Source of the DNA: Thermoplasmata archaeon
GTDB taxonomy: Archaea > Thermoplasmatota > Thermoplasmata > Thermoplasmatales > Thermoplasmataceae
Length of the DNA stretch: 49,091 bases
Direction: 5' to 3'
NCBI GenBank assembly: GCA_021835025.1
Contig: JAKBQY010000056.1
Coordinates: 1 to 49,091 of the forward strand
Shown: positions 1 to 49,091 of the stretch, piece by piece
Layout of the letters: every line of letters starts with the position of its first letter
Position numbering within the stretch: position 1 is the stretch's first letter
Position numbers and translations under genes: made by a program
Notes under the pieces: generated by a model
Databases searched by the model: none
What the model was told of the DNA's origin: nothing
The model's input: the letters and a program-made list of their open reading frames with translations, nothing else

Positions 1-4
1 AAAA

Positions 5-1144
5 TTATAATTTATGATTTTTCATAATTTCCTTTGCAATAATGATTTTTTGTATTTCATTTGTTCCTTCATATATCTGGGTTATCTTTGCATCCCTCAT
101 GTGTCTTTCGGCGTTAAAATCAACCGTATATCCATATCCGCCAAATAACTGCAATGACCTTTCGGAAACGTATACAGCTGTATCTGATGCAAACATTTTC
201 GCTATTGAGGAAATTTCTATTGAATCTTCCTTTTTATCCCATTTATCAGCGGCCTCTGATATCAACAGTTCAGAAGCCTTTATCCTTGATTCCATTTCTG
301 CCATAGAAAATTGTATGCCCTCGAAATCAATTATTTTCCTCCCGAACTGTTTCCTGGTGTTTATATATTCCAGAGCCTCATCAAATGCGGATCTTGCTAT
401 TCCAAGAGCTTGAGCTGCAACACCTACTCTTCCTGCGTCCAGGGTTTCCATGATCACTTTAAAGCCCTCATTGTATTTTCCAATTATATTTTCTTCTGGA
501 ACATACATATCATTGAAACTCAATTCTACAGTGCTTGACCCCCTTATACCCATTTTATGTATATCCTTGCTTATTTCCAGACCAGGCGTGCCAGTGTCAA
601 CAACAAATGTTGTAATACCCTTATAGCCCTTACTTTTATCTGTTGATGCGTCTATTATAAAGAATTTTGAAAGCCTGCCATTTGAAATAAATATTTTTGT
701 ACCGTTGATTTTATAACCGTTTCCTGATTTTTCCGCTCTGGTATTTATTGAAGCGGCATCACTCCCGGCATTTGGTTCCGTGATTGCCAATCCACCGATA
801 GAGCCCTGAGCAACCTGGGATAAATATTTCTGTTTTTGTTCTTCATTACCAAACATCATTATTGGTTCTGCAAACAATGTTAATGCCCCGTCTAGAACTA
901 GTGCGGTACTTGGGCATGCGTATGATATTTCCTCAATAACCTTCATTAAAAATGGGAAACTCAAACCATTTCCACCATATTTTTCAGGAATATAAGATGC
1001 AAATAGCCCCATGTCATTCATGGCCTTTATAATATCTTCGGGTATGTACATTTTTTCATCTATTTCTCTTGCTTTAGGCTTTATAGTATTGTTTGCAAGT
1101 TCCTTTACATATTTTATAATATCATTCTCATTTTCAGTAAGCAT
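5..1144 (-). CDS. Acyl-CoA dehydrogenase
   Basis: This is a 379-residue FAD-dependent acyl-CoA dehydrogenase, the usual length for the family, which introduces an alpha,beta double bond into acyl-CoA thioesters. The FAD/substrate signature ITEPNAGSDAA lies near residue 118, and the C-terminal helical domain carries GGYGYTVDFNAERHMRDAK followed by QIYEGTNEIQ. The Glu of YEGT is the catalytic base in the short- and medium-chain enzymes. No signal peptide or membrane segment is seen, so it is cytosolic. It may act with the enoyl-CoA hydratase and thiolase near 24.4-26.4 kb, but they are not in one operon. The chain-length preference cannot be read from the sequence; isovaleryl- or butyryl-CoA-type activity is possible. 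Confidence 0.93.
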   Translation of the reverse strand: MLTENENDIIKYVKELANNTIKPKAREIDEKMYIPEDIIKAMNDMGLFASYIPEKYGGNGLSFPFLMKVIEEISYACPSTALVLDGALTLFAEPIMMFGNEEQKQKYLSQVAQGSIGGLAITEPNAGSDAASINTRAEKSGNGYKINGTKIFISNGRLSKFFIIDASTDKSKGYKGITTFVVDTGTPGLEISKDIHKMGIRGSSTVELSFNDMYVPEENIIGKYNEGFKVIMETLDAGRVGVAAQALGIARSAFDEALEYINTRKQFGRKIIDFEGIQFSMAEMESRIKASELLISEAADKWDKKEDSIEISSIAKMFASDTAVYVSERSLQLFGGYGYTVDFNAERHMRDAKITQIYEGTNEIQKIIIAKEIMKNHKL

Positions 1145-1202
1145 AAAAGTAAATATATTAGTATAATAATATTTTTGCTATAAAGAAAAATAGAGGAATA
1201 AT

Positions 1203-1212
1203 TTTAAATTTA
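1203..1212 (+). promoter_or_regulatory. TATA box of the siroheme-type dehydrogenase gene
   Basis: TTTAAATTTA is centred 25 bases before the ATG at 1232 and no Shine-Dalgarno sequence lies between them. This spacing implies a leaderless transcript. Confidence 0.5.
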
Positions 1213-1231
1213 TATTTACAATAATTATTCA

Positions 1232-1723
1232 ATGTATAACATATCATTGAATCTTTCATACAAAAATGTACTCTTTGTTGGTGGCGGGAAAGTCGCGGAA
1301 AGGAAGATAAAATCCATCATCGATGAAAATTGCAAAATTACGGTAATAGCCCCCCAGATAAATGGTTTTATTTCGGATCTGGTAGAAAAAAGCAGAATTA
1401 CTGTAATAAAACGAAAATTCGAGCTGGATGATGTGTCAAAAAAATTTTTTATTGTATTTGCTGCAACCAATGATATACAGTTAAACAGGTTGATATATGA
1501 AAAATTCAATGAAATCAATGTTTTATGCAATAATGTTAGCGATGGCAATTATACAAATTTCATCTCTTCTGCAACGGCAAAATTTAATAATATAATAATT
1601 TCCATAAATACAGTTAACAAAGACCCTTTGTTATCAAAGAAAATTAAAAATATGCTCACTAATGATATAGAAAACAACACGTATAATTTTGAAAATTGCA
1701 TAAAATATTTATATTATAAATAA
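1232..1723 (+). CDS. Precorrin-2 dehydrogenase / sirohydrochlorin ferrochelatase-like protein (CysG N-domain/Met8 family)
   Basis: The 163-residue protein starts almost directly with a Rossmann fold. VLFVGGGKVAERKIKSI is at about residues 12-28, followed by VIAPQI, FAATND, LCNNVSDG and a terminal SINTVNKDPLLSKKIK, all in the order found in CysG N-domain/Met8 proteins. The family oxidises precorrin-2 to sirohydrochlorin with NAD and may insert iron, giving siroheme. The Asp of NNVSD matches the position of the catalytic Asp. The protein is shorter than Met8-type proteins of about 200 residues or more and ends soon after the NAD-binding core, so the C-terminal dimerisation/chelatase part is reduced and chelation is uncertain. 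The transcript looks leaderless. Confidence 0.85.
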   Translation: MYNISLNLSYKNVLFVGGGKVAERKIKSIIDENCKITVIAPQINGFISDLVEKSRITVIKRKFELDDVSKKFFIVFAATNDIQLNRLIYEKFNEINVLCNNVSDGNYTNFISSATAKFNNIIISINTVNKDPLLSKKIKNMLTNDIENNTYNFENCIKYLYYK

Positions 1724-1734
1724 ATGATTTATCT

Positions 1735-2367
1735 ATGAAAGTATTCAATGGAAAGAATATATATGAAACGATTGAAGAAATGGCAGATCCATCACATACA
1801 GCTTTGATTTTGTGGGATTTACAGAATGGGCTTGTAAACAACATATATAATAAAGAAGAATTTGTTGAAAACATAAAAAACCTGATTAAAGCTGCACGTT
1901 CGCATAACATGAAAATTATCTATACTAAAATTACACCACTGCCATTTGAATACATGCCTTCTACCTCAATATATTTCCTTATGAAGTTATTACATATTGA
2001 TGACCCCTCAAAATTACCGGTATTTATGAAGCCTGGTTCTCCTGAAGCGGAAATATACGCTGAATTTAAACCTGAACAAAATGATTTTGTACTGAATAAA
2101 AATACCGCAAGTATCTTTATTGGGACAAATGTTAACAACATGTTAAAGGCCGCACATATTGAAACATTATTATTTACAGGCATAGCAACAGAAATAGGTG
2201 TTGAATCCAGCGTTCGTGATTCAGTAAGCCTTGGATATTATACAGTGGTAATTTCTGATGCGTGCTCCTCAGCAAATAAAGAGGGTCATGAAGCAGCTTT
2301 AAAATCAATGTCAAGTGTTGCCGTAATATCCGATACAAATATTATAACATCCTTTTTAAAAAAATAA
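1735..2367 (+). CDS. Isochorismatase-fold hydrolase with Gly in place of the catalytic Cys
   Basis: The 210-residue protein has the cysteine-hydrolase (isochorismatase) fold. ALILWDLQNGL places the conserved Asp at residue 28, LNKNTASIFIGT gives the conserved Lys at 122, and FTGIATEIGVESSVRDSV is the nucleophile region. In amidases of this family that motif reads TxxCVE; here codon 155 is GGT (Gly), so the nucleophile is missing. As I recall, a Cys-less 'TEIG(I/V)ES' subgroup exists among isochorismatase-like proteins, so this may be a subfamily rather than a decayed gene. It begins 12 bases after the upstream gene and may be co-transcribed with it. The substrate is unknown; an isochorismatase role is not implied. 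Confidence 0.85.
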   Translation: MKVFNGKNIYETIEEMADPSHTALILWDLQNGLVNNIYNKEEFVENIKNLIKAARSHNMKIIYTKITPLPFEYMPSTSIYFLMKLLHIDDPSKLPVFMKPGSPEAEIYAEFKPEQNDFVLNKNTASIFIGTNVNNMLKAAHIETLLFTGIATEIGVESSVRDSVSLGYYTVVISDACSSANKEGHEAALKSMSSVAVISDTNIITSFLKK

Positions 2368-2413
2368 AATTTTCAGGGAAATATTTTAATACCATATTTT
2401 ATATATCTATAAA

Positions 2414-2803
2414 ATGGATATCAAAAAAACCATTAAAGTCAAGAATAATATTGAAACGATCGTTGGAATAATTGTTGGCGTTGTGTTTGGAGCAAAGTTT
2501 ATTTCCCTACTGTCAACATATATGATCCATTATACCTCCTCTGGAATTCACGTGGCAACAGGTCTCTATGCTCCATTAATTGCTATAATTACAGGTGTAC
2601 TAATATTTTTTGGCATTAGAACTCTCGCCTATTTATTATCTTCAATTTTCCTTGGGATGGGATTGGGAGTAGCACTATATGATCTTACTGGAATAAACAT
2701 TTTAACAGAGCTAACAAAGGCTTTTGCAATACTGAATTTGAACAGAATATTTTATTCAATAATACCAATATTAAATTCATTCATTTTATGCAATTTTCAT
2801 TAA
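2414..2803 (+). CDS. Small membrane protein of unknown function
   Basis: The 129-residue protein has a basic start (KKTIKVKNN) followed by about four hydrophobic segments, near residues 16-35, 50-68, 70-92 and 100-124, some rich in glycine. I do not recognise the family. It follows the isochorismatase-like gene by about 45 bases, with a TATA-like stretch in between, so it may be expressed separately. The ORF ends shortly before the ilv leader. Confidence 0.6.
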   Translation: MDIKKTIKVKNNIETIVGIIVGVVFGAKFISLLSTYMIHYTSSGIHVATGLYAPLIAIITGVLIFFGIRTLAYLLSSIFLGMGLGVALYDLTGINILTELTKAFAILNLNRIFYSIIPILNSFILCNFH

Positions 2804-2846
2804 TTATTATCTATTCAAAAAAACATAACATGGTAAAAATAAATGA

Positions 2847-2856
2847 GATATAAATT
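2847..2856 (+). promoter_or_regulatory. Possible promoter of the ilv leader transcript
   Basis: GATATAAATT is a TATA-like element in the 314-base gap before ilvB. A second candidate, TTTAAATAC near 2912-2920, lies inside the first short ORF. If the upstream box is used the first ORF is at or near the transcript start; if the second is used only the second ORF is transcribed. The choice cannot be made from sequence alone. Confidence 0.35.
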
Positions 2857-2890
2857 ATTCAATATTCAAAAGGAGGGGAGTTATAATAAC

Positions 2891-2926
2891 ATGAAAAAAT
2901 TCTGGAATAGATTTAAATACTATTAA
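2891..2926 (+). CDS. Putative leader peptide 1 upstream of ilvBNC (11 aa)
   Basis: The ORF encodes MKKFWNRFKYY. It is preceded by AGGAGGGGAG at 2871-2880, ten bases before the ATG, one of the strongest Shine-Dalgarno matches in this window. Five of the 11 residues are aromatic (F, W, F, Y, Y). It is too short for homology support. The strong ribosome site in an otherwise non-coding leader is the only evidence for translation, so its role is inference. Confidence 0.4.
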   Translation: MKKFWNRFKYY

Positions 2927-2969
2927 GTATTATATTATTTCAATCGATATTAATGATTTAGTTTGGTTG

Positions 2970-3096
2970 AAAACAAAATCTGTATATATCGAAAGGAGTG
3001 ATCAATTATGGAAAAATGTGTGAAAAGGTTTATCTAACATCTGTGGCGAATTATTTTTTAATTTTTCATGTTGGATAAGCAAAACAGATATGTTTT
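2970..3096 (+). promoter_or_regulatory. Structured ilvB leader: hairpin, enclosing helix and U-tracts
   Basis: Bases 3029-3040 (TTTATCTAACAT) pair with 3068-3079 (ATGTTGGATAAG), giving 12 pairs with two G-U. A long-range helix encloses it: 2970-2975/3091-3096 and 2978-2983/3084-3089, six pairs each. The hairpin loop holds T6 at 3054-3059 and T5 at 3062-3066, which could act as an archaeal U-tract terminator. The ilvB Shine-Dalgarno GGGGGTG (3106-3112) lies ten bases after the enclosing helix. The arrangement suggests translation-coupled control; the pairing was found by eye. Confidence 0.45.
3008..3037 (+). CDS. Putative leader peptide 2 upstream of ilvBNC (9 aa)
   Basis: The ORF encodes MEKCVKRFI. 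The sequence AAAGGAGTG at 2992-3000 lies seven bases before the ATG, and together with the following ATCA it matches the anti-Shine-Dalgarno sequence closely. The last sense codon (ATC, Ile) and the stop codon sit in the 5' arm of the hairpin at 3029-3079, so a ribosome finishing this ORF would melt that hairpin. It contains one Val and one Ile codon and no Leu, which is a weak bias for an ilv attenuator. Confidence 0.45.
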   Translation: MEKCVKRFI

Positions 3097-3117
3097 CTAT
3101 AATGTGGGGGTGTTTTT

Positions 3118-4842
3118 GTGAAGGGTTCTAAATTATTGGTTGAATCTCTGAAAAGAGAGGGGGTGAAAAGTATCTTTGGTATACCCGGATTATATAATAT
3201 GCCAATGTATGATTCTCTCTATGAAGATGTGGAAAATGGGGAATTAAAGCATGTATTAATGCGGCATGAGCAGGCGGCAGCACATGCTGCTGACGGTTTT
3301 GCTAGAGCTACAGGGAAACCAGGAATTTGTACGGCTACGGCGGGTCCAGGTGTTACGAATCTGGTTACAGGGCTTATTACAGCATATCAAGATTCTTCTC
3401 CAGTTATTGCAATAACAGGCAGCGTTAACAGGCCATCGATGGGAAAGCTTTCATTCCAGGAATCTGATACACTTGGAGTATCTTTTCCAGTTTCGAAATA
3501 TGCCCTTGAGATAAGACGGATTGAAGATATACCGTTATCAGTTAAAAATGCTTTTCATGTTGCATCTACGGGAAGGCCCGGGCCAGTCGTTATAGATATA
3601 CCCCGGGATGTTCAGATGGAAGATATAGACGATGTTAAATATCCAGACCAAACAACAGTCCATTATAAACCATTCAAAACCATAGTGGATAATGATAAAA
3701 TTAAACTGGCTGCATCGTATCTTTTAAACGCAGAACGACCTGTTATACTTGTGGGAACAGGAACAATGTGGGCCAATGCAACGCCAGAGGTACTGAAACT
3801 TGCTGAGTTTCTTGGTTGCCCCGTTGTATCAACATTACCGGGAAAATCATCAATGCCCGCCGATTTTCCACTATATGTTGGTGCCATGGGTTATTATGGA
3901 AAAGCTGAGGCAAGCATGGTTGCACTTGAATCTGATGTAATGATAGCCATAGGGGCAAGGTTCAGTGATCGAACATTTACATCATATAATGAAATGCGTG
4001 ACACAAAGAAAAAATTCATATCGGTAAATCTTGATCCTACTGATTTTAGCAAGGGAATAAAACCGGACATAGGATTACAGGGCAATGCCAAATTGCTAAC
4101 TGTAGAACTTTTAAGGGCATTAACCCTGCTGGGAAACAAACATAGTAATTATGAATGGAATAAGAGAGTTAATGAATTAAAGGAATATTATTCTCAGTTT
4201 TCACATCCATCGGATGATGGCAAATTAAGACCGTGGAAGGTACTTAAAACAATGAGGGATTCACTTCCCAGGGATACAATTTTAACCACGGGAGTTGGAC
4301 AGCATCAAATGTGGGCAGAAGTATACTGGGAAAACCTTGAACCAAGATCATTTTTCTCTTCTACAGGAATGGGAACTATGGGCTTCGGTTTACCAGCAGC
4401 AATGGGTGCTAAAGTTGGAAGACCGGATAAGGTTGTTGTTGATTATGATGGCGATGGCTCATTTATGATGACTGGAAATAATCTGGCAACTGCAGTTGAT
4501 GAACATATACCGATAATAGCAATAGTCAACGATAACAGAACTCTGGGTCTGGTGAGACAGGTTCAGGATATGTTTCAGGACAAAAGAATAATAGGAGTTG
4601 ATTATGGAGATTCACCGGATATAGTGAAATATGCCGAGTCGTTTGGGGCAGATGCATATGGTGTAAAATCATATGACGATCTTGCGGAATTCATCAAAAA
4701 AGCTATAAGGGAAAATGTACCTACTGTTATCAGGGTTCCAATGGATAAAGAAGAGCTGGCCCTTCCAACATTACCGCCGGGCGGAAAATTAAGTGAGGTG
4801 ATAGTAAGTGACCCAAGAAAGATTAATAAAAGTAGTAGCTGA
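3118..4842 (+). CDS. ilvB: Acetolactate synthase large subunit
   Basis: This is a 574-residue ThDP enzyme that condenses pyruvate to acetolactate, or with 2-oxobutyrate to acetohydroxybutyrate, opening Ile/Val/Leu synthesis. The N-terminal PYR domain has GIPGLYNMPMYDSL and the essential Glu in MRHEQAAAHAADGFAR. The C-terminal PP domain has the ThDP/Mg motif VVDYDGDGSFMMTGNNL to IVNDN. The length is normal. The GTG start at 3118 is chosen because GGGGGTG lies five bases upstream; no in-frame ATG precedes it. The next gene overlaps its 3' end and ilvC follows, so this is one operon behind the unusual leader. Other ThDP synthases such as a sulfopyruvate or glyoxylate enzyme are less likely given ilvC linkage. 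Confidence 0.93.
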   Translation: MKGSKLLVESLKREGVKSIFGIPGLYNMPMYDSLYEDVENGELKHVLMRHEQAAAHAADGFARATGKPGICTATAGPGVTNLVTGLITAYQDSSPVIAITGSVNRPSMGKLSFQESDTLGVSFPVSKYALEIRRIEDIPLSVKNAFHVASTGRPGPVVIDIPRDVQMEDIDDVKYPDQTTVHYKPFKTIVDNDKIKLAASYLLNAERPVILVGTGTMWANATPEVLKLAEFLGCPVVSTLPGKSSMPADFPLYVGAMGYYGKAEASMVALESDVMIAIGARFSDRTFTSYNEMRDTKKKFISVNLDPTDFSKGIKPDIGLQGNAKLLTVELLRALTLLGNKHSNYEWNKRVNELKEYYSQFSHPSDDGKLRPWKVLKTMRDSLPRDTILTTGVGQHQMWAEVYWENLEPRSFFSSTGMGTMGFGLPAAMGAKVGRPDKVVVDYDGDGSFMMTGNNLATAVDEHIPIIAIVNDNRTLGLVRQVQDMFQDKRIIGVDYGDSPDIVKYAESFGADAYGVKSYDDLAEFIKKAIRENVPTVIRVPMDKEELALPTLPPGGKLSEVIVSDPRKINKSSS

Positions 4843-5125
4843 TTATAAGGATCCGGGATTGGTGGAAAGAATATCCGCAAATTTCAGAAGGTTCTGGGTG
4901 GATATAAAATGGATGCATACGGATTGCGATGATAATGATATATGTACCATATTTTTATCTCTATATGAAAAATACAATATGGAAAATATAGATTTATCAA
5001 TTACGACGTTAAGTAAAATGGTGGATGTTGACAGCGTCGAAATATTGAACGACTATAAAATAAATAATTTTGATATAAAATATAATAATTCCACAAAATA
5101 TGAATGGGGTGAATTGGTTGAGTAA
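4808..5125 (+). CDS. ilvN: Acetolactate synthase regulatory (small) subunit-like protein
   Basis: The 105-residue protein lies between ilvB and ilvC. Its GTG start overlaps the ilvB end by 35 bases and follows GTGAGGTGAT at 4792-4801. Residues 5-75 look like an ACT-type fold: RLIKVVADYKDPGLVERISA, then a second strand around ICTIFLSLYEK. The usual N-terminal signature of IlvN/IlvH is not obvious and the second half is short and polar. Typical subunits are 80-170 residues. The assignment rests on position, length and a weak ACT-like pattern. It would bind the large subunit and confer valine feedback inhibition. Confidence 0.7.
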   Translation: MTQERLIKVVADYKDPGLVERISANFRRFWVDIKWMHTDCDDNDICTIFLSLYEKYNMENIDLSITTLSKMVDVDSVEILNDYKINNFDIKYNNSTKYEWGELVE

Positions 5126-6128
5126 AATACTGGGAAAAGTGTATACGGAAAATGATGCGGATTTGAAATATGTGAAGGGTAAAAATATAGCAGTGCTTGG
5201 CTATGGTAGTCAGGGAAGAGCATGGACTCTGAATCTAAAGGATTCGGGTTTAAATGTAAAGCTTGGCCTCGAAAGAGAGGGCAATTCATGGAATAAGGCA
5301 AAGGAAGATGGTGTAACACCAATGAAAACTGAAGAAGCCTTGAAAGACGCTGATATAGTTATATTTCTTGTTCCGGATATGGTACAGAGAAAAATATACA
5401 ATGAAAAGGTAAGGCCTATTTTGAAAGATGGCATGGACCTTGTATTTGCACATGGTTTCAACATACATTATAAGCTGATATCGCCACCTGAGAATGTTGA
5501 TGTCTATATGGCCGCACCAAAAGCTCCTGGCCCTTCAGTAAGAGAATTCTTCGTTAAGGGAGGAGGTGTACCAGTTCTTGTCAGTGTTTATCAGGATCAC
5601 TCCGGGGAAGCTCTGAATAAGGCTCTTGCCATTGCAAAAGGGCTTGGAGCAACCAAAGCAGGTGTGCTTGAGACAACCTTTAAGGAGGAAACTGAAACTG
5701 ATTTAATGGGTGAACAGCTTGACCTAGTCGGCGGATTGACCGAACTTTTGAGGTCAACATTTCATACAATAGTTGATCTTGGATACAGACCGGAAATGGC
5801 TTATTTTGAAGCCATTAATGAAATGAAACTTATAACAGACCAGATATTTGACAAAGGATTATCGGGCATGCTTCGGGCAGTTTCGGACACAGCAAAGTAT
5901 GGTGGCCTGACAACGGGACCATATTTGATAAATGACGATGTCCGAAAGAGAATGAAGGAAAGAGCAGAAAAAATAAAAAGTGGCAAATTTGCCAGTGAAT
6001 GGATTGAGGAATATGATGAGGGCTCAAAACATCTGGATTCCCTGATGGCAGATCTGGACAACTCACTTGAGGAACAGGTGGGCAAAGAATTGAGAGAAAT
6101 AGTTTTAAGGGGAAAACCAAAAAATTAA
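5118..6128 (+). CDS. ilvC: Ketol-acid reductoisomerase, class I
   Basis: This is the second enzyme of branched-chain amino acid synthesis. It isomerises and reduces acetolactate to dihydroxyisovalerate. The N-terminal Rossmann domain has IAVLGYGSQGRAWTLNLKDSG. The knotted C-domain has the Mg ligands in ETDLMGEQ and the following EAINEMK helix. The TTG at 5118 is preferred because GGGGTGA at 5105-5111 precedes it and the product then begins SKILGKVYTENDADL like other class I enzymes. An ATG at 5100 is possible but has no ribosome site. The cofactor loop reads LEREGNSW; the first position is usually Arg in NADPH enzymes and is Glu here, so NADH use is possible. It overlaps the ilvN stop. Confidence 0.95.
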   Translation: MSKILGKVYTENDADLKYVKGKNIAVLGYGSQGRAWTLNLKDSGLNVKLGLEREGNSWNKAKEDGVTPMKTEEALKDADIVIFLVPDMVQRKIYNEKVRPILKDGMDLVFAHGFNIHYKLISPPENVDVYMAAPKAPGPSVREFFVKGGGVPVLVSVYQDHSGEALNKALAIAKGLGATKAGVLETTFKEETETDLMGEQLDLVGGLTELLRSTFHTIVDLGYRPEMAYFEAINEMKLITDQIFDKGLSGMLRAVSDTAKYGGLTTGPYLINDDVRKRMKERAEKIKSGKFASEWIEEYDEGSKHLDSLMADLDNSLEEQVGKELREIVLRGKPKN

Positions 6129-6172
6129 TTTTTAATTTCTCTTCTTTATTAACATTTTTAATCATTTTTCAT
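6127..6172 (+). terminator. U-tract terminator region after ilvC
   Basis: Immediately after the ilvC stop there are several T-runs of five or so (TTTTTAATTT, ACATTTTTAATC, ATTTTTCA) in the gap between the convergent ilv operon and the minus-strand radical-SAM gene. This is the pattern of archaeal U-tract termination. There is no hairpin. Confidence 0.4.
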
Positions 6173-6179
6173 AACAATT

Positions 6180-7847
6180 TCATGTTTTTTCAAGTGAATC
6201 ATAGTAACTATATAGCTTGATAAGCATCGATATAAGTGTAGTTTTGTGTTTCCTTGACCATTGTATATCCTTATCTATATATGCCAGATGGCGGTCCATT
6301 CTTCCATTGCCGGAATAACCGTTTCCAACACGATAGTTGTTTATACTTTGTATTATATTGTCTCTTGCGGACTTGCTCAATTCTCCAAGTTCGTATCTGG
6401 CATTGGTCATTGTTATCTCTGAATCATATGTACTTTCAACAATATCATCCTTTGTCATCCAGTTTGTTTCATAATCCAGAAAATCACGCCATGTTTTACC
6501 GGAATTCAAAATTTGGTATATATCAGGTATGCTTCTTCCATATATTTTAAACCCATAAACATCAGATTTTTCGTACCATAGGGAGCCGGGATCTATAAAT
6601 GGTGCTATTGGCGAGATGAAGGTGCTAAAAATCATCTGTTTTCCATGATATTTTTTCATGAGGCTTATTGCATAATCCAGCGATGATTTCACGTCTTCCC
6701 TGTCCTGATGTGAGAGACCAATAGAAAAGTACATATCAAATTTTTTTGCGCCATAAAGTTCTGACAATTCCAGGCTTTTTTCCAGTTCAGCATTTGTGTA
6801 TCCACTTTTATTCCAGTTTCTTATAACTTCATTTGATGTTTCCGGAGATATTTCTATTGAAAAATCCGGAAATGTTTTGCTTAATTTTGAAATGTAATCC
6901 TGGTTGAACGGTTTAAAATATTCCGTAAGTATCGGTATATCAATTCCCCTATCCTTTATAGCCCTAAAGAACTTGTCGTAGAACAGAGGTCCCTTGAGGG
7001 CAAGGTCACCTGCCATGAAAATTGGAGATCCCAGAGTATTTTCTGACAGTAAAATTTCGTCTGCAACTTTTTCCTGGTCCCTGATCAAAAAATTCGTTGC
7101 ATAATTTGCTTTATATGCAAAATTGGATCCCCCGCAAAAGGCACAATTAAGCTCACATCCCCTCTCTAAAAGAGTGAAACTTTCCGGGTTTTTTATCCAT
7201 CCAAGATATGGCAAATGTCCTTTTATATCGTAATATTTAATTGCATTTTTAAATAGTATTTCATAGTTAAAGAAAACATTGTTCAGACCAGTTTTATAAT
7301 CATATCTGGGATTCTCCTTTATTAGCCCATTTTCCCTATAAACAAGGCCTGGTACCTGTTCAAATGGCTTTCTTGATTCTATTGCCTCGATAAGTTTCAA
7401 AATTCCCTCTTCCTGAAAATCACCTGAAAGTACATAATCAACAAAATTATAATTTTTCATGATCTCTTTTCTGAAATAGGTGGCCGAATAACCACCGAAT
7501 ACTATTTTACTTTCTGGAAAAATATTCTTTATAATTCTAGCAACTTCTATGGCTCCCTGAGCATGTGGCAACCAGTGAAGGTCTATTCCAAATAATGGTG
7601 AATCCATATCCCTTATATAGGCTTCTGGATCAAATTTTTTTGAATCAAGCATTCGTACAGCTATATTTGCAATCCTTGCGGAGTAACCGTGTTCAATTAG
7701 ATAGGTCAACATGCTTACAAATCCAACAGGATACATTTCAAACACAGGAGTTGATGGAATAACATCACTTATTGGACCGGGATCAATTTGCCTTGATCGG
7801 AAATCATAAATTGATGGAGGATGGATAAAAACAACATCAGAATGCAT
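6180..7847 (-). CDS. B12-binding domain radical SAM protein (Ta0216-like)
   Basis: The 555-residue protein has an N-terminal cobalamin-binding Rossmann domain (residues about 1-150, with SKIVFGGYSATYF and DYVLSGDFQEEG) and a radical-SAM TIM barrel beginning at TLLERGCELNCAFCGG. The CxxxCxxC there ligates the 4Fe-4S cluster that cleaves SAM. The remainder, with FSIEISPETSNEVIRNWNKSG, is barrel and an unassigned C-terminal part. Length and layout match a family I recall under the name Ta0216, found in Thermoplasma relatives. The substrate is unknown; class B enzymes with this layout often methylate or rearrange unactivated carbons. It stands alone on the minus strand, convergent with ilvC. Confidence 0.85.
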   Translation of the reverse strand: MHSDVVFIHPPSIYDFRSRQIDPGPISDVIPSTPVFEMYPVGFVSMLTYLIEHGYSARIANIAVRMLDSKKFDPEAYIRDMDSPLFGIDLHWLPHAQGAIEVARIIKNIFPESKIVFGGYSATYFRKEIMKNYNFVDYVLSGDFQEEGILKLIEAIESRKPFEQVPGLVYRENGLIKENPRYDYKTGLNNVFFNYEILFKNAIKYYDIKGHLPYLGWIKNPESFTLLERGCELNCAFCGGSNFAYKANYATNFLIRDQEKVADEILLSENTLGSPIFMAGDLALKGPLFYDKFFRAIKDRGIDIPILTEYFKPFNQDYISKLSKTFPDFSIEISPETSNEVIRNWNKSGYTNAELEKSLELSELYGAKKFDMYFSIGLSHQDREDVKSSLDYAISLMKKYHGKQMIFSTFISPIAPFIDPGSLWYEKSDVYGFKIYGRSIPDIYQILNSGKTWRDFLDYETNWMTKDDIVESTYDSEITMTNARYELGELSKSARDNIIQSINNYRVGNGYSGNGRMDRHLAYIDKDIQWSRKHKTTLISMLIKLYSYYDSLEKT

Positions 7848-7906
7848 ATCGGCAATTTTATATTAAATATATACTTAAAGTTTTGCGATTAAAATATCCG
7901 TTGAAA

Positions 7907-8245
7907 TCAAACAATAAATAAAAGTAGCAATATGGCCATACCAATGATTATTGCAGAGAACACTATTGACTCTGTTTTTCTGGAATTGACCCTATTATTC
8001 TCTATATCTTTTTCACCCTCTAGAAATTCATATAAACCGTAGGCTATGGTTATCATACCCATGATTATCATAATTTCACCAGCCATCAGAGAATTCCCAA
8101 TGCCATAAGTTGAAGAATTGTGGACCAAGATATGTATAAATATCTCGAATTTGGATATCACGAATCCAAATCCCATAAGTGCGATTCCCGTTCTTACCCA
8201 CGCAAGAAAGGTTCTTTTATTTGCAAAATGGTCAGTCAGAGACAT
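7907..8245 (-). CDS. DUF202 family membrane protein
   Basis: The 112-residue protein begins with the family signature LANxRTFLAWxRT, here FANKRTFLAWVRTGIALMGFGFVI, and has three hydrophobic segments at about residues 18-38, 52-70 and 90-111. The loop between the second and third is charged (EGEKDIENNRVNSRKTE). DUF202/YidH-type proteins are small inner-membrane proteins of unknown function. It is a single gene, divergent to nothing obvious. Confidence 0.85.
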   Translation of the reverse strand: MSLTDHFANKRTFLAWVRTGIALMGFGFVISKFEIFIHILVHNSSTYGIGNSLMAGEIMIIMGMITIAYGLYEFLEGEKDIENNRVNSRKTESIVFSAIIIGMAILLLLFIV

Positions 8246-8283
8246 TCATTTAGCATATTATTTTTGGATATAAATTTAATCTA

Positions 8284-8502
8284 TCATCTCAATGTTTCTT
8301 GTTCATCATTCCCCTTTGGAAATATAACATCACTGTCATTGCTTTTTAAATAGTCAAATAAATTATAGTATGCCTTACGCTTGCTACCATATTTGGTAAA
8401 TGTTTTGAAATTAAAACATAATGTACATATGGATATTTTTGATTCCAGAAAATAACATTGCCCATCACGATTAAATATGCATTCTTCCTCCAGGGATGCC
8501 AT
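8284..8502 (-). CDS. Small cysteine-containing protein, unknown
   Basis: The 72-residue protein has cysteines in the spacing C-x7-C (EEECIFNRDGQCYF) followed by C-x2-C (SICTLCFN), which could hold a zinc or Fe-S site. The second half is hydrophilic (YGSKRKAYYNLFDYLKSND). I do not recognise a named family. An AT-rich, TATA-like stretch precedes the ATG, so it is probably a real single gene; the product is too small to predict further. Confidence 0.6.
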   Translation of the reverse strand: MASLEEECIFNRDGQCYFLESKISICTLCFNFKTFTKYGSKRKAYYNLFDYLKSNDSDVIFPKGNDEQETLR

Positions 8503-8536
8503 ATATTATACATTTTAAATAATTATTTAAAGATTT

Positions 8537-9274
8537 TTAAATTTTTATTCTTTTTCCGGAATAACTCAATCTTGTATTGCCAAATTCTGGCATTTCCATG
8601 AGCTGGTTCAATGAGAATACCGGTCCATCTGTGCAAACCTGATATCCATTGATTGAACATGAATCACATATTCCTATTCCACATTTCATTGGCCGTTCCA
8701 GTGAAAACTGTGCCTTCCCGTTAATATTTATTATATAATCCATTACCGATTTCAGCATAATTTCAGGTCCACATGCATAAATCATGTCAAATTCAGACAA
8801 ATCTATATCCTTCAATGCATCAACAGCATACCCTTTTTTCCCATATGAACCGTCATCAGTTACTATTGATTTTTTTTCGAATCTGTCTTGAAATATGATG
8901 TCTTCACCTGTTTTACCGGATAAAACACCATATGCATTTTTATTTATAAGTGGTACAAGAGGGGCGATGCCCGTACCGGCCCCAATTAAAAGTTTTTTCC
9001 CGGCAACATTTTCAAATGGCTTCCCATATGGCCCCCTGAAAAATATGGTATCCCCCTTTTTTAAATGTGCTATATGTTCTGAGGCTTTGCCATATATTTT
9101 TATTGTTATTTCCTTTAAATCACCTAAGCCGGAAAAAGATAATGGTATTTCATTTATCCCAGGAACCCATACCATGATAAATTGTCCGGGACCAATGTTT
9201 TCATTATCCTGGAATTTGATTATATATGTATTATCATTCAATTTTATGCTTTCATATATAATTGATGTTTTCAT
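8537..9274 (-). CDS. pyrK: Dihydroorotate dehydrogenase electron transfer subunit
   Basis: This is a 245-residue FAD/2Fe-2S protein of the ferredoxin reductase fold. The flavin-binding part has PLSFSG near residue 40 and GKKLLIGAGTGIAPLVPLINK near 91-110. The NAD-pocket CGPE is near 162 (YACGPEIMLK). The C-terminal cluster motif is RPMKCGIGICDSCSINGYQVC, with four Cys for the 2Fe-2S centre. It passes electrons from PyrD to NAD. The ATG overlaps the pyrD stop as ATGA, so the two are translationally coupled and form the PyrDK heterotetramer. Confidence 0.93.
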   Translation of the reverse strand: MKTSIIYESIKLNDNTYIIKFQDNENIGPGQFIMVWVPGINEIPLSFSGLGDLKEITIKIYGKASEHIAHLKKGDTIFFRGPYGKPFENVAGKKLLIGAGTGIAPLVPLINKNAYGVLSGKTGEDIIFQDRFEKKSIVTDDGSYGKKGYAVDALKDIDLSEFDMIYACGPEIMLKSVMDYIININGKAQFSLERPMKCGIGICDSCSINGYQVCTDGPVFSLNQLMEMPEFGNTRLSYSGKRIKI

Positions 9275-10167
9275 TTCAAGGCCACCCCCGTCAATTCATT
9301 TATATTATCAATATGATTAGCGGTCATGTAACTTATAAGGTCATTGTTCAATTTATTAAATATATTTTTCCCATACTTATATATTGCAGTCCCTATTTGA
9401 ACTGCTGAAGCTCCTGCCATAATATACTCTATGGCATCATTTATGTTTTCTATTCCACCCACACCAATTATTTTTTTATTCATTTCCTTTTTTATTTCAT
9501 ACACATATCTTATACCCACAGGTTTTATTGCTTTTCCAGACATACCACCGTAAATATTGCTGAGAACAGGTTTTTTAGCCTTTATATCTATGGCCATGGC
9601 TTTTATAGTATTTATCAGAACAAGGGCATCGGATTTTTCAGCAGCCTTTGCCTCTTCTATAATATCTGAGGTATTTGGGCTTAACTTTGAATATACCGGG
9701 ATGTTTATTTTTGATTTTACTTCATTGACAATCTCATTAACAAGGTTGGGATCCGATCCAACCTCCATCCCATATCCATTAACATGCGGACATGATAGAT
9801 TCAATTCCACGGCTGACGCTCCGTATTGTTCCATTTTCCTGGCGATATAAGAGAATTCCTCAGCATCCTTTCCAAAAATGCTCCCAATAACCGGTTTTTT
9901 TCCCATCAAGGCTATTTTTATTTCCTCAAAAAAATTCTCAATTCCGGGATTTGATAGACCAATAGCGTTGATAAATACAGGATCATTTTCATATATAACT
10001 GGTGGTTCATAACCTCTTCTTTCCTCCATTCCTATGGATTTTGTCACTGCAGCACCTGCCCCAGATTCAAGTATTTTTTTAATGGTATACCCATTTTCAT
10101 CAAGAATTCCAGAAGCAAGCATAAATGGATTTGAAATTTTAATGCCAATATCAACTTCAATATTCAT
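9271..10167 (-). CDS. pyrD: Dihydroorotate dehydrogenase B, catalytic subunit
   Basis: This FMN TIM-barrel enzyme oxidises dihydroorotate to orotate in pyrimidine synthesis. Seen are NPFMLASGILDENG at the N-terminus, AVELNLSCPHVNGYGM with the class 1B catalytic Cys, KLSPNTSDI with the FMN Lys, and GVGGIENINDAIEYIMAGA for phosphate binding. I chose the ATG at 10167, giving 298 residues, over a TTG at 10173, since a TATA-like AGATATAAGT lies about 25 bases before it and no Shine-Dalgarno is present. It is followed by pyrK with a 4-base overlap. Confidence 0.93.
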   Translation of the reverse strand: MNIEVDIGIKISNPFMLASGILDENGYTIKKILESGAGAAVTKSIGMEERRGYEPPVIYENDPVFINAIGLSNPGIENFFEEIKIALMGKKPVIGSIFGKDAEEFSYIARKMEQYGASAVELNLSCPHVNGYGMEVGSDPNLVNEIVNEVKSKINIPVYSKLSPNTSDIIEEAKAAEKSDALVLINTIKAMAIDIKAKKPVLSNIYGGMSGKAIKPVGIRYVYEIKKEMNKKIIGVGGIENINDAIEYIMAGASAVQIGTAIYKYGKNIFNKLNNDLISYMTANHIDNINELTGVALK

Positions 10168-10211
10168 TACCAAGAAATTCTATACTTATATCTAAATTAT
10201 TCGGTATGGAA

Positions 10212-10682
10212 TCATCGTTCGAGGTCAGGAGGAAAACCTTCAAGTTTTATTTCATTTGGGATATTGAATGAATTGTAATTAAACGCTGTCTTATATGGCA
10301 AAAGTATTTGTTTTCCTGTTAAAAACATTTCTCCTCCATTTTCACTGAAATAAATACAGGAGTCATTATAATTATAATTCATGGCGATGTTTGGAGTGAA
10401 GGAAATAAATTCCTCTATTCTTCTGTATGTAAGATTATCATTTATTATAACATTAGTGGCACCATTTATAATTGTATCCATGAGATCGCCTGTTGTTTCA
10501 GGATAATTCATTATGGTTAATTCAAAAAATTTTGATAACTTTTCATATAGATTAAAATTTAAATGTTTTTTGTATATGGCATCGTAATCAATCACGAAAA
10601 GTGATTCAACTCCAGATTTGAGAAGCTGGAAAATATTTGAATAATTGGTAATTTCCTTATTTTTAATAATTACGCATTGCAC
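10212..10682 (-). CDS. HisA/HisF-like barrel fragment, function unknown
   Basis: The 156-residue protein has SLFVIDYDAIYKKHLNFNLYEKL, NYPETTGDLMDTIINGATNVIINDN and RRIEEFISF, in the order of the later strands and phosphate loops of HisA-type half barrels ('Dldai', 'sGi', 'Ga..viig'). It resembles the HisA/F-related proteins of methanogens but is about two thirds of that length and the glycine-rich phosphate loops are poor. It starts with GTG at 10682. It lies upstream of pyrD, about 40 bases away and on the same strand, but probably has its own promoter. The function is not assigned. Confidence 0.55.
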   Translation of the reverse strand: MQCVIIKNKEITNYSNIFQLLKSGVESLFVIDYDAIYKKHLNFNLYEKLSKFFELTIMNYPETTGDLMDTIINGATNVIINDNLTYRRIEEFISFTPNIAMNYNYNDSCIYFSENGGEMFLTGKQILLPYKTAFNYNSFNIPNEIKLEGFPPDLER

Positions 10683-10795
10683 ATTATAACAATGTTAACT
10701 ATATTAATAAAATTTTTTAATATAAACCATAAATTTATAAAGTAATTTTTTGCTAAATTGCAAATATGGAAAAATAGATTTATAATTTTCCCATT

Positions 10796-12028
10796 CTAAT
10801 AGATATTTTCATTTTTTGTTTCCTTACCCCTGAATAGATATACCACTGATCCAACAAAGCCAATAAAATAAATTGCCAATATATAATATCCATATTCATA
10901 TATTGTGGCATTGGCAAGTGAAAATACCGTAAAAATGTATATTACATAACCTATTGATCTTACCGCTCCAATTCCCCTGCCACGATATACCGTTATGAAA
11001 TTTTCCGGTTCAAGCATTTCTCTGGCTGCCCATCCAAATTCCCCAAATACGCCGCTGATTACCAGTAAAATAATCAAGATATAGATATTGTAAACTATCA
11101 AATTCAGGAACAATACAACAAAAATCCATGGAATAAACATTCCTGTAAATCCAATAATGGCAATTGCTTTTCTGGATGACTTTCCAATATAAAATCCCCC
11201 AATAATGCCAGTGAGTGTTTCAGCAAGGACAGAAAAAAATATAATATAGTCTGAATATTTAGGAAATTCATATGGCCCTAGAACAAGATCAGAAAAAGCA
11301 AAACCCACTATAATCGCAATTCCAAGAAATGATAATGATATGAACTTGTAAATTTCATTTTTATCCATACGTATTTTTTTATGGTTATCCCCTTTTTCCT
11401 TTAAATATTCCCACCTTAGGCTTTCTTTTAGTTTTAAACGTGTGGTTAACGCAATGACAAAACCGATAACTGAAATAACTATCAGCAATAACTTGTCAAG
11501 ACCCACCGATGAACCCGATAGAATAAAAATGCCCGCCATCAATGTTATACCTAAATTCGCCATGCTTGACGATTCAATTAAGGAAAAACCACGGTATTTT
11601 TTCGGTATGTATTCGGATAAAAATGAAAGTGAAACTGTTTCATCTCCCCCCAGGCCGAATTCGGCAATAAATATGAAGAATAATATATAATAATAATTGT
11701 ATAATAACGATATGCCCAACAAACCTATTACAGTTAAAATTACAGTGGTTAAGAATATCTTTTTTCTTCCAAATTTATCCGAGAAAAATCCAAGAAATAA
11801 ATTACCTGTAAGAAGTCCAATGGGTGCCGATGCGATAATATATATGTCCATATACGCTGGAACAAAATACCATGTTGTTATCAATGGAGCTATCGATAAC
11901 GTTACTCCCCACATGAAGAAAGAGGATGATAAAGTAATAAAAATAAGTGTATCAAAACTATTCCACTTCCCATTGTCCAAAATTGCCTTCAATTCATCAT
12001 AATTTTTATATGCAAACCAGTCATTCAT
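10796..12028 (-). CDS. MFS transporter under TPP riboswitch control, probable thiamine or precursor importer
   Basis: The 410-residue protein has 12 predicted membrane segments and the major facilitator signature GFFSDKFGRKKIF after the second (about residues 78-90). A second, weaker copy is GGFYIGKSSRKA after segment eight. The family is otherwise sugar-porter/metabolite-like. A complete TPP riboswitch sits directly before the ATG, with the Shine-Dalgarno part of its last stem, so the gene is repressed by thiamine pyrophosphate. Substrate inference from regulation: thiamine, HMP or a related precursor. Predicted thiamine MFS carriers behind THI elements have been proposed before in Thermoplasma relatives. 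Confidence 0.88.
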   Translation of the reverse strand: MNDWFAYKNYDELKAILDNGKWNSFDTLIFITLSSSFFMWGVTLSIAPLITTWYFVPAYMDIYIIASAPIGLLTGNLFLGFFSDKFGRKKIFLTTVILTVIGLLGISLLYNYYYILFFIFIAEFGLGGDETVSLSFLSEYIPKKYRGFSLIESSSMANLGITLMAGIFILSGSSVGLDKLLLIVISVIGFVIALTTRLKLKESLRWEYLKEKGDNHKKIRMDKNEIYKFISLSFLGIAIIVGFAFSDLVLGPYEFPKYSDYIIFFSVLAETLTGIIGGFYIGKSSRKAIAIIGFTGMFIPWIFVVLFLNLIVYNIYILIILLVISGVFGEFGWAAREMLEPENFITVYRGRGIGAVRSIGYVIYIFTVFSLANATIYEYGYYILAIYFIGFVGSVVYLFRGKETKNENIY

Positions 12029-12033
12029 TTTTT

Positions 12034-12106
12034 TCCCTCCGCCAGTATTGCCTGGATCAGGTTTTGTGGGTCGATCCCTATCCTCTCAGCCATTTAGGCT
12101 CCCCGT
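12034..12106 (-). promoter_or_regulatory. TPP riboswitch (THI element)
   Basis: Read on the minus strand the element contains CGGGGAGCC, GGCTGAGAGGATAGGGATC, GACCC, then ACCTGATCCAGGCAATACTGG and GCGGAGGGA. These are the invariant CUGAGA and ACCUGAUC blocks and the closing GCGxAGGGA of the TPP riboswitch. The GGAGGG of the last stem is also the ribosome site of the MFS gene, whose ATG (12026-12028) follows it after six bases. Ligand binding would therefore block translation. The element begins at about the transcription start predicted from the TATA box. Confidence 0.95.
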
Positions 12107-12127
12107 TCATAGATAATAAAAAATGTT

Positions 12128-12135
12128 ATTTAAAT
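12128..12135 (-). promoter_or_regulatory. TATA box of the riboswitch-MFS transcript
   Basis: ATTTAAAT lies about 25 bases before position 12106, where the TPP riboswitch begins on the minus strand, so the transcript probably starts with the aptamer itself. Confidence 0.5.
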
Positions 12136-12271
12136 ATTTTGAACATCGGGATTTTTACAGGATTCGGTTTTAATTGAGGCAAACTCCATTAATTTTATAA
12201 TGTATTACAATTGATTTGAGGCTAAAAGCACAATCATGTATTTAAATTATGGGTAATAAATAAATTTTTCC

Positions 12272-12305
12272 GTGATAAGGTGTATCACCTAGATTTAAAT
12301 AAATA
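12272..12305 (+). promoter_or_regulatory. Palindromic operator-like site and TATA box of the stress-protein gene
   Basis: GTGATAAGGTGTATCAC at 12272-12288 is an inverted repeat (GTGATA/TATCAC), and AGGTGTATCACCT at 12278-12290 is a second, overlapping one. They lie directly upstream of a TATA-like TTTAAATAAATA at 12294-12305, some 40 bases before the ATG at 12342. The position fits a regulator binding at the BRE. Rest of the 12029-12341 gap: the TPP riboswitch, its promoter, and AT-rich sequence. Confidence 0.35.
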
Positions 12306-12341
12306 TAGAAATAATTATATTCCCCCAAAATATATTCATTT

Positions 12342-13157
12342 ATGTTTGAAGCGTCCAGATCATATTTTTTAAAATCAAACCATATACTTATCCCCATGTT
12401 CAGGGGTATAAATTCAATAAAGGCTTTAAAATTGGGCTTTGATTTTGCTGAATATAACAAAGCGGAAATAACAGCAATAACTGTAAGGGAGAAAAGTGAT
12501 AGCATAGAATGGTCAAATAGCGTAACTCTGGTAACAAATGCCTATAAGGATGGTAAAAGAAGAGGATTGAAAGTAATACCAAAAATCATAACCAGTGACA
12601 GTGCAAAATCAGGATTGATGAGAGAGGCGGATTCACGTTATTATGACCTACTCATCATGGCTACACATAAAAGGGCAATGTTGTCTGGATCTGTATTTGG
12701 ATCAATTGGAGACTATATGTTGAAAAATATAAAAATGCCTCTTGGCATATTAAGCGTCAGTGAAAGGGAATATCCGTATAAAAAAATATTGCTTCCAATA
12801 TCGGAAAATATAAACACAAGGGCATCAGTATTTTTCGCACTTGAACTGGCAAAAATTAACAGGGCAAAACTAATAATATTTGATATTAGAAAATATGATA
12901 AAAGGAAAACGCATGGATTCAAAAACCTATTTGACAGTATTGGGGATATAGCGAAAAATGAAATAGAAGTTAAAATCGATAAATCTGGATATAATACCAA
13001 TACAAGAGATGAGATGAATTCCATCATATTATCCGAGGATCCTGATTGTGTTGTAATTGGAGCCAGAAGAGTTGACAACGAAAAGGTAAGAATAAATGCT
13101 GATATGAAATTTATAATAAAAGATCAAAGAATAGATACATTGTTTATTGAAAAATAA
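12342..13157 (+). CDS. Tandem universal stress protein (UspA family)
   Basis: The 271-residue protein consists of two Usp domains. The first (about 12-140) has HILIPMFRGINSIKALKLGFDFAEYNKAEITAI and LLIMATHKRAMLSGSVFGSIGDYMLKN. Its G-x2-G-x(9)-G ATP loop is only partly kept (SGSVFGSIGDY). The second (about 147-270) starts YKKILLPISENIN and has the degenerate CVVIGARRV. The second domain has lost the ATP loop, so it may be a dimerising partner. It faces the kdp operon convergently, with its end about 80 bases from the kdpC end. A link to potassium or stress sensing is inference. Confidence 0.85.
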   Translation: MFEASRSYFLKSNHILIPMFRGINSIKALKLGFDFAEYNKAEITAITVREKSDSIEWSNSVTLVTNAYKDGKRRGLKVIPKIITSDSAKSGLMREADSRYYDLLIMATHKRAMLSGSVFGSIGDYMLKNIKMPLGILSVSEREYPYKKILLPISENINTRASVFFALELAKINRAKLIIFDIRKYDKRKTHGFKNLFDSIGDIAKNEIEVKIDKSGYNTNTRDEMNSIILSEDPDCVVIGARRVDNEKVRINADMKFIIKDQRIDTLFIEK

Positions 13158-13235
13158 GAGATGCCTCCTTTAAAATTTTCTTCAATTGCATAACTTCCCG
13201 CTCACTGTGATAAATAAAAATGAATTGTGAGGATT

Positions 13236-13856
13236 TCAATTTGCTGTATTTATATTTTTTGCCTTCATATAATTCAATATTGCCATATTAAGCTGCACTA
13301 TATTTTCATAATATGTACCAAATACCGGGAAATTGCTCTGTTTATCCTTTTCTATAGTGGAATTCAAAAAGCTTTTTGCTTCATTTATTGAAATATTACC
13401 CCTGCTAATATTGTTTATGCTAATAGCAATTCTATTTACCTGTATCTGCGCTCCTTTAATTGGTATTGCATAACCCACGCCGGAACCGGAATAAGTTATC
13501 ATTGCATAGGGTACCTGGGATGCGGATACATTATTTTTTTCTTCAAATTTCTTTAAATATTTCTCACTGAGGTTCAATGTTGTATTATTACCCAATGACG
13601 TTGAATATGACCCGCTAGATGAAATGTTGTAATTAACAGCTGAAGGCCTTCCCTGGAAGAAATAGGATTCGTTGAAGGCTTCACCAATTAAGTATGAATC
13701 CACAATTTTATTATTGGCCTTTACCGGATGCCCATGCGAATAATAGGGCAATGTGTTTTCCGTTATGAACGATGTTGCAACTGGAAATACAAAGCCAAAT
13801 ACAAACATTATAATCAGTGCGAGTGCAAATGCTTTTAAAATATTTTTATTTACCAT
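13236..13856 (-). CDS. kdpC: Potassium-transporting ATPase subunit C
   Basis: The 206-residue protein has one N-terminal membrane helix (about 8-30, AFALALIIMFVFGFVFPVATSF) and an external domain containing YLIGEAFNESYFFQGRPSAVNYN, close to the KdpC signature 'IGQ.F...YF.gRPSa..Y'. A late segment, VPYAMITYSGSGVGYAIPI, matches the conserved SGSGLDP region in position, although the motif is altered. KdpC stabilises the KdpA-KdpB complex. Its start overlaps the kdpB stop by seven bases. Confidence 0.95.
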   Translation of the reverse strand: MVNKNILKAFALALIIMFVFGFVFPVATSFITENTLPYYSHGHPVKANNKIVDSYLIGEAFNESYFFQGRPSAVNYNISSSGSYSTSLGNNTTLNLSEKYLKKFEEKNNVSASQVPYAMITYSGSGVGYAIPIKGAQIQVNRIAISINNISRGNISINEAKSFLNSTIEKDKQSNFPVFGTYYENIVQLNMAILNYMKAKNINTAN

Positions 13857-15838
13857 AATATACCACCCAATCCTAGTAAAACATAAATCAAATATATCAC
13901 AATAAATGGGAATACCAATCCACCAAACCCATATATGAGTATATTCCTTTTAAGAATGTCCGATGCACTTGATGGAGTGTATCTAACGCCTCTTATTGCC
14001 AATGGCACAAGAATAACAATGATAATTGTATTAAATATGAGAGCGGACGTTATTGCCCTCAATGGGTCTGTTAAATTCAATATATTCAAGAATGCAAGTT
14101 CAGGAAACATGTAGAATATAGCAGGTATTATTACAAAGTATTTTGAAATATCATTTGCAATGCTGAATGTGGTCAGTGATCCTCTTGTAATTAATATCTG
14201 TTTTCCCAAAAAAATAACATCTATCAATTTTGTTGGAGTTGAATCAAGGTCTATCATATTTGCGGCATCCTTTGCTGCCTGGGTTCCAGTATTCATTGCC
14301 ATTCCAACGTCAGCTTTGGATAATGCAGGTGCATCATTTGTCCCATCACCTATCATTGCAACCATTCTTTCCCTGTTTTTTTCTTTTATTACGCTATTAT
14401 ATTTGTCCTGGGGTTTGCTATTTGCAATATAGTCATCTATACCCGCTTCCCTTGCGAAATATGCTGCTGTGACCTCATCATCGCCCGTTAACATTACAGT
14501 TTCAATGTTCATCTTATGCAAATCATCTATTCTATCCTTTATTCCTGGTTTTAAAATGTCATTCAGCTCAATAACACCGATGAATTTTCCATTTTCGGCA
14601 ACAGGGATAGCCGTTCCACCCTTAAGCGATATCTGTTTACACAATCCATTAATATAAGTATCGTTTAAATTCAATTTTTCTGACAAGGCCTTCAACGAAC
14701 CCTTATAGATGTAGTTATTATCACTCTTTATACCACTATAGCCCGTATCCGATGAGAATGGTACAAATTCGTAATTTTCCAGATCTGAACCGGGGTATGG
14801 TATATTTTCGGATTTCGCCAGTTTTACTATTGATAATCCTTCAATTGTCTCATCATTCAATGAACATAATAGGGATTTTTTTACAAATTCCTTTTCATCA
14901 AAACCAATGTTTGGATAGAATTTCACTGCTTCCCTTTCACCCATGGTAATTGTTCCTGTTTTATCCAATATAATTGTATCAATATCTCCAGCGTTTTCCA
15001 CGGCCTTTCCACTTTTTGAGATAATATTGTATTTAGAAACTTTATTCACGGCTGCTATGCCGATTGCGGGCAATAATCCACCAATGGTCGTTGGTATGAG
15101 TGCAATTAACAAAACAATCAATATATCAATATTTGGTTTTATACCGGAATAATTGGATATTGAAAATATAGAAGCTACAACTATCAGGAATATAAGGGTT
15201 ACACCTGAAAGAAAAATTGATAGGGCTATCTCATTTGGAGTCCGTTCTCTAACGGAATTTTGAACCATCTTGATCATGCTATCTATAAAGGAATTCCCAG
15301 GATCAACTGATATTTTCACTGTTAATTCATCGGAAACAAGTGTGGTGGAGCCAGTTACCGAATCACCAACAAGTTTAAGAACAGGCCTTGATTCACCGGT
15401 GACATTTGATTCATTGACATAACCTGAACCTTTTATTACTTCACCATCGCCGGGAACTATTTCATTCTTTCTTACCAATACAATATCTCCTTTTTTTAAT
15501 TCGTTTGAATTGACAGTAATCTCCTGTTCGTCCCTTAAAATCGTTGCTTTTGTTGCTATTTTCATTCTTTCAAGGGATGATGTTATTGCCTTGCTCTGGC
15601 CTTCAGATAGGGAAGTGCTTAAATTTGAAAAAAATACGGTTAGAAACAGTAAAATTGCTACGGATACATAAAACTGCATATATACTGTTGAATGGGGAAC
15701 CTGAAAACCCGTAGGAAAGGCCAGAATAAATATAGAAATTACGAAGGCAATCTCGGTAATAAACATTACCGGATTTTTTATCTCATTTCTGGGGTCGAAA
15801 CCCTTTAAAGAGTTTAATATTATTTCCTTTAAATCCAT
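13850..15838 (-). CDS. kdpB: Potassium-transporting ATPase subunit B (P-type ATPase)
   Basis: This is the ATP-hydrolysing subunit of the Kdp pump, 662 residues from the ATG at 15838. Visible motifs are VTGESRPV in the actuator domain, ILDKTGTITMGE with the phosphorylated Asp, MLTGDDEVTAAYFAREAGI and MIGDGTNDAPALSKADVGMA. It has the expected membrane segments before, between and after. The ATG at 15838 follows a GGTGAT ribosome site and overlaps the kdpA stop by ten bases; an upstream GTG/ATG-type start at 15871 would overlap by over 40 bases and add 11 residues not typical of the family. Confidence 0.96.
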   Translation of the reverse strand: MDLKEIILNSLKGFDPRNEIKNPVMFITEIAFVISIFILAFPTGFQVPHSTVYMQFYVSVAILLFLTVFFSNLSTSLSEGQSKAITSSLERMKIATKATILRDEQEITVNSNELKKGDIVLVRKNEIVPGDGEVIKGSGYVNESNVTGESRPVLKLVGDSVTGSTTLVSDELTVKISVDPGNSFIDSMIKMVQNSVRERTPNEIALSIFLSGVTLIFLIVVASIFSISNYSGIKPNIDILIVLLIALIPTTIGGLLPAIGIAAVNKVSKYNIISKSGKAVENAGDIDTIILDKTGTITMGEREAVKFYPNIGFDEKEFVKKSLLCSLNDETIEGLSIVKLAKSENIPYPGSDLENYEFVPFSSDTGYSGIKSDNNYIYKGSLKALSEKLNLNDTYINGLCKQISLKGGTAIPVAENGKFIGVIELNDILKPGIKDRIDDLHKMNIETVMLTGDDEVTAAYFAREAGIDDYIANSKPQDKYNSVIKEKNRERMVAMIGDGTNDAPALSKADVGMAMNTGTQAAKDAANMIDLDSTPTKLIDVIFLGKQILITRGSLTTFSIANDISKYFVIIPAIFYMFPELAFLNILNLTDPLRAITSALIFNTIIIVILVPLAIRGVRYTPSSASDILKRNILIYGFGGLVFPFIVIYLIYVLLGLGGILW

Positions 15839-17574
15839 GCCATCACCACAAAACCAAAATCCTTCGCCCATGTATATAATGGGCCAAGTGCAAATATTGG
15901 AAGATATGATAATAAACCTATCATAAGTATAACTGAGAGAAGCATAAAACCAAAGGAAAATGATCCTGTATCAATTGTGGATTTGTCGTATATAGATTTA
16001 GGCCTTTTAAAGGCAAATTGTTGGGCCAACAATAGCTGTATTCCTATAATTAAGTATCTACCCAGAAGCATTATAACCGAATCCACATAATTGAAATAAG
16101 GAGAATTGGTAGTAAATCCTCCCGCTTCAGAGCCATTGTTTGAGGCTGCTGAAGCAAATTCATAGACCAGATTTGAAATATTTGATGAAAAACCATTGTA
16201 AAATGTGTGCATAACTAGCGGTATCAATAACGTTATGCCAAGAGGTATAATAATTATCAGGGGGTGTGTGATCAATGATAATGTTGAATACTTCATCTCC
16301 TTTGAACCTATTCTTATATTCATTAATTCTGGTAATTTTCCGACCATCAAAGAGGCAATGAACAATGTGAATACAATATATGTAAAAATATTAATTATTC
16401 CGGTACCGACTCCACCGAGTGGGTCATTTAAAACTAGATTTGTTAACAATGACAATAAACCTATTGGTGTATAACTTACAATAGCACCAGAAGATGCGCC
16501 GGTTGACGTAAAAACTGAACCAACCTGAAATATTGTTGATGAGGCAAGTCCCAGGTAAACATCCTTGCCTGCGATATTGCCAGAATAAATTCCAGTCAAG
16601 GATGATTGCGCCGGAATTCCTATAAATTCTGAGATAAAAGCTAGAACAGATGTAAAAGCAAAAAATCCCATTAAAACACCAATAACCATGTTACCAAAAC
16701 GTTTATCGAATACGAGCCTTAATGACATCAGAGAGCCAAGAGGTATTATCATGAATGATATATATTCGACAATATTCGTAAACCAGTTTGGGTTTCCCAG
16801 TGGGAATGCGGCATTTGCACCATAGAAACCCCCACCATTTGTTCCTATATATTTTATCGATACAAGGGTGGCTACTGGGCCAAGAGGTAATTTGGCTGCC
16901 GAGGATGACCCAATTGGGTATATGTTCACAAAACTGCTGAGGGTTTCAGGTACACCTGCAAGTATAATTATTACGGCAACCAGAAGGGTAAGGGGGAATA
17001 TCAAATAAAAAATTGATACAAGAAAGTCATGATAAAAATTGCCAATTTTCCCATTGTCATTTAAAATGCCGCGAATAAACGCCATTGAGGCGGCAAAACC
17101 AGTACCTGCAGAAAGAAACATAAGACCCGTAATGACAAATGTCCAACTTAAAATGCTTAAATCAAAGGGGTTTGAAAAATGTTCTATATTTGTATTTGTT
17201 AAAAAACTTACAATTGTATTGACTGCAAGGGAAAATGTCATATGGTTATTTGCATCTGAAAATGGGAAATCGTGTTGAAAATATAAAAATAGAAAGGCAA
17301 GAATACCTGCAAATAAATTAAAAAGTATTAAAGTTGTGAAGTATTCCCTGAATTTCATCTGTTTGTTCTTATTTTCATTTAAATATTTTTCAAAAAAATT
17401 AACAATCCTCCCTGATATGGGATAAAACCAAGTAGTTTCTTCCTCATCCTTATACAATTTTTTAATATATCCTGAAATTGCATATGCAAATATGAATGCA
17501 AGAAAAATATATATAAATGTAATTATTAAACCCGACAATGCCCTATTAGCATCAATTATGGAATAAATACTCAT
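15829..17574 (-). CDS. kdpA: Potassium-transporting ATPase subunit A (potassium-binding channel)
   Basis: The 581-residue protein has about ten membrane segments and the selectivity-loop motif GTNGGGFYGANAAFPLGNPN, the KdpA equivalent of '[20 protein letters not shown]'. It forms the high-affinity potassium pathway in the membrane. Its ATG overlaps the kdpF stop as ATGA, and it overlaps kdpB at the other end, so all four genes are translationally coupled in the order FABC. Confidence 0.95.
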   Translation of the reverse strand: MSIYSIIDANRALSGLIITFIYIFLAFIFAYAISGYIKKLYKDEEETTWFYPISGRIVNFFEKYLNENKNKQMKFREYFTTLILFNLFAGILAFLFLYFQHDFPFSDANNHMTFSLAVNTIVSFLTNTNIEHFSNPFDLSILSWTFVITGLMFLSAGTGFAASMAFIRGILNDNGKIGNFYHDFLVSIFYLIFPLTLLVAVIIILAGVPETLSSFVNIYPIGSSSAAKLPLGPVATLVSIKYIGTNGGGFYGANAAFPLGNPNWFTNIVEYISFMIIPLGSLMSLRLVFDKRFGNMVIGVLMGFFAFTSVLAFISEFIGIPAQSSLTGIYSGNIAGKDVYLGLASSTIFQVGSVFTSTGASSGAIVSYTPIGLLSLLTNLVLNDPLGGVGTGIINIFTYIVFTLFIASLMVGKLPELMNIRIGSKEMKYSTLSLITHPLIIIIPLGITLLIPLVMHTFYNGFSSNISNLVYEFASAASNNGSEAGGFTTNSPYFNYVDSVIMLLGRYLIIGIQLLLAQQFAFKRPKSIYDKSTIDTGSFSFGFMLLSVILMIGLLSYLPIFALGPLYTWAKDFGFVVMAWI

Positions 17575-17660
17575 AATTTATCTGCCTCTAATATTGTCAT
17601 GATCAAATATACTGCCACAAATAAAAGAATTATGCTTAGTATTATGTATGCTATCTCCAT
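17571..17660 (-). CDS. kdpF: KdpF-like small membrane subunit (29 aa)
   Basis: The 29-residue peptide begins MEIAYIILSIILLFVAVYL and ends with MTILEADKL. One hydrophobic helix followed by an acidic 'A(D/E)' tail matches bacterial KdpF in size and layout. Its TGA overlaps the kdpA ATG as ATGA, the same coupling as elsewhere in the operon. KdpF is known to stabilise the Kdp complex in the membrane. The gene is easily missed because of its length. A TATA-like AAATATATA at about 17686-17696 precedes the ATG by 30 bases. Confidence 0.85.
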   Translation of the reverse strand: MEIAYIILSIILLFVAVYLIMTILEADKL

Positions 17661-17702
17661 TTCTTTTGATAGATTTAATTTTTGTATATATATTTAATCA
17701 TG

Positions 17703-17713
17703 TTTTTATATCA
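17703..17713 (+). promoter_or_regulatory. TATA box of the aldolase gene
   Basis: TTTTTATATCA lies about 24 bases upstream of the ATG at 17731 and there is no Shine-Dalgarno sequence. The divergent kdp promoter lies next to it, at 17686-17696 on the other strand. Confidence 0.4.
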
Positions 17714-17730
17714 TTTCATAATTTTCTTAT

Positions 17731-18381
17731 ATGTACGATAATGAGAAAAAAACACTGATTGAAGCATGCAAAAGAATGTACAATAATGGGTTGACTGTTG
17801 GGTCATGGGGGAATATAAGCATGAGAATATCAGACGATAGAATCATTATAACACCAAGTGGTTCCAATTATATGAAGATGAATATAGAGGATATTGTTGT
17901 AATGGATCTGAATGGAAACAAAATAGAAGGAAGATTAAACCCCTCAAGTGAGCGTTTGATGCATTACCAGATTTACAGAAAAAGAAATAATGTAAATGCC
18001 ATAGTTCACACACATTCCATATATTCCTCCGTAATATCCGTGATAAATAAGGATATTCCACCAATTACGGAAGATATTGTAATGATTCTTGGAAAAAATG
18101 TGAAGGTTGCAAAATATGCACTGACAGGAACTATGGAGCTTGCAAACAATGTTGTTGAGGCACTTGGCGCCAATAATGCTGCAATAATGGCAAATCACGG
18201 TGCAGTTTCCGTGGGATCTGATATGGAAAGGGCAATTACCGCTGCCGAGGTTCTGGAAAAATCCTCAAGGATAATGGTATATACAATGAATTTTAAGTAT
18301 AGTACAATTCCAGATGATGATATTTACAAATTGTTGAATATTTCAAGTGGTTATTTAAATCAGTGGAAAAACTGGAAATAG
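17731..18381 (+). CDS. Class II aldolase/adducin family protein
   Basis: The 216-residue protein fits L-fuculose-1-phosphate aldolase and relatives. SWGNISMRISDDRIIITPSG (about 22-42) is the phosphate-binding region, the acid Glu lies in PSSER (about 74), the zinc ligands are in VHTHSIYSS (about 94-100), and the third His is in MANHGAVSVGSD (about 154). The family cleaves sugar phosphates to dihydroxyacetone phosphate and an aldehyde, or dehydrates methylthioribulose phosphate. The exact substrate cannot be chosen. It is monocistronic and divergent from kdp. Confidence 0.85.
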   Translation: MYDNEKKTLIEACKRMYNNGLTVGSWGNISMRISDDRIIITPSGSNYMKMNIEDIVVMDLNGNKIEGRLNPSSERLMHYQIYRKRNNVNAIVHTHSIYSSVISVINKDIPPITEDIVMILGKNVKVAKYALTGTMELANNVVEALGANNAAIMANHGAVSVGSDMERAITAAEVLEKSSRIMVYTMNFKYSTIPDDDIYKLLNISSGYLNQWKNWK

Positions 18382-18383
18382 GC

Positions 18384-19934
18384 CTATTTTAACTGTTTTG
18401 CCATATATGGCCCCAATCTCTCATAACCAAGATTCCTGAAATAATTTCTAACGCCTATTCCACTTATTATTAATATTCTGTTTTTATCATATTCTTCTAA
18501 AGAGATTCTTTCCGCTTCCCTTACAAGATTCATACCAAGACCATGGTGTTGCCAGTGTTTCTCGGAATTACTTCCAACAGGAACAACATTGCCAAGAACT
18601 TTTAATTCTCTTATTATGGATGACCCAGCAAGTTCCTTTCTATGTGCCAGATCGGATGGCATCCTCAGCCGCAGATATCCAATTATTTGATTTTTTGAAT
18701 TTTCATATGATAAAAATATCTCATTGCCATTGCTTGCCATATACTTTCTCCTGATAAGTTTACAATCATTTGTGTAGTTTTCACCTGAAATGCCAACTTC
18801 CCGGCTTCTTATTTCCATTGTTTTTATTTGCATTTCATTCATATTTCTATCAACAAGGTTGTGGAGATCACTTCTTTTGACACCAGCCTCAATGAAATGT
18901 ACAGGTATGTCTCTCTGCATCCTCATAACCCTCACCCATGGAGGCATATTTTTCATGAAATACGTTATCAGTTTTACAGCCTTTTCTGTATCATATGGCT
19001 GGTATTTTCCCTCTTTCCACAATCTGTACAGGGAAGTGTTTTTAACTACAAGTGTTGGATAAATTTTTAGCATATCCGGTATATAGTTACCGTCATTAAC
19101 CATTTTATCAAAACTTTTTATATCATCCTCATAATTTGCTTCGTACATCCCTGGCATTAAATGATAAAGGATTTTTAAACCTGCATCCCTTGCCAGTTGA
19201 GTTGACCTTATAATTTCTTCTATTCCATGACCCCTTAAATTATCCCTTAATATTTTATCATTTAAAATCTGAACCCCAAGTTCAACCTTCGTGGTTCCAT
19301 AGCTAAGGGCACTATCTATTTCCTTTTCATAAAACCAGTCTGGTTTTGTTTCTACTGTAAGACCCACACATTTTCTATCCGAATTTTCATTTTCAAGTAT
19401 GGATTCCTCCAGGGTCGGAGATATTTTCCTGTTCATCCCATCCAGGCAACCTTTAACAAAATTCTTCTGGTATTCTTCAGATCTGGCAGTGAACGTTCCA
19501 CCCATTACAATTAAATCAACCTTGCTTGTATCATGGCCTATGGTTTCAAGTTGTTTTAACCTATTAAATGTAATATTATATGAATCGTAATAATTGTTTC
19601 TTCCCCTCAATGCAGATGGTTCAAATCCTGTATAGGACTGGGGGGAATTATTGTCAACTCCACCCGGGCAGAATGTACATTTCCCGTGGGGACAGGCTTC
19701 TGGTGATGTCATTGCAGCCACAACAGCAACGCCTGAAATTGTTCTTGTGGGTTTTTTCCTGAGAAGCTCAATATACAATTTTTTATTGTCCTTATAGTTT
19801 AAAATTTCAATATCACTTGGAACAACATCAAGATTGAATTTTTTGGAAAGCTCTACCTTCCTTTTTTGTAATTCCAATTTATTTTTTATTTCTCCTTTCC
19901 GTAATTCCTCTGTTATATCCTCATAAAAGTCCAT
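18384..19934 (-). CDS. elp3: tRNA uridine(34) acetyltransferase Elp3
   Basis: The 516-residue protein fuses a radical-SAM domain and a GNAT domain. SPEACPHGKCTFCPGGV carries the cluster cysteines; GGTFTARSEEYQ, GVQILNDKILRDNLRGHG and YHLMPGMYEANYEDD follow in the barrel, and the C-terminal acetyl-CoA loop is QHHGLGMNLVREAERIS. Archaeal Elp3 acts alone to make the cm5U-type modification at tRNA wobble U34. Length and motif order are standard. Its stop lies three bases past the aldolase stop, on the opposite strand (convergent). Confidence 0.96.
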   Translation of the reverse strand: MDFYEDITEELRKGEIKNKLELQKRKVELSKKFNLDVVPSDIEILNYKDNKKLYIELLRKKPTRTISGVAVVAAMTSPEACPHGKCTFCPGGVDNNSPQSYTGFEPSALRGRNNYYDSYNITFNRLKQLETIGHDTSKVDLIVMGGTFTARSEEYQKNFVKGCLDGMNRKISPTLEESILENENSDRKCVGLTVETKPDWFYEKEIDSALSYGTTKVELGVQILNDKILRDNLRGHGIEEIIRSTQLARDAGLKILYHLMPGMYEANYEDDIKSFDKMVNDGNYIPDMLKIYPTLVVKNTSLYRLWKEGKYQPYDTEKAVKLITYFMKNMPPWVRVMRMQRDIPVHFIEAGVKRSDLHNLVDRNMNEMQIKTMEIRSREVGISGENYTNDCKLIRRKYMASNGNEIFLSYENSKNQIIGYLRLRMPSDLAHRKELAGSSIIRELKVLGNVVPVGSNSEKHWQHHGLGMNLVREAERISLEEYDKNRILIISGIGVRNYFRNLGYERLGPYMAKQLK

Positions 19935-19956
19935 TTTAATTGTTAATGCTATGTAA

Positions 19957-20634
19957 TTATAAATTATTATTGTTATTCATATCATTCTGTTCCTCCATCT
20001 TTTCCCTGTATTTTTTTCTGCCAATAATTCGGATCCCATATGATGCTGCTATTGCAATGATTATTATGGCATAATCCATATATATTGATATGCCCAGATA
20101 GCTTGATGCAAATATAAATATTATTGCTATGATAAAAACAACGTTTGAAAGTATTAGATAAGCCTTTGACATTCTATAATTATTTGATCTATTTGCCCTG
20201 TTCCCCTGCTGACCTGCACCAGCCTGTGATGCCATTGATTTGATATATGGTGAAAGTAAAGACAGATAAATTACCAGTGGAACCTCATCATTCATGTAAT
20301 CATACGTGCCCGTTAACGATTGGGAACTGAATGTAATTGTACCAACCTTTGTTCCATCAGAGAGTAAATTTGAACTCTGGGATATACCATCATTCATCGG
20401 ACGTGTAATTGAATAGTTTCTTCCATTATAATTCATTTTAAGGTTTCTGCTTATCGTTCCAAGTTCCATACCATTCTGTGTAATTTTATATCCGCCTGAA
20501 GCCTTATCAATGTAAATATTTTGGGTTCCCGTAATTTCAAGGGATTGAGTTCCCATAGCACCCTGATTAACCTTTACTGAATATAGTTCATTACCATCCT
20601 GATAAATCTTGCCATCTTTATATTCGTACTGCAC
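19957..20634 (-). CDS. Membrane-anchored protein of unknown function
   Basis: The 225-residue protein has a hydrophilic N-terminal part (1-130) with repeating beta-like units (GKIYQDGNELYSVK, GYKITQNGMELGTI, GRNYSITRPMN, DGTKVGTITFSS). These are strand-turn-strand stretches that look like a scramblase/tubby-like or DUF-type beta sheet. A Gln/Gly/Asn-rich linker (AGAGQQGNRANRSNN) follows. Two hydrophobic segments lie at about 160-200. The tail is basic then acidic-asparagine rich (KYREKMEEQNDMNNNNNL). I cannot name the family. It is downstream of nothing obvious and expressed toward elp3, 22 bases away, so they may form one transcript. Confidence 0.6.
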   Translation of the reverse strand: MQYEYKDGKIYQDGNELYSVKVNQGAMGTQSLEITGTQNIYIDKASGGYKITQNGMELGTISRNLKMNYNGRNYSITRPMNDGISQSSNLLSDGTKVGTITFSSQSLTGTYDYMNDEVPLVIYLSLLSPYIKSMASQAGAGQQGNRANRSNNYRMSKAYLILSNVVFIIAIIFIFASSYLGISIYMDYAIIIIAIAASYGIRIIGRKKYREKMEEQNDMNNNNNL

Positions 20635-20677
20635 ATCTATTCATTGAAATGCATTATATTATACTTTGCATTTTTAC

Positions 20678-20690
20678 TATGCCGGACATT
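20678..20690 (+). repeat. TIR-like motif, copy 1
   Basis: TATGCCGGACATT at 20678-20690 lies just outside the decayed transposase tail (20709-20988) and probably marks that element's end. Near-identical 13-mers occur at 23394-23406 (minus strand, TATGGCGGAAATT) and 39692-39704 (TATGGCGGACATT), each in an intergenic gap. Confidence 0.35.
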
Positions 20691-20708
20691 CAGGGTTAGG
20701 AATTTGGG

Positions 20709-20988
20709 TTATTTTCTCTTCCGTTTACCGTGAGAACCTACGCGGTGAAATGTTTGTGGTTCGTAGCAACTGGGTAATACAACATTACAACACATACAGG
20801 CAAGTTTTGTGGTTGATATGGAAAGCTTTACAATTTTAGTGTGAGATGGTTCACAATATACAATTATCTACCATGCGCCAGCGATCACGTATTTCCACCA
20901 ACTTTATGATGGCTTGGTTTTTATTTGTTATACGGACGGCAAATTTATGAATTTTACCAGATTCTAACGAAAATGAGATGTCATTGGT
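20709..20988 (-). pseudogene. Decayed IS4-like DDE transposase C-terminus
   Basis: The 370-base gap 20635-21004 has unusually GC-rich patches. On the minus strand, 20851-20988 reads open for 46 codons with the pattern KIHKFAVRITNKNQAIIKLV EIRDRWRM, like the 'fltN...eiv.lYrdRWqIE' region of IS4-type transposases. A frameshift leads to 20709-20854, read as HTKIVKLSISTTKLACM then VVLPSCYE, like the 'kirS.st..rl.f.l..vlyN.w' end. The stop is followed within 30 bases by the TIR-like motif. No N-terminal half or other end is visible, so it is an inactive remnant. Homology is by pattern only. Confidence 0.45.
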
Positions 20989-21004
20989 ATATAATAAAAT
21001 GTTT

Positions 21005-22105
21005 TTATAAATTTTCTATTAGCATGGCAAGCAAGGCGGATCTTTCAGGAAGAGAGTTGGAAAATATAAATTCATTTTCCGAATGAGCCCCGTTCCCAAC
21101 AGCACCCAGGCCATCGAGTACCGGAGCATAATATGAGCAAAAGTTTCCATCACTGCCTCCTGAAACAGATGTTTCTTCCAGTTCTATACCGATATTTTTC
21201 GCTATATTACGTGCATTTTTAAATAATTCCACGGATTTTAGGGATTTTATCATTGGCGGCCTTATCTTATATTCCACTTCTATATTTACCTGCTCGTTTA
21301 GAGGTTTTATCGATTTAATCATTGATTTAATGTCTGTAACTGCATGCTCTGTACTGAACCTGAGATCCGCCTCCATTACGCATAGATTGGGTATGACATT
21401 TGTCCTGTTGCCTCCCTGTATAACGTTAAAATTAATTCCAGGTATTTCTGATTTTTTTACTGACATTATTATATTTGCAGCCTCGGTTATTGCATTTATT
21501 CCCTTATCCGGATCAAGCCCTGCATGTGCAGCCTTCCCATGTATCGTTAATTTCAAAGTTCCAACGCCTTTGCGTTCTGTTTTTAATTTGCCGTCAAGTG
21601 AGGGTTCCATTACGAGTGAATATTCTGCCTCCTTTGCATTCTGTATAATTATTTCCCTTGAAAAGGTGCTATCAATTTCCTCATCGGATGTCATTAAAAA
21701 AACAATTTCCTTCCGAATGCCATTGTTTTCTTTAAGATATTTTAAAGCGTATAATGTTTCAATAATACCCGCTTTCATATCAAACACACCCGGTCCATAT
21801 ATTTTATCATCCTTAATTCTGAAAGGGTTTGATTTCAGTGTTCCCTCCGTAAAAACCGTATCGTAATGCATTAATAACAATATTTTTTTTCCTTTACCAA
21901 AAACGGATATGAGATCATTTCCATTGGTATCAGATTTTATAATTTCTGACTCCAGATCAAGATTTTTTTTTAAATAATTTTTCATATAATCAACAAATTT
22001 GTCAAGAAGTTCCTTATTGTATGATGGGGTTTCCATTTCCACAAATTCCTGCAAATCACTGACCATATTCTTTTTATTATATTCCATAAATTCCTTAATA
22101 TTCAA
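21005..22105 (-). CDS. M20 family metallopeptidase/amidohydrolase
   Basis: The 366-residue protein has the M20 dizinc layout. LLMHYDTVF contributes the first His and Asp near residue 78, IYGPGVFDMKAGIIE the bridging Asp near 110, FLMTSDEEIDSTFS the catalytic Glu pair near 140, and KAAHAGLDPDKG the lid-domain His. A GGSDGNF and GNGAHSENEF finish the active site. It resembles glutamate carboxypeptidase / ArgE-type enzymes. The start overlaps the end of the racemase gene by four bases, so the two products likely act on the same N-acyl or peptide substrate. Confidence 0.9.
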   Translation of the reverse strand: MNIKEFMEYNKKNMVSDLQEFVEMETPSYNKELLDKFVDYMKNYLKKNLDLESEIIKSDTNGNDLISVFGKGKKILLLMHYDTVFTEGTLKSNPFRIKDDKIYGPGVFDMKAGIIETLYALKYLKENNGIRKEIVFLMTSDEEIDSTFSREIIIQNAKEAEYSLVMEPSLDGKLKTERKGVGTLKLTIHGKAAHAGLDPDKGINAITEAANIIMSVKKSEIPGINFNVIQGGNRTNVIPNLCVMEADLRFSTEHAVTDIKSMIKSIKPLNEQVNIEVEYKIRPPMIKSLKSVELFKNARNIAKNIGIELEETSVSGGSDGNFCSYYAPVLDGLGAVGNGAHSENEFIFSNSLPERSALLAMLIENL

Positions 22106-23187
22106 ATTAAGTCACCATTTTTAATTGAATATTTTTTCAATAAATCCTCATCAACAATTATTCCATTCCCATCGCCTGTATTGTCATTTATCACGCCTTT
22201 TTCCATTTTATATGGATTTTTAACTATATCGTTTTCAAAATATTTACTATTTGGGGATGTGTCACCGGGATAATCAATAAGTTCATTTGATGCCATTGCA
22301 ACATTATAGGATCTTCCTATACCTGTTTCCAGCATTCCTCCAATCCATACGTGCCCATTGTTTTCCCTCGTAATTTTTGCTATTTTCAATGAATTATAAA
22401 GCCCAGAAACCCTACCCGGCTTTATATTTATGATCTTGCATGCACCTATTTCAAATGCCTTTTCAGCCTTTTCCGGAGAAGTTATTGATTCATCAAGGCA
22501 GATGGGTGTGGATAATTCCTTGGCAAGTTTGGAATGAAATATCAGGTCATCATTATAAAGTGGCTGCTCAATATATGCCAGGTTATATTTGTCAAGTTTT
22601 TTTAATAATTCAAAATCCTTTTCTGTGAAATCAGAGTTGGCATCAACACTTAAGTTTATTTCGGGGAATACATCCCTTATACCACCTATAATCTTCTCTT
22701 CCTTTCCCTTCATAATTTTGACTTTAATTCTTTTATAACCAAGTTTTAATCCATCGTCTATCCTTTGAATCATTTTATTTATATCATCCATACCTATGGA
22801 AATACCAACGTCAGCGTATCCTCTGCTCTTTCCAAGATATTTATGAAGTGGCATATTGTTTAATTTAGCATGATAATCGAATAGGAGCATTTCGACAGAT
22901 GCCTTTGCCATATTGTGGCCTTTTATGAATTTTGACCTTTTAAGAAATTCTTCCGGCTCTGGTGTATCCTTGATAAGTTCTGACAAATAGTTTTTTATTA
23001 TGTGCATTGCCGTATCATTATCTTCGTAACTGTAGAATGGATTCTCATCAGTGACAGATTCAGAGTATGAAATAATACCATTATTTTCCAGCTTCAATAC
23101 TATTGCCACTTTATTGATGTCTGTGCCAAAACTTGTTGTAAACGGTACCTTTAATGGCATTTTAACCATAAAATAACTGAGTTTCAT
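22102..23187 (-). CDS. Enolase-superfamily racemase (NAAAR/OSBS or dipeptide epimerase type)
   Basis: The 361-residue protein belongs to the muconate lactonising subgroup. The KxK acid/base pair is in RIKVKIMKG; the metal ligands are in LSVDANSDF, YIEQPLYNDD and CLDESITS; the second catalytic Lys is in INIKPGRVSG. Near the end, WIGGMLETGIGRSYNVAMAS matches the GGMLETGIGR sequence of N-acylamino acid racemase/o-succinylbenzoate synthases. With an M20 hydrolase coupled downstream, racemisation of an N-acyl amino acid followed by deacylation is the simplest model; o-succinylbenzoate synthesis is the alternative. Confidence 0.88.
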   Translation of the reverse strand: MKLSYFMVKMPLKVPFTTSFGTDINKVAIVLKLENNGIISYSESVTDENPFYSYEDNDTAMHIIKNYLSELIKDTPEPEEFLKRSKFIKGHNMAKASVEMLLFDYHAKLNNMPLHKYLGKSRGYADVGISIGMDDINKMIQRIDDGLKLGYKRIKVKIMKGKEEKIIGGIRDVFPEINLSVDANSDFTEKDFELLKKLDKYNLAYIEQPLYNDDLIFHSKLAKELSTPICLDESITSPEKAEKAFEIGACKIINIKPGRVSGLYNSLKIAKITRENNGHVWIGGMLETGIGRSYNVAMASNELIDYPGDTSPNSKYFENDIVKNPYKMEKGVINDNTGDGNGIIVDEDLLKKYSIKNGDLI

Positions 23188-23457
23188 TGATATTTATTAT
23201 AACTCTATATATTAAATTTTTTACATAAAATCTATCCCCCAATATAATATTAGAATTTTTCAATAATAATTTCAATCATTCAAGTAGAATGTGATCCAAA
23301 AAACAAAAAATTATGTAATCATATACTGTATACAAAAAACTGGAACTTCAACCCGTGCTACACCGATAAATATATGAAAATGACCTAACGGGCAATTTCC
23401 GCCATAGCATAAAATCCAAATTGAAAATGTTAATTAATAATAATATAATATCGGATT
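23188..23457. other. Intergenic gap with TIR-like motif
   Basis: The 270-base gap is AT-rich apart from a more balanced patch at about 23345-23410. There, CCCGT and ACGGG could form a weak 5-bp stem, and TATGGCGGAAATT (minus strand, 23394-23406) repeats the 13-mer seen at 20678 and 39692. No ORF is supported; it may be a decayed insertion. Confidence 0.3.
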
Positions 23458-24358
23458 ATGTCCATTTACGAAGAAATCAGAGATGATATGTACAATTTAA
23501 AAATAGGAAATACTCCCCTTTTTAATTTCAACAATAATATATATTCCAAACTTGAATATTACAATGAATTTGGCTCTATTAAATCTAGGGCCGCCTTTTT
23601 TATGATAGATTATGCCATAAAAACAGGAAAACTAACAAAGAATAAAACCATAATAGAAGCCTCCTCAGGAAACACTGGCATAGCCATTTCTGGAATATCA
23701 AGGATGCTTGGATATAAAACCAAAATTGTCATTCCCGAAGGGGCAAGCAATGTAACAAAAAGAATATTAGAAGAAGCTGGTGCAGATCTTGTCCTTACAC
23801 AAGGAAACAGCACTGAAAACTCAATAAAATTTGTCGAAGAAATGATAAGAAAATATCCGGATAAATATATACAGTTGAAACAACATGACAATATCTTAAA
23901 TTCAATGGCACATTATTATTCAACAGGACCGGAGGTGTACAATGAAATAGGGAATGTTGATTTTGTTGTTGCTGGCATAGGTACTGGAGGCACAATAACC
24001 GGCCTGGCAAAATATTTCAAGGAAAATTCAAATTCAAAAGTTATAGGTGTAATTCCTGAAAAAAATTCACATATCCTTGGCTTGAGAAACCCCTTTAATT
24101 CATCAGAGAAAGGAATTATAGACAAATATGGAAAATATATTGACGAAATTTATGAAATAAATGAAAATGATGCATATAAGGCGGCCCAGAAACTTAAAGA
24201 GAAGTATAATTTATTTTGTCGGCCCCTCGTCGGGTGCTAATTTTTATATTTCAGGAATAATTCACGAACAGTCATTTAATAAAAGGATACTTACTGTATT
24301 TCCGGACAATGGAGATAAATATATAGAAATTTACAATTCAAAATCCATTGAACTTTAA
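23458..24358 (+). pseudogene. Cysteine synthase / PLP beta-family enzyme, frameshifted
   Basis: This is a fold-type II PLP enzyme of the O-acetylserine sulfhydrylase/cystathionine synthase group. The PLP Lys is in GSIKSRAAFF, the phosphate loop is EASSGNTGIAISG, and GIGTGGTITGLAKYF follows. The first frame ends early at 24240 with a nonhomologous tail (LFCRPLVGC). The family ending, VGPSSGANFY then TVFPDNGDKYI, is found in another frame running to 24358. One extra T in the run TTTT at 24214-24217 explains the shift; removing it gives 299 residues, the normal length. It is either a real inactivating mutation, an assembly error in a T-run, or a programmed shift. Without the end, the dimer and active site would be incomplete. 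Confidence 0.8.
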
Positions 24359-24411
24359 AAATGTGTTACAAAAAATAATTAATTTAACGGAAATGTAGAA
24401 AGAATTGAATT

Positions 24412-25128
24412 TTATTTATTGAATTCAGGTTTCTTCTTCTGAAGAAATGATGATACACCTATTTGCATATTTTTGGTGTTAAAGAGTTCTCCAAATAATT
24501 TTGATTCCTCATAAAAACTCCCATGATTCATAAGAATTTTGATATTTTTTAAAGAATCCCATGATTTATAGTAAAGTTCTTTAGCCAGGTCGATGGATTT
24601 TTCGAGATAATTTTCATAAATATCATTTATTATGCCATAATCCAATGTTTCCTGTGAATTCAGGGATCTGCCTGTCATAATTAGATATTCGGCCTTGTTT
24701 TTCCCTATTAAATTTTTCAATCTCTGGGTACCTCCCCATCCGGGAAGTATACCAAGATTTACTTCGGGAAATCCAAGTTTCAGGTTTTTTCCTGCTATTC
24801 TGAAATCGGTAGATAAAGCAAGTTCAAGACCTCCGCCAAAAACATAACCATCCATAGCAGAAATCACAGGCATTGGAAAATTTTCGATTTTATCAAGAAT
24901 ATCATGCCCTGATATACTTAAATCAAAAGCCTTGCTATCAGAGATGTTCAGGAAATTGTTGATATTTGCACCTGCGGAGAATACTCTCTCATTTCCAGTT
25001 ATTATATTCACCCTTGTTTTGTCCATAGAATCATATATGCTGTTTAGGGTATCTATGTCAAGCGCATTCATTTTTCCATCGTCCATTATAATTAAATTAT
25101 ATTCCTCCTCCTTTTCATTTTTTATCAT
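24412..25128 (-). CDS. Enoyl-CoA hydratase/isomerase
   Basis: The 238-residue crotonase-fold protein has the oxyanion-hole regions RVFSAGANINNF (about 47-58) and DGYVFGGGLELALSTDFRIAG (about 93-113). NLGILPGWGGTQRLKNLIG provides the second, family-typical loop with a conserved Gly-Gly. Active-site Glu positions: GGGLELALS has a Glu and the GILPGWGG loop lacks the second one (it is Gly-Trp-Gly), so hydratase activity is likely altered or it acts as an isomerase. It shares the strand with the thiolase at 25269, about 140 bases away, and may use its own promoter. It could serve acyl-CoA oxidation with the dehydrogenase at 5-1144. Confidence 0.85.
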   Translation of the reverse strand: MIKNEKEEEYNLIIMDDGKMNALDIDTLNSIYDSMDKTRVNIITGNERVFSAGANINNFLNISDSKAFDLSISGHDILDKIENFPMPVISAMDGYVFGGGLELALSTDFRIAGKNLKLGFPEVNLGILPGWGGTQRLKNLIGKNKAEYLIMTGRSLNSQETLDYGIINDIYENYLEKSIDLAKELYYKSWDSLKNIKILMNHGSFYEESKLFGELFNTKNMQIGVSSFLQKKKPEFNK

Positions 25129-25268
25129 ATTTATAATACCTCTATTTTTTAATATTATTGAGATATAAAAGATTTCGCAATACCACTCATAATTAATAAA
25201 ATTTTTACTTTATAAAATACCTTTAATAAAAAATATATTTTTTATCTCATTGTGTGGTGATTCAATTT

Positions 25269-26435
25269 TCACTCGACAATTTCCAGCGTCAGGGTATGCC
25301 CCCCACCACCGCCATGACATATTGTTGCCAACCCTGTATTCATGTTTCTAGATTTTAGGGCATTTATCAATGTCACTATAATTCTTGATCCACTGTTACC
25401 AAGTGGGTGCCCTATAGCTATGGCTCCACCATTAACATTGAATCTATCCGGGCTCACACCAAGCTGGTCCCTTACAATCAGTGAGGCAACAGAAAAAGCT
25501 TCATTGTGTTCCACAAGATCGTAATAATCAATTTTTTTATTCTGTTTTTCCAGTAACTTTCTTGTTGCCGGTATGGGTGCCTCAACAAAATCCTTTGAAT
25601 CCAGAGATGCAGATGAATATCCTGTGATTTTAGCAACTGGTTTTAGGCCATATTCCTTTACGCCCCTTTCGGATGCAAGCAATAGAGCTGAAGCACCGTC
25701 TGAAAGCTGTGACGAACTGCCTGCTGTCAAAATTCCATTGCGATCAAATGCCGGAACAAGTTTTTCAAGGTCACCAATCGAGGTTTTTCTTATTCCTTCA
25801 TCTCTTTCAAGATTTTTAAATGGAGTTATTTCCTTTGCAAATTCGCCTGATTCCATTGCTCTTAGAGCCTTTTCCTGGCTTTCAACTGAAAATTCATCGG
25901 TGTTCTTTCTTGTAATATTATATTTTCTGGCTGAACCCTCTGCAGATACTCCCATATGTTCATGGTACATTGCATCAACAAGTCCATCATTTAGCATTGT
26001 GTCCTCAACTTTAAAATTTTTGTATAACAGTTGTTTTGGACCCCACCTAAATTCTGGGCTTAAATAAAATGGGGCTGCACTCATGTTCTCCATTCCACCT
26101 GATACTATTAGGTCGTGTTCACCAAGGGCTATTTCCCTTGCTGCATTTTCTGTGGCAAGCATACCGGAGGCACATACAACATTAACTGTATTTTTCGTGA
26201 CCTCTGATTTCAATCCGGCATGATAAGATGCCTGGCCTGCGGGATTCTGACCAACACCAGCCTGAATTACATTACCCATGATAACCTCTTCAATCATATC
26301 CTTGTCAACCCCAGAATCATTTATGACTGCCTTGATAGCAGCTCCCCCCAATTCTGTGGCACCTATTCTCGAGTAAGATTTTCCAAATTTTCCAATCGGA
26401 GTTCGTTTTGCTGATATAATGTATACATCGGACAT
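25269..26435 (-). CDS. Acetyl-CoA C-acetyltransferase (thiolase)
   Basis: The 388-residue thiolase has the nucleophile in NVVCASGMLATENAA (about residue 88), NGGAIAIGHPLGNSGSRI with the catalytic His, and the general-base Cys in ATICHGGGGG near the end. VEHNEAFSVAS completes the active site. It joins or splits acyl-CoAs (two acetyl-CoA to acetoacetyl-CoA, first step of the mevalonate pathway, or beta-oxidation). It is not preceded by HMG-CoA synthase or a DUF35 partner as in many archaea. It ends 140 bases before the enoyl-CoA hydratase on the same strand. Confidence 0.94.
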   Translation of the reverse strand: MSDVYIISAKRTPIGKFGKSYSRIGATELGGAAIKAVINDSGVDKDMIEEVIMGNVIQAGVGQNPAGQASYHAGLKSEVTKNTVNVVCASGMLATENAAREIALGEHDLIVSGGMENMSAAPFYLSPEFRWGPKQLLYKNFKVEDTMLNDGLVDAMYHEHMGVSAEGSARKYNITRKNTDEFSVESQEKALRAMESGEFAKEITPFKNLERDEGIRKTSIGDLEKLVPAFDRNGILTAGSSSQLSDGASALLLASERGVKEYGLKPVAKITGYSSASLDSKDFVEAPIPATRKLLEKQNKKIDYYDLVEHNEAFSVASLIVRDQLGVSPDRFNVNGGAIAIGHPLGNSGSRIIVTLINALKSRNMNTGLATICHGGGGGHTLTLEIVE

Positions 26436-26536
26436 GATTGGTTATTTGTTATATGTTTATGTATTTTATTATTGAGGGTTACGCAATTCACGAAATGTAG
26501 CAAAAAATTTAATAATAATCAAACTATTTTATTAAG

Positions 26537-27034
26537 ATGGATGAAGATAATAAAACAGAAATTACCGATGAAAATAATAAGAATAAGGAAGAGGAAGCAA
26601 ATAATAAGGTAAATCAGATGGAGGTTACAAATAAAAAACCCATTGCCCTTTACATAGAAATTGCCTTCATTCTTGTTGGAATAATATTGCTGGCTGTCGG
26701 GTCCTTGCAGCTAAAAAGCATAGCTCATGTAAAATGGAATAAAGTTACTGAGATTGCATTTCCTCTTGGCCTTATATTTATCGTATCACCAGGTTTACTA
26801 TATTTCAAGAGATTAAGGGAGAAGACATTCTCAATCATTATTTTGATAATATTTGCTATCGGAGCGATAATGACGTACATTTTGCTTGGTCCATATAAAA
26901 TGTTTACAGTTCATTTTGGCCTGCTTGGAGATGTTATAGCAGAGTATATAATAGGATTGTTTTTTATAGTATTCTTTGTATCACATCTTACAAAAAAACA
27001 TGTGATTGAAAAATATAAAACAAAAACAAATTAA
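26537..27034 (+). CDS. Four-helix membrane protein with acidic N-terminus
   Basis: The 165-residue protein starts with a charged, Asn/Glu/Lys-rich cytosolic tail (about 1-36, TEITDENNKNKEEEANNK) followed by four hydrophobic segments near 38-58, 73-92, 100-120 and 128-150, and ends basic (KKHVIEKYKTKTN). The family is not recognised. It starts about 30 bases downstream of a TATA-like AATTTAATAATAATC region, so it is an independent gene. Confidence 0.6.
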   Translation: MDEDNKTEITDENNKNKEEEANNKVNQMEVTNKKPIALYIEIAFILVGIILLAVGSLQLKSIAHVKWNKVTEIAFPLGLIFIVSPGLLYFKRLREKTFSIIILIIFAIGAIMTYILLGPYKMFTVHFGLLGDVIAEYIIGLFFIVFFVSHLTKKHVIEKYKTKTN

Positions 27035-27036
27035 TT

Positions 27037-27519
27037 TTATTCATAAATTTTTTTTACCTCTTCCATGGCGATATGCACAGCATCTTCTGGAGTTGCAGCC
27101 TTAATAAATTTCCCATCACTATCTTTATTCTTGATTTCCATATCACCGATTGAAACCACTGTTTTTCCCTCGGTAATTGCAAAGGCTGCCTCAGAGGTTG
27201 TTCCGGAATAGCCATCTATGGCAATTATAACATCACTTGCCCTTACGATTAAAAAATTTCTTATATAACCTATGCCCGTTGGTAATTTTATTGTAAGATA
27301 TTTATTGCCATCGTTTTTATCAAATCCCGGCAAAATACCAATAACTATACCGTTATGGTCAAATGCACCCTTCGATACGCATTCCATAACTCCACCTTCA
27401 CCACCACATACTATTATACAATTTTTTTCACTCAATAATTCACCTATCTTGTATGCAACGGAACAGTAATGGTCATTAGTCTTGCTACCTCCAATAACCC
27501 CTATATTATACCTGTACAT
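27037..27519 (-). CDS. TIGR00725-type Rossmann protein (LOG/MoCo-carrier-like)
   Basis: The 160-residue protein has NIGVIGGSKTNDHYCSVAY at the start, then IIVCGGEGGVMECVSKGA, IVIGILPGF, and DGYSGTTSEAAFAITEGKTV. This is the pattern of the TIGR00725 branch of the lysine-decarboxylase-like/LOG superfamily, which includes molybdenum cofactor carrier proteins. The PGGxGTxxE motif of true LOG phosphoribohydrolases is altered (DGYSGTTSE), so cytokinin-type activity is not claimed. It is convergent with the membrane protein gene just upstream. Confidence 0.8.
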   Translation of the reverse strand: MYRYNIGVIGGSKTNDHYCSVAYKIGELLSEKNCIIVCGGEGGVMECVSKGAFDHNGIVIGILPGFDKNDGNKYLTIKLPTGIGYIRNFLIVRASDVIIAIDGYSGTTSEAAFAITEGKTVVSIGDMEIKNKDSDGKFIKAATPEDAVHIAMEEVKKIYE

Positions 27520-27548
27520 TATTTAATATGTATTGAAAATATAAAAAA

Positions 27549-27857
27549 TCATTTTATTTTGGATATATACAAAGTAATGTTTTTTATATCCTTAACATAG
27601 GCAGTTTCACCCTTTGAAAATTTATCTTCTGGATCTACAGGTACAGCCCTCCATATTTGGGAATCTATGCTTATTTCATATACGTTATCCTTTGACAACG
27701 TTTTTATCTGGCCTGTTTTACCAATCATTGAAGTGGGACCTGTTGCCATTGGCCTCCTGAATGGATGCCTTAAATAAAACCTAGAAAACCAGGCTCCAAT
27801 GAAAAAGAATATAACAGCAACCAAAAATATAATTATATAAATTTCCTGAGTTGGCAT
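27549..27857 (-). CDS. NfeD-like short membrane protein
   Basis: The 102-residue protein has one N-terminal membrane helix (about 6-25) followed by an OB-fold domain. SMIGKTGQIKTLSKDN to SIDSQIWRAVPVDPEDKFSKGETAYVKDI matches the NfeD C-terminal module ('GxaGxartdL.P.G.V...G..w.A.s.. .i..G..V.V'). Short NfeD proteins often work with stomatin/SPFH or a serine protease; neither is next to it here. It sits 30 bases upstream of the TIGR00725-type gene, on the same strand. Confidence 0.75.
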   Translation of the reverse strand: MPTQEIYIIIFLVAVIFFFIGAWFSRFYLRHPFRRPMATGPTSMIGKTGQIKTLSKDNVYEISIDSQIWRAVPVDPEDKFSKGETAYVKDIKNITLYISKIK

Positions 27858-27938
27858 AATACGTAATTATTATCAGTTTATATAAATATTTTTATGATAA
27901 AACTTTAAAAGTAAAATGTTATAAGGTTAACGTTAAAA

Positions 27939-28595
27939 ATGGAATTGGAGGAAAATATTGTAAATTGCAGAAAATGTGAAAGATTAATAAAATACAGGAA
28001 TAACCGGGCTGTGCCGTCAAGATATTCATCCTGGACATACTGGAACAGGCCAGTACCGGGATATGGAGATATTAATGGACGGCTTTTAATTATAGGGCTT
28101 GCACCGGCTTTCAGTGGTGGCAATAGAACTGGAAGAATATTTACCGGGGATAAAAGTTCGGACTTTTTGATTTCGGGTTTATATAATGCAGGATTTACAA
28201 ATATTCCAACTTCTGAAAATAGAAATGATGGACTTATTTATTACGATATGTATATAACACTAGCGCTTAAATGTGCACCTCCGGATAATGTTCCTTTAAA
28301 GGAGGAACTTGAAAACTGTTCCCCTTTCTTAAGGGGGGAAATAAACGAAATGAATAATTTGAAGGCGATACTCGTTCTTGGAAAGATTGCATTTGATTCC
28401 TTTATATCATATCTAGATAATATGAATATTAAACATGACAAATTTAAGTTTGGAAATCAAATTTTTTATGAATTTGAAAATAAAAGATTGTATTGCTCAT
28501 ATCACCCGAGCCCAAGGAACGTGAATACAGGCATACTTAAAAAGGAGGATTTTACAAATTTTCTTAGGGATATTAAAAAATATGTATATGGATGA
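27939..28595 (+). CDS. Uracil-DNA glycosylase, family 5 (UDGb)
   Basis: The 218-residue base-excision repair enzyme has IIGLAPAFSGGNRTGRIFTGD (motif 1, about 50-70), which in family 5 lacks the catalytic polar residue of other families (GLAPA), and HPSPRNVNTG (motif 2, near 190). Four cysteines (CRKC at 12-15, KCAPP near 110, CSYH near 188) fit the 4Fe-4S cluster of family 4/5 enzymes. It removes uracil and probably hypoxanthine from DNA. The ATG lies about 25 bases after a TATA-like TTATAAGG. Confidence 0.92.
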   Translation: MELEENIVNCRKCERLIKYRNNRAVPSRYSSWTYWNRPVPGYGDINGRLLIIGLAPAFSGGNRTGRIFTGDKSSDFLISGLYNAGFTNIPTSENRNDGLIYYDMYITLALKCAPPDNVPLKEELENCSPFLRGEINEMNNLKAILVLGKIAFDSFISYLDNMNIKHDKFKFGNQIFYEFENKRLYCSYHPSPRNVNTGILKKEDFTNFLRDIKKYVYG

Positions 28596-28597
28596 AA

Positions 28598-28930
28598 TTA
28601 TTTCTTTTTATGATAAAACCATTTGTTATTTTCAAGATAAAAATATCCCCCGTTTCTCAAATATATTCTTGAAATTTTCCCTTCAGTATCAATTACATTG
28701 TGATAGCAAATTCTGCTCCCCTTAACAATTTTTTTGACACAGTTGCTTCCGGAACCACATTTATTCAGAGCCTTTCTTAAATTTACAATATTCTCCTTTT
28801 CTTTTTTTAATTTTTGCTTTTCCTTGGTAAGATATCCGGGTTCAAATCTTTCCATTGAGGAATGCTTTCTTCTCCTGACGAATGTTACTCTTTTTGGTAT
28901 GAATGTATCTTTTCTTGGAGTTACAGCCAT
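28598..28930 (-). CDS. Basic hypothetical protein with coiled segment and four-Cys-type pattern
   Basis: The 110-residue protein is strongly basic (PKRVTFVRRRKHSS) with a Lys/Glu helix (KEKQKLKKEKENIVN) at about 35-50, then CGSGSNCVKK and RICYHNV giving three Cys. The last part (KISRIYLRNGGYFYL ENNKWFYHKK) is beta-like. It could bind nucleic acid, but no family is recognised. It is convergent with the glycosylase gene, three bases away. Confidence 0.55.
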   Translation of the reverse strand: MAVTPRKDTFIPKRVTFVRRRKHSSMERFEPGYLTKEKQKLKKEKENIVNLRKALNKCGSGSNCVKKIVKGSRICYHNVIDTEGKISRIYLRNGGYFYLENNKWFYHKKK

Positions 28931-29070
28931 TATAGATAATATTAAAATATCATATTTAAAAATTTATGGTTCCTTTACAGTATATCCTCAATTGCCATTT
29001 CTACATTACAGGCATAGGAAGGGGAAAGTTCCACTGGATACCGACCTTATGAGCGGGATTGAAAACATAG

Positions 29071-29196
29071 CCACACTCTTTACTCACTTATCTCACCCCA
29101 AATGAGTTTGAAATAGCTATAAAAGATGTGGAGTTTAGAAATAAATGGATTGAAAAACAGAAAGGGATGTATAAACATGTTGAATTCCTTGAATAA
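29071..29196 (+). pseudogene. Remnant of an rve/IS3-type integrase C-terminus
   Basis: The 28931-29271 gap has no intact gene. On the plus strand, 29071-29196 reads PHSLLTYLTPNEFEIAIKDV and onward for 41 codons to a TAA. The pattern PHSxLxYLTPxEFE is the conserved end of IS3/IS481-type integrase-core transposases ('RPHSaLgYlTPaEfe'). A stop codon (TAG) sits just before the Pro, and the DDE core is missing. This is a 3' fragment of a dead insertion sequence. The homology is by pattern only. Confidence 0.5.
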
Positions 29197-29243
29197 TACA
29201 AAAAAGTTGTCTAAAAAAGAATGGATCATATCATAGAGATATA

Positions 29244-29252
29244 ATTATAAAG
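29244..29252 (+). promoter_or_regulatory. TATA box of the dehydrogenase gene
   Basis: ATTATAAAG is centred about 24 bases before the ATG at 29272. No Shine-Dalgarno lies between, so the transcript is probably leaderless. Confidence 0.45.
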
Positions 29253-29271
29253 ATTATGGCAATTGTTTAAT

Positions 29272-30240
29272 ATGAAAGCCGCAGTTCTTGAAGGTATAAA
29301 AAATCTTAAAATAAAGAATGTGCCAGATATTAAAAACGTTCCTGATGGGTATGTAAAAATAGAAATAAAATCAGTGGGCATATGTGGATCAGACATACAT
29401 TATTATGAGTATGGTAGAATAGGTGATTTTGTTGTAAATAAACCAATGATACTGGGACATGAAACTGCGGGAATTATAGAAAATCCTGGGAATTCAAAAA
29501 AATTCAAAAAAGGCGATATTGTTGCCATAGAACCGGGAATACCTTGCGGTCATTGTGAATACTGTAAAAGAGGAGATTACAACCTCTGTAATTATATAAA
29601 ATTCCATGCCACGCCCCCGGTTGATGGTTCAATGCAAAAATTCATTGTATATCCTGAGGATTTTGTATACAGGGCATATCCATTAACAACTGAAGAGGCG
29701 TGCCTTGCAGAACCAATGTCGGTTGGTGTTTTTGCCGTTAAAAGATCGGGTATGAGGTTTGGAAAAAGAGCGTTGGTAATAGGTTCAGGATCTGTGGGCA
29801 TTATGACGGCCATAGCTATAGAATCCACAGGATCTGAACCGGTATTGTGTGATATTGATAATAATAAAATAAATATTGCAAAATCATTGAAATACATGGC
29901 ATTCAAAAATGATGAAATAAATGATGAATATGATTATGTTTTTGAATGCAGCGGATATGGGTCCGAATTTGCATTAAAACATACATCCAGAGGTGGAATA
30001 TTGGTGCTTATCGGGATGGGAAATGAAAATATAGATGCTTTAGTAGCTATAACCAAGGGTATAACAATAAAGGGTATATTCAGGTATGCAAATATTTACG
30101 GTATTTCATTAGAATTGATCAAAAAAAATCGTAAAAAATTAAAAATATTTCAATCTAATATAATTCCAATGAATGATTTGCCAGCTTTTCTAAGATATAA
30201 AAAATACAATAAATTCTTTAAAACAATAGTGGAATTATAA
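29272..30240 (+). CDS. Zinc-dependent alcohol dehydrogenase, sorbitol/polyol type
   Basis: The 322-residue protein starts MKAAVLEGIKNLK. VGICGSDIHYYEYGRIGDF and GHETAGII carry the catalytic-zinc ligands Cys, His and Glu. CGHCEYCKRGDYNLC gives four Cys for the structural zinc. ALVIGSGSVGIMTAIA is the NAD loop, followed by an acidic end (LCDIDNNK), pointing to NAD rather than NADP. GRIGDFV and the overall order resemble sorbitol/xylitol dehydrogenase. It is some 20-25 residues shorter than usual at the C-terminal side. I chose ATG 29272 over an in-frame TTG at 29263. Confidence 0.85.
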   Translation: MKAAVLEGIKNLKIKNVPDIKNVPDGYVKIEIKSVGICGSDIHYYEYGRIGDFVVNKPMILGHETAGIIENPGNSKKFKKGDIVAIEPGIPCGHCEYCKRGDYNLCNYIKFHATPPVDGSMQKFIVYPEDFVYRAYPLTTEEACLAEPMSVGVFAVKRSGMRFGKRALVIGSGSVGIMTAIAIESTGSEPVLCDIDNNKINIAKSLKYMAFKNDEINDEYDYVFECSGYGSEFALKHTSRGGILVLIGMGNENIDALVAITKGITIKGIFRYANIYGISLELIKKNRKKLKIFQSNIIPMNDLPAFLRYKKYNKFFKTIVEL

Positions 30241-30262
30241 AAATACAATAATCCACACTATT

Positions 30263-31606
30263 TTATTTTCTCCTTAATCTGCTTAAACCAAAGGTTCGTA
30301 CATCACTATGTTTAGGTATTCTTTTTCCATTAATTTTTATTATATATTTCCTTATAAGGTAATACATAAAACTTAAAAGTAGCAATATTCCAGTAATGGA
30401 TAGGCTCGCAATATTTATATAAAGCATAATCAATATTATTGTTGATATTCCCGCAATTGGTATAATAATAAAATACGGTTTTTTTGACAAATTTACTTTT
30501 GATTTTTCATTGTTTCTCAGTTTAAAATATAAAGCTATGGCTGAAATATTTATAATTATATATGAGGTTAAAACAGCTGAATTTGAAGCTTCAACTATGG
30601 TTCCAAAGGATACAAATATTAAAAATATTATACCTAGTGCAGCGGATACAGCTATAGCTATTACGGGTGTTGAAAATTTATCAATGTATGATAATTTTTT
30701 AGGCAATTCCTCATCCCTTCCCATGGCAAATAAGACTCTTGATGTTCCCAGTATTCCAGTGAGCGTAACACCTGCGGTTGCAGTTATCCCTCCAATTGAT
30801 ATTAATATTATCAAATAATAATCGTGAAGTGATTTTATGGCCAGTGCTAGGGGTGAGGAGGATACTGCATAATCATAATATGGTTTTAGTCCCAATAGTG
30901 TTATTGCAACCAGGATATACAGAACTGAGGATATAATTATTGATAAAAGGATCGCCCGCGGAATTGTTTTTTCTGGGTTTACAATCTCATCACTTATAGT
31001 TGTAACTCTTGAAAATCCGGTAAAGGCAAAAAATATCAAGGCTGTTCCAGTTATTATACCAGATATTCCATGTGGCATGAAGTTTGAAAAATTCCCGGAA
31101 TGAAAGTTGCTTAATCCAGAGAATATGAATACCATTAAAACTACTAAATTTATAATTACAATTCCCGTTATTGTTTTGGCCGAATTTTTAATCCCAAAAA
31201 TATTCACGGTCATGAATGATAATATACATGTTATTGCAAAAAATACTGGATTCAATTTGAAACCGGTTAATGCATCCATATAACTCCCAAAACTCAGGGC
31301 AACAGCAGCAATTCCAATAATATTCCCAAATGTCCACATCCAGCCACCAATGAATCCGGGCATTGGAGACATAACACTCTTGGCATATTCATATACTCCC
31401 CCTTCCTTTGATACATGCCTTGCTATTTCGGAAAAACTTAAACCTGTAAAAATTGCAATGATGCCCGATAATATAATTGATATTATTATTGCGGGACCGG
31501 CCTTAAATGATGCTATGCCTATAATCACAAAAATTCCTGCACCAATTATTGCACCAAGATTTATCATAACTGCATTGAAGAGCGTTATGTTTCTTTTGAG
31601 TTCCAT
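30263..31606 (-). CDS. APC-family amino acid permease
   Basis: The 447-residue protein has 12 membrane segments. The first carries the substrate-site motif GAIIGAGIFVIIGIAS, and GLSFSEIARHVSKEGGVYEYAK and FFAFTGFSRVTTISDE follow, the standard APC/LeuT-fold order. It imports or exchanges an amino acid or related cation; the substrate is not determined. It is convergent with the dehydrogenase gene, and divergent from the pirin gene, with a short shared promoter region. Confidence 0.9.
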   Translation of the reverse strand: MELKRNITLFNAVMINLGAIIGAGIFVIIGIASFKAGPAIIISIILSGIIAIFTGLSFSEIARHVSKEGGVYEYAKSVMSPMPGFIGGWMWTFGNIIGIAAVALSFGSYMDALTGFKLNPVFFAITCILSFMTVNIFGIKNSAKTITGIVIINLVVLMVFIFSGLSNFHSGNFSNFMPHGISGIITGTALIFFAFTGFSRVTTISDEIVNPEKTIPRAILLSIIISSVLYILVAITLLGLKPYYDYAVSSSPLALAIKSLHDYYLIILISIGGITATAGVTLTGILGTSRVLFAMGRDEELPKKLSYIDKFSTPVIAIAVSAALGIIFLIFVSFGTIVEASNSAVLTSYIIINISAIALYFKLRNNEKSKVNLSKKPYFIIIPIAGISTIILIMLYINIASLSITGILLLLSFMYYLIRKYIIKINGKRIPKHSDVRTFGLSRLRRK

Positions 31607-31746
31607 AAAATTGTTATAAGAAATCCATATTTAATATCTTTTTTAAGAAATGATATTTTTAAATAATGCAATAAAGATATCTATCTATATATCTGATATA
31701 GGGATGTATAGTAAAAATATTTAATCTATAGGTTTATATAAACATC

Positions 31747-32625
31747 ATGTTAAAAATTCCAGAATATATTTTTAAAGGCGCATATGCCTATGATGGAGCT
31801 GGTGTTAAATTAAAAAGAATCTTTGGTGGGCAGGAAAGTTACAGATACACAGATCCATTTCTTCTTCTTGATAATTTTGGGTCTAGTAATCCAGAGGAGT
31901 ACCTGAAGGGGTTCCCCTGGCATCCACATAGGGGCATTGAAACAGTTACATATGCTATTAAGGGAAAGGTATCTCACAGGGATAGTGAAGATAATTCTGG
32001 AATCATTTATTCTGGAGATGTTCAATGGATGACGGCCGGCAGTGGAATATTTCATGAAGAAATGCCACATTATATTGAAGACAAGGACAAACAAATGATA
32101 GATCCTGAAATGGCTGGATTCCAACTCTGGATAAATATACCTGCAAGGGAAAAAATGAAAACTCCAGTATACAGACCAATGAAAAGCAAGGATATTCCAG
32201 TTATACGTGAAAACAATATAGATGCAAAGGTTATTTCTGGAATTTTTGATAAAGTAAATGGTAAGTATTCTGGAGGTGAACAGGATATTTCATATTATCA
32301 TATTAAAATGGAGCCAGAATCTTCAATGGATTACCTTACAAAAAAATATTACAAAACCATCATATATACAATAAATGGCGAAATTTCAATAAATAATCAA
32401 AAATATGAACCTGGAAATGCCATAATATTTTCTATTGATGGAAGCGAAATTAGAATAAAATCTGATGATTATTCAGAATTTCTTCTTCTTAATGGAAAAC
32501 CAATAAAGGAGGATATATTCTGGTATGGTCCAATAGTAATGAATAATAGATCCCAGATTGAAGAAGCTATAAATGATCTTAACTCAAATAAGTTTATAAG
32601 GGATAAAAAACCGGTATTTGAGTGA
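31747..32625 (+). CDS. Pirin-family cupin
   Basis: The 292-residue bicupin has the pirin N-domain signature DPFLLLDNFG and FPWHPHRGIETVTYAIKGKVSHRD, with the His ligands for iron in HPHRG and Glu/His nearby (GSGIFHEE). The second cupin is less conserved (SSMDYLTKKYYKT to FLLLNGKPI). Pirins include quercetinase-like dioxygenases and redox cofactors; the role here is unknown. TATA-like sequence lies about 25-30 bases before the ATG. Confidence 0.88.
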   Translation: MLKIPEYIFKGAYAYDGAGVKLKRIFGGQESYRYTDPFLLLDNFGSSNPEEYLKGFPWHPHRGIETVTYAIKGKVSHRDSEDNSGIIYSGDVQWMTAGSGIFHEEMPHYIEDKDKQMIDPEMAGFQLWINIPAREKMKTPVYRPMKSKDIPVIRENNIDAKVISGIFDKVNGKYSGGEQDISYYHIKMEPESSMDYLTKKYYKTIIYTINGEISINNQKYEPGNAIIFSIDGSEIRIKSDDYSEFLLLNGKPIKEDIFWYGPIVMNNRSQIEEAINDLNSNKFIRDKKPVFE

Positions 32626-32708
32626 TGCTAATGTAATTTTTCCCGAAACACGATCACTATTTTCGGTGTTATTATTTATGCAATTATTAAGAACCTGTAT
32701 TTTCCTGT

Positions 32709-32888
32709 TTATGGCCATTTGTGACCTCCTCCCCCTATCTTTCGAAAGGGGCTTCCTGCTTCGGCGGTTACCAGCTGAACCTCCACAGGCTTGCAATCCC
32801 CACGGCCCGTGGGTACTCTGTTCTTCATGCTCAGCCATTCGACTTTACGGGCACAGGCACGCATGGAGCTATATGTGGTCCGACCTTT
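32709..32888 (-). pseudogene. TnpB C-terminal tail remnant
   Basis: On the minus strand this reads open for 59 codons: RACARKVEWLSMKNRVPTGR, then DCKPVEVQLV TAEAGSP, and a stop after HKWP. The PTGRGDxKPVExxLxxAEAGSP pattern is the same as the tnpB end at 48964-49091 (GRGTPEVTPVEIG, TPVTEAGSP) and typical of archaeal TnpB tails. A TAA codon directly upstream and the absence of any TnpB core to the right show it is a remnant. It lies in the 537-base gap between the pirin and DUF763 genes. Confidence 0.6.
32721..32800 (-). ncRNA. TnpB right-end RNA (omega RNA)-like scaffold, orphan
   Basis: The minus strand has the block CTCCACAGG ... GCAGGAAGCC, then a hairpin of CCCCTTTCGAAAG-type with GGGGG, and ends GAGGAGGTCAC at 32721. 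GGCTTCCTGCTT (32750-32761) and CTCCACAGGC (32781-32790) are identical to the element at 48975-48986 and 49024-49033. In IS605-type elements this right end is transcribed as the guide RNA of TnpB, with the guide being the flanking DNA (here AAATGGCCATAAACAGG). Whether it is expressed without an adjacent intact tnpB is unknown. Confidence 0.55.
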
Positions 32889-32954
32889 TTACATTATGTC
32901 TGCTTGTTGACAATGTATTCTTGCAAAAAAGTAAATAAAGATTTCGCTATCATT

Positions 32955-32978
32955 CCCTCCCTTTCAGAAGGGGATTTC
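32955..32978 (-). mobile_element. Second IS605-like end hairpin
   Basis: CCCTT (32959-32963) pairs with AAGGG (32968-32972), and on the minus strand the context is GCGAGAAATCCCCTTCTGAA then GGGAGGGAATGATAGCGA. The order (A/G-rich, CCCC-hairpin-GGGAGGG, AT-rich) is like an IS605-type right end but the sequence differs from the copy at 32721. The rest of 32980-33162 is AT-rich with no coding pattern. Confidence 0.3.
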
Positions 32979-33162
32979 TCGCTCAATTTTGTTAAATTAT
33001 TGAGCCAAAAAATTCGACATATGCATTGTAGTACAATTCAGTGAATACCAATTTTGAATCTATTATTTCCATTGCATTTGAGATTATAATATTGAAAGAT
33101 GATGTACCATTTTTATATTCCTTCCAAAAAATAATTGAAATTCCAATTGCAAAAAAATGAGT

Positions 33163-34218
33163 TTAAAATTTCTGATGCGAATAACTCATTTTTGATAATC
33201 TTTTTATTATGTTTAATTTTTCTGGATTCCCATTTAAAATATCACTGTAAAATTTTATAGCAGTATCATAATCATTAACATCCACAGGTTTTGGCACCCC
33301 ATCCTTTCCCCCAAGGCAGAATGAAAATCTTACAGGATCGATATAGGATGCTGGATGACCATATATTATCTCAGATAGATAAGACAATGCTCTTATTGTG
33401 GATTTTTGCAATCCTTTAATGGACATCAACTCATCAAAATTATCAGGATTGTATTCATATAACTCCCTCATTTTATTCCAGTTTATGCGATAATTCAGGT
33501 CCAGTACATTCTTTTCCATGTAATTATCAAGACTTCTCTGTTTTGAATATTTTAATGGATTGTCCTTTATAATGTCTATTATCCCTTTTTTATTTTCACC
33601 ACTCCTTGATGTGGATAAATCCAGTACATTGTCATTTTCATAACCTGACAATCCGTTCCTTCCATCATTATAATAATCCTTAATACCATTGATCCAGTGA
33701 TATCTCCGGGCAATATGGAGGTTTTTATTCATACCCTGCTGCACGATTGAATAATTGCCCTTATAGTCTATTATTATAAATTGCATATATAAATCAAAGT
33801 TGTCCTGAAGTAGTTTTTCATCAATTTTGGCTATTTTCGTTGCATTATTACTGATGCGGTGCAGTAAACTCTCATTTATATTTCCATTATTCTCAAGAAT
33901 TTTGAATTCGTCCTTAATACTGTTTAGATGTCTTCCTTTTCCCCCTAGAATGAAAATATCATCATTTTTATTTAAATAATTTTTAAGTGCACTTAATGTT
34001 GCAGTGGTTGTTCCACTTGAGTTCCAGTCAAAACCTATTGCAAGTGATAATGAATGAAACCAGAAAGGGTCAGATATCCTTTTTAAAAAATCATCTGTTC
34101 CAAAATTTTTTATGATTATATCGCTGATTATGCCGCCGAGACGTATCATTCTTTTGTATAAATACTCCGGTGGATGGCCATAGTGCAATGGTAAAATGGA
34201 ACTCCCAGTATTTTCCAT
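33163..34218 (-). CDS. DUF763 family protein
   Basis: The 351-residue protein shows the DUF763 order: ILPLHYGHPPEYLYKRMIRL at the start, then FWFHSLSLAIGFDWNSSGTTTATLSALK, IFILGGKGRH, a middle with QDNFDLYMQFIIIDYKGNYSIVQQGMN and ARRYHWING, and a late SIKGLQKSTIRALSYLSEI helix like a helix-hairpin-helix DNA contact. Its position two genes from asnS may be incidental. The family is widespread in archaea and some bacteria; no function is established to my knowledge. DNA repair or nuclease activity is a guess from the HhH-like element. Confidence 0.88.
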   Translation of the reverse strand: MENTGSSILPLHYGHPPEYLYKRMIRLGGIISDIIIKNFGTDDFLKRISDPFWFHSLSLAIGFDWNSSGTTTATLSALKNYLNKNDDIFILGGKGRHLNSIKDEFKILENNGNINESLLHRISNNATKIAKIDEKLLQDNFDLYMQFIIIDYKGNYSIVQQGMNKNLHIARRYHWINGIKDYYNDGRNGLSGYENDNVLDLSTSRSGENKKGIIDIIKDNPLKYSKQRSLDNYMEKNVLDLNYRINWNKMRELYEYNPDNFDELMSIKGLQKSTIRALSYLSEIIYGHPASYIDPVRFSFCLGGKDGVPKPVDVNDYDTAIKFYSDILNGNPEKLNIIKRLSKMSYSHQKF

Positions 34219-34251
34219 AAATACTAAAAATAAAAGAGTATATTATATTTT

Positions 34252-35256
34252 TTATTTATAATTATGAATCAATTCAACTATATTTTTTAGCGTATTTTCA
34301 TTCGTTTCTGGCAGAACGCCATGGCCCAGATTAAATATATAGCCTTCATGATTTTTCAGATCTTTCAATATGTTTCTTGTTTCCTGCAGTGCCTCATTTT
34401 GATTATACGAAACCAAATATGGGTCAAGGTTTCCCTGCAATCCCACATTATTTCCAATAATTTTTCGTACATGACTCAACTTTATACGCCAGTCAATGCT
34501 AATAAAATCTGGACCTGTATCTCTTAATTCATCAATAATTCCTGATGTCCCCGTTGAGAAATAAATAATTGGTATCTTACCCTTAAATTCATTTATTATT
34601 TCTGTAATATCTTTTTTTAAATATTTATTGAATGTATATGGAGAAAGTGATCCAAGCCAGCTGTCAAAAATCTGAATTGCATCAACTCCTGATTTTACCT
34701 GTATTTTCAAATATTCAATAATCATTTCCTTTACTAATTTAACATAATTTTTGAAAATTTCATCATTGAACATTACTTTTTTTGTGATTGAAAGATTATT
34801 GTCTGATTTTCCTGAAAAAATATAGGAGAGAATTGTTATAATACCACCTGAAAAACCTATTAGTGGGATTTTATGTTTTTCTTTAAATAATTTTATTGCA
34901 TCAACTGTCCTATATTTCAGGTTTTTATTATCAAATTCATATATTCCATTCATTTCCCTATTATCAACATAACCATTTTCTATTACTGGCCCGTTTGAAT
35001 TAAAATCAATTTTATATCCCATAGCCTCAAGAGGCAAAATAATATCCGCAAATATTATTGCTGAATCAACGCTCAGGAGTTTTATTGGTTCATATGTAAT
35101 TTTTTCTGTTAATTCTGGATTCATGCATATTTCCCTGATTGTATTATCCCTTCGAATATCCTGATACAGTTTCATATATCTTCCGGCCTGTCTCATGAAC
35201 CAGATTGGAATTTTTTCTGACTGGTGATATTTGATCATGGAAATAAAATCATTCAT
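34252..35256 (-). CDS. hemE: Uroporphyrinogen decarboxylase
   Basis: The 334-residue protein begins with the classic substrate-site pattern [20 protein letters not shown], then [17 protein letters not shown] with the key Asp, [12 protein letters not shown] and [15 protein letters not shown], and [15 protein letters not shown] at the end. It removes four carboxyls from uroporphyrinogen III to give coproporphyrinogen III, the first committed step of the protoporphyrin route. Most archaea make heme from siroheme instead, so its presence is notable. It is coupled to asnS by an ATGA overlap. Confidence 0.93.
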
Positions 35257-36542
35257 GGTTTTATTCTCCTTATAGTTCTGGGATATGGTAAGGATTCCTT
35301 TATATTTTTAAGTCCACATATCCAGGTAACCAAACGATCCATGCCAAGTCCAAAACCACTGTGGGGTATACTTCCATATTTCCTTAAATCAAGATACCAG
35401 TAGTAATTTTCCTCGTTGAGATCGCTATTTTTTATCCTTTCCATCAACTGGTTTAAGTCGTAAATTCTTTCTCCCCCACCTATTACTTCCCCATATCCTT
35501 CAGGGGCCAGCATGTCATGGCAAAGAATTTCCTCCGGATTGTCTGGGTCCGGCCTGTGATAAAATGTTTTCAATGATTCTGGATAATCTATCACAAATAT
35601 GGGTTGGTCAAAATTGATCATTATATTGTATTCTTCATCAGCACCAAGATCATCCCCGTATTTCAAATCCATCCCAAATTTTTTGGACATTTCTATCAGG
35701 TCTCTGTATTTTATCCTCTGAAATGGTGGTTTTATTTTCTTTAATATATCTATATCTCTATTGATGATTTTTAAATCCTCCTCATTATTTTTTATGACTT
35801 GCTCAATAATATAACCAATCATTCGTTCTTCGTCTTTCATCATATCTTCATTATCGTACCATGCAGCTTCTGCTTCAGCATGCCAGTATTCGGTTAAATG
35901 CCTTCTGGTTCTTGACTTCTCTGCCCTGAAGCTGGGAGCAATTGTGAATACCTTTTCAAGGCTGTAAATCATTGTTTCAAGATAAAATTGCGTACTCTGG
36001 GTTAAATTTACCTTTTCCCCAAAAAAATCAACAGTGAATAATGTTGAGCCTCCTTCAGTTGCGGTTGAAACAAGCATTGGAGCTTGTACCTGGTAATAAT
36101 TATTTTTATAAAAAAAATCCGAAAAAGCTTTGAATATTGTTGATCTTATTTTAAGCACTGATGTAAACTCTCTGCTTCTGAGCCAAAGATGCCGGTTATC
36201 CAGCAAAAATTCCTCACCTAGATCCTTCGTAATGGGAAAATTTTCATTTCTTTCATATATTTTATATGATTTAATGGTTAGTTCATATCCAGTAATGGCT
36301 CTGGTCTCTTTTTTTATTGAGCCCGTAATCTCCATGCTGCTTTCAATGGTCATTGACGAAAGTTCTTTCATTTGTTCATCATTTAAATTCTCCGAATTTG
36401 CAATGCACTGGATTATACCAGAAGAGTCCCTCAAAATTATAAATGTTATTCTTCCTGAACTCCTGATTCTGTAAACCCATCCGTGTATAGTTACGACTGA
36501 ATTTGAATAATTTTCCGATAATATATTTTTTATATTTTCCAT
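35253..36542 (-). CDS. asnS: Asparaginyl-tRNA synthetase
   Basis: The 429-residue class II synthetase has an N-terminal OB-fold anticodon domain ([26 protein letters not shown]), motif 2 [21 protein letters not shown] and motif 3 [13 protein letters not shown]. The [12 protein letters not shown] and [13 protein letters not shown] sequences favour asparagine over aspartate recognition, and [11 protein letters not shown] is the usual end. It charges tRNA-Asn directly, so the amidotransferase route may not be needed. The end overlaps the hemE start. Confidence 0.92.
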
Positions 36543-36882
36543 CTATGGGCTATACTATTAATTTATATATTTTTTTATATAATGAAATTCTTGACCTCTT
36601 CCAAAATTAGGATGCTAAAATAGCAAGTAAAGGTGATTTCCTAATTTTGAAGGATACAATAAATTGTTGAAAATGAACTAATAAACACATGCATTAGCTA
36701 ATAACCCCAAATTATGATATTTTAACTTCCATATATTATATGAAATGTGAATACCTTCTGCAGAAGCATCAAGGCTTTAACATGTCATAGTTCATGGCAG
36801 TTCTTATACATAATAATTATTTTTTGCAAATTGCATATTAATTTAAAAAAAAAATTAAATAATAATATTTATTTATTTAGAT
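36543..36882. other. 340-base gap with inverted repeats, possible decayed element
   Basis: AAAATTAGGA (36603-36612) and TCCTAATTTT (36639-36648) form a perfect 10-bp inverted repeat, with a TGCTA/TAGCA stem inside the loop (36613-36625). CTTCTGCAGAAG at 36755-36766 is a perfect palindrome. On the minus strand weak, stop-interrupted coding (KNCHEL then HVKALMLLQKVFTF) could come from a transposase end but cannot be assigned. No gene is supported. The last part holds the promoter of the gene at 36883. Confidence 0.3.
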
Positions 36883-37254
36883 ATGAGGAAATATAGTTAT
36901 CTAGCATTACAATGGCTTGGATTTTTCGGTTCAATGTTATGGGCAGGTATACATTTTGATTTAATTGGATTACCTCTTCCGTACATAGCCAAGGTTTTTT
37001 TCGGTTTTGTGATAGCAATAAGTATAGCAAGTGGAATAATGTTCCTCGAAGGCAGAAAAAAATTCTATATTCCAATATTGATATTTTATATTCTTGATGC
37101 AGCATTGCTTATTGAATCAAGAGTGGCGATAGCACCGGTATTTAATACAAAACTTCCATATACAACAAGTTCTATAGACGCACTGGTTCTGGATTTTATC
37201 ATGATAATTATTTCAATAGTAATAATATTGATGGGAAAAACTCAAAAAAAATAG
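36883..37254 (+). CDS. Four-helix membrane protein, unknown
   Basis: The 123-residue protein has four hydrophobic segments at about 8-26, 33-53, 61-80 and 95-117, with short loops (GRKKFY, APVFNTKLPYTTS) and a basic end (GKTQKK). No family is recognised. The TATA-like AATAATATTTATTTATTTAG region runs directly before the ATG, so it is an independent leaderless gene. Confidence 0.6.
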   Translation: MRKYSYLALQWLGFFGSMLWAGIHFDLIGLPLPYIAKVFFGFVIAISIASGIMFLEGRKKFYIPILIFYILDAALLIESRVAIAPVFNTKLPYTTSSIDALVLDFIMIIISIVIILMGKTQKK

Positions 37255-37563
37255 ATGCATTTCATTATCATTTTTATATACGGCATTTTTTTATTATCTG
37301 ATACATTTTGAATAAATTATTAACATAACGTGTATGGGAAATCTATTTTCAATATTCATATAATCCTATTCTAAATGGTATTTTATTCCATTGATTTTTC
37401 AATATATAATAAATTTTTTCATTATAAATTATTATTAAAGCGTAAAACACTGGTTATATAATAAATAATTACATAATCGAAAATCGTATATAAATATTAA
37501 TTTATAATAATATTAGTTATTTTTTAAACGATAAATTTAACATCTTTTAAATTATTATGAATT
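37255..37563. other. 309-base AT-rich gap
   Basis: I see no ORF, repeat or RNA gene. The sequence is extremely AT-rich with several T-runs after the upstream gene (possible terminator at about 37270-37300). A TATA-like ATAAATTTAAC near 37530-37540 is suitable for the DUF2175 gene. Confidence 0.4.
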
Positions 37564-37863
37564 ATGGAATACGGATGCTACGTATGTAATAAACTAATAA
37601 AAACTGGTGAGAAATTTACCTTTACAAAGGATGGGTCAGTGCATTTTGATTGTTTTATATCCACAAAAAGGAAAACAGTACATGAGGAAAAACAGGAATA
37701 TCTGAGAACATTGAGCCTGATTCTTGATTACCAGTTAACGTATCTTGTGGCTTTATTGAATGTAAAAACTGATGATAAGGAGTCCCAGGATCTTTTAAGA
37801 AAGAGAATAACAACGATAGAAAAAGAAAGTGGAGATATAACAAATAATATTTACAATTTGTAA
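37564..37863 (+). CDS. DUF2175-like zinc-ribbon protein
   Basis: The 99-residue protein starts CYVCNKLIKTGEKFTFTKDGSVHFDCF, a C-x2-C ... H-x2-C LIM-like zinc knuckle that I associate with archaeal DUF2175. The remainder is a helical hairpin (KRKTVHEEKQEYLRTLSLIL, then ESQDLLRKRITTIEKES). The function is unknown. It lies next to the transcription/ribosome cluster but convergent to it. Confidence 0.75.
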   Translation: MEYGCYVCNKLIKTGEKFTFTKDGSVHFDCFISTKRKTVHEEKQEYLRTLSLILDYQLTYLVALLNVKTDDKESQDLLRKRITTIEKESGDITNNIYNL

Positions 37864-37928
37864 ATCTAAAAGTTTTTCTTTACATCTATCCTAAAATTTT
37901 ATTATTTACGTTATAAAATAAAAAAAGT

Positions 37929-38084
37929 TTATTTTTTCTTTTTAAATTCTGTATATCCACATTTTCCACATGCGTATCTGTCCTTATGTTCGGCCAGAAA
38001 CACACCTGGTCCGCATCTTGGGCAGAATCGTTTTTTTCTGACTATTTTATCATTTTCAACTGCATATAGTTGTCTTTTTTCCAT
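37929..38084 (-). CDS. rps27ae: Small ribosomal subunit protein S27ae
   Basis: The 51-residue protein has a basic start ([20 protein letters not shown]), then a four-Cys zinc finger [21 protein letters not shown] continuing to CGYTEF, and KKKK at the end. Archaeal S27ae is about 50-60 residues with this spacing. The start is one of two adjacent ATGs: 38084 is better spaced from GAGGTGG, while 38087 gives an ATGA overlap with the S24e stop. It is last in the rpo7-spt4-DPCK-rps24e-rps27ae cluster. Confidence 0.93.
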
Positions 38085-38401
38085 CATTCCACCTCTTTCT
38101 GTTTAAGTTTATTTCTTATTAATTCATAATCAGGTTCATACAACAATGCATGTTCCTTCGTATCATAAATTTTTGCATATCCTTTTATTTCGTCCTTTCC
38201 TGTTTCTTGTTTATTATTGTCAACAATAATCAGATCCTTTGATACCTTGTAATAATTCACAAGCAAATCCTTTATCTGTTCCCTGCTTGGTGTTTTCCCA
38301 GAATCATATACTATTGTATATTTTATTTCCTTCCTGAACAATGCACCATTGTCACGCTCACTATCAACCTTGAAATTTTTTATTACTGTATTTTCAGACA
38401 T
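38084..38401 (-). CDS. rps24e: Small ribosomal subunit protein S24e
   Basis: The 105-residue protein has the S24e order: an N-terminal strand with NPLFxRKE-like [20 protein letters not shown], then [38 protein letters not shown] and a late [12 protein letters not shown]. It is a ribosomal small-subunit protein of archaea and eukaryotes. Coupled to S27ae and to the kinase gene by short overlaps. Confidence 0.93.
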
Positions 38402-38891
38402 TTATATCACCCAACATTTTTCTTACTGTATCCTTTATTTCCTTATTTACTTTTATATATGCCATACCCCTATCTGGAATTCCATATACAATTACTGTAT
38501 TGAAATCTGCATAAAATATTATTGGTATAACCGCCAAATCTTCTTCTCCGTGTACTTCTATCCTTGTTTTATTTCCCGATTCAAATGCTTTTTTTATGGC
38601 ATTTATCAGGGCAATGCTCATTGTTCCCGCAGGATTCGACACCCGAATTGAGTTTTTTACATGTTTAAAAAACCTTTCATTCCTTTTTGTCATGAGATCT
38701 ACAACCTGAAGGAAAATTTCAACATTGTTCTTTTTTAGATTTTCTGTTGTAACATCACCCACACTGATAATCTTATTGGAATTTGATAATTCTTTAATTT
38801 TATCGCATGTGGTTAAATTGTGCTTAAATTTCTTTATGGTATTGATTATGGTATTGCCCAACACAATATCATGATCTAACTTTAATGGCAT
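38394..38891 (-). CDS. GTP-dependent dephospho-CoA kinase (DUF359)
   Basis: From ATG 38891 the product has 165 residues and begins [13 protein letters not shown]. The conserved blocks are [35 protein letters not shown] (the TxxNPAG motif), [20 protein letters not shown] (the VxGEEDL motif) and [11 protein letters not shown]. The family makes CoA from dephospho-CoA using GTP in archaea. An earlier in-frame ATG at 38927 would overlap spt4 by almost 60 bases, so I prefer 38891. The cluster position next to spt4 and rps24e is conserved in archaea. Confidence 0.9.
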
Positions 38892-39060
38892 ACATACCGG
38901 GTTCCGCAATATTGGCCTTATTGGCAATTATGGAATTAACATTATTGACTATCAAAAAACCGAACCAATCTTCCCTTGTTTTTTCTTCCCCATGCACAGG
39001 GCAAACACTATCATATGTTAATCTTTTGCAAATTTTACATGCTCTGTATATTTTTTTCAT
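38869..39060 (-). CDS. spt4: Transcription elongation factor Spt4
   Basis: The 63-residue zinc protein has CKICKR near the start, then CPVHG, which has Cys then His rather than the usual second Cys pair, DWFGFLIVNN, and [12 protein letters not shown] as the family end. It partners Spt5 in the elongation complex. The substitution of one cysteine by His (CPVHG for CPxCG) still allows zinc binding. GGTGATA precedes the ATG. Confidence 0.92.
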   Translation of the reverse strand: MKKIYRACKICKRLTYDSVCPVHGEEKTREDWFGFLIVNNVNSIIANKANIAEPGMYAIKVRS

Positions 39061-39068
39061 ATTATCAC

Positions 39069-39647
39069 CTAATTCTTAATATTCTCCTTATGCAACCATT
39101 CCTCTTTTCCCAATCCTGGCTGTTTAGCAGTTAAACCTATTTTGGTTTCTGATAGTGATGATGAGCCGAGATTCAATGAAACTATTTTTACCCTGATCTT
39201 ATCTCCAACTCTCAATGATAATTTTGAATCTTTTCCGGATAATATCTGATTGTCAATATCCACATTTATAGAATCATCCATAATCTGGCTTATATGCAAC
39301 AATCCCTCGAATGGACCAAACTTTATAAATGCACCAAACTTTTGGATAAACATCACAATACCATCTACAATTTCATGCATTCTAGGGTAATATGCAAGTG
39401 CACTGTATTGTATTGTTTGATAAACTCCTCCATCGCCATGTACAATTGATCCGTTGCCCTTTAGGGTTATATTTTCCAGTAAAATAACAAAAGATTTTCC
39501 AACACTTCTATGTTCTTCATTTTCCATATCCACCAATTTGCCCTCAAGCATTGATTTTGATGCATCCATCACAGCTTTATTGTAATTTTCATTCAATAAC
39601 TCAGGAGGAACTCTTATTACATATTCATCTTCCATTGAAATATACAT
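39069..39647 (-). CDS. rpo7: DNA-directed RNA polymerase subunit Rpo7 (RpoE')
   Basis: The 192-residue protein has the N-terminal tip domain (EDEYVIRVPPELLN, then GDGGVYQTIQYSALAYYP) and a C-terminal S1 OB-fold (EIVDGIVMFIQKFGAFIKFG, with GLLHISQI). It forms the polymerase stalk with Rpo4 and binds nascent RNA. The ATG at 39647 is about 25 bases from a TATA box on the same strand at 39668-39677, giving a leaderless mRNA. First gene of the conserved five-gene cluster. Confidence 0.95.
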   Translation of the reverse strand: MYISMEDEYVIRVPPELLNENYNKAVMDASKSMLEGKLVDMENEEHRSVGKSFVILLENITLKGNGSIVHGDGGVYQTIQYSALAYYPRMHEIVDGIVMFIQKFGAFIKFGPFEGLLHISQIMDDSINVDIDNQILSGKDSKLSLRVGDKIRVKIVSLNLGSSSLSETKIGLTAKQPGLGKEEWLHKENIKN

Positions 39648-39667
39648 TTTTCTCTGATTATATAAAA

Positions 39668-39677
39668 ATTTATAAAC
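39668..39677 (-). promoter_or_regulatory. TATA box of the rpo7 cluster
   Basis: GTTTATAAAT on the minus strand is centred about 25 bases before the rpo7 ATG at 39647, without a Shine-Dalgarno sequence. Confidence 0.5.
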
Positions 39678-39933
39678 TTTTCCTTATTTAATATGGCGGA
39701 CATTTTCTGTTGAAAATTCCAGGCAATTTCTATTCTGGATATTGGGGAATTCTTGGTTGCTAATCAATCGTTATGTATATGTTAATTATCTGATACAATA
39801 ACAATTGTCCATCAATAAAGAATTTCACAGTATAGTTTAGAGAAAATTCTATCATAATTTCAACATTCAATTTCCAGCATAATTTATTTATTAAACGGTA
39901 TTCAAATATTAATTTTAAAAAAATATAGGTTCA
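39678..39933. other. Gap with TIR-like motif, copy 3
   Basis: TATGGCGGACATT at 39692-39704 repeats the motif at 20678 and 23394. The rest is AT-rich without an ORF. The interior of any former element would lie to the right, where no transposase pattern is readable. Confidence 0.35.
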
Positions 39934-42060
39934 TTATGATCTTCTTCTGACCCTGAATTCAATGTAGATATCCAAAACCACGATCATGAATAATATTAAA
40001 TCAAAGATATTTATGGAAATATATTTATCCGTAAATAGCGTACTTGATAAAAATTCAGCATGCATTGATGAAAACAGTGGGTCAAATGCAGAATTTATAA
40101 CTATAAAGACGTTCTTTTCAGGACTTTTCACAATAAACTGATTTGACGTAATATTATATGCTTTATTATTCATATTATATGAAATATTGGCGTATGGAAT
40201 TACATATTCTCCCGTACCATTCAATTTAACATTATACGAAAAGTTATCATATTGGTTCGGTGCCAGGGTTATGTTGTTTCTAAATGGAGAGCCTGAAACG
40301 AGTTCAATTGAATTAGCTTTGCCATAGTATGACAAAAACGTAGATTCTGATATGTTTACGTTCCTAATTGTGGAATTGTCCTTGTTTTGAAGTACGGTAT
40401 ATATTGTTGTTATTCCATTGTGTGTCCTATAATATATATTAAAGTATATGTATGCCGGAAATGTATAATTAACCTGAATATTTGAGGTATATGGGTTAAC
40501 CTCGCCTTTATAATAATAGGTAGTAGATCCATTTGGCTTAAAATTATTAGCAAGTGTATCATTATTGGTATAGAACAAGGAATCTGTAACCGTCTTGCCT
40601 GATGATGTTGTATTGGGATAAATAATTCCTATAATGGAAAGTTCATTTGGCCCAAATTTAATCGTACTATTGTAATTTAATAAATAACTCAGCCTTATAT
40701 TTTTGAAACTTCCTGATGAATGGAATATATGCGTTTTTTCGAAAACACCAATCAGGAATTTTTTATTTCCCACATTTACATTATTCTTAAACAGTAATGA
40801 ATAATTCCCATAACCATATGCCATTATGGAAGCATTTACACTTTTATCACTACTCCCCGGTATATAGTAACCATTATCTGTATTGTTTTTTAAAATGTGG
40901 TACATTGATTGGTTGGTGTGATAATTATTAACAATAGATTCCGCTGATGTTTTATAATTAACATTTTGTCCGTAAATATATAGATTTAAATGATTATATG
41001 TTGAATTATAAATAAGTTCGGGAGATGTCATACCCGCTGCCTTCAATAAAGAGGATGTACCAGAAGAGCCCAGGCTATATGTATTTTTCGTGATAACTAT
41101 AAAGACTGCATCAGGAATTACATTTAATATGCTGGAAAGGCCATTAACGGTAAAATTATGGCTTTTGAGAAAATGGGATAGTACGGAAATGTTGTTGTTC
41201 AATATTACTGAAGCAAATGCAACACTGCTGGGAGATGAATAATTGCTGGACAAGGCAACTGAACTTATCAATGATCCATTTTCAGTAATATAATTCAGGG
41301 AACCCTGCATTGGCTTTGAAGTATTTAAATCCGTTATGGAAAAAGCTGTGGAGTTCTCTTTTGGATTATTAAAATTAGCTGGCACATACATTGAGGTAAT
41401 CATCAGTAATACAATAATAATGGCAATTACGGTAATTGCTGCTTGATTCTTTTTAATATGCTTTTTTCTATGAATTAGACTACCTACAACGGCTGATACA
41501 GCAATTACTATAATCAAATTTTCAATTATATTAAATATTAATGGTTCAAATATGATAAAGTTAATGTTTCCAGAAGGTCCAGATCTCATTAACTGTAATA
41601 ATATTGGATAGATCGTTGAAATAACTGGCTCGTTTTTTATCGCAATAACTGTTGTTCCTGCAGGTATTACATATAAACTAACATGAAATATATTTAATAA
41701 ATCAGATTCAAGAAGTGATATATTTAAAGTTAAAATGCTCATGTTAAACATGGATAAAAATATGAGAAAAATTAAAGATGATGAGAGTGTAAACATTAAA
41801 ATTGATACACCGGCTGCCCTGAAACCCTTTCCAGAAAATATGCCAATTACAACTCCTATAATTACCCATGACACAAATATTATTGTATGATTTATAGGAC
41901 TGCCAGCAATTAACCCCAGAATACCAAGAAATAGAGGGAATTTATAACCAAAAAATGGTCCCAACCAGTTAATCAATGGTTTAAAAAGTGATGAAATTTC
42001 AATATACGCAAGCACCACTATTGAAACAGCCCCTGTAATTATCCCGGCAAGTTTACCCAT
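39934..42060 (-). CDS. Large membrane-anchored surface protein, unknown
   Basis: The 708-residue protein has about seven hydrophobic segments in the first 230 residues (for example GIITGAVSIVVLAYIEIS, FLGILGLIAGSPI, VAVSAVVGSLI-type stretches). A large exterior domain (about 235-675) rich in Asn-X-Ser/Thr sequons, Tyr and Ser follows, then a final helix FDLILFMIVVLDIYIEFRVRRRS. Dense sequons suit archaeal N-glycosylation. No catalytic motif or named family is seen. It is monocistronic and convergent with nothing. Confidence 0.65.
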   Translation of the reverse strand: MGKLAGIITGAVSIVVLAYIEISSLFKPLINWLGPFFGYKFPLFLGILGLIAGSPINHTIIFVSWVIIGVVIGIFSGKGFRAAGVSILMFTLSSSLIFLIFLSMFNMSILTLNISLLESDLLNIFHVSLYVIPAGTTVIAIKNEPVISTIYPILLQLMRSGPSGNINFIIFEPLIFNIIENLIIVIAVSAVVGSLIHRKKHIKKNQAAITVIAIIIVLLMITSMYVPANFNNPKENSTAFSITDLNTSKPMQGSLNYITENGSLISSVALSSNYSSPSSVAFASVILNNNISVLSHFLKSHNFTVNGLSSILNVIPDAVFIVITKNTYSLGSSGTSSLLKAAGMTSPELIYNSTYNHLNLYIYGQNVNYKTSAESIVNNYHTNQSMYHILKNNTDNGYYIPGSSDKSVNASIMAYGYGNYSLLFKNNVNVGNKKFLIGVFEKTHIFHSSGSFKNIRLSYLLNYNSTIKFGPNELSIIGIIYPNTTSSGKTVTDSLFYTNNDTLANNFKPNGSTTYYYKGEVNPYTSNIQVNYTFPAYIYFNIYYRTHNGITTIYTVLQNKDNSTIRNVNISESTFLSYYGKANSIELVSGSPFRNNITLAPNQYDNFSYNVKLNGTGEYVIPYANISYNMNNKAYNITSNQFIVKSPEKNVFIVINSAFDPLFSSMHAEFLSSTLFTDKYISINIFDLILFMIVVLDIYIEFRVRRRS

Positions 42061-42111
42061 ATTATATTAAATCAAATCATATATATAAATTTATGTATAT
42101 TTATTCAGAAA

Positions 42112-42255
42112 TTATGTTAGTAACTGGTCAGTCAAATGTGCATGGAGATAGACCACTCTGACTTTTCCAACTTATATTTCATGGTCTTTTTGAATTTTTT
42201 TCAGATGGTTTATTTTGGTTATTGATGGATTTGCATCTTTGCCATCACATCCCAT
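42112..42255 (-). pseudogene. TnpB internal fragment, decayed
   Basis: In the 297-base gap 42061-42357 the minus strand reads GCDGKDANPSITKINHLKKI then QKDHEI and, after a stop, VGKVRVVYLHAHLTDQ. TnpB cores run 'DG..i.nP.fl.k..k.L.k.Q...sr....k.r.kva.lH..i.nqR.D', so the pattern 'DGK..NP...K..HLKKIQ' followed by 'VRVxxLHxHLTDQ' fits. It lacks start and catalytic parts. By-eye homology only. Confidence 0.4.
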
Positions 42256-42357
42256 GATTTTCTATCTCAATGAAAGATAGACAAAAATTTCGTGCACGTT
42301 ATACTGAATAGTTACTTATGTTAAAAAAAAATATATATGGACACCATATAAAGTAAA

Positions 42358-43551
42358 ATGGATTTAAAGAATATGGAGGATAGAGAATTCATTGAAAAAA
42401 TAGCAAAAAGATTATTGAATATCAGAGCAATATCACCAAAATCCGGCGGCTCTGGAGAAGAAGAAAAAGCCAATGAAATAATATCAATATTGAATGATAT
42501 GGGGTATAGCGATTACATGAGTTATGATATTAGGGATGATCATAATAAAATAAGGCCCAATATTATATTGAAATTGGGAAATTATGATAGAACGTTCTGG
42601 ACAATTTCACATATGGATACAGTCCCAGAAGGTGACATATCTTTATGGAAATATGAACCATTTAATGCAACAATAGTCGATGATAAAATATATGGGAGAG
42701 GTTCAGAAGATAATGGGCAATCCATTTTTACAATTATGCTTTTATTAAAACATCTGGATACGAATAAACTGAAGATCAATGCTGGATTTGCCTTTGTTTC
42801 CGATGAAGAAACCGGAAATAATTATGGAATAAAATATCTTCTTGAAAAAAATATTTTTGGGAAAAATGATTTGATACTTGTTCCAGATGCGGGTGTTGAA
42901 GATGGTTCAATGATAGAAATTGCTGAAAAAAGTGTATTATGGCTTAAATTCACTGTTCTTGGGAGGCAGGGGCATGCGAGTATGCCTGAAGATACAATAA
43001 ATGCATTCATGGAATTGTCAATTTTCATGAATATACTGGATAAACATCTTAAAGTTTCATTTGATCATAAAAACCCCATATTTGAGCCGCCCATCTCCAC
43101 ATTTGAACCCACGAAACATGAAAAAAATATAGACAATATTAACACAATTCCCGGAAAGGAGGTATTTTATTATGATTGCAGAATATTGCCAGAATACAGT
43201 GTTGAGGATGTTCTTAGGTCGGTTGACGAAATTATAAATGAATACAGCCAAAATGGGAAGGCCAAAATTTCATATGAGATTGTAGAGAGGGATGAAGCTT
43301 CAGATCCAACACCGGCAGATTCAGAAATTGTTACAAGATTGAAAAAATCCATATTTGAAATAAGGGGGATTGAAGCAACCTCTATTGGAATAGGTGGATC
43401 CACATTTGCAGCGTTTTTCCGAAAAAAGGGGATACCTGCGGCTGTCTGGTCAACAACGGTTATACATATGGCACATATGCCGGATGAATACTGTAGAATT
43501 CAGGATATAATAAACGATAGAGATGTTCTGGAAAATATTCTATATAACTGA
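42358..43551 (+). CDS. M20 family metallopeptidase
   Basis: The 397-residue protein has the M20 order: TISHMDTVPEGD (about residue 81-92), GRGSEDNGQSIFTIM, AFVSDEETGNNYGIKYL with the Glu pair, VPDAGVEDGSMIEIAEKS, GRQGHASMPEDTINA and a late VIHMAHMPDEYC. It resembles DapE/succinyl-diaminopimelate desuccinylase-like and dipeptidase enzymes. Substrate open. A TATA-like AAAAATATATATGG precedes the ATG by about 25 bases. Confidence 0.9.
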   Translation: MDLKNMEDREFIEKIAKRLLNIRAISPKSGGSGEEEKANEIISILNDMGYSDYMSYDIRDDHNKIRPNIILKLGNYDRTFWTISHMDTVPEGDISLWKYEPFNATIVDDKIYGRGSEDNGQSIFTIMLLLKHLDTNKLKINAGFAFVSDEETGNNYGIKYLLEKNIFGKNDLILVPDAGVEDGSMIEIAEKSVLWLKFTVLGRQGHASMPEDTINAFMELSIFMNILDKHLKVSFDHKNPIFEPPISTFEPTKHEKNIDNINTIPGKEVFYYDCRILPEYSVEDVLRSVDEIINEYSQNGKAKISYEIVERDEASDPTPADSEIVTRLKKSIFEIRGIEATSIGIGGSTFAAFFRKKGIPAAVWSTTVIHMAHMPDEYCRIQDIINDRDVLENILYN

Positions 43552-43615
43552 ATTTTAACTGTTTATTATGGCCATTTTCCAAAAAAATTATTAAATATAT
43601 TTAAATTCGTGAATA

Positions 43616-44416
43616 ATGGACAAAAGGTGTATGGATTTGGAGGTTTCAGATCATAAATTCGAAAATGTTCTACTTAAATCTGGAGAGGCCATTCCCAATT
43701 TATGGAATATACACAGTTCAGATGGTAATCTATCAATATGCAATATGAATGAATATATATCATTTAATATTGATCTTTTCAATACAAAATATTTGACCGA
43801 AAGTATAGCTGGATATCCTGAAATTGGATATGGTTCCTCAGGATGGAATTACAAATACAAAAATCAATCATATAAAATTAAATTCCCATTAAAGATAAAA
43901 AAATTGCTTCTTAAGAAAACTTTTGTTAAATCCATATCTGAAATTGTTGATTATTCACCGAAGGAGTTGCCACATAACATTGCTTATGACCTGTGGATAA
44001 AAAAAACTGTGGATGGAGAACCAAGAAGAAATGATGTTGAAATCATGATACATGTATACAATAAAAAACTACAACCCAAGGGAAGGCTGATTTATAAGAA
44101 CGTTCTTATTCCAGTTGGGAAAAGTGGAGATAACAGGAAATGGAACGTTTATGCCGGGGAGAATGTAACAGGTATATTTACTGTTTCATTCCTGCTAAAT
44201 GAAAAATCTGGCATGAATGAAAAGACAATAAATATAAATGATTTTATAAATACATTTATAAAATATTTCCCTGATCATAAGATAGATGATTATTATATTA
44301 TGGGAATAGAATATGGAATGGAATTCGGGAATTCAAATTTGAAAAGTTCAAAGATTGGTTTCAATATTAATAATATGGAAATAAAACGTGGCATTTTTAG
44401 GGTGAAAATTATTTAA
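43616..44416 (+). CDS. GH12-like (endoglucanase fold) protein without signal peptide
   Basis: The 266-residue protein shows the family-12 glycosidase order: YPEIGYGSSGW (about 67-77), NIAYDLWIKK, DVEIMIHVYNKKLQPKG with the nucleophile Glu at 142, RKWNVYAGEN, FTVSFLLNEK, ININDFINTFIKYF and YIMGIEYGMEFGN with the acid/base Glu at 236. Family 12 hydrolyses beta-1,4-glucans, and archaeal members are acid-stable. The N-terminus (MDKRCMDLEVSDHKFEN) has no signal peptide or membrane helix, so the product looks cytosolic. Carbohydrate specificity is open. It follows the M20 gene by 64 bases with its own TATA-like sequence. Confidence 0.7.
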   Translation: MDKRCMDLEVSDHKFENVLLKSGEAIPNLWNIHSSDGNLSICNMNEYISFNIDLFNTKYLTESIAGYPEIGYGSSGWNYKYKNQSYKIKFPLKIKKLLLKKTFVKSISEIVDYSPKELPHNIAYDLWIKKTVDGEPRRNDVEIMIHVYNKKLQPKGRLIYKNVLIPVGKSGDNRKWNVYAGENVTGIFTVSFLLNEKSGMNEKTININDFINTFIKYFPDHKIDDYYIMGIEYGMEFGNSNLKSSKIGFNINNMEIKRGIFRVKII

Positions 44417-44616
44417 CACCATAATTTACTTCGTTTATTTTTAATTCTCACTATAAATATACCCTTTATATGGATTTTATATTTCATGTAGAATAGACAA
44501 TCATTTATTTTATATATATTGGAAATCGTATAAATATTGAAAATTTTAATAAAATAGATATATATATGAAAAAATAATATCATATGTAAAAAATTATCAA
44601 ATATTGAGGTGACACA

Positions 44617-44724
44617 TTGAAGAGAAGTTCAAGAGATTGGAAGAAAAGAGGAAATATGCGCTGGAAATGGAGAAAAAAGAAGATAAGAAGACTCAAGAGG
44701 GCAAGAAGAGCAAGCAAACAGTGA
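44617..44724 (+). CDS. rpl41e: Large ribosomal subunit protein L41e
   Basis: The 35-residue, extremely basic protein contains [18 protein letters not shown], which matches the L41e core (MRAKWRKKRMRRLKR). It is missed by length filters. The TTG start at 44617 follows GAGGTGA (44606-44612) and adds 13 residues; an internal ATG at 44656, preceded by AGAGGA, would give the bare 22-residue core. I prefer TTG for its stronger ribosome site. The upstream gap carries a TATA-like CGTATAAATATTG near 44528. Confidence 0.8.
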
Positions 44725-44818
44725 TAATAAATATATTGCTGTTGACTGTTCACCCTCAAAATAAGATTCTAGATAGATTCATAAAACATTTCAAAACATG
44801 AAAATTTCAATAAATTTT

Positions 44819-45598
44819 TCAAACCAATTCATTTTCACAGAATATTTTAATAAATTCAAGTTCCTTATCATTTAATCCGGCCGGTATAATTATTGATATG
44901 GGGGATTCATCAAGTAAATCCTGCGCCATTCCATTGACAATTTTTTTTATATCTGTAAAAATTATTCTTTCATGGTCCATTCCCACTCTTATTCCTATTA
45001 TTATGGGAGTTTTCCCTGTTATAAGGCCTTTTCCCCTTTTATCCTCCATTTTTAGAAGGGTTTGAATTGCGTCTTTTAAACCCATTGTTTTTCCATTATT
45101 AAGATCAAGCAATAATAAAGTATGCATATCATTGGCATGGTTTCTATAAATTTTATCATAAACACTGAGTGGGAAAAAATTTTCATGGACAAAAGGTAAA
45201 GAAACTATATTTCCAAATTTATAATTAAACAGCCCAGTTCTTGCTGGAAATGCAGTAAATATTGATGCGTTTTCGTATACCCTTGTTTCTATTTTATTTT
45301 TCATTGCTTCTTCCCGTATTTCATTGTGGGTTGTTGCCGTTAGTGCATCACCGGTGACCATTAGCGTAACATTAAATTTTTTAGCATTTTGTAGGATTTC
45401 TTCGGAATTTTCAATTGTTTCACGATCTGCAATTACAATTTTTTTACTCAATAACTTTTCAAGCGATAGAATTGTATTTTCTGGAGATATTGATGTGTAG
45501 ACATCGAAATATATTATATCAGAATTTTTTAAAACTTCAAGCTGTTGAAGGGTTATGCTTTTAGTTCCTCTTAAGCCTATACCCATTAAATTTATCAT
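44819..45598 (-). CDS. dphB: Diphthine synthase
   Basis: The 259-residue SAM-dependent methyltransferase of the CobA/Dph5 fold starts [19 protein letters not shown] and has [24 protein letters not shown] and [16 protein letters not shown]. It methylates the diphthamide precursor on elongation factor 2. Its ATG overlaps the eno stop, so it is translated with enolase. Confidence 0.95.
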
Positions 45599-46806
45599 TC
45601 TATCAAATCGTCTTCAATTCTGATCACTTCGTTCAATTTTGCTAATCGTTCGCCACCGATAGTCCCGGTTTTTATAAATTTGGAATTAAATGCAACAGCA
45701 AGATGCGCTATAAAATCATCTGTTGTTTCACCACTTCTATGCGAGACCACAGTATCCATTCCATTTTTTGATGCGAGTTTTACGGATTCAACGGTATCAG
45801 ACAGGGTACCAATCTGGTTGACCTTGATCAAAACACCATTTGTTGATTTTAATTCTATGCCCTTTTTTATCCTTTCTGCATTTGTTGTATAAAGATCATC
45901 ACCAACAACAATGGAAGTATCCTTAATTTTTTGAGTTATCCTTGAAAATCCTTCAAAATCCTGGTCATATAACGGATCCTCAATGAAATAGAATCCTTCA
46001 GTTTTGTTCAGTGAAATGGCAAAATCTATCTGTTGATCTTTGGTTTTCTTTTCGTTTTTATAATCGTATTTTCCATTTTCATAAAATGATGAAGCAGCAA
46101 AATCCACACCTAAAAGAATTTTAACATGATACTCATCGGATATTTCCTTGGCAGCGGCCTTCATTATATCTATTGCCTCCTCATCAGAGATATCTGCTGT
46201 CCATGCCTTTTCATCACCAAGCCCAACACTTTGATTCTTGAGTTTGTCCGAAAGTTTTTCCCCCACCCTTCTGTGAACCATTATATTGTAATATACGGAA
46301 TCAAAAAATGTTTTCCCCTGCGAAGATGCAAGAAATTCCTGTATAGTTGTTCCATTTTTTGAATGTTTTCCCCCGCCTATTATATTACCCATGGGTCTTG
46401 GGAAAGAGGGATTTAACCCCCCAACATACCGGTACATCGGTATTTTTAAATGATTTGAAACCGCTCTTGCATTTGCTATCGATAATGCGGTGGATAAATT
46501 TCCACCCATTGCAGAAAAATTATCTGTTCCATCAATTTCATGCAATAATTTATCAAAGTTTTTTTGTGCAAGGGCATTGAAACCTATCAATGCTTTTTTA
46601 ACATTTTTATTGTAAAATTCTATGCTTTTATTTATATCATTATCTGGATATGCCTTTACTTCAGTTTCTCCAGTACTGGCACCTGCCGGCGCAGAACATA
46701 TACCATATGTATCACCTATGTAGATTCTTGCCTCAACTGCCTGATTCCCCCTTGAATCAAAAATCTTTTTAACGTCCGAACCGGTTATCTCAAATATATT
46801 ATCCAT
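45595..46806 (-). CDS. eno: Enolase
   Basis: The 403-residue glycolytic enzyme has [50 protein letters not shown] (Mg ligands), [24 protein letters not shown] with the catalytic Lys and [12 protein letters not shown]. It is slightly shorter than bacterial enolase (about 430). A TATA-like ATATTTATC at about 46840-46850 on the minus strand precedes the ATG. Confidence 0.96.
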
Positions 46807-46887
46807 ATACTTTAATTAATACCTTCAATAAAAATATATTGATAAATATATTGAAAAATTTTTCGGTTGCATGATTTTATTCGGTGA

Positions 46888-47826
<939 letters not shown>

Positions 47827-47831
47827 TCGTT

Positions 47832-48389
47832 TTACATGAAAACAACAATGTACGCCATAAGGCTAATAATGCCTATCTGGAAAATTACCTGAACCAATGC
47901 TACTTTTATGATGCCCATGAGTTTTTTTGCTATCAATTTCTCATTATTGTCTACCTTTTTAAATTCCCCATAAATTGTAAATGAGAATGGTAGTATTAGA
48001 CCCAGGCTCAGAATGGCAAGTATAAATGCTATAATAAGTATAATTATAAAGAGGGGGGTAATTGAAAATATATTATCCTGCAATGATAATATGAAGCCTG
48101 ATAAAGGCGTTATCACTGATATAGTGGGTATGAAATAAAGTGTCATTGGTATAATCCTCATTGAAATGTTTGATTTTATTTTATCATTCATCCCGGACAA
48201 TACAATGAAAAATATGAGACCGAGAAAAACATCTGAACCAGTCCACATGGCACCTAAAAGGACATGGCAATAGTCAAGTATGAGAATGTTTTTCACCAGG
48301 ACCGAAAATGCAAAAAACAATAAGAGAATTATAACTATTATTGTACCGATGGTTCTCTGATGGTTCAAATTCATTGTATTCTGGGTCAT
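47832..48389 (-). CDS. Membrane protein of unknown function, paralogue of the next gene
   Basis: The 185-residue protein has about five hydrophobic segments. The second begins DYCHVLLGAMWTGSDVFLGLIF, a conserved His-x3-Gly-x2-Trp-Thr-Gly-x-Asp pattern also in the neighbouring gene (EYFHVVAGSIWTGMDLVMGLFF). Both also carry a shared ISMR-x-x-P-x-x-x-(Y/F)-F-x-P-x-I-S-x-(V/A) segment. The conserved His suggests a haem or metal site, as in CopD/b561-like bundles. The stop is convergent with pip, and its start overlaps the upstream gene by four bases. Confidence 0.6.
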   Translation of the reverse strand: MTQNTMNLNHQRTIGTIIVIILLLFFAFSVLVKNILILDYCHVLLGAMWTGSDVFLGLIFFIVLSGMNDKIKSNISMRIIPMTLYFIPTISVITPLSGFILSLQDNIFSITPLFIIILIIAFILAILSLGLILPFSFTIYGEFKKVDNNEKLIAKKLMGIIKVALVQVIFQIGIISLMAYIVVFM

Positions 48390-48916
48390 ATGGCAAAACC
48401 TGTTGTAAAATGGGCCATAAGTAAAATGATGGCAATTTGAAATATAACCTGGCTCATTGAGAGTTTCAAATTAAACATGGTCAGCCTCACTATTTTATCT
48501 CTATTTTTGGCACCATGCAATATCTCACTGTATACTCTCAATTCATTTGGAAGAAAAACAAATATTCCCTGAATGAAGAGAATAAAAGCAATTGCCATTG
48601 CAGCAATGATATAATATGAACTAAATGGCAATTTCATAAAAATCGCAAGATAAATACCTGCTGTTATTGTTACAGCAGATATTGCAGGCATAAAAAAAAG
48701 CATGGTTGGAGTCAGCCTCATTGAAATTTCGGCCTTTTCCATATTGCTGAGTCCCCTCATTATGTATGCAAAAAATAATCCCATAACAAGGTCCATACCT
48801 GTCCAAATTGATCCAGCAACAACATGAAAATATTCAAGAAAGAAAAAATCATGCACATACAAAATAACAGCTAAAATAATGGGGGGTATAATAAGCATTG
48901 GCATTCCTCTGAACAT
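48386..48916 (-). CDS. Membrane protein of unknown function with conserved HxxxGxxWTGxD motif
   Basis: From ATG 48916 the product is 176 residues (MFRGMPMLIIPPIILAVILY...) with about five membrane segments and the motif described for its neighbour. A longer frame from a GTG at 48961 would take its first codons from the mobile element's right end (MGGCH), so the chromosomal start is likely 48916 or a TTG at 48928. The insertion therefore may have removed or replaced the native 5' end or promoter. Paralogue of the gene at 47832, to which it is coupled. Confidence 0.6.
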   Translation of the reverse strand: MFRGMPMLIIPPIILAVILYVHDFFFLEYFHVVAGSIWTGMDLVMGLFFAYIMRGLSNMEKAEISMRLTPTMLFFMPAISAVTITAGIYLAIFMKLPFSSYYIIAAMAIAFILFIQGIFVFLPNELRVYSEILHGAKNRDKIVRLTMFNLKLSMSQVIFQIAIILLMAHFTTGFAI

Positions 48917-48946
48917 TGAATTCTTCAATGTGAATCTTTGATCTAT

Positions 48947-49060
48947 GTGACATCCTCCCACGACTAAAACCGTGGGCTTCCTGCTTCTGTGACCGGAGTT
49001 GCCCTTGCGGGTAGTGCCCCAATCTCCACAGGCGTAACTTCGGGAGTGCCCCTCCCTACT
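48947..49060 (-). ncRNA. TnpB right-end (omega) RNA scaffold, IS605-type right end
   Basis: The minus strand runs through CCTGTGGAGATTGGGGCAC, GCAACTCCGG and GCAGGAAGCC, then a hairpin (CCCACG/CGTGGG, 48957-48962 with 48971-48976, 8-base loop), and ends GGAGGATGTCAC at 48947. This is the terminal RNA pattern of IS605-type TnpB elements; the guide would be the flanking DNA ATAGATCAAAGATTCACATT. The end overlaps the last codons of tnpB. The 5' limit is uncertain. Confidence 0.7.
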
Positions 49061-49091
49061 TTTTCTATTCCCCTATTGAGGATGTTTATCG
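48964..49091 (-). CDS. tnpB: TnpB (IS605/OrfB family) C-terminus, partial at window edge
   Basis: The last 41 codons of a minus-strand tnpB are visible: INILNRGIEKVGRGTPEVTP, then VEIGALPARATPVTEAGSP and RF before the TAG at 48964-48966. The GRGTPxxTPVE ... TEAGSP ending is typical of archaeal TnpB. TnpB is the RNA-guided nuclease of IS605-type elements. The catalytic RuvC and zinc domains lie beyond the edge, so whether the gene is intact cannot be seen. Confidence 0.75.
   Translation of the reverse strand, partial: INILNRGIEKVGRGTPEVTPVEIGALPARATPVTEAGSPRF

Follow-up and report, generated by a model that had tools for sequence, protein, structure and literature searches.

Amino-acid attenuation by translated leader peptides is a textbook bacterial mechanism, and the branched-chain amino acid (BCAA) operons ilvGMEDA and ilvBN of enterobacteria and ilvBNC of Corynebacterium are under control of this kind. 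Archaeal transcription terminates at U-tracts, for which a hairpin is not obligatory (PMC8716108). For efficient binding of aCPSF1/FttA two U4 tracts are required (PMC8716108), and FttA and the ribosome have been proposed to exclude each other from the elongation complex (PMC11616081). In archaea too, upstream ORFs are said to have regulatory roles, according to an introductory sentence that gives no example (PMC10219788). A search of 5.4 million open-access papers, a set without subscription papers and preprints, yielded leader peptides of bacteria and U-tract termination of archaea but no description of an archaeal amino-acid attenuator; absence from this set does not prove novelty.

The leader analysed here precedes ilvBNC in the window, by which we mean the whole stretch of 49,091 nucleotides of Thermoplasmata DNA under analysis, contig C50 of a 1.68 Mb genome. 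Among named organisms, those found to be closest are Acidiplasma aeolicum and Ferroplasma acidarmanus. The initial annotation of this DNA had proposed that a translated leader peptide tunes ilvBNC in an archaeon. This central idea is supported, while a first short ORF (ORF1), two helices and a hairpin switch that came with it are not. The evidence behind it is the conservation of the second short ORF (ORF2), above all the BCAA-rich ORFs found before ilvB throughout the class, and the leuA leaders of the same genomes. With the anatomy corrected, leader-peptide attenuation before ilvBNC is well supported by sequence comparison, and archaea probably use a leader-peptide switch hitherto described in bacteria. 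What the comparison supports best is ORF2 as a putative leader peptide that would sense the supply of isoleucine. The features of the locus are collected in Table 1.

Table 1. Features of the ilvBNC leader and operon (positions in the window).
Feature	Position	Strand	Remark
Core promoter: TATA box TTTAAATA (2912-2919) and downstream ATTAAGTATT	2912..2936	+	Same block before ilvB in Acidiplasma and several Ferroplasma-group leaders
5' UTR hairpin, from predicted transcript start to ORF2 Shine–Dalgarno sequence	2938..2998	+	z = -2.3 in the window
ORF2 Shine–Dalgarno sequence AAAGGAGTG	2992..3000	+	Similar sequence at the same place in 12/14 leaders
Leader ORF2, MEKCVKRFI and stop; last sense codon Ile AUC 3032-3034, stop UAA 3035-3037	3008..3037	+	In frame, 14/14 leaders
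Near-invariant block TTTATCTAACATCTGTGGCG spanning the end of ORF2	3029..3048	+	Conserved across 14 leaders
AACATCT, possible anti-Shine–Dalgarno sequence for ilvB	3036..3042	+	Pairs with 3108-3114
U-tracts T6 (3054-3059) and T5 (3062-3066), candidate archaeal terminator	3054..3066	+	
ilvB Shine–Dalgarno sequence GGGGGTG	3106..3112	+	
ilvB, acetolactate synthase large subunit	3118..4842	+	GTG start
Probable ilvN, small regulatory subunit	4808..5125	+	ORF; identity from operon order
Probable ilvC, ketol-acid reductoisomerase	5100..6128	+	ORF; named by sequence reading and operon order

A comparison with the bacterial ilv attenuators shows the same target operon, a short ORF with end-product codons and a U-tract ahead of the structural gene; the classic runs of Ile, Leu and Val codons are shared by distant Thermoplasmata leaders. 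The host, however, is an archaeon, the window's clade has a single Ile codon before the stop, and it lacks conserved terminator and antiterminator hairpins, the proposed terminator being a hairpin-free U-tract. As no hairpin switch is conserved, we file the element as attenuator-like and keep it apart from the classical hairpin-switch family. With ermC-type translational attenuators it shares a short upstream ORF and possibly an adjacent anti-Shine–Dalgarno (anti-SD) sequence, but the signal would be charged tRNA and not a drug, and the pairing is weak with no clear switching in folding. Like the archaeal terminators that depend on U-tracts and FttA, it has at least two tracts of U4 or longer and no hairpin, as found at 3' ends (PMC8716108). 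Unlike these, the tracts belong to a 5' leader and follow a short ORF at fixed spacing, which suggests conditional and not constitutive termination. By its AUC codon ahead of a BCAA operon the leader also recalls the Ile T-box riboswitches, but here the codon is located inside an ORF that is presumably translated, and the leader contains neither a T-box sequence nor a conserved fold. No Rfam family matches at gathering score in the entire window.

The close ilvB orthologs that were compared have 72-92% identity, in addition to a partial one (G036) at 67%. A sequence model of the element matches 14 genomes from genera g1, g10 and g19 at the ilvB locus (E<1e-7); among its weak matches outside ilvB, none of those inspected resembled a leader. 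These 14 leaders are interrelated and represent perhaps five or six independent lineages. All of them carry, before ilvB and in frame, a short ORF (6-9 sense codons) that ends with Phe-Ile-stop, or with Leu-Ile-stop in g19. The counterparts of ORF2 are MENYMKRFI, MYGMKRFI, MNSVRSFI, MDGVKGFI, MKSVSRFI, MKSVSEFI, MKSMNRFI, MKYVSRFI and MAKRLI. In the two g19 leaders, which account for those with no SD-like sequence, the TATA box precedes the start of the ORF by about 25 nt, and the ORF is probably leaderless. ORF2 and its SD-like sequence were read correctly in the initial annotation, and the conservation in relatives that it asked for is found for ORF2 in frame and Ile-stop end, but not for ORF1 or either stem.

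The features that stand out above chance in the 14 genomes are ORF2, its last codons, the 11 bases past the stop and the U-tract. Block TTTATCTAACATCTGTGGCG is identical in 11 of the leaders; G074 differs by a single T-to-C change, and the two g19 leaders have it in partly altered form. Its Ile codon AUC is invariant, with no substitution by AUU or AUA among the 14 leaders. Since AUC is never replaced by its synonyms and the block extends 11 nt past the stop, part of the constraint acts on RNA or DNA and not on the peptide. No further copy of the block exists in the window's genome, even at 3 mismatches. In this clade the ORF offers one invariant Ile codon only. With a single Ile codon the codon bias of the window's peptide, which the initial annotation had also called weak, shows nothing by itself.

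More distant relatives give the strongest support. Leader ORFs of the classical kind are found before distant ilvB genes, namely MSKSEKFKEYLKNAQFAGRLLLVIIILVILIIVQ, MENQKNPERELTNALFAGHLLLSVLVILLIIIVQ, MSLTASTTELNFSVVGILQIIIGL and MRPNPTASNVILNTISGIIGLVIR, each followed by a stop, and a class-wide search returned others, for example ORFs that end in AVIIIVLGVLLDLRILRP, SSLLGVVVVLIR, SILLPLLKVIVVL or SLLVSVQVLVV before the stop. Clustering of Ile, Leu and Val codons is significant against dinucleotide shuffles (p < 0.05) in 34 of 39 ilvB leaders from eight families (f1, f5, f8, f23, f24, f32, f33 and f34), with up to 14 such codons in a row; the 39 were picked after looking, as having a candidate ORF, so that this fraction describes those families and not a class-wide rate. 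Regions upstream of other genes, taken from the window's clade, gave 1/30 at p < 0.05 in the same test. Before the ilvB genes of families f11, f14 and f27 a BCAA-rich leader is mostly absent. Directly past the stop, many of the distant BCAA-rich leaders have a GC-rich hairpin, for which an automatic consensus is weak. Several other families have a stop-adjacent hairpin with CCUC in its 3' arm and no U-tract behind it. Most BCAA-rich leaders elsewhere lack a U-tract and have a hairpin past the stop, so that families may differ in their output step. Family f5 (L009, L010/L156, L157) has an ORF with 10-14 consecutive Ile, Leu or Val codons 110-125 nt before ilvB. This ORF is followed by a C-rich stretch, GGTGGG(GGG) and T6, which resembles a classical GC-hairpin terminator with its U-tract, in an archaeon.

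In the window, the transcript is predicted to start near 2938, downstream of ORF1. ORF1 itself is present at 2891-2926 with an SD-like sequence as described in the initial annotation. As a leader ORF it does not hold, since it has no counterpart in G001 (92% identity) and contains the conserved TATA box. From the position of this predicted box (2912-2919), ORF1 is probably upstream of transcription and outside the transcript. A start downstream of 3037 had been named as fatal to the earlier proposal; the predicted one lies upstream of that position, which allows ORF2 and excludes ORF1. A near-perfect SD sequence, AAAGGAGGGGAG, is found at 2868-2880 before ORF1, upstream of the predicted promoter and with no counterpart in the closest relative. 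Between the predicted start and the SD of ORF2, a long hairpin occupies the same place with a different sequence in each lineage in 12/12 SD-led leaders (z -0.8 to -3.7, mostly -1.9 to -3.7; G078, with -0.8, and G080, with -1.7, are the weaker ones). It is absent from both probably leaderless g19 leaders. Its recurrence from predicted start to SD supports the predicted transcription start, and it may present the SD of ORF2 to the ribosome.

The hairpins drawn earlier fared less well. All 12 pairs of the proposed hairpin 3029-3040/3068-3079 are present, and the enclosing helix 2970-2983/3084-3096 can form with a duplex energy of -8.1 kcal/mol. The leader of the window, taken from the predicted start, also folds better than dinucleotide shuffles (z = -4.9 and -4.0), with the 12-pair hairpin inside the fold. 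As a conserved switch the two are unsupported. For the hairpin, 69% of the cells are paired, with no two-sided changes and a score no better than its shuffles in 12 aligned leaders; the helix is paired at 51% in 12 leaders and is outscored by a control slid by two columns. RNAalifold on the 12 leaders returned no consensus structure, and mutually exclusive terminator and antiterminator hairpins were not found. In genus g19 the ORF, probably leaderless, and the stretch up to ilvB together take about 55 nt, and hairpins of such size cannot fit. A switch between two hairpins is not needed, and the drawn hairpin and helix show no covariation and are not kept among the leaders.

The U-tract behaves differently. 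Both runs are present as first annotated, as is the ribosome site of ilvB. A run of T5-T7 starts 10-16 nt past the stop in 13/14 leaders, where shuffled sequences would give roughly 0.14 per leader (0.04-0.25). The U-tract ends 22-28 nt, mostly 24-26 nt, from the first base of AUC, again in 13/14 leaders, and this spacing is kept although the bases between block and run vary. The exception is G001, the closest relative, which lacks the early U-tract. At least two runs of T4 or longer lie between the stop and ilvB in 12/14 leaders. A candidate terminator signal is found, in sum, between the leader ORF and the first gene, and FttA/aCPSF1 is encoded in the window's genome. A second aCPSF-family protein (G000:C43:38611-39783) has homologs in G001, G020 and G027; in-frame stops apparently interrupt the match in several genomes.

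Where ribosome and polymerase are coupled in bacteria, a ribosome that holds AUC in the A site extends about 12 nt further and the polymerase covers about 14 nt. With these bacterial dimensions, a ribosome at the AUC of ORF2 would touch a polymerase that stands where the U-tract ends. We consider it slightly more likely than not that the ilvBNC leader is an Ile-sensing leader-peptide attenuator in which the position of the ribosome gates U-tract/FttA termination. Transcription would start at about 2938, the 5' hairpin would present the SD, and a ribosome would translate the nine-codon ORF2 behind RNA polymerase. With plentiful Ile-tRNA it would read AUC, terminate at UAA and depart; the polymerase would then reach the U-tract with bare RNA behind it and be released by U-tract termination with FttA/aCPSF1. 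With Ile-tRNA in short supply, the ribosome would stall with AUC in the A site and its leading edge at about CATCTG, where it would touch the polymerase at the U-tract about 25 nt ahead and either block FttA or push the polymerase, so that ilvBNC is transcribed. That ORF2 is translated, that ribosomes stall on it, that transcripts end at the U-tract and which way the control runs are all inferred. U-tract termination was chosen as the output step because the spacing between AUC and the U-tract is fixed and because little else is present in the g19 leader.

An output step at the level of translation would dispense with transcription termination. AACAUCU, which runs across the stop of ORF2, can pair with GGGUGUU at the SD of ilvB. 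A ribosome at the Ile codon or the stop would cover this anti-SD and free ilvB, and its departure would shut off ilvB translation. Averaged over the leaders, AACAUCU forms the best duplex with the ilvB SD of all leader positions (-5.9 vs a mean of -1.4 kcal/mol), and it is the best in most leaders individually. A. aeolicum, where the SD has drifted, retains ACATC/GATGT, and the U-to-C change in G074 strengthens the pairing. Sequestration of the SD would also suit the several other families with CCUC in a stop-adjacent hairpin and no U-tract after it. However, seven-pair runs counting G-U arise easily by chance in a block of such length, and G078 and G080 have a mismatch. The pairing would span a loop of about 65 nt, and the predicted accessibility of the SD barely shifts with ribosome position. 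Translational attenuation through this pairing is the main rival account but a rather unlikely one, and it leaves the placed U-tract unexplained. U-tract termination, the preferred output step, may act together with SD sequestration.

The base-for-base conservation of TTTATCTAACATCTGTGGCG over coding and non-coding positions is also what one would expect if a transcription regulator bound it as a DNA operator, close behind the transcription start, with the ORF incidental. The block, however, is not palindromic and is unique in the genome, the start codon and frame are kept in all leaders, and the SD in 12/14, while the intervening bases change, and distant relatives have BCAA-rich ORFs instead of the block at the same gene, which together make an operator very improbable. 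Arrest of the ribosome by its own nascent chain deserves hardly any credence. On sensing a small molecule such as Ile or a keto acid, a peptide ending in RFI would hold its own ribosome at the stop; the ending (F/L)-I-stop is indeed invariant, with K or R frequent before it. The peptide, however, has merely 6-9 residues, those preceding FI vary (KR, RS, KG, SR, SE, NR), and the conserved pattern is one of nucleotides and not of amino acids.

Taking the class as a whole, we advance with some reserve, as a proposal that falls a little short of an even chance, that BCAA leader-peptide attenuation is ancestral and widespread in Thermoplasmata. The Acidiplasma/Ferroplasma form would be minimal, with one Ile codon and a hairpin-free U-tract one ribosome-plus-polymerase length apart, whose contact would switch FttA-dependent termination. 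Leader ORFs with Ile, Leu and Val runs before ilvB would extend attenuation to a second domain of life, and attenuation in Thermoplasmata would give archaeal transcription-translation coupling a physiological role. In the minimal form of the window, the proposed mutual exclusion of FttA and ribosome becomes testable at one natural site with known spacing. As to gene order, ilvD lies divergently and directly upstream of the ilvB leader in Ferroplasma (L005, L006/L036 and other loci) and on a separate contig in Acidiplasma genomes.

Leader ORFs that contain Leu codons are found before leuA: MNSIMFIEQLFFLLLE and similar ones in the Ferroplasma group, MNGMVFTQLLFLLAE in g19, MLTLVLHEVLLLNESTLSPVVL in G010, MLTLLVPEFLLLGQSTLSPVVL in G034, MFNIVSNNANVLFLGLHSGH in the window's own genome and one ending in PLLLLPLGLLILA in family f8, all closed by a stop. 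Enrichment in Leu reaches significance in some of them (p = 0.01-0.05) and is borderline in others; in the window's genus, Leu content alone is not significant (p = 0.42-0.80). As a negative control, 16 trpE loci were inspected, mostly of family f11, and no Trp-rich leader ORF was found; no conserved leader ORF was noticed before ilvD and PALP-family genes. In the leuA upstream regions L107-L112 and L126-L142 and in that of the window's genome (G000:C11, L147), the Leu-containing ORFs are probably leaderless. Apparently covarying hairpin arms flank them, and a possible anti-SD for leuA lies right past their stop. The window's genome also has another leuA fragment (L136, G000:C18:2-916), located at the edge of a contig and 86% identical to the Ferroplasma acidarmanus protein. 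The other leuA of the window's genome is 55% identical to that protein, and L136 would represent a recent transfer or a contamination of the bin.
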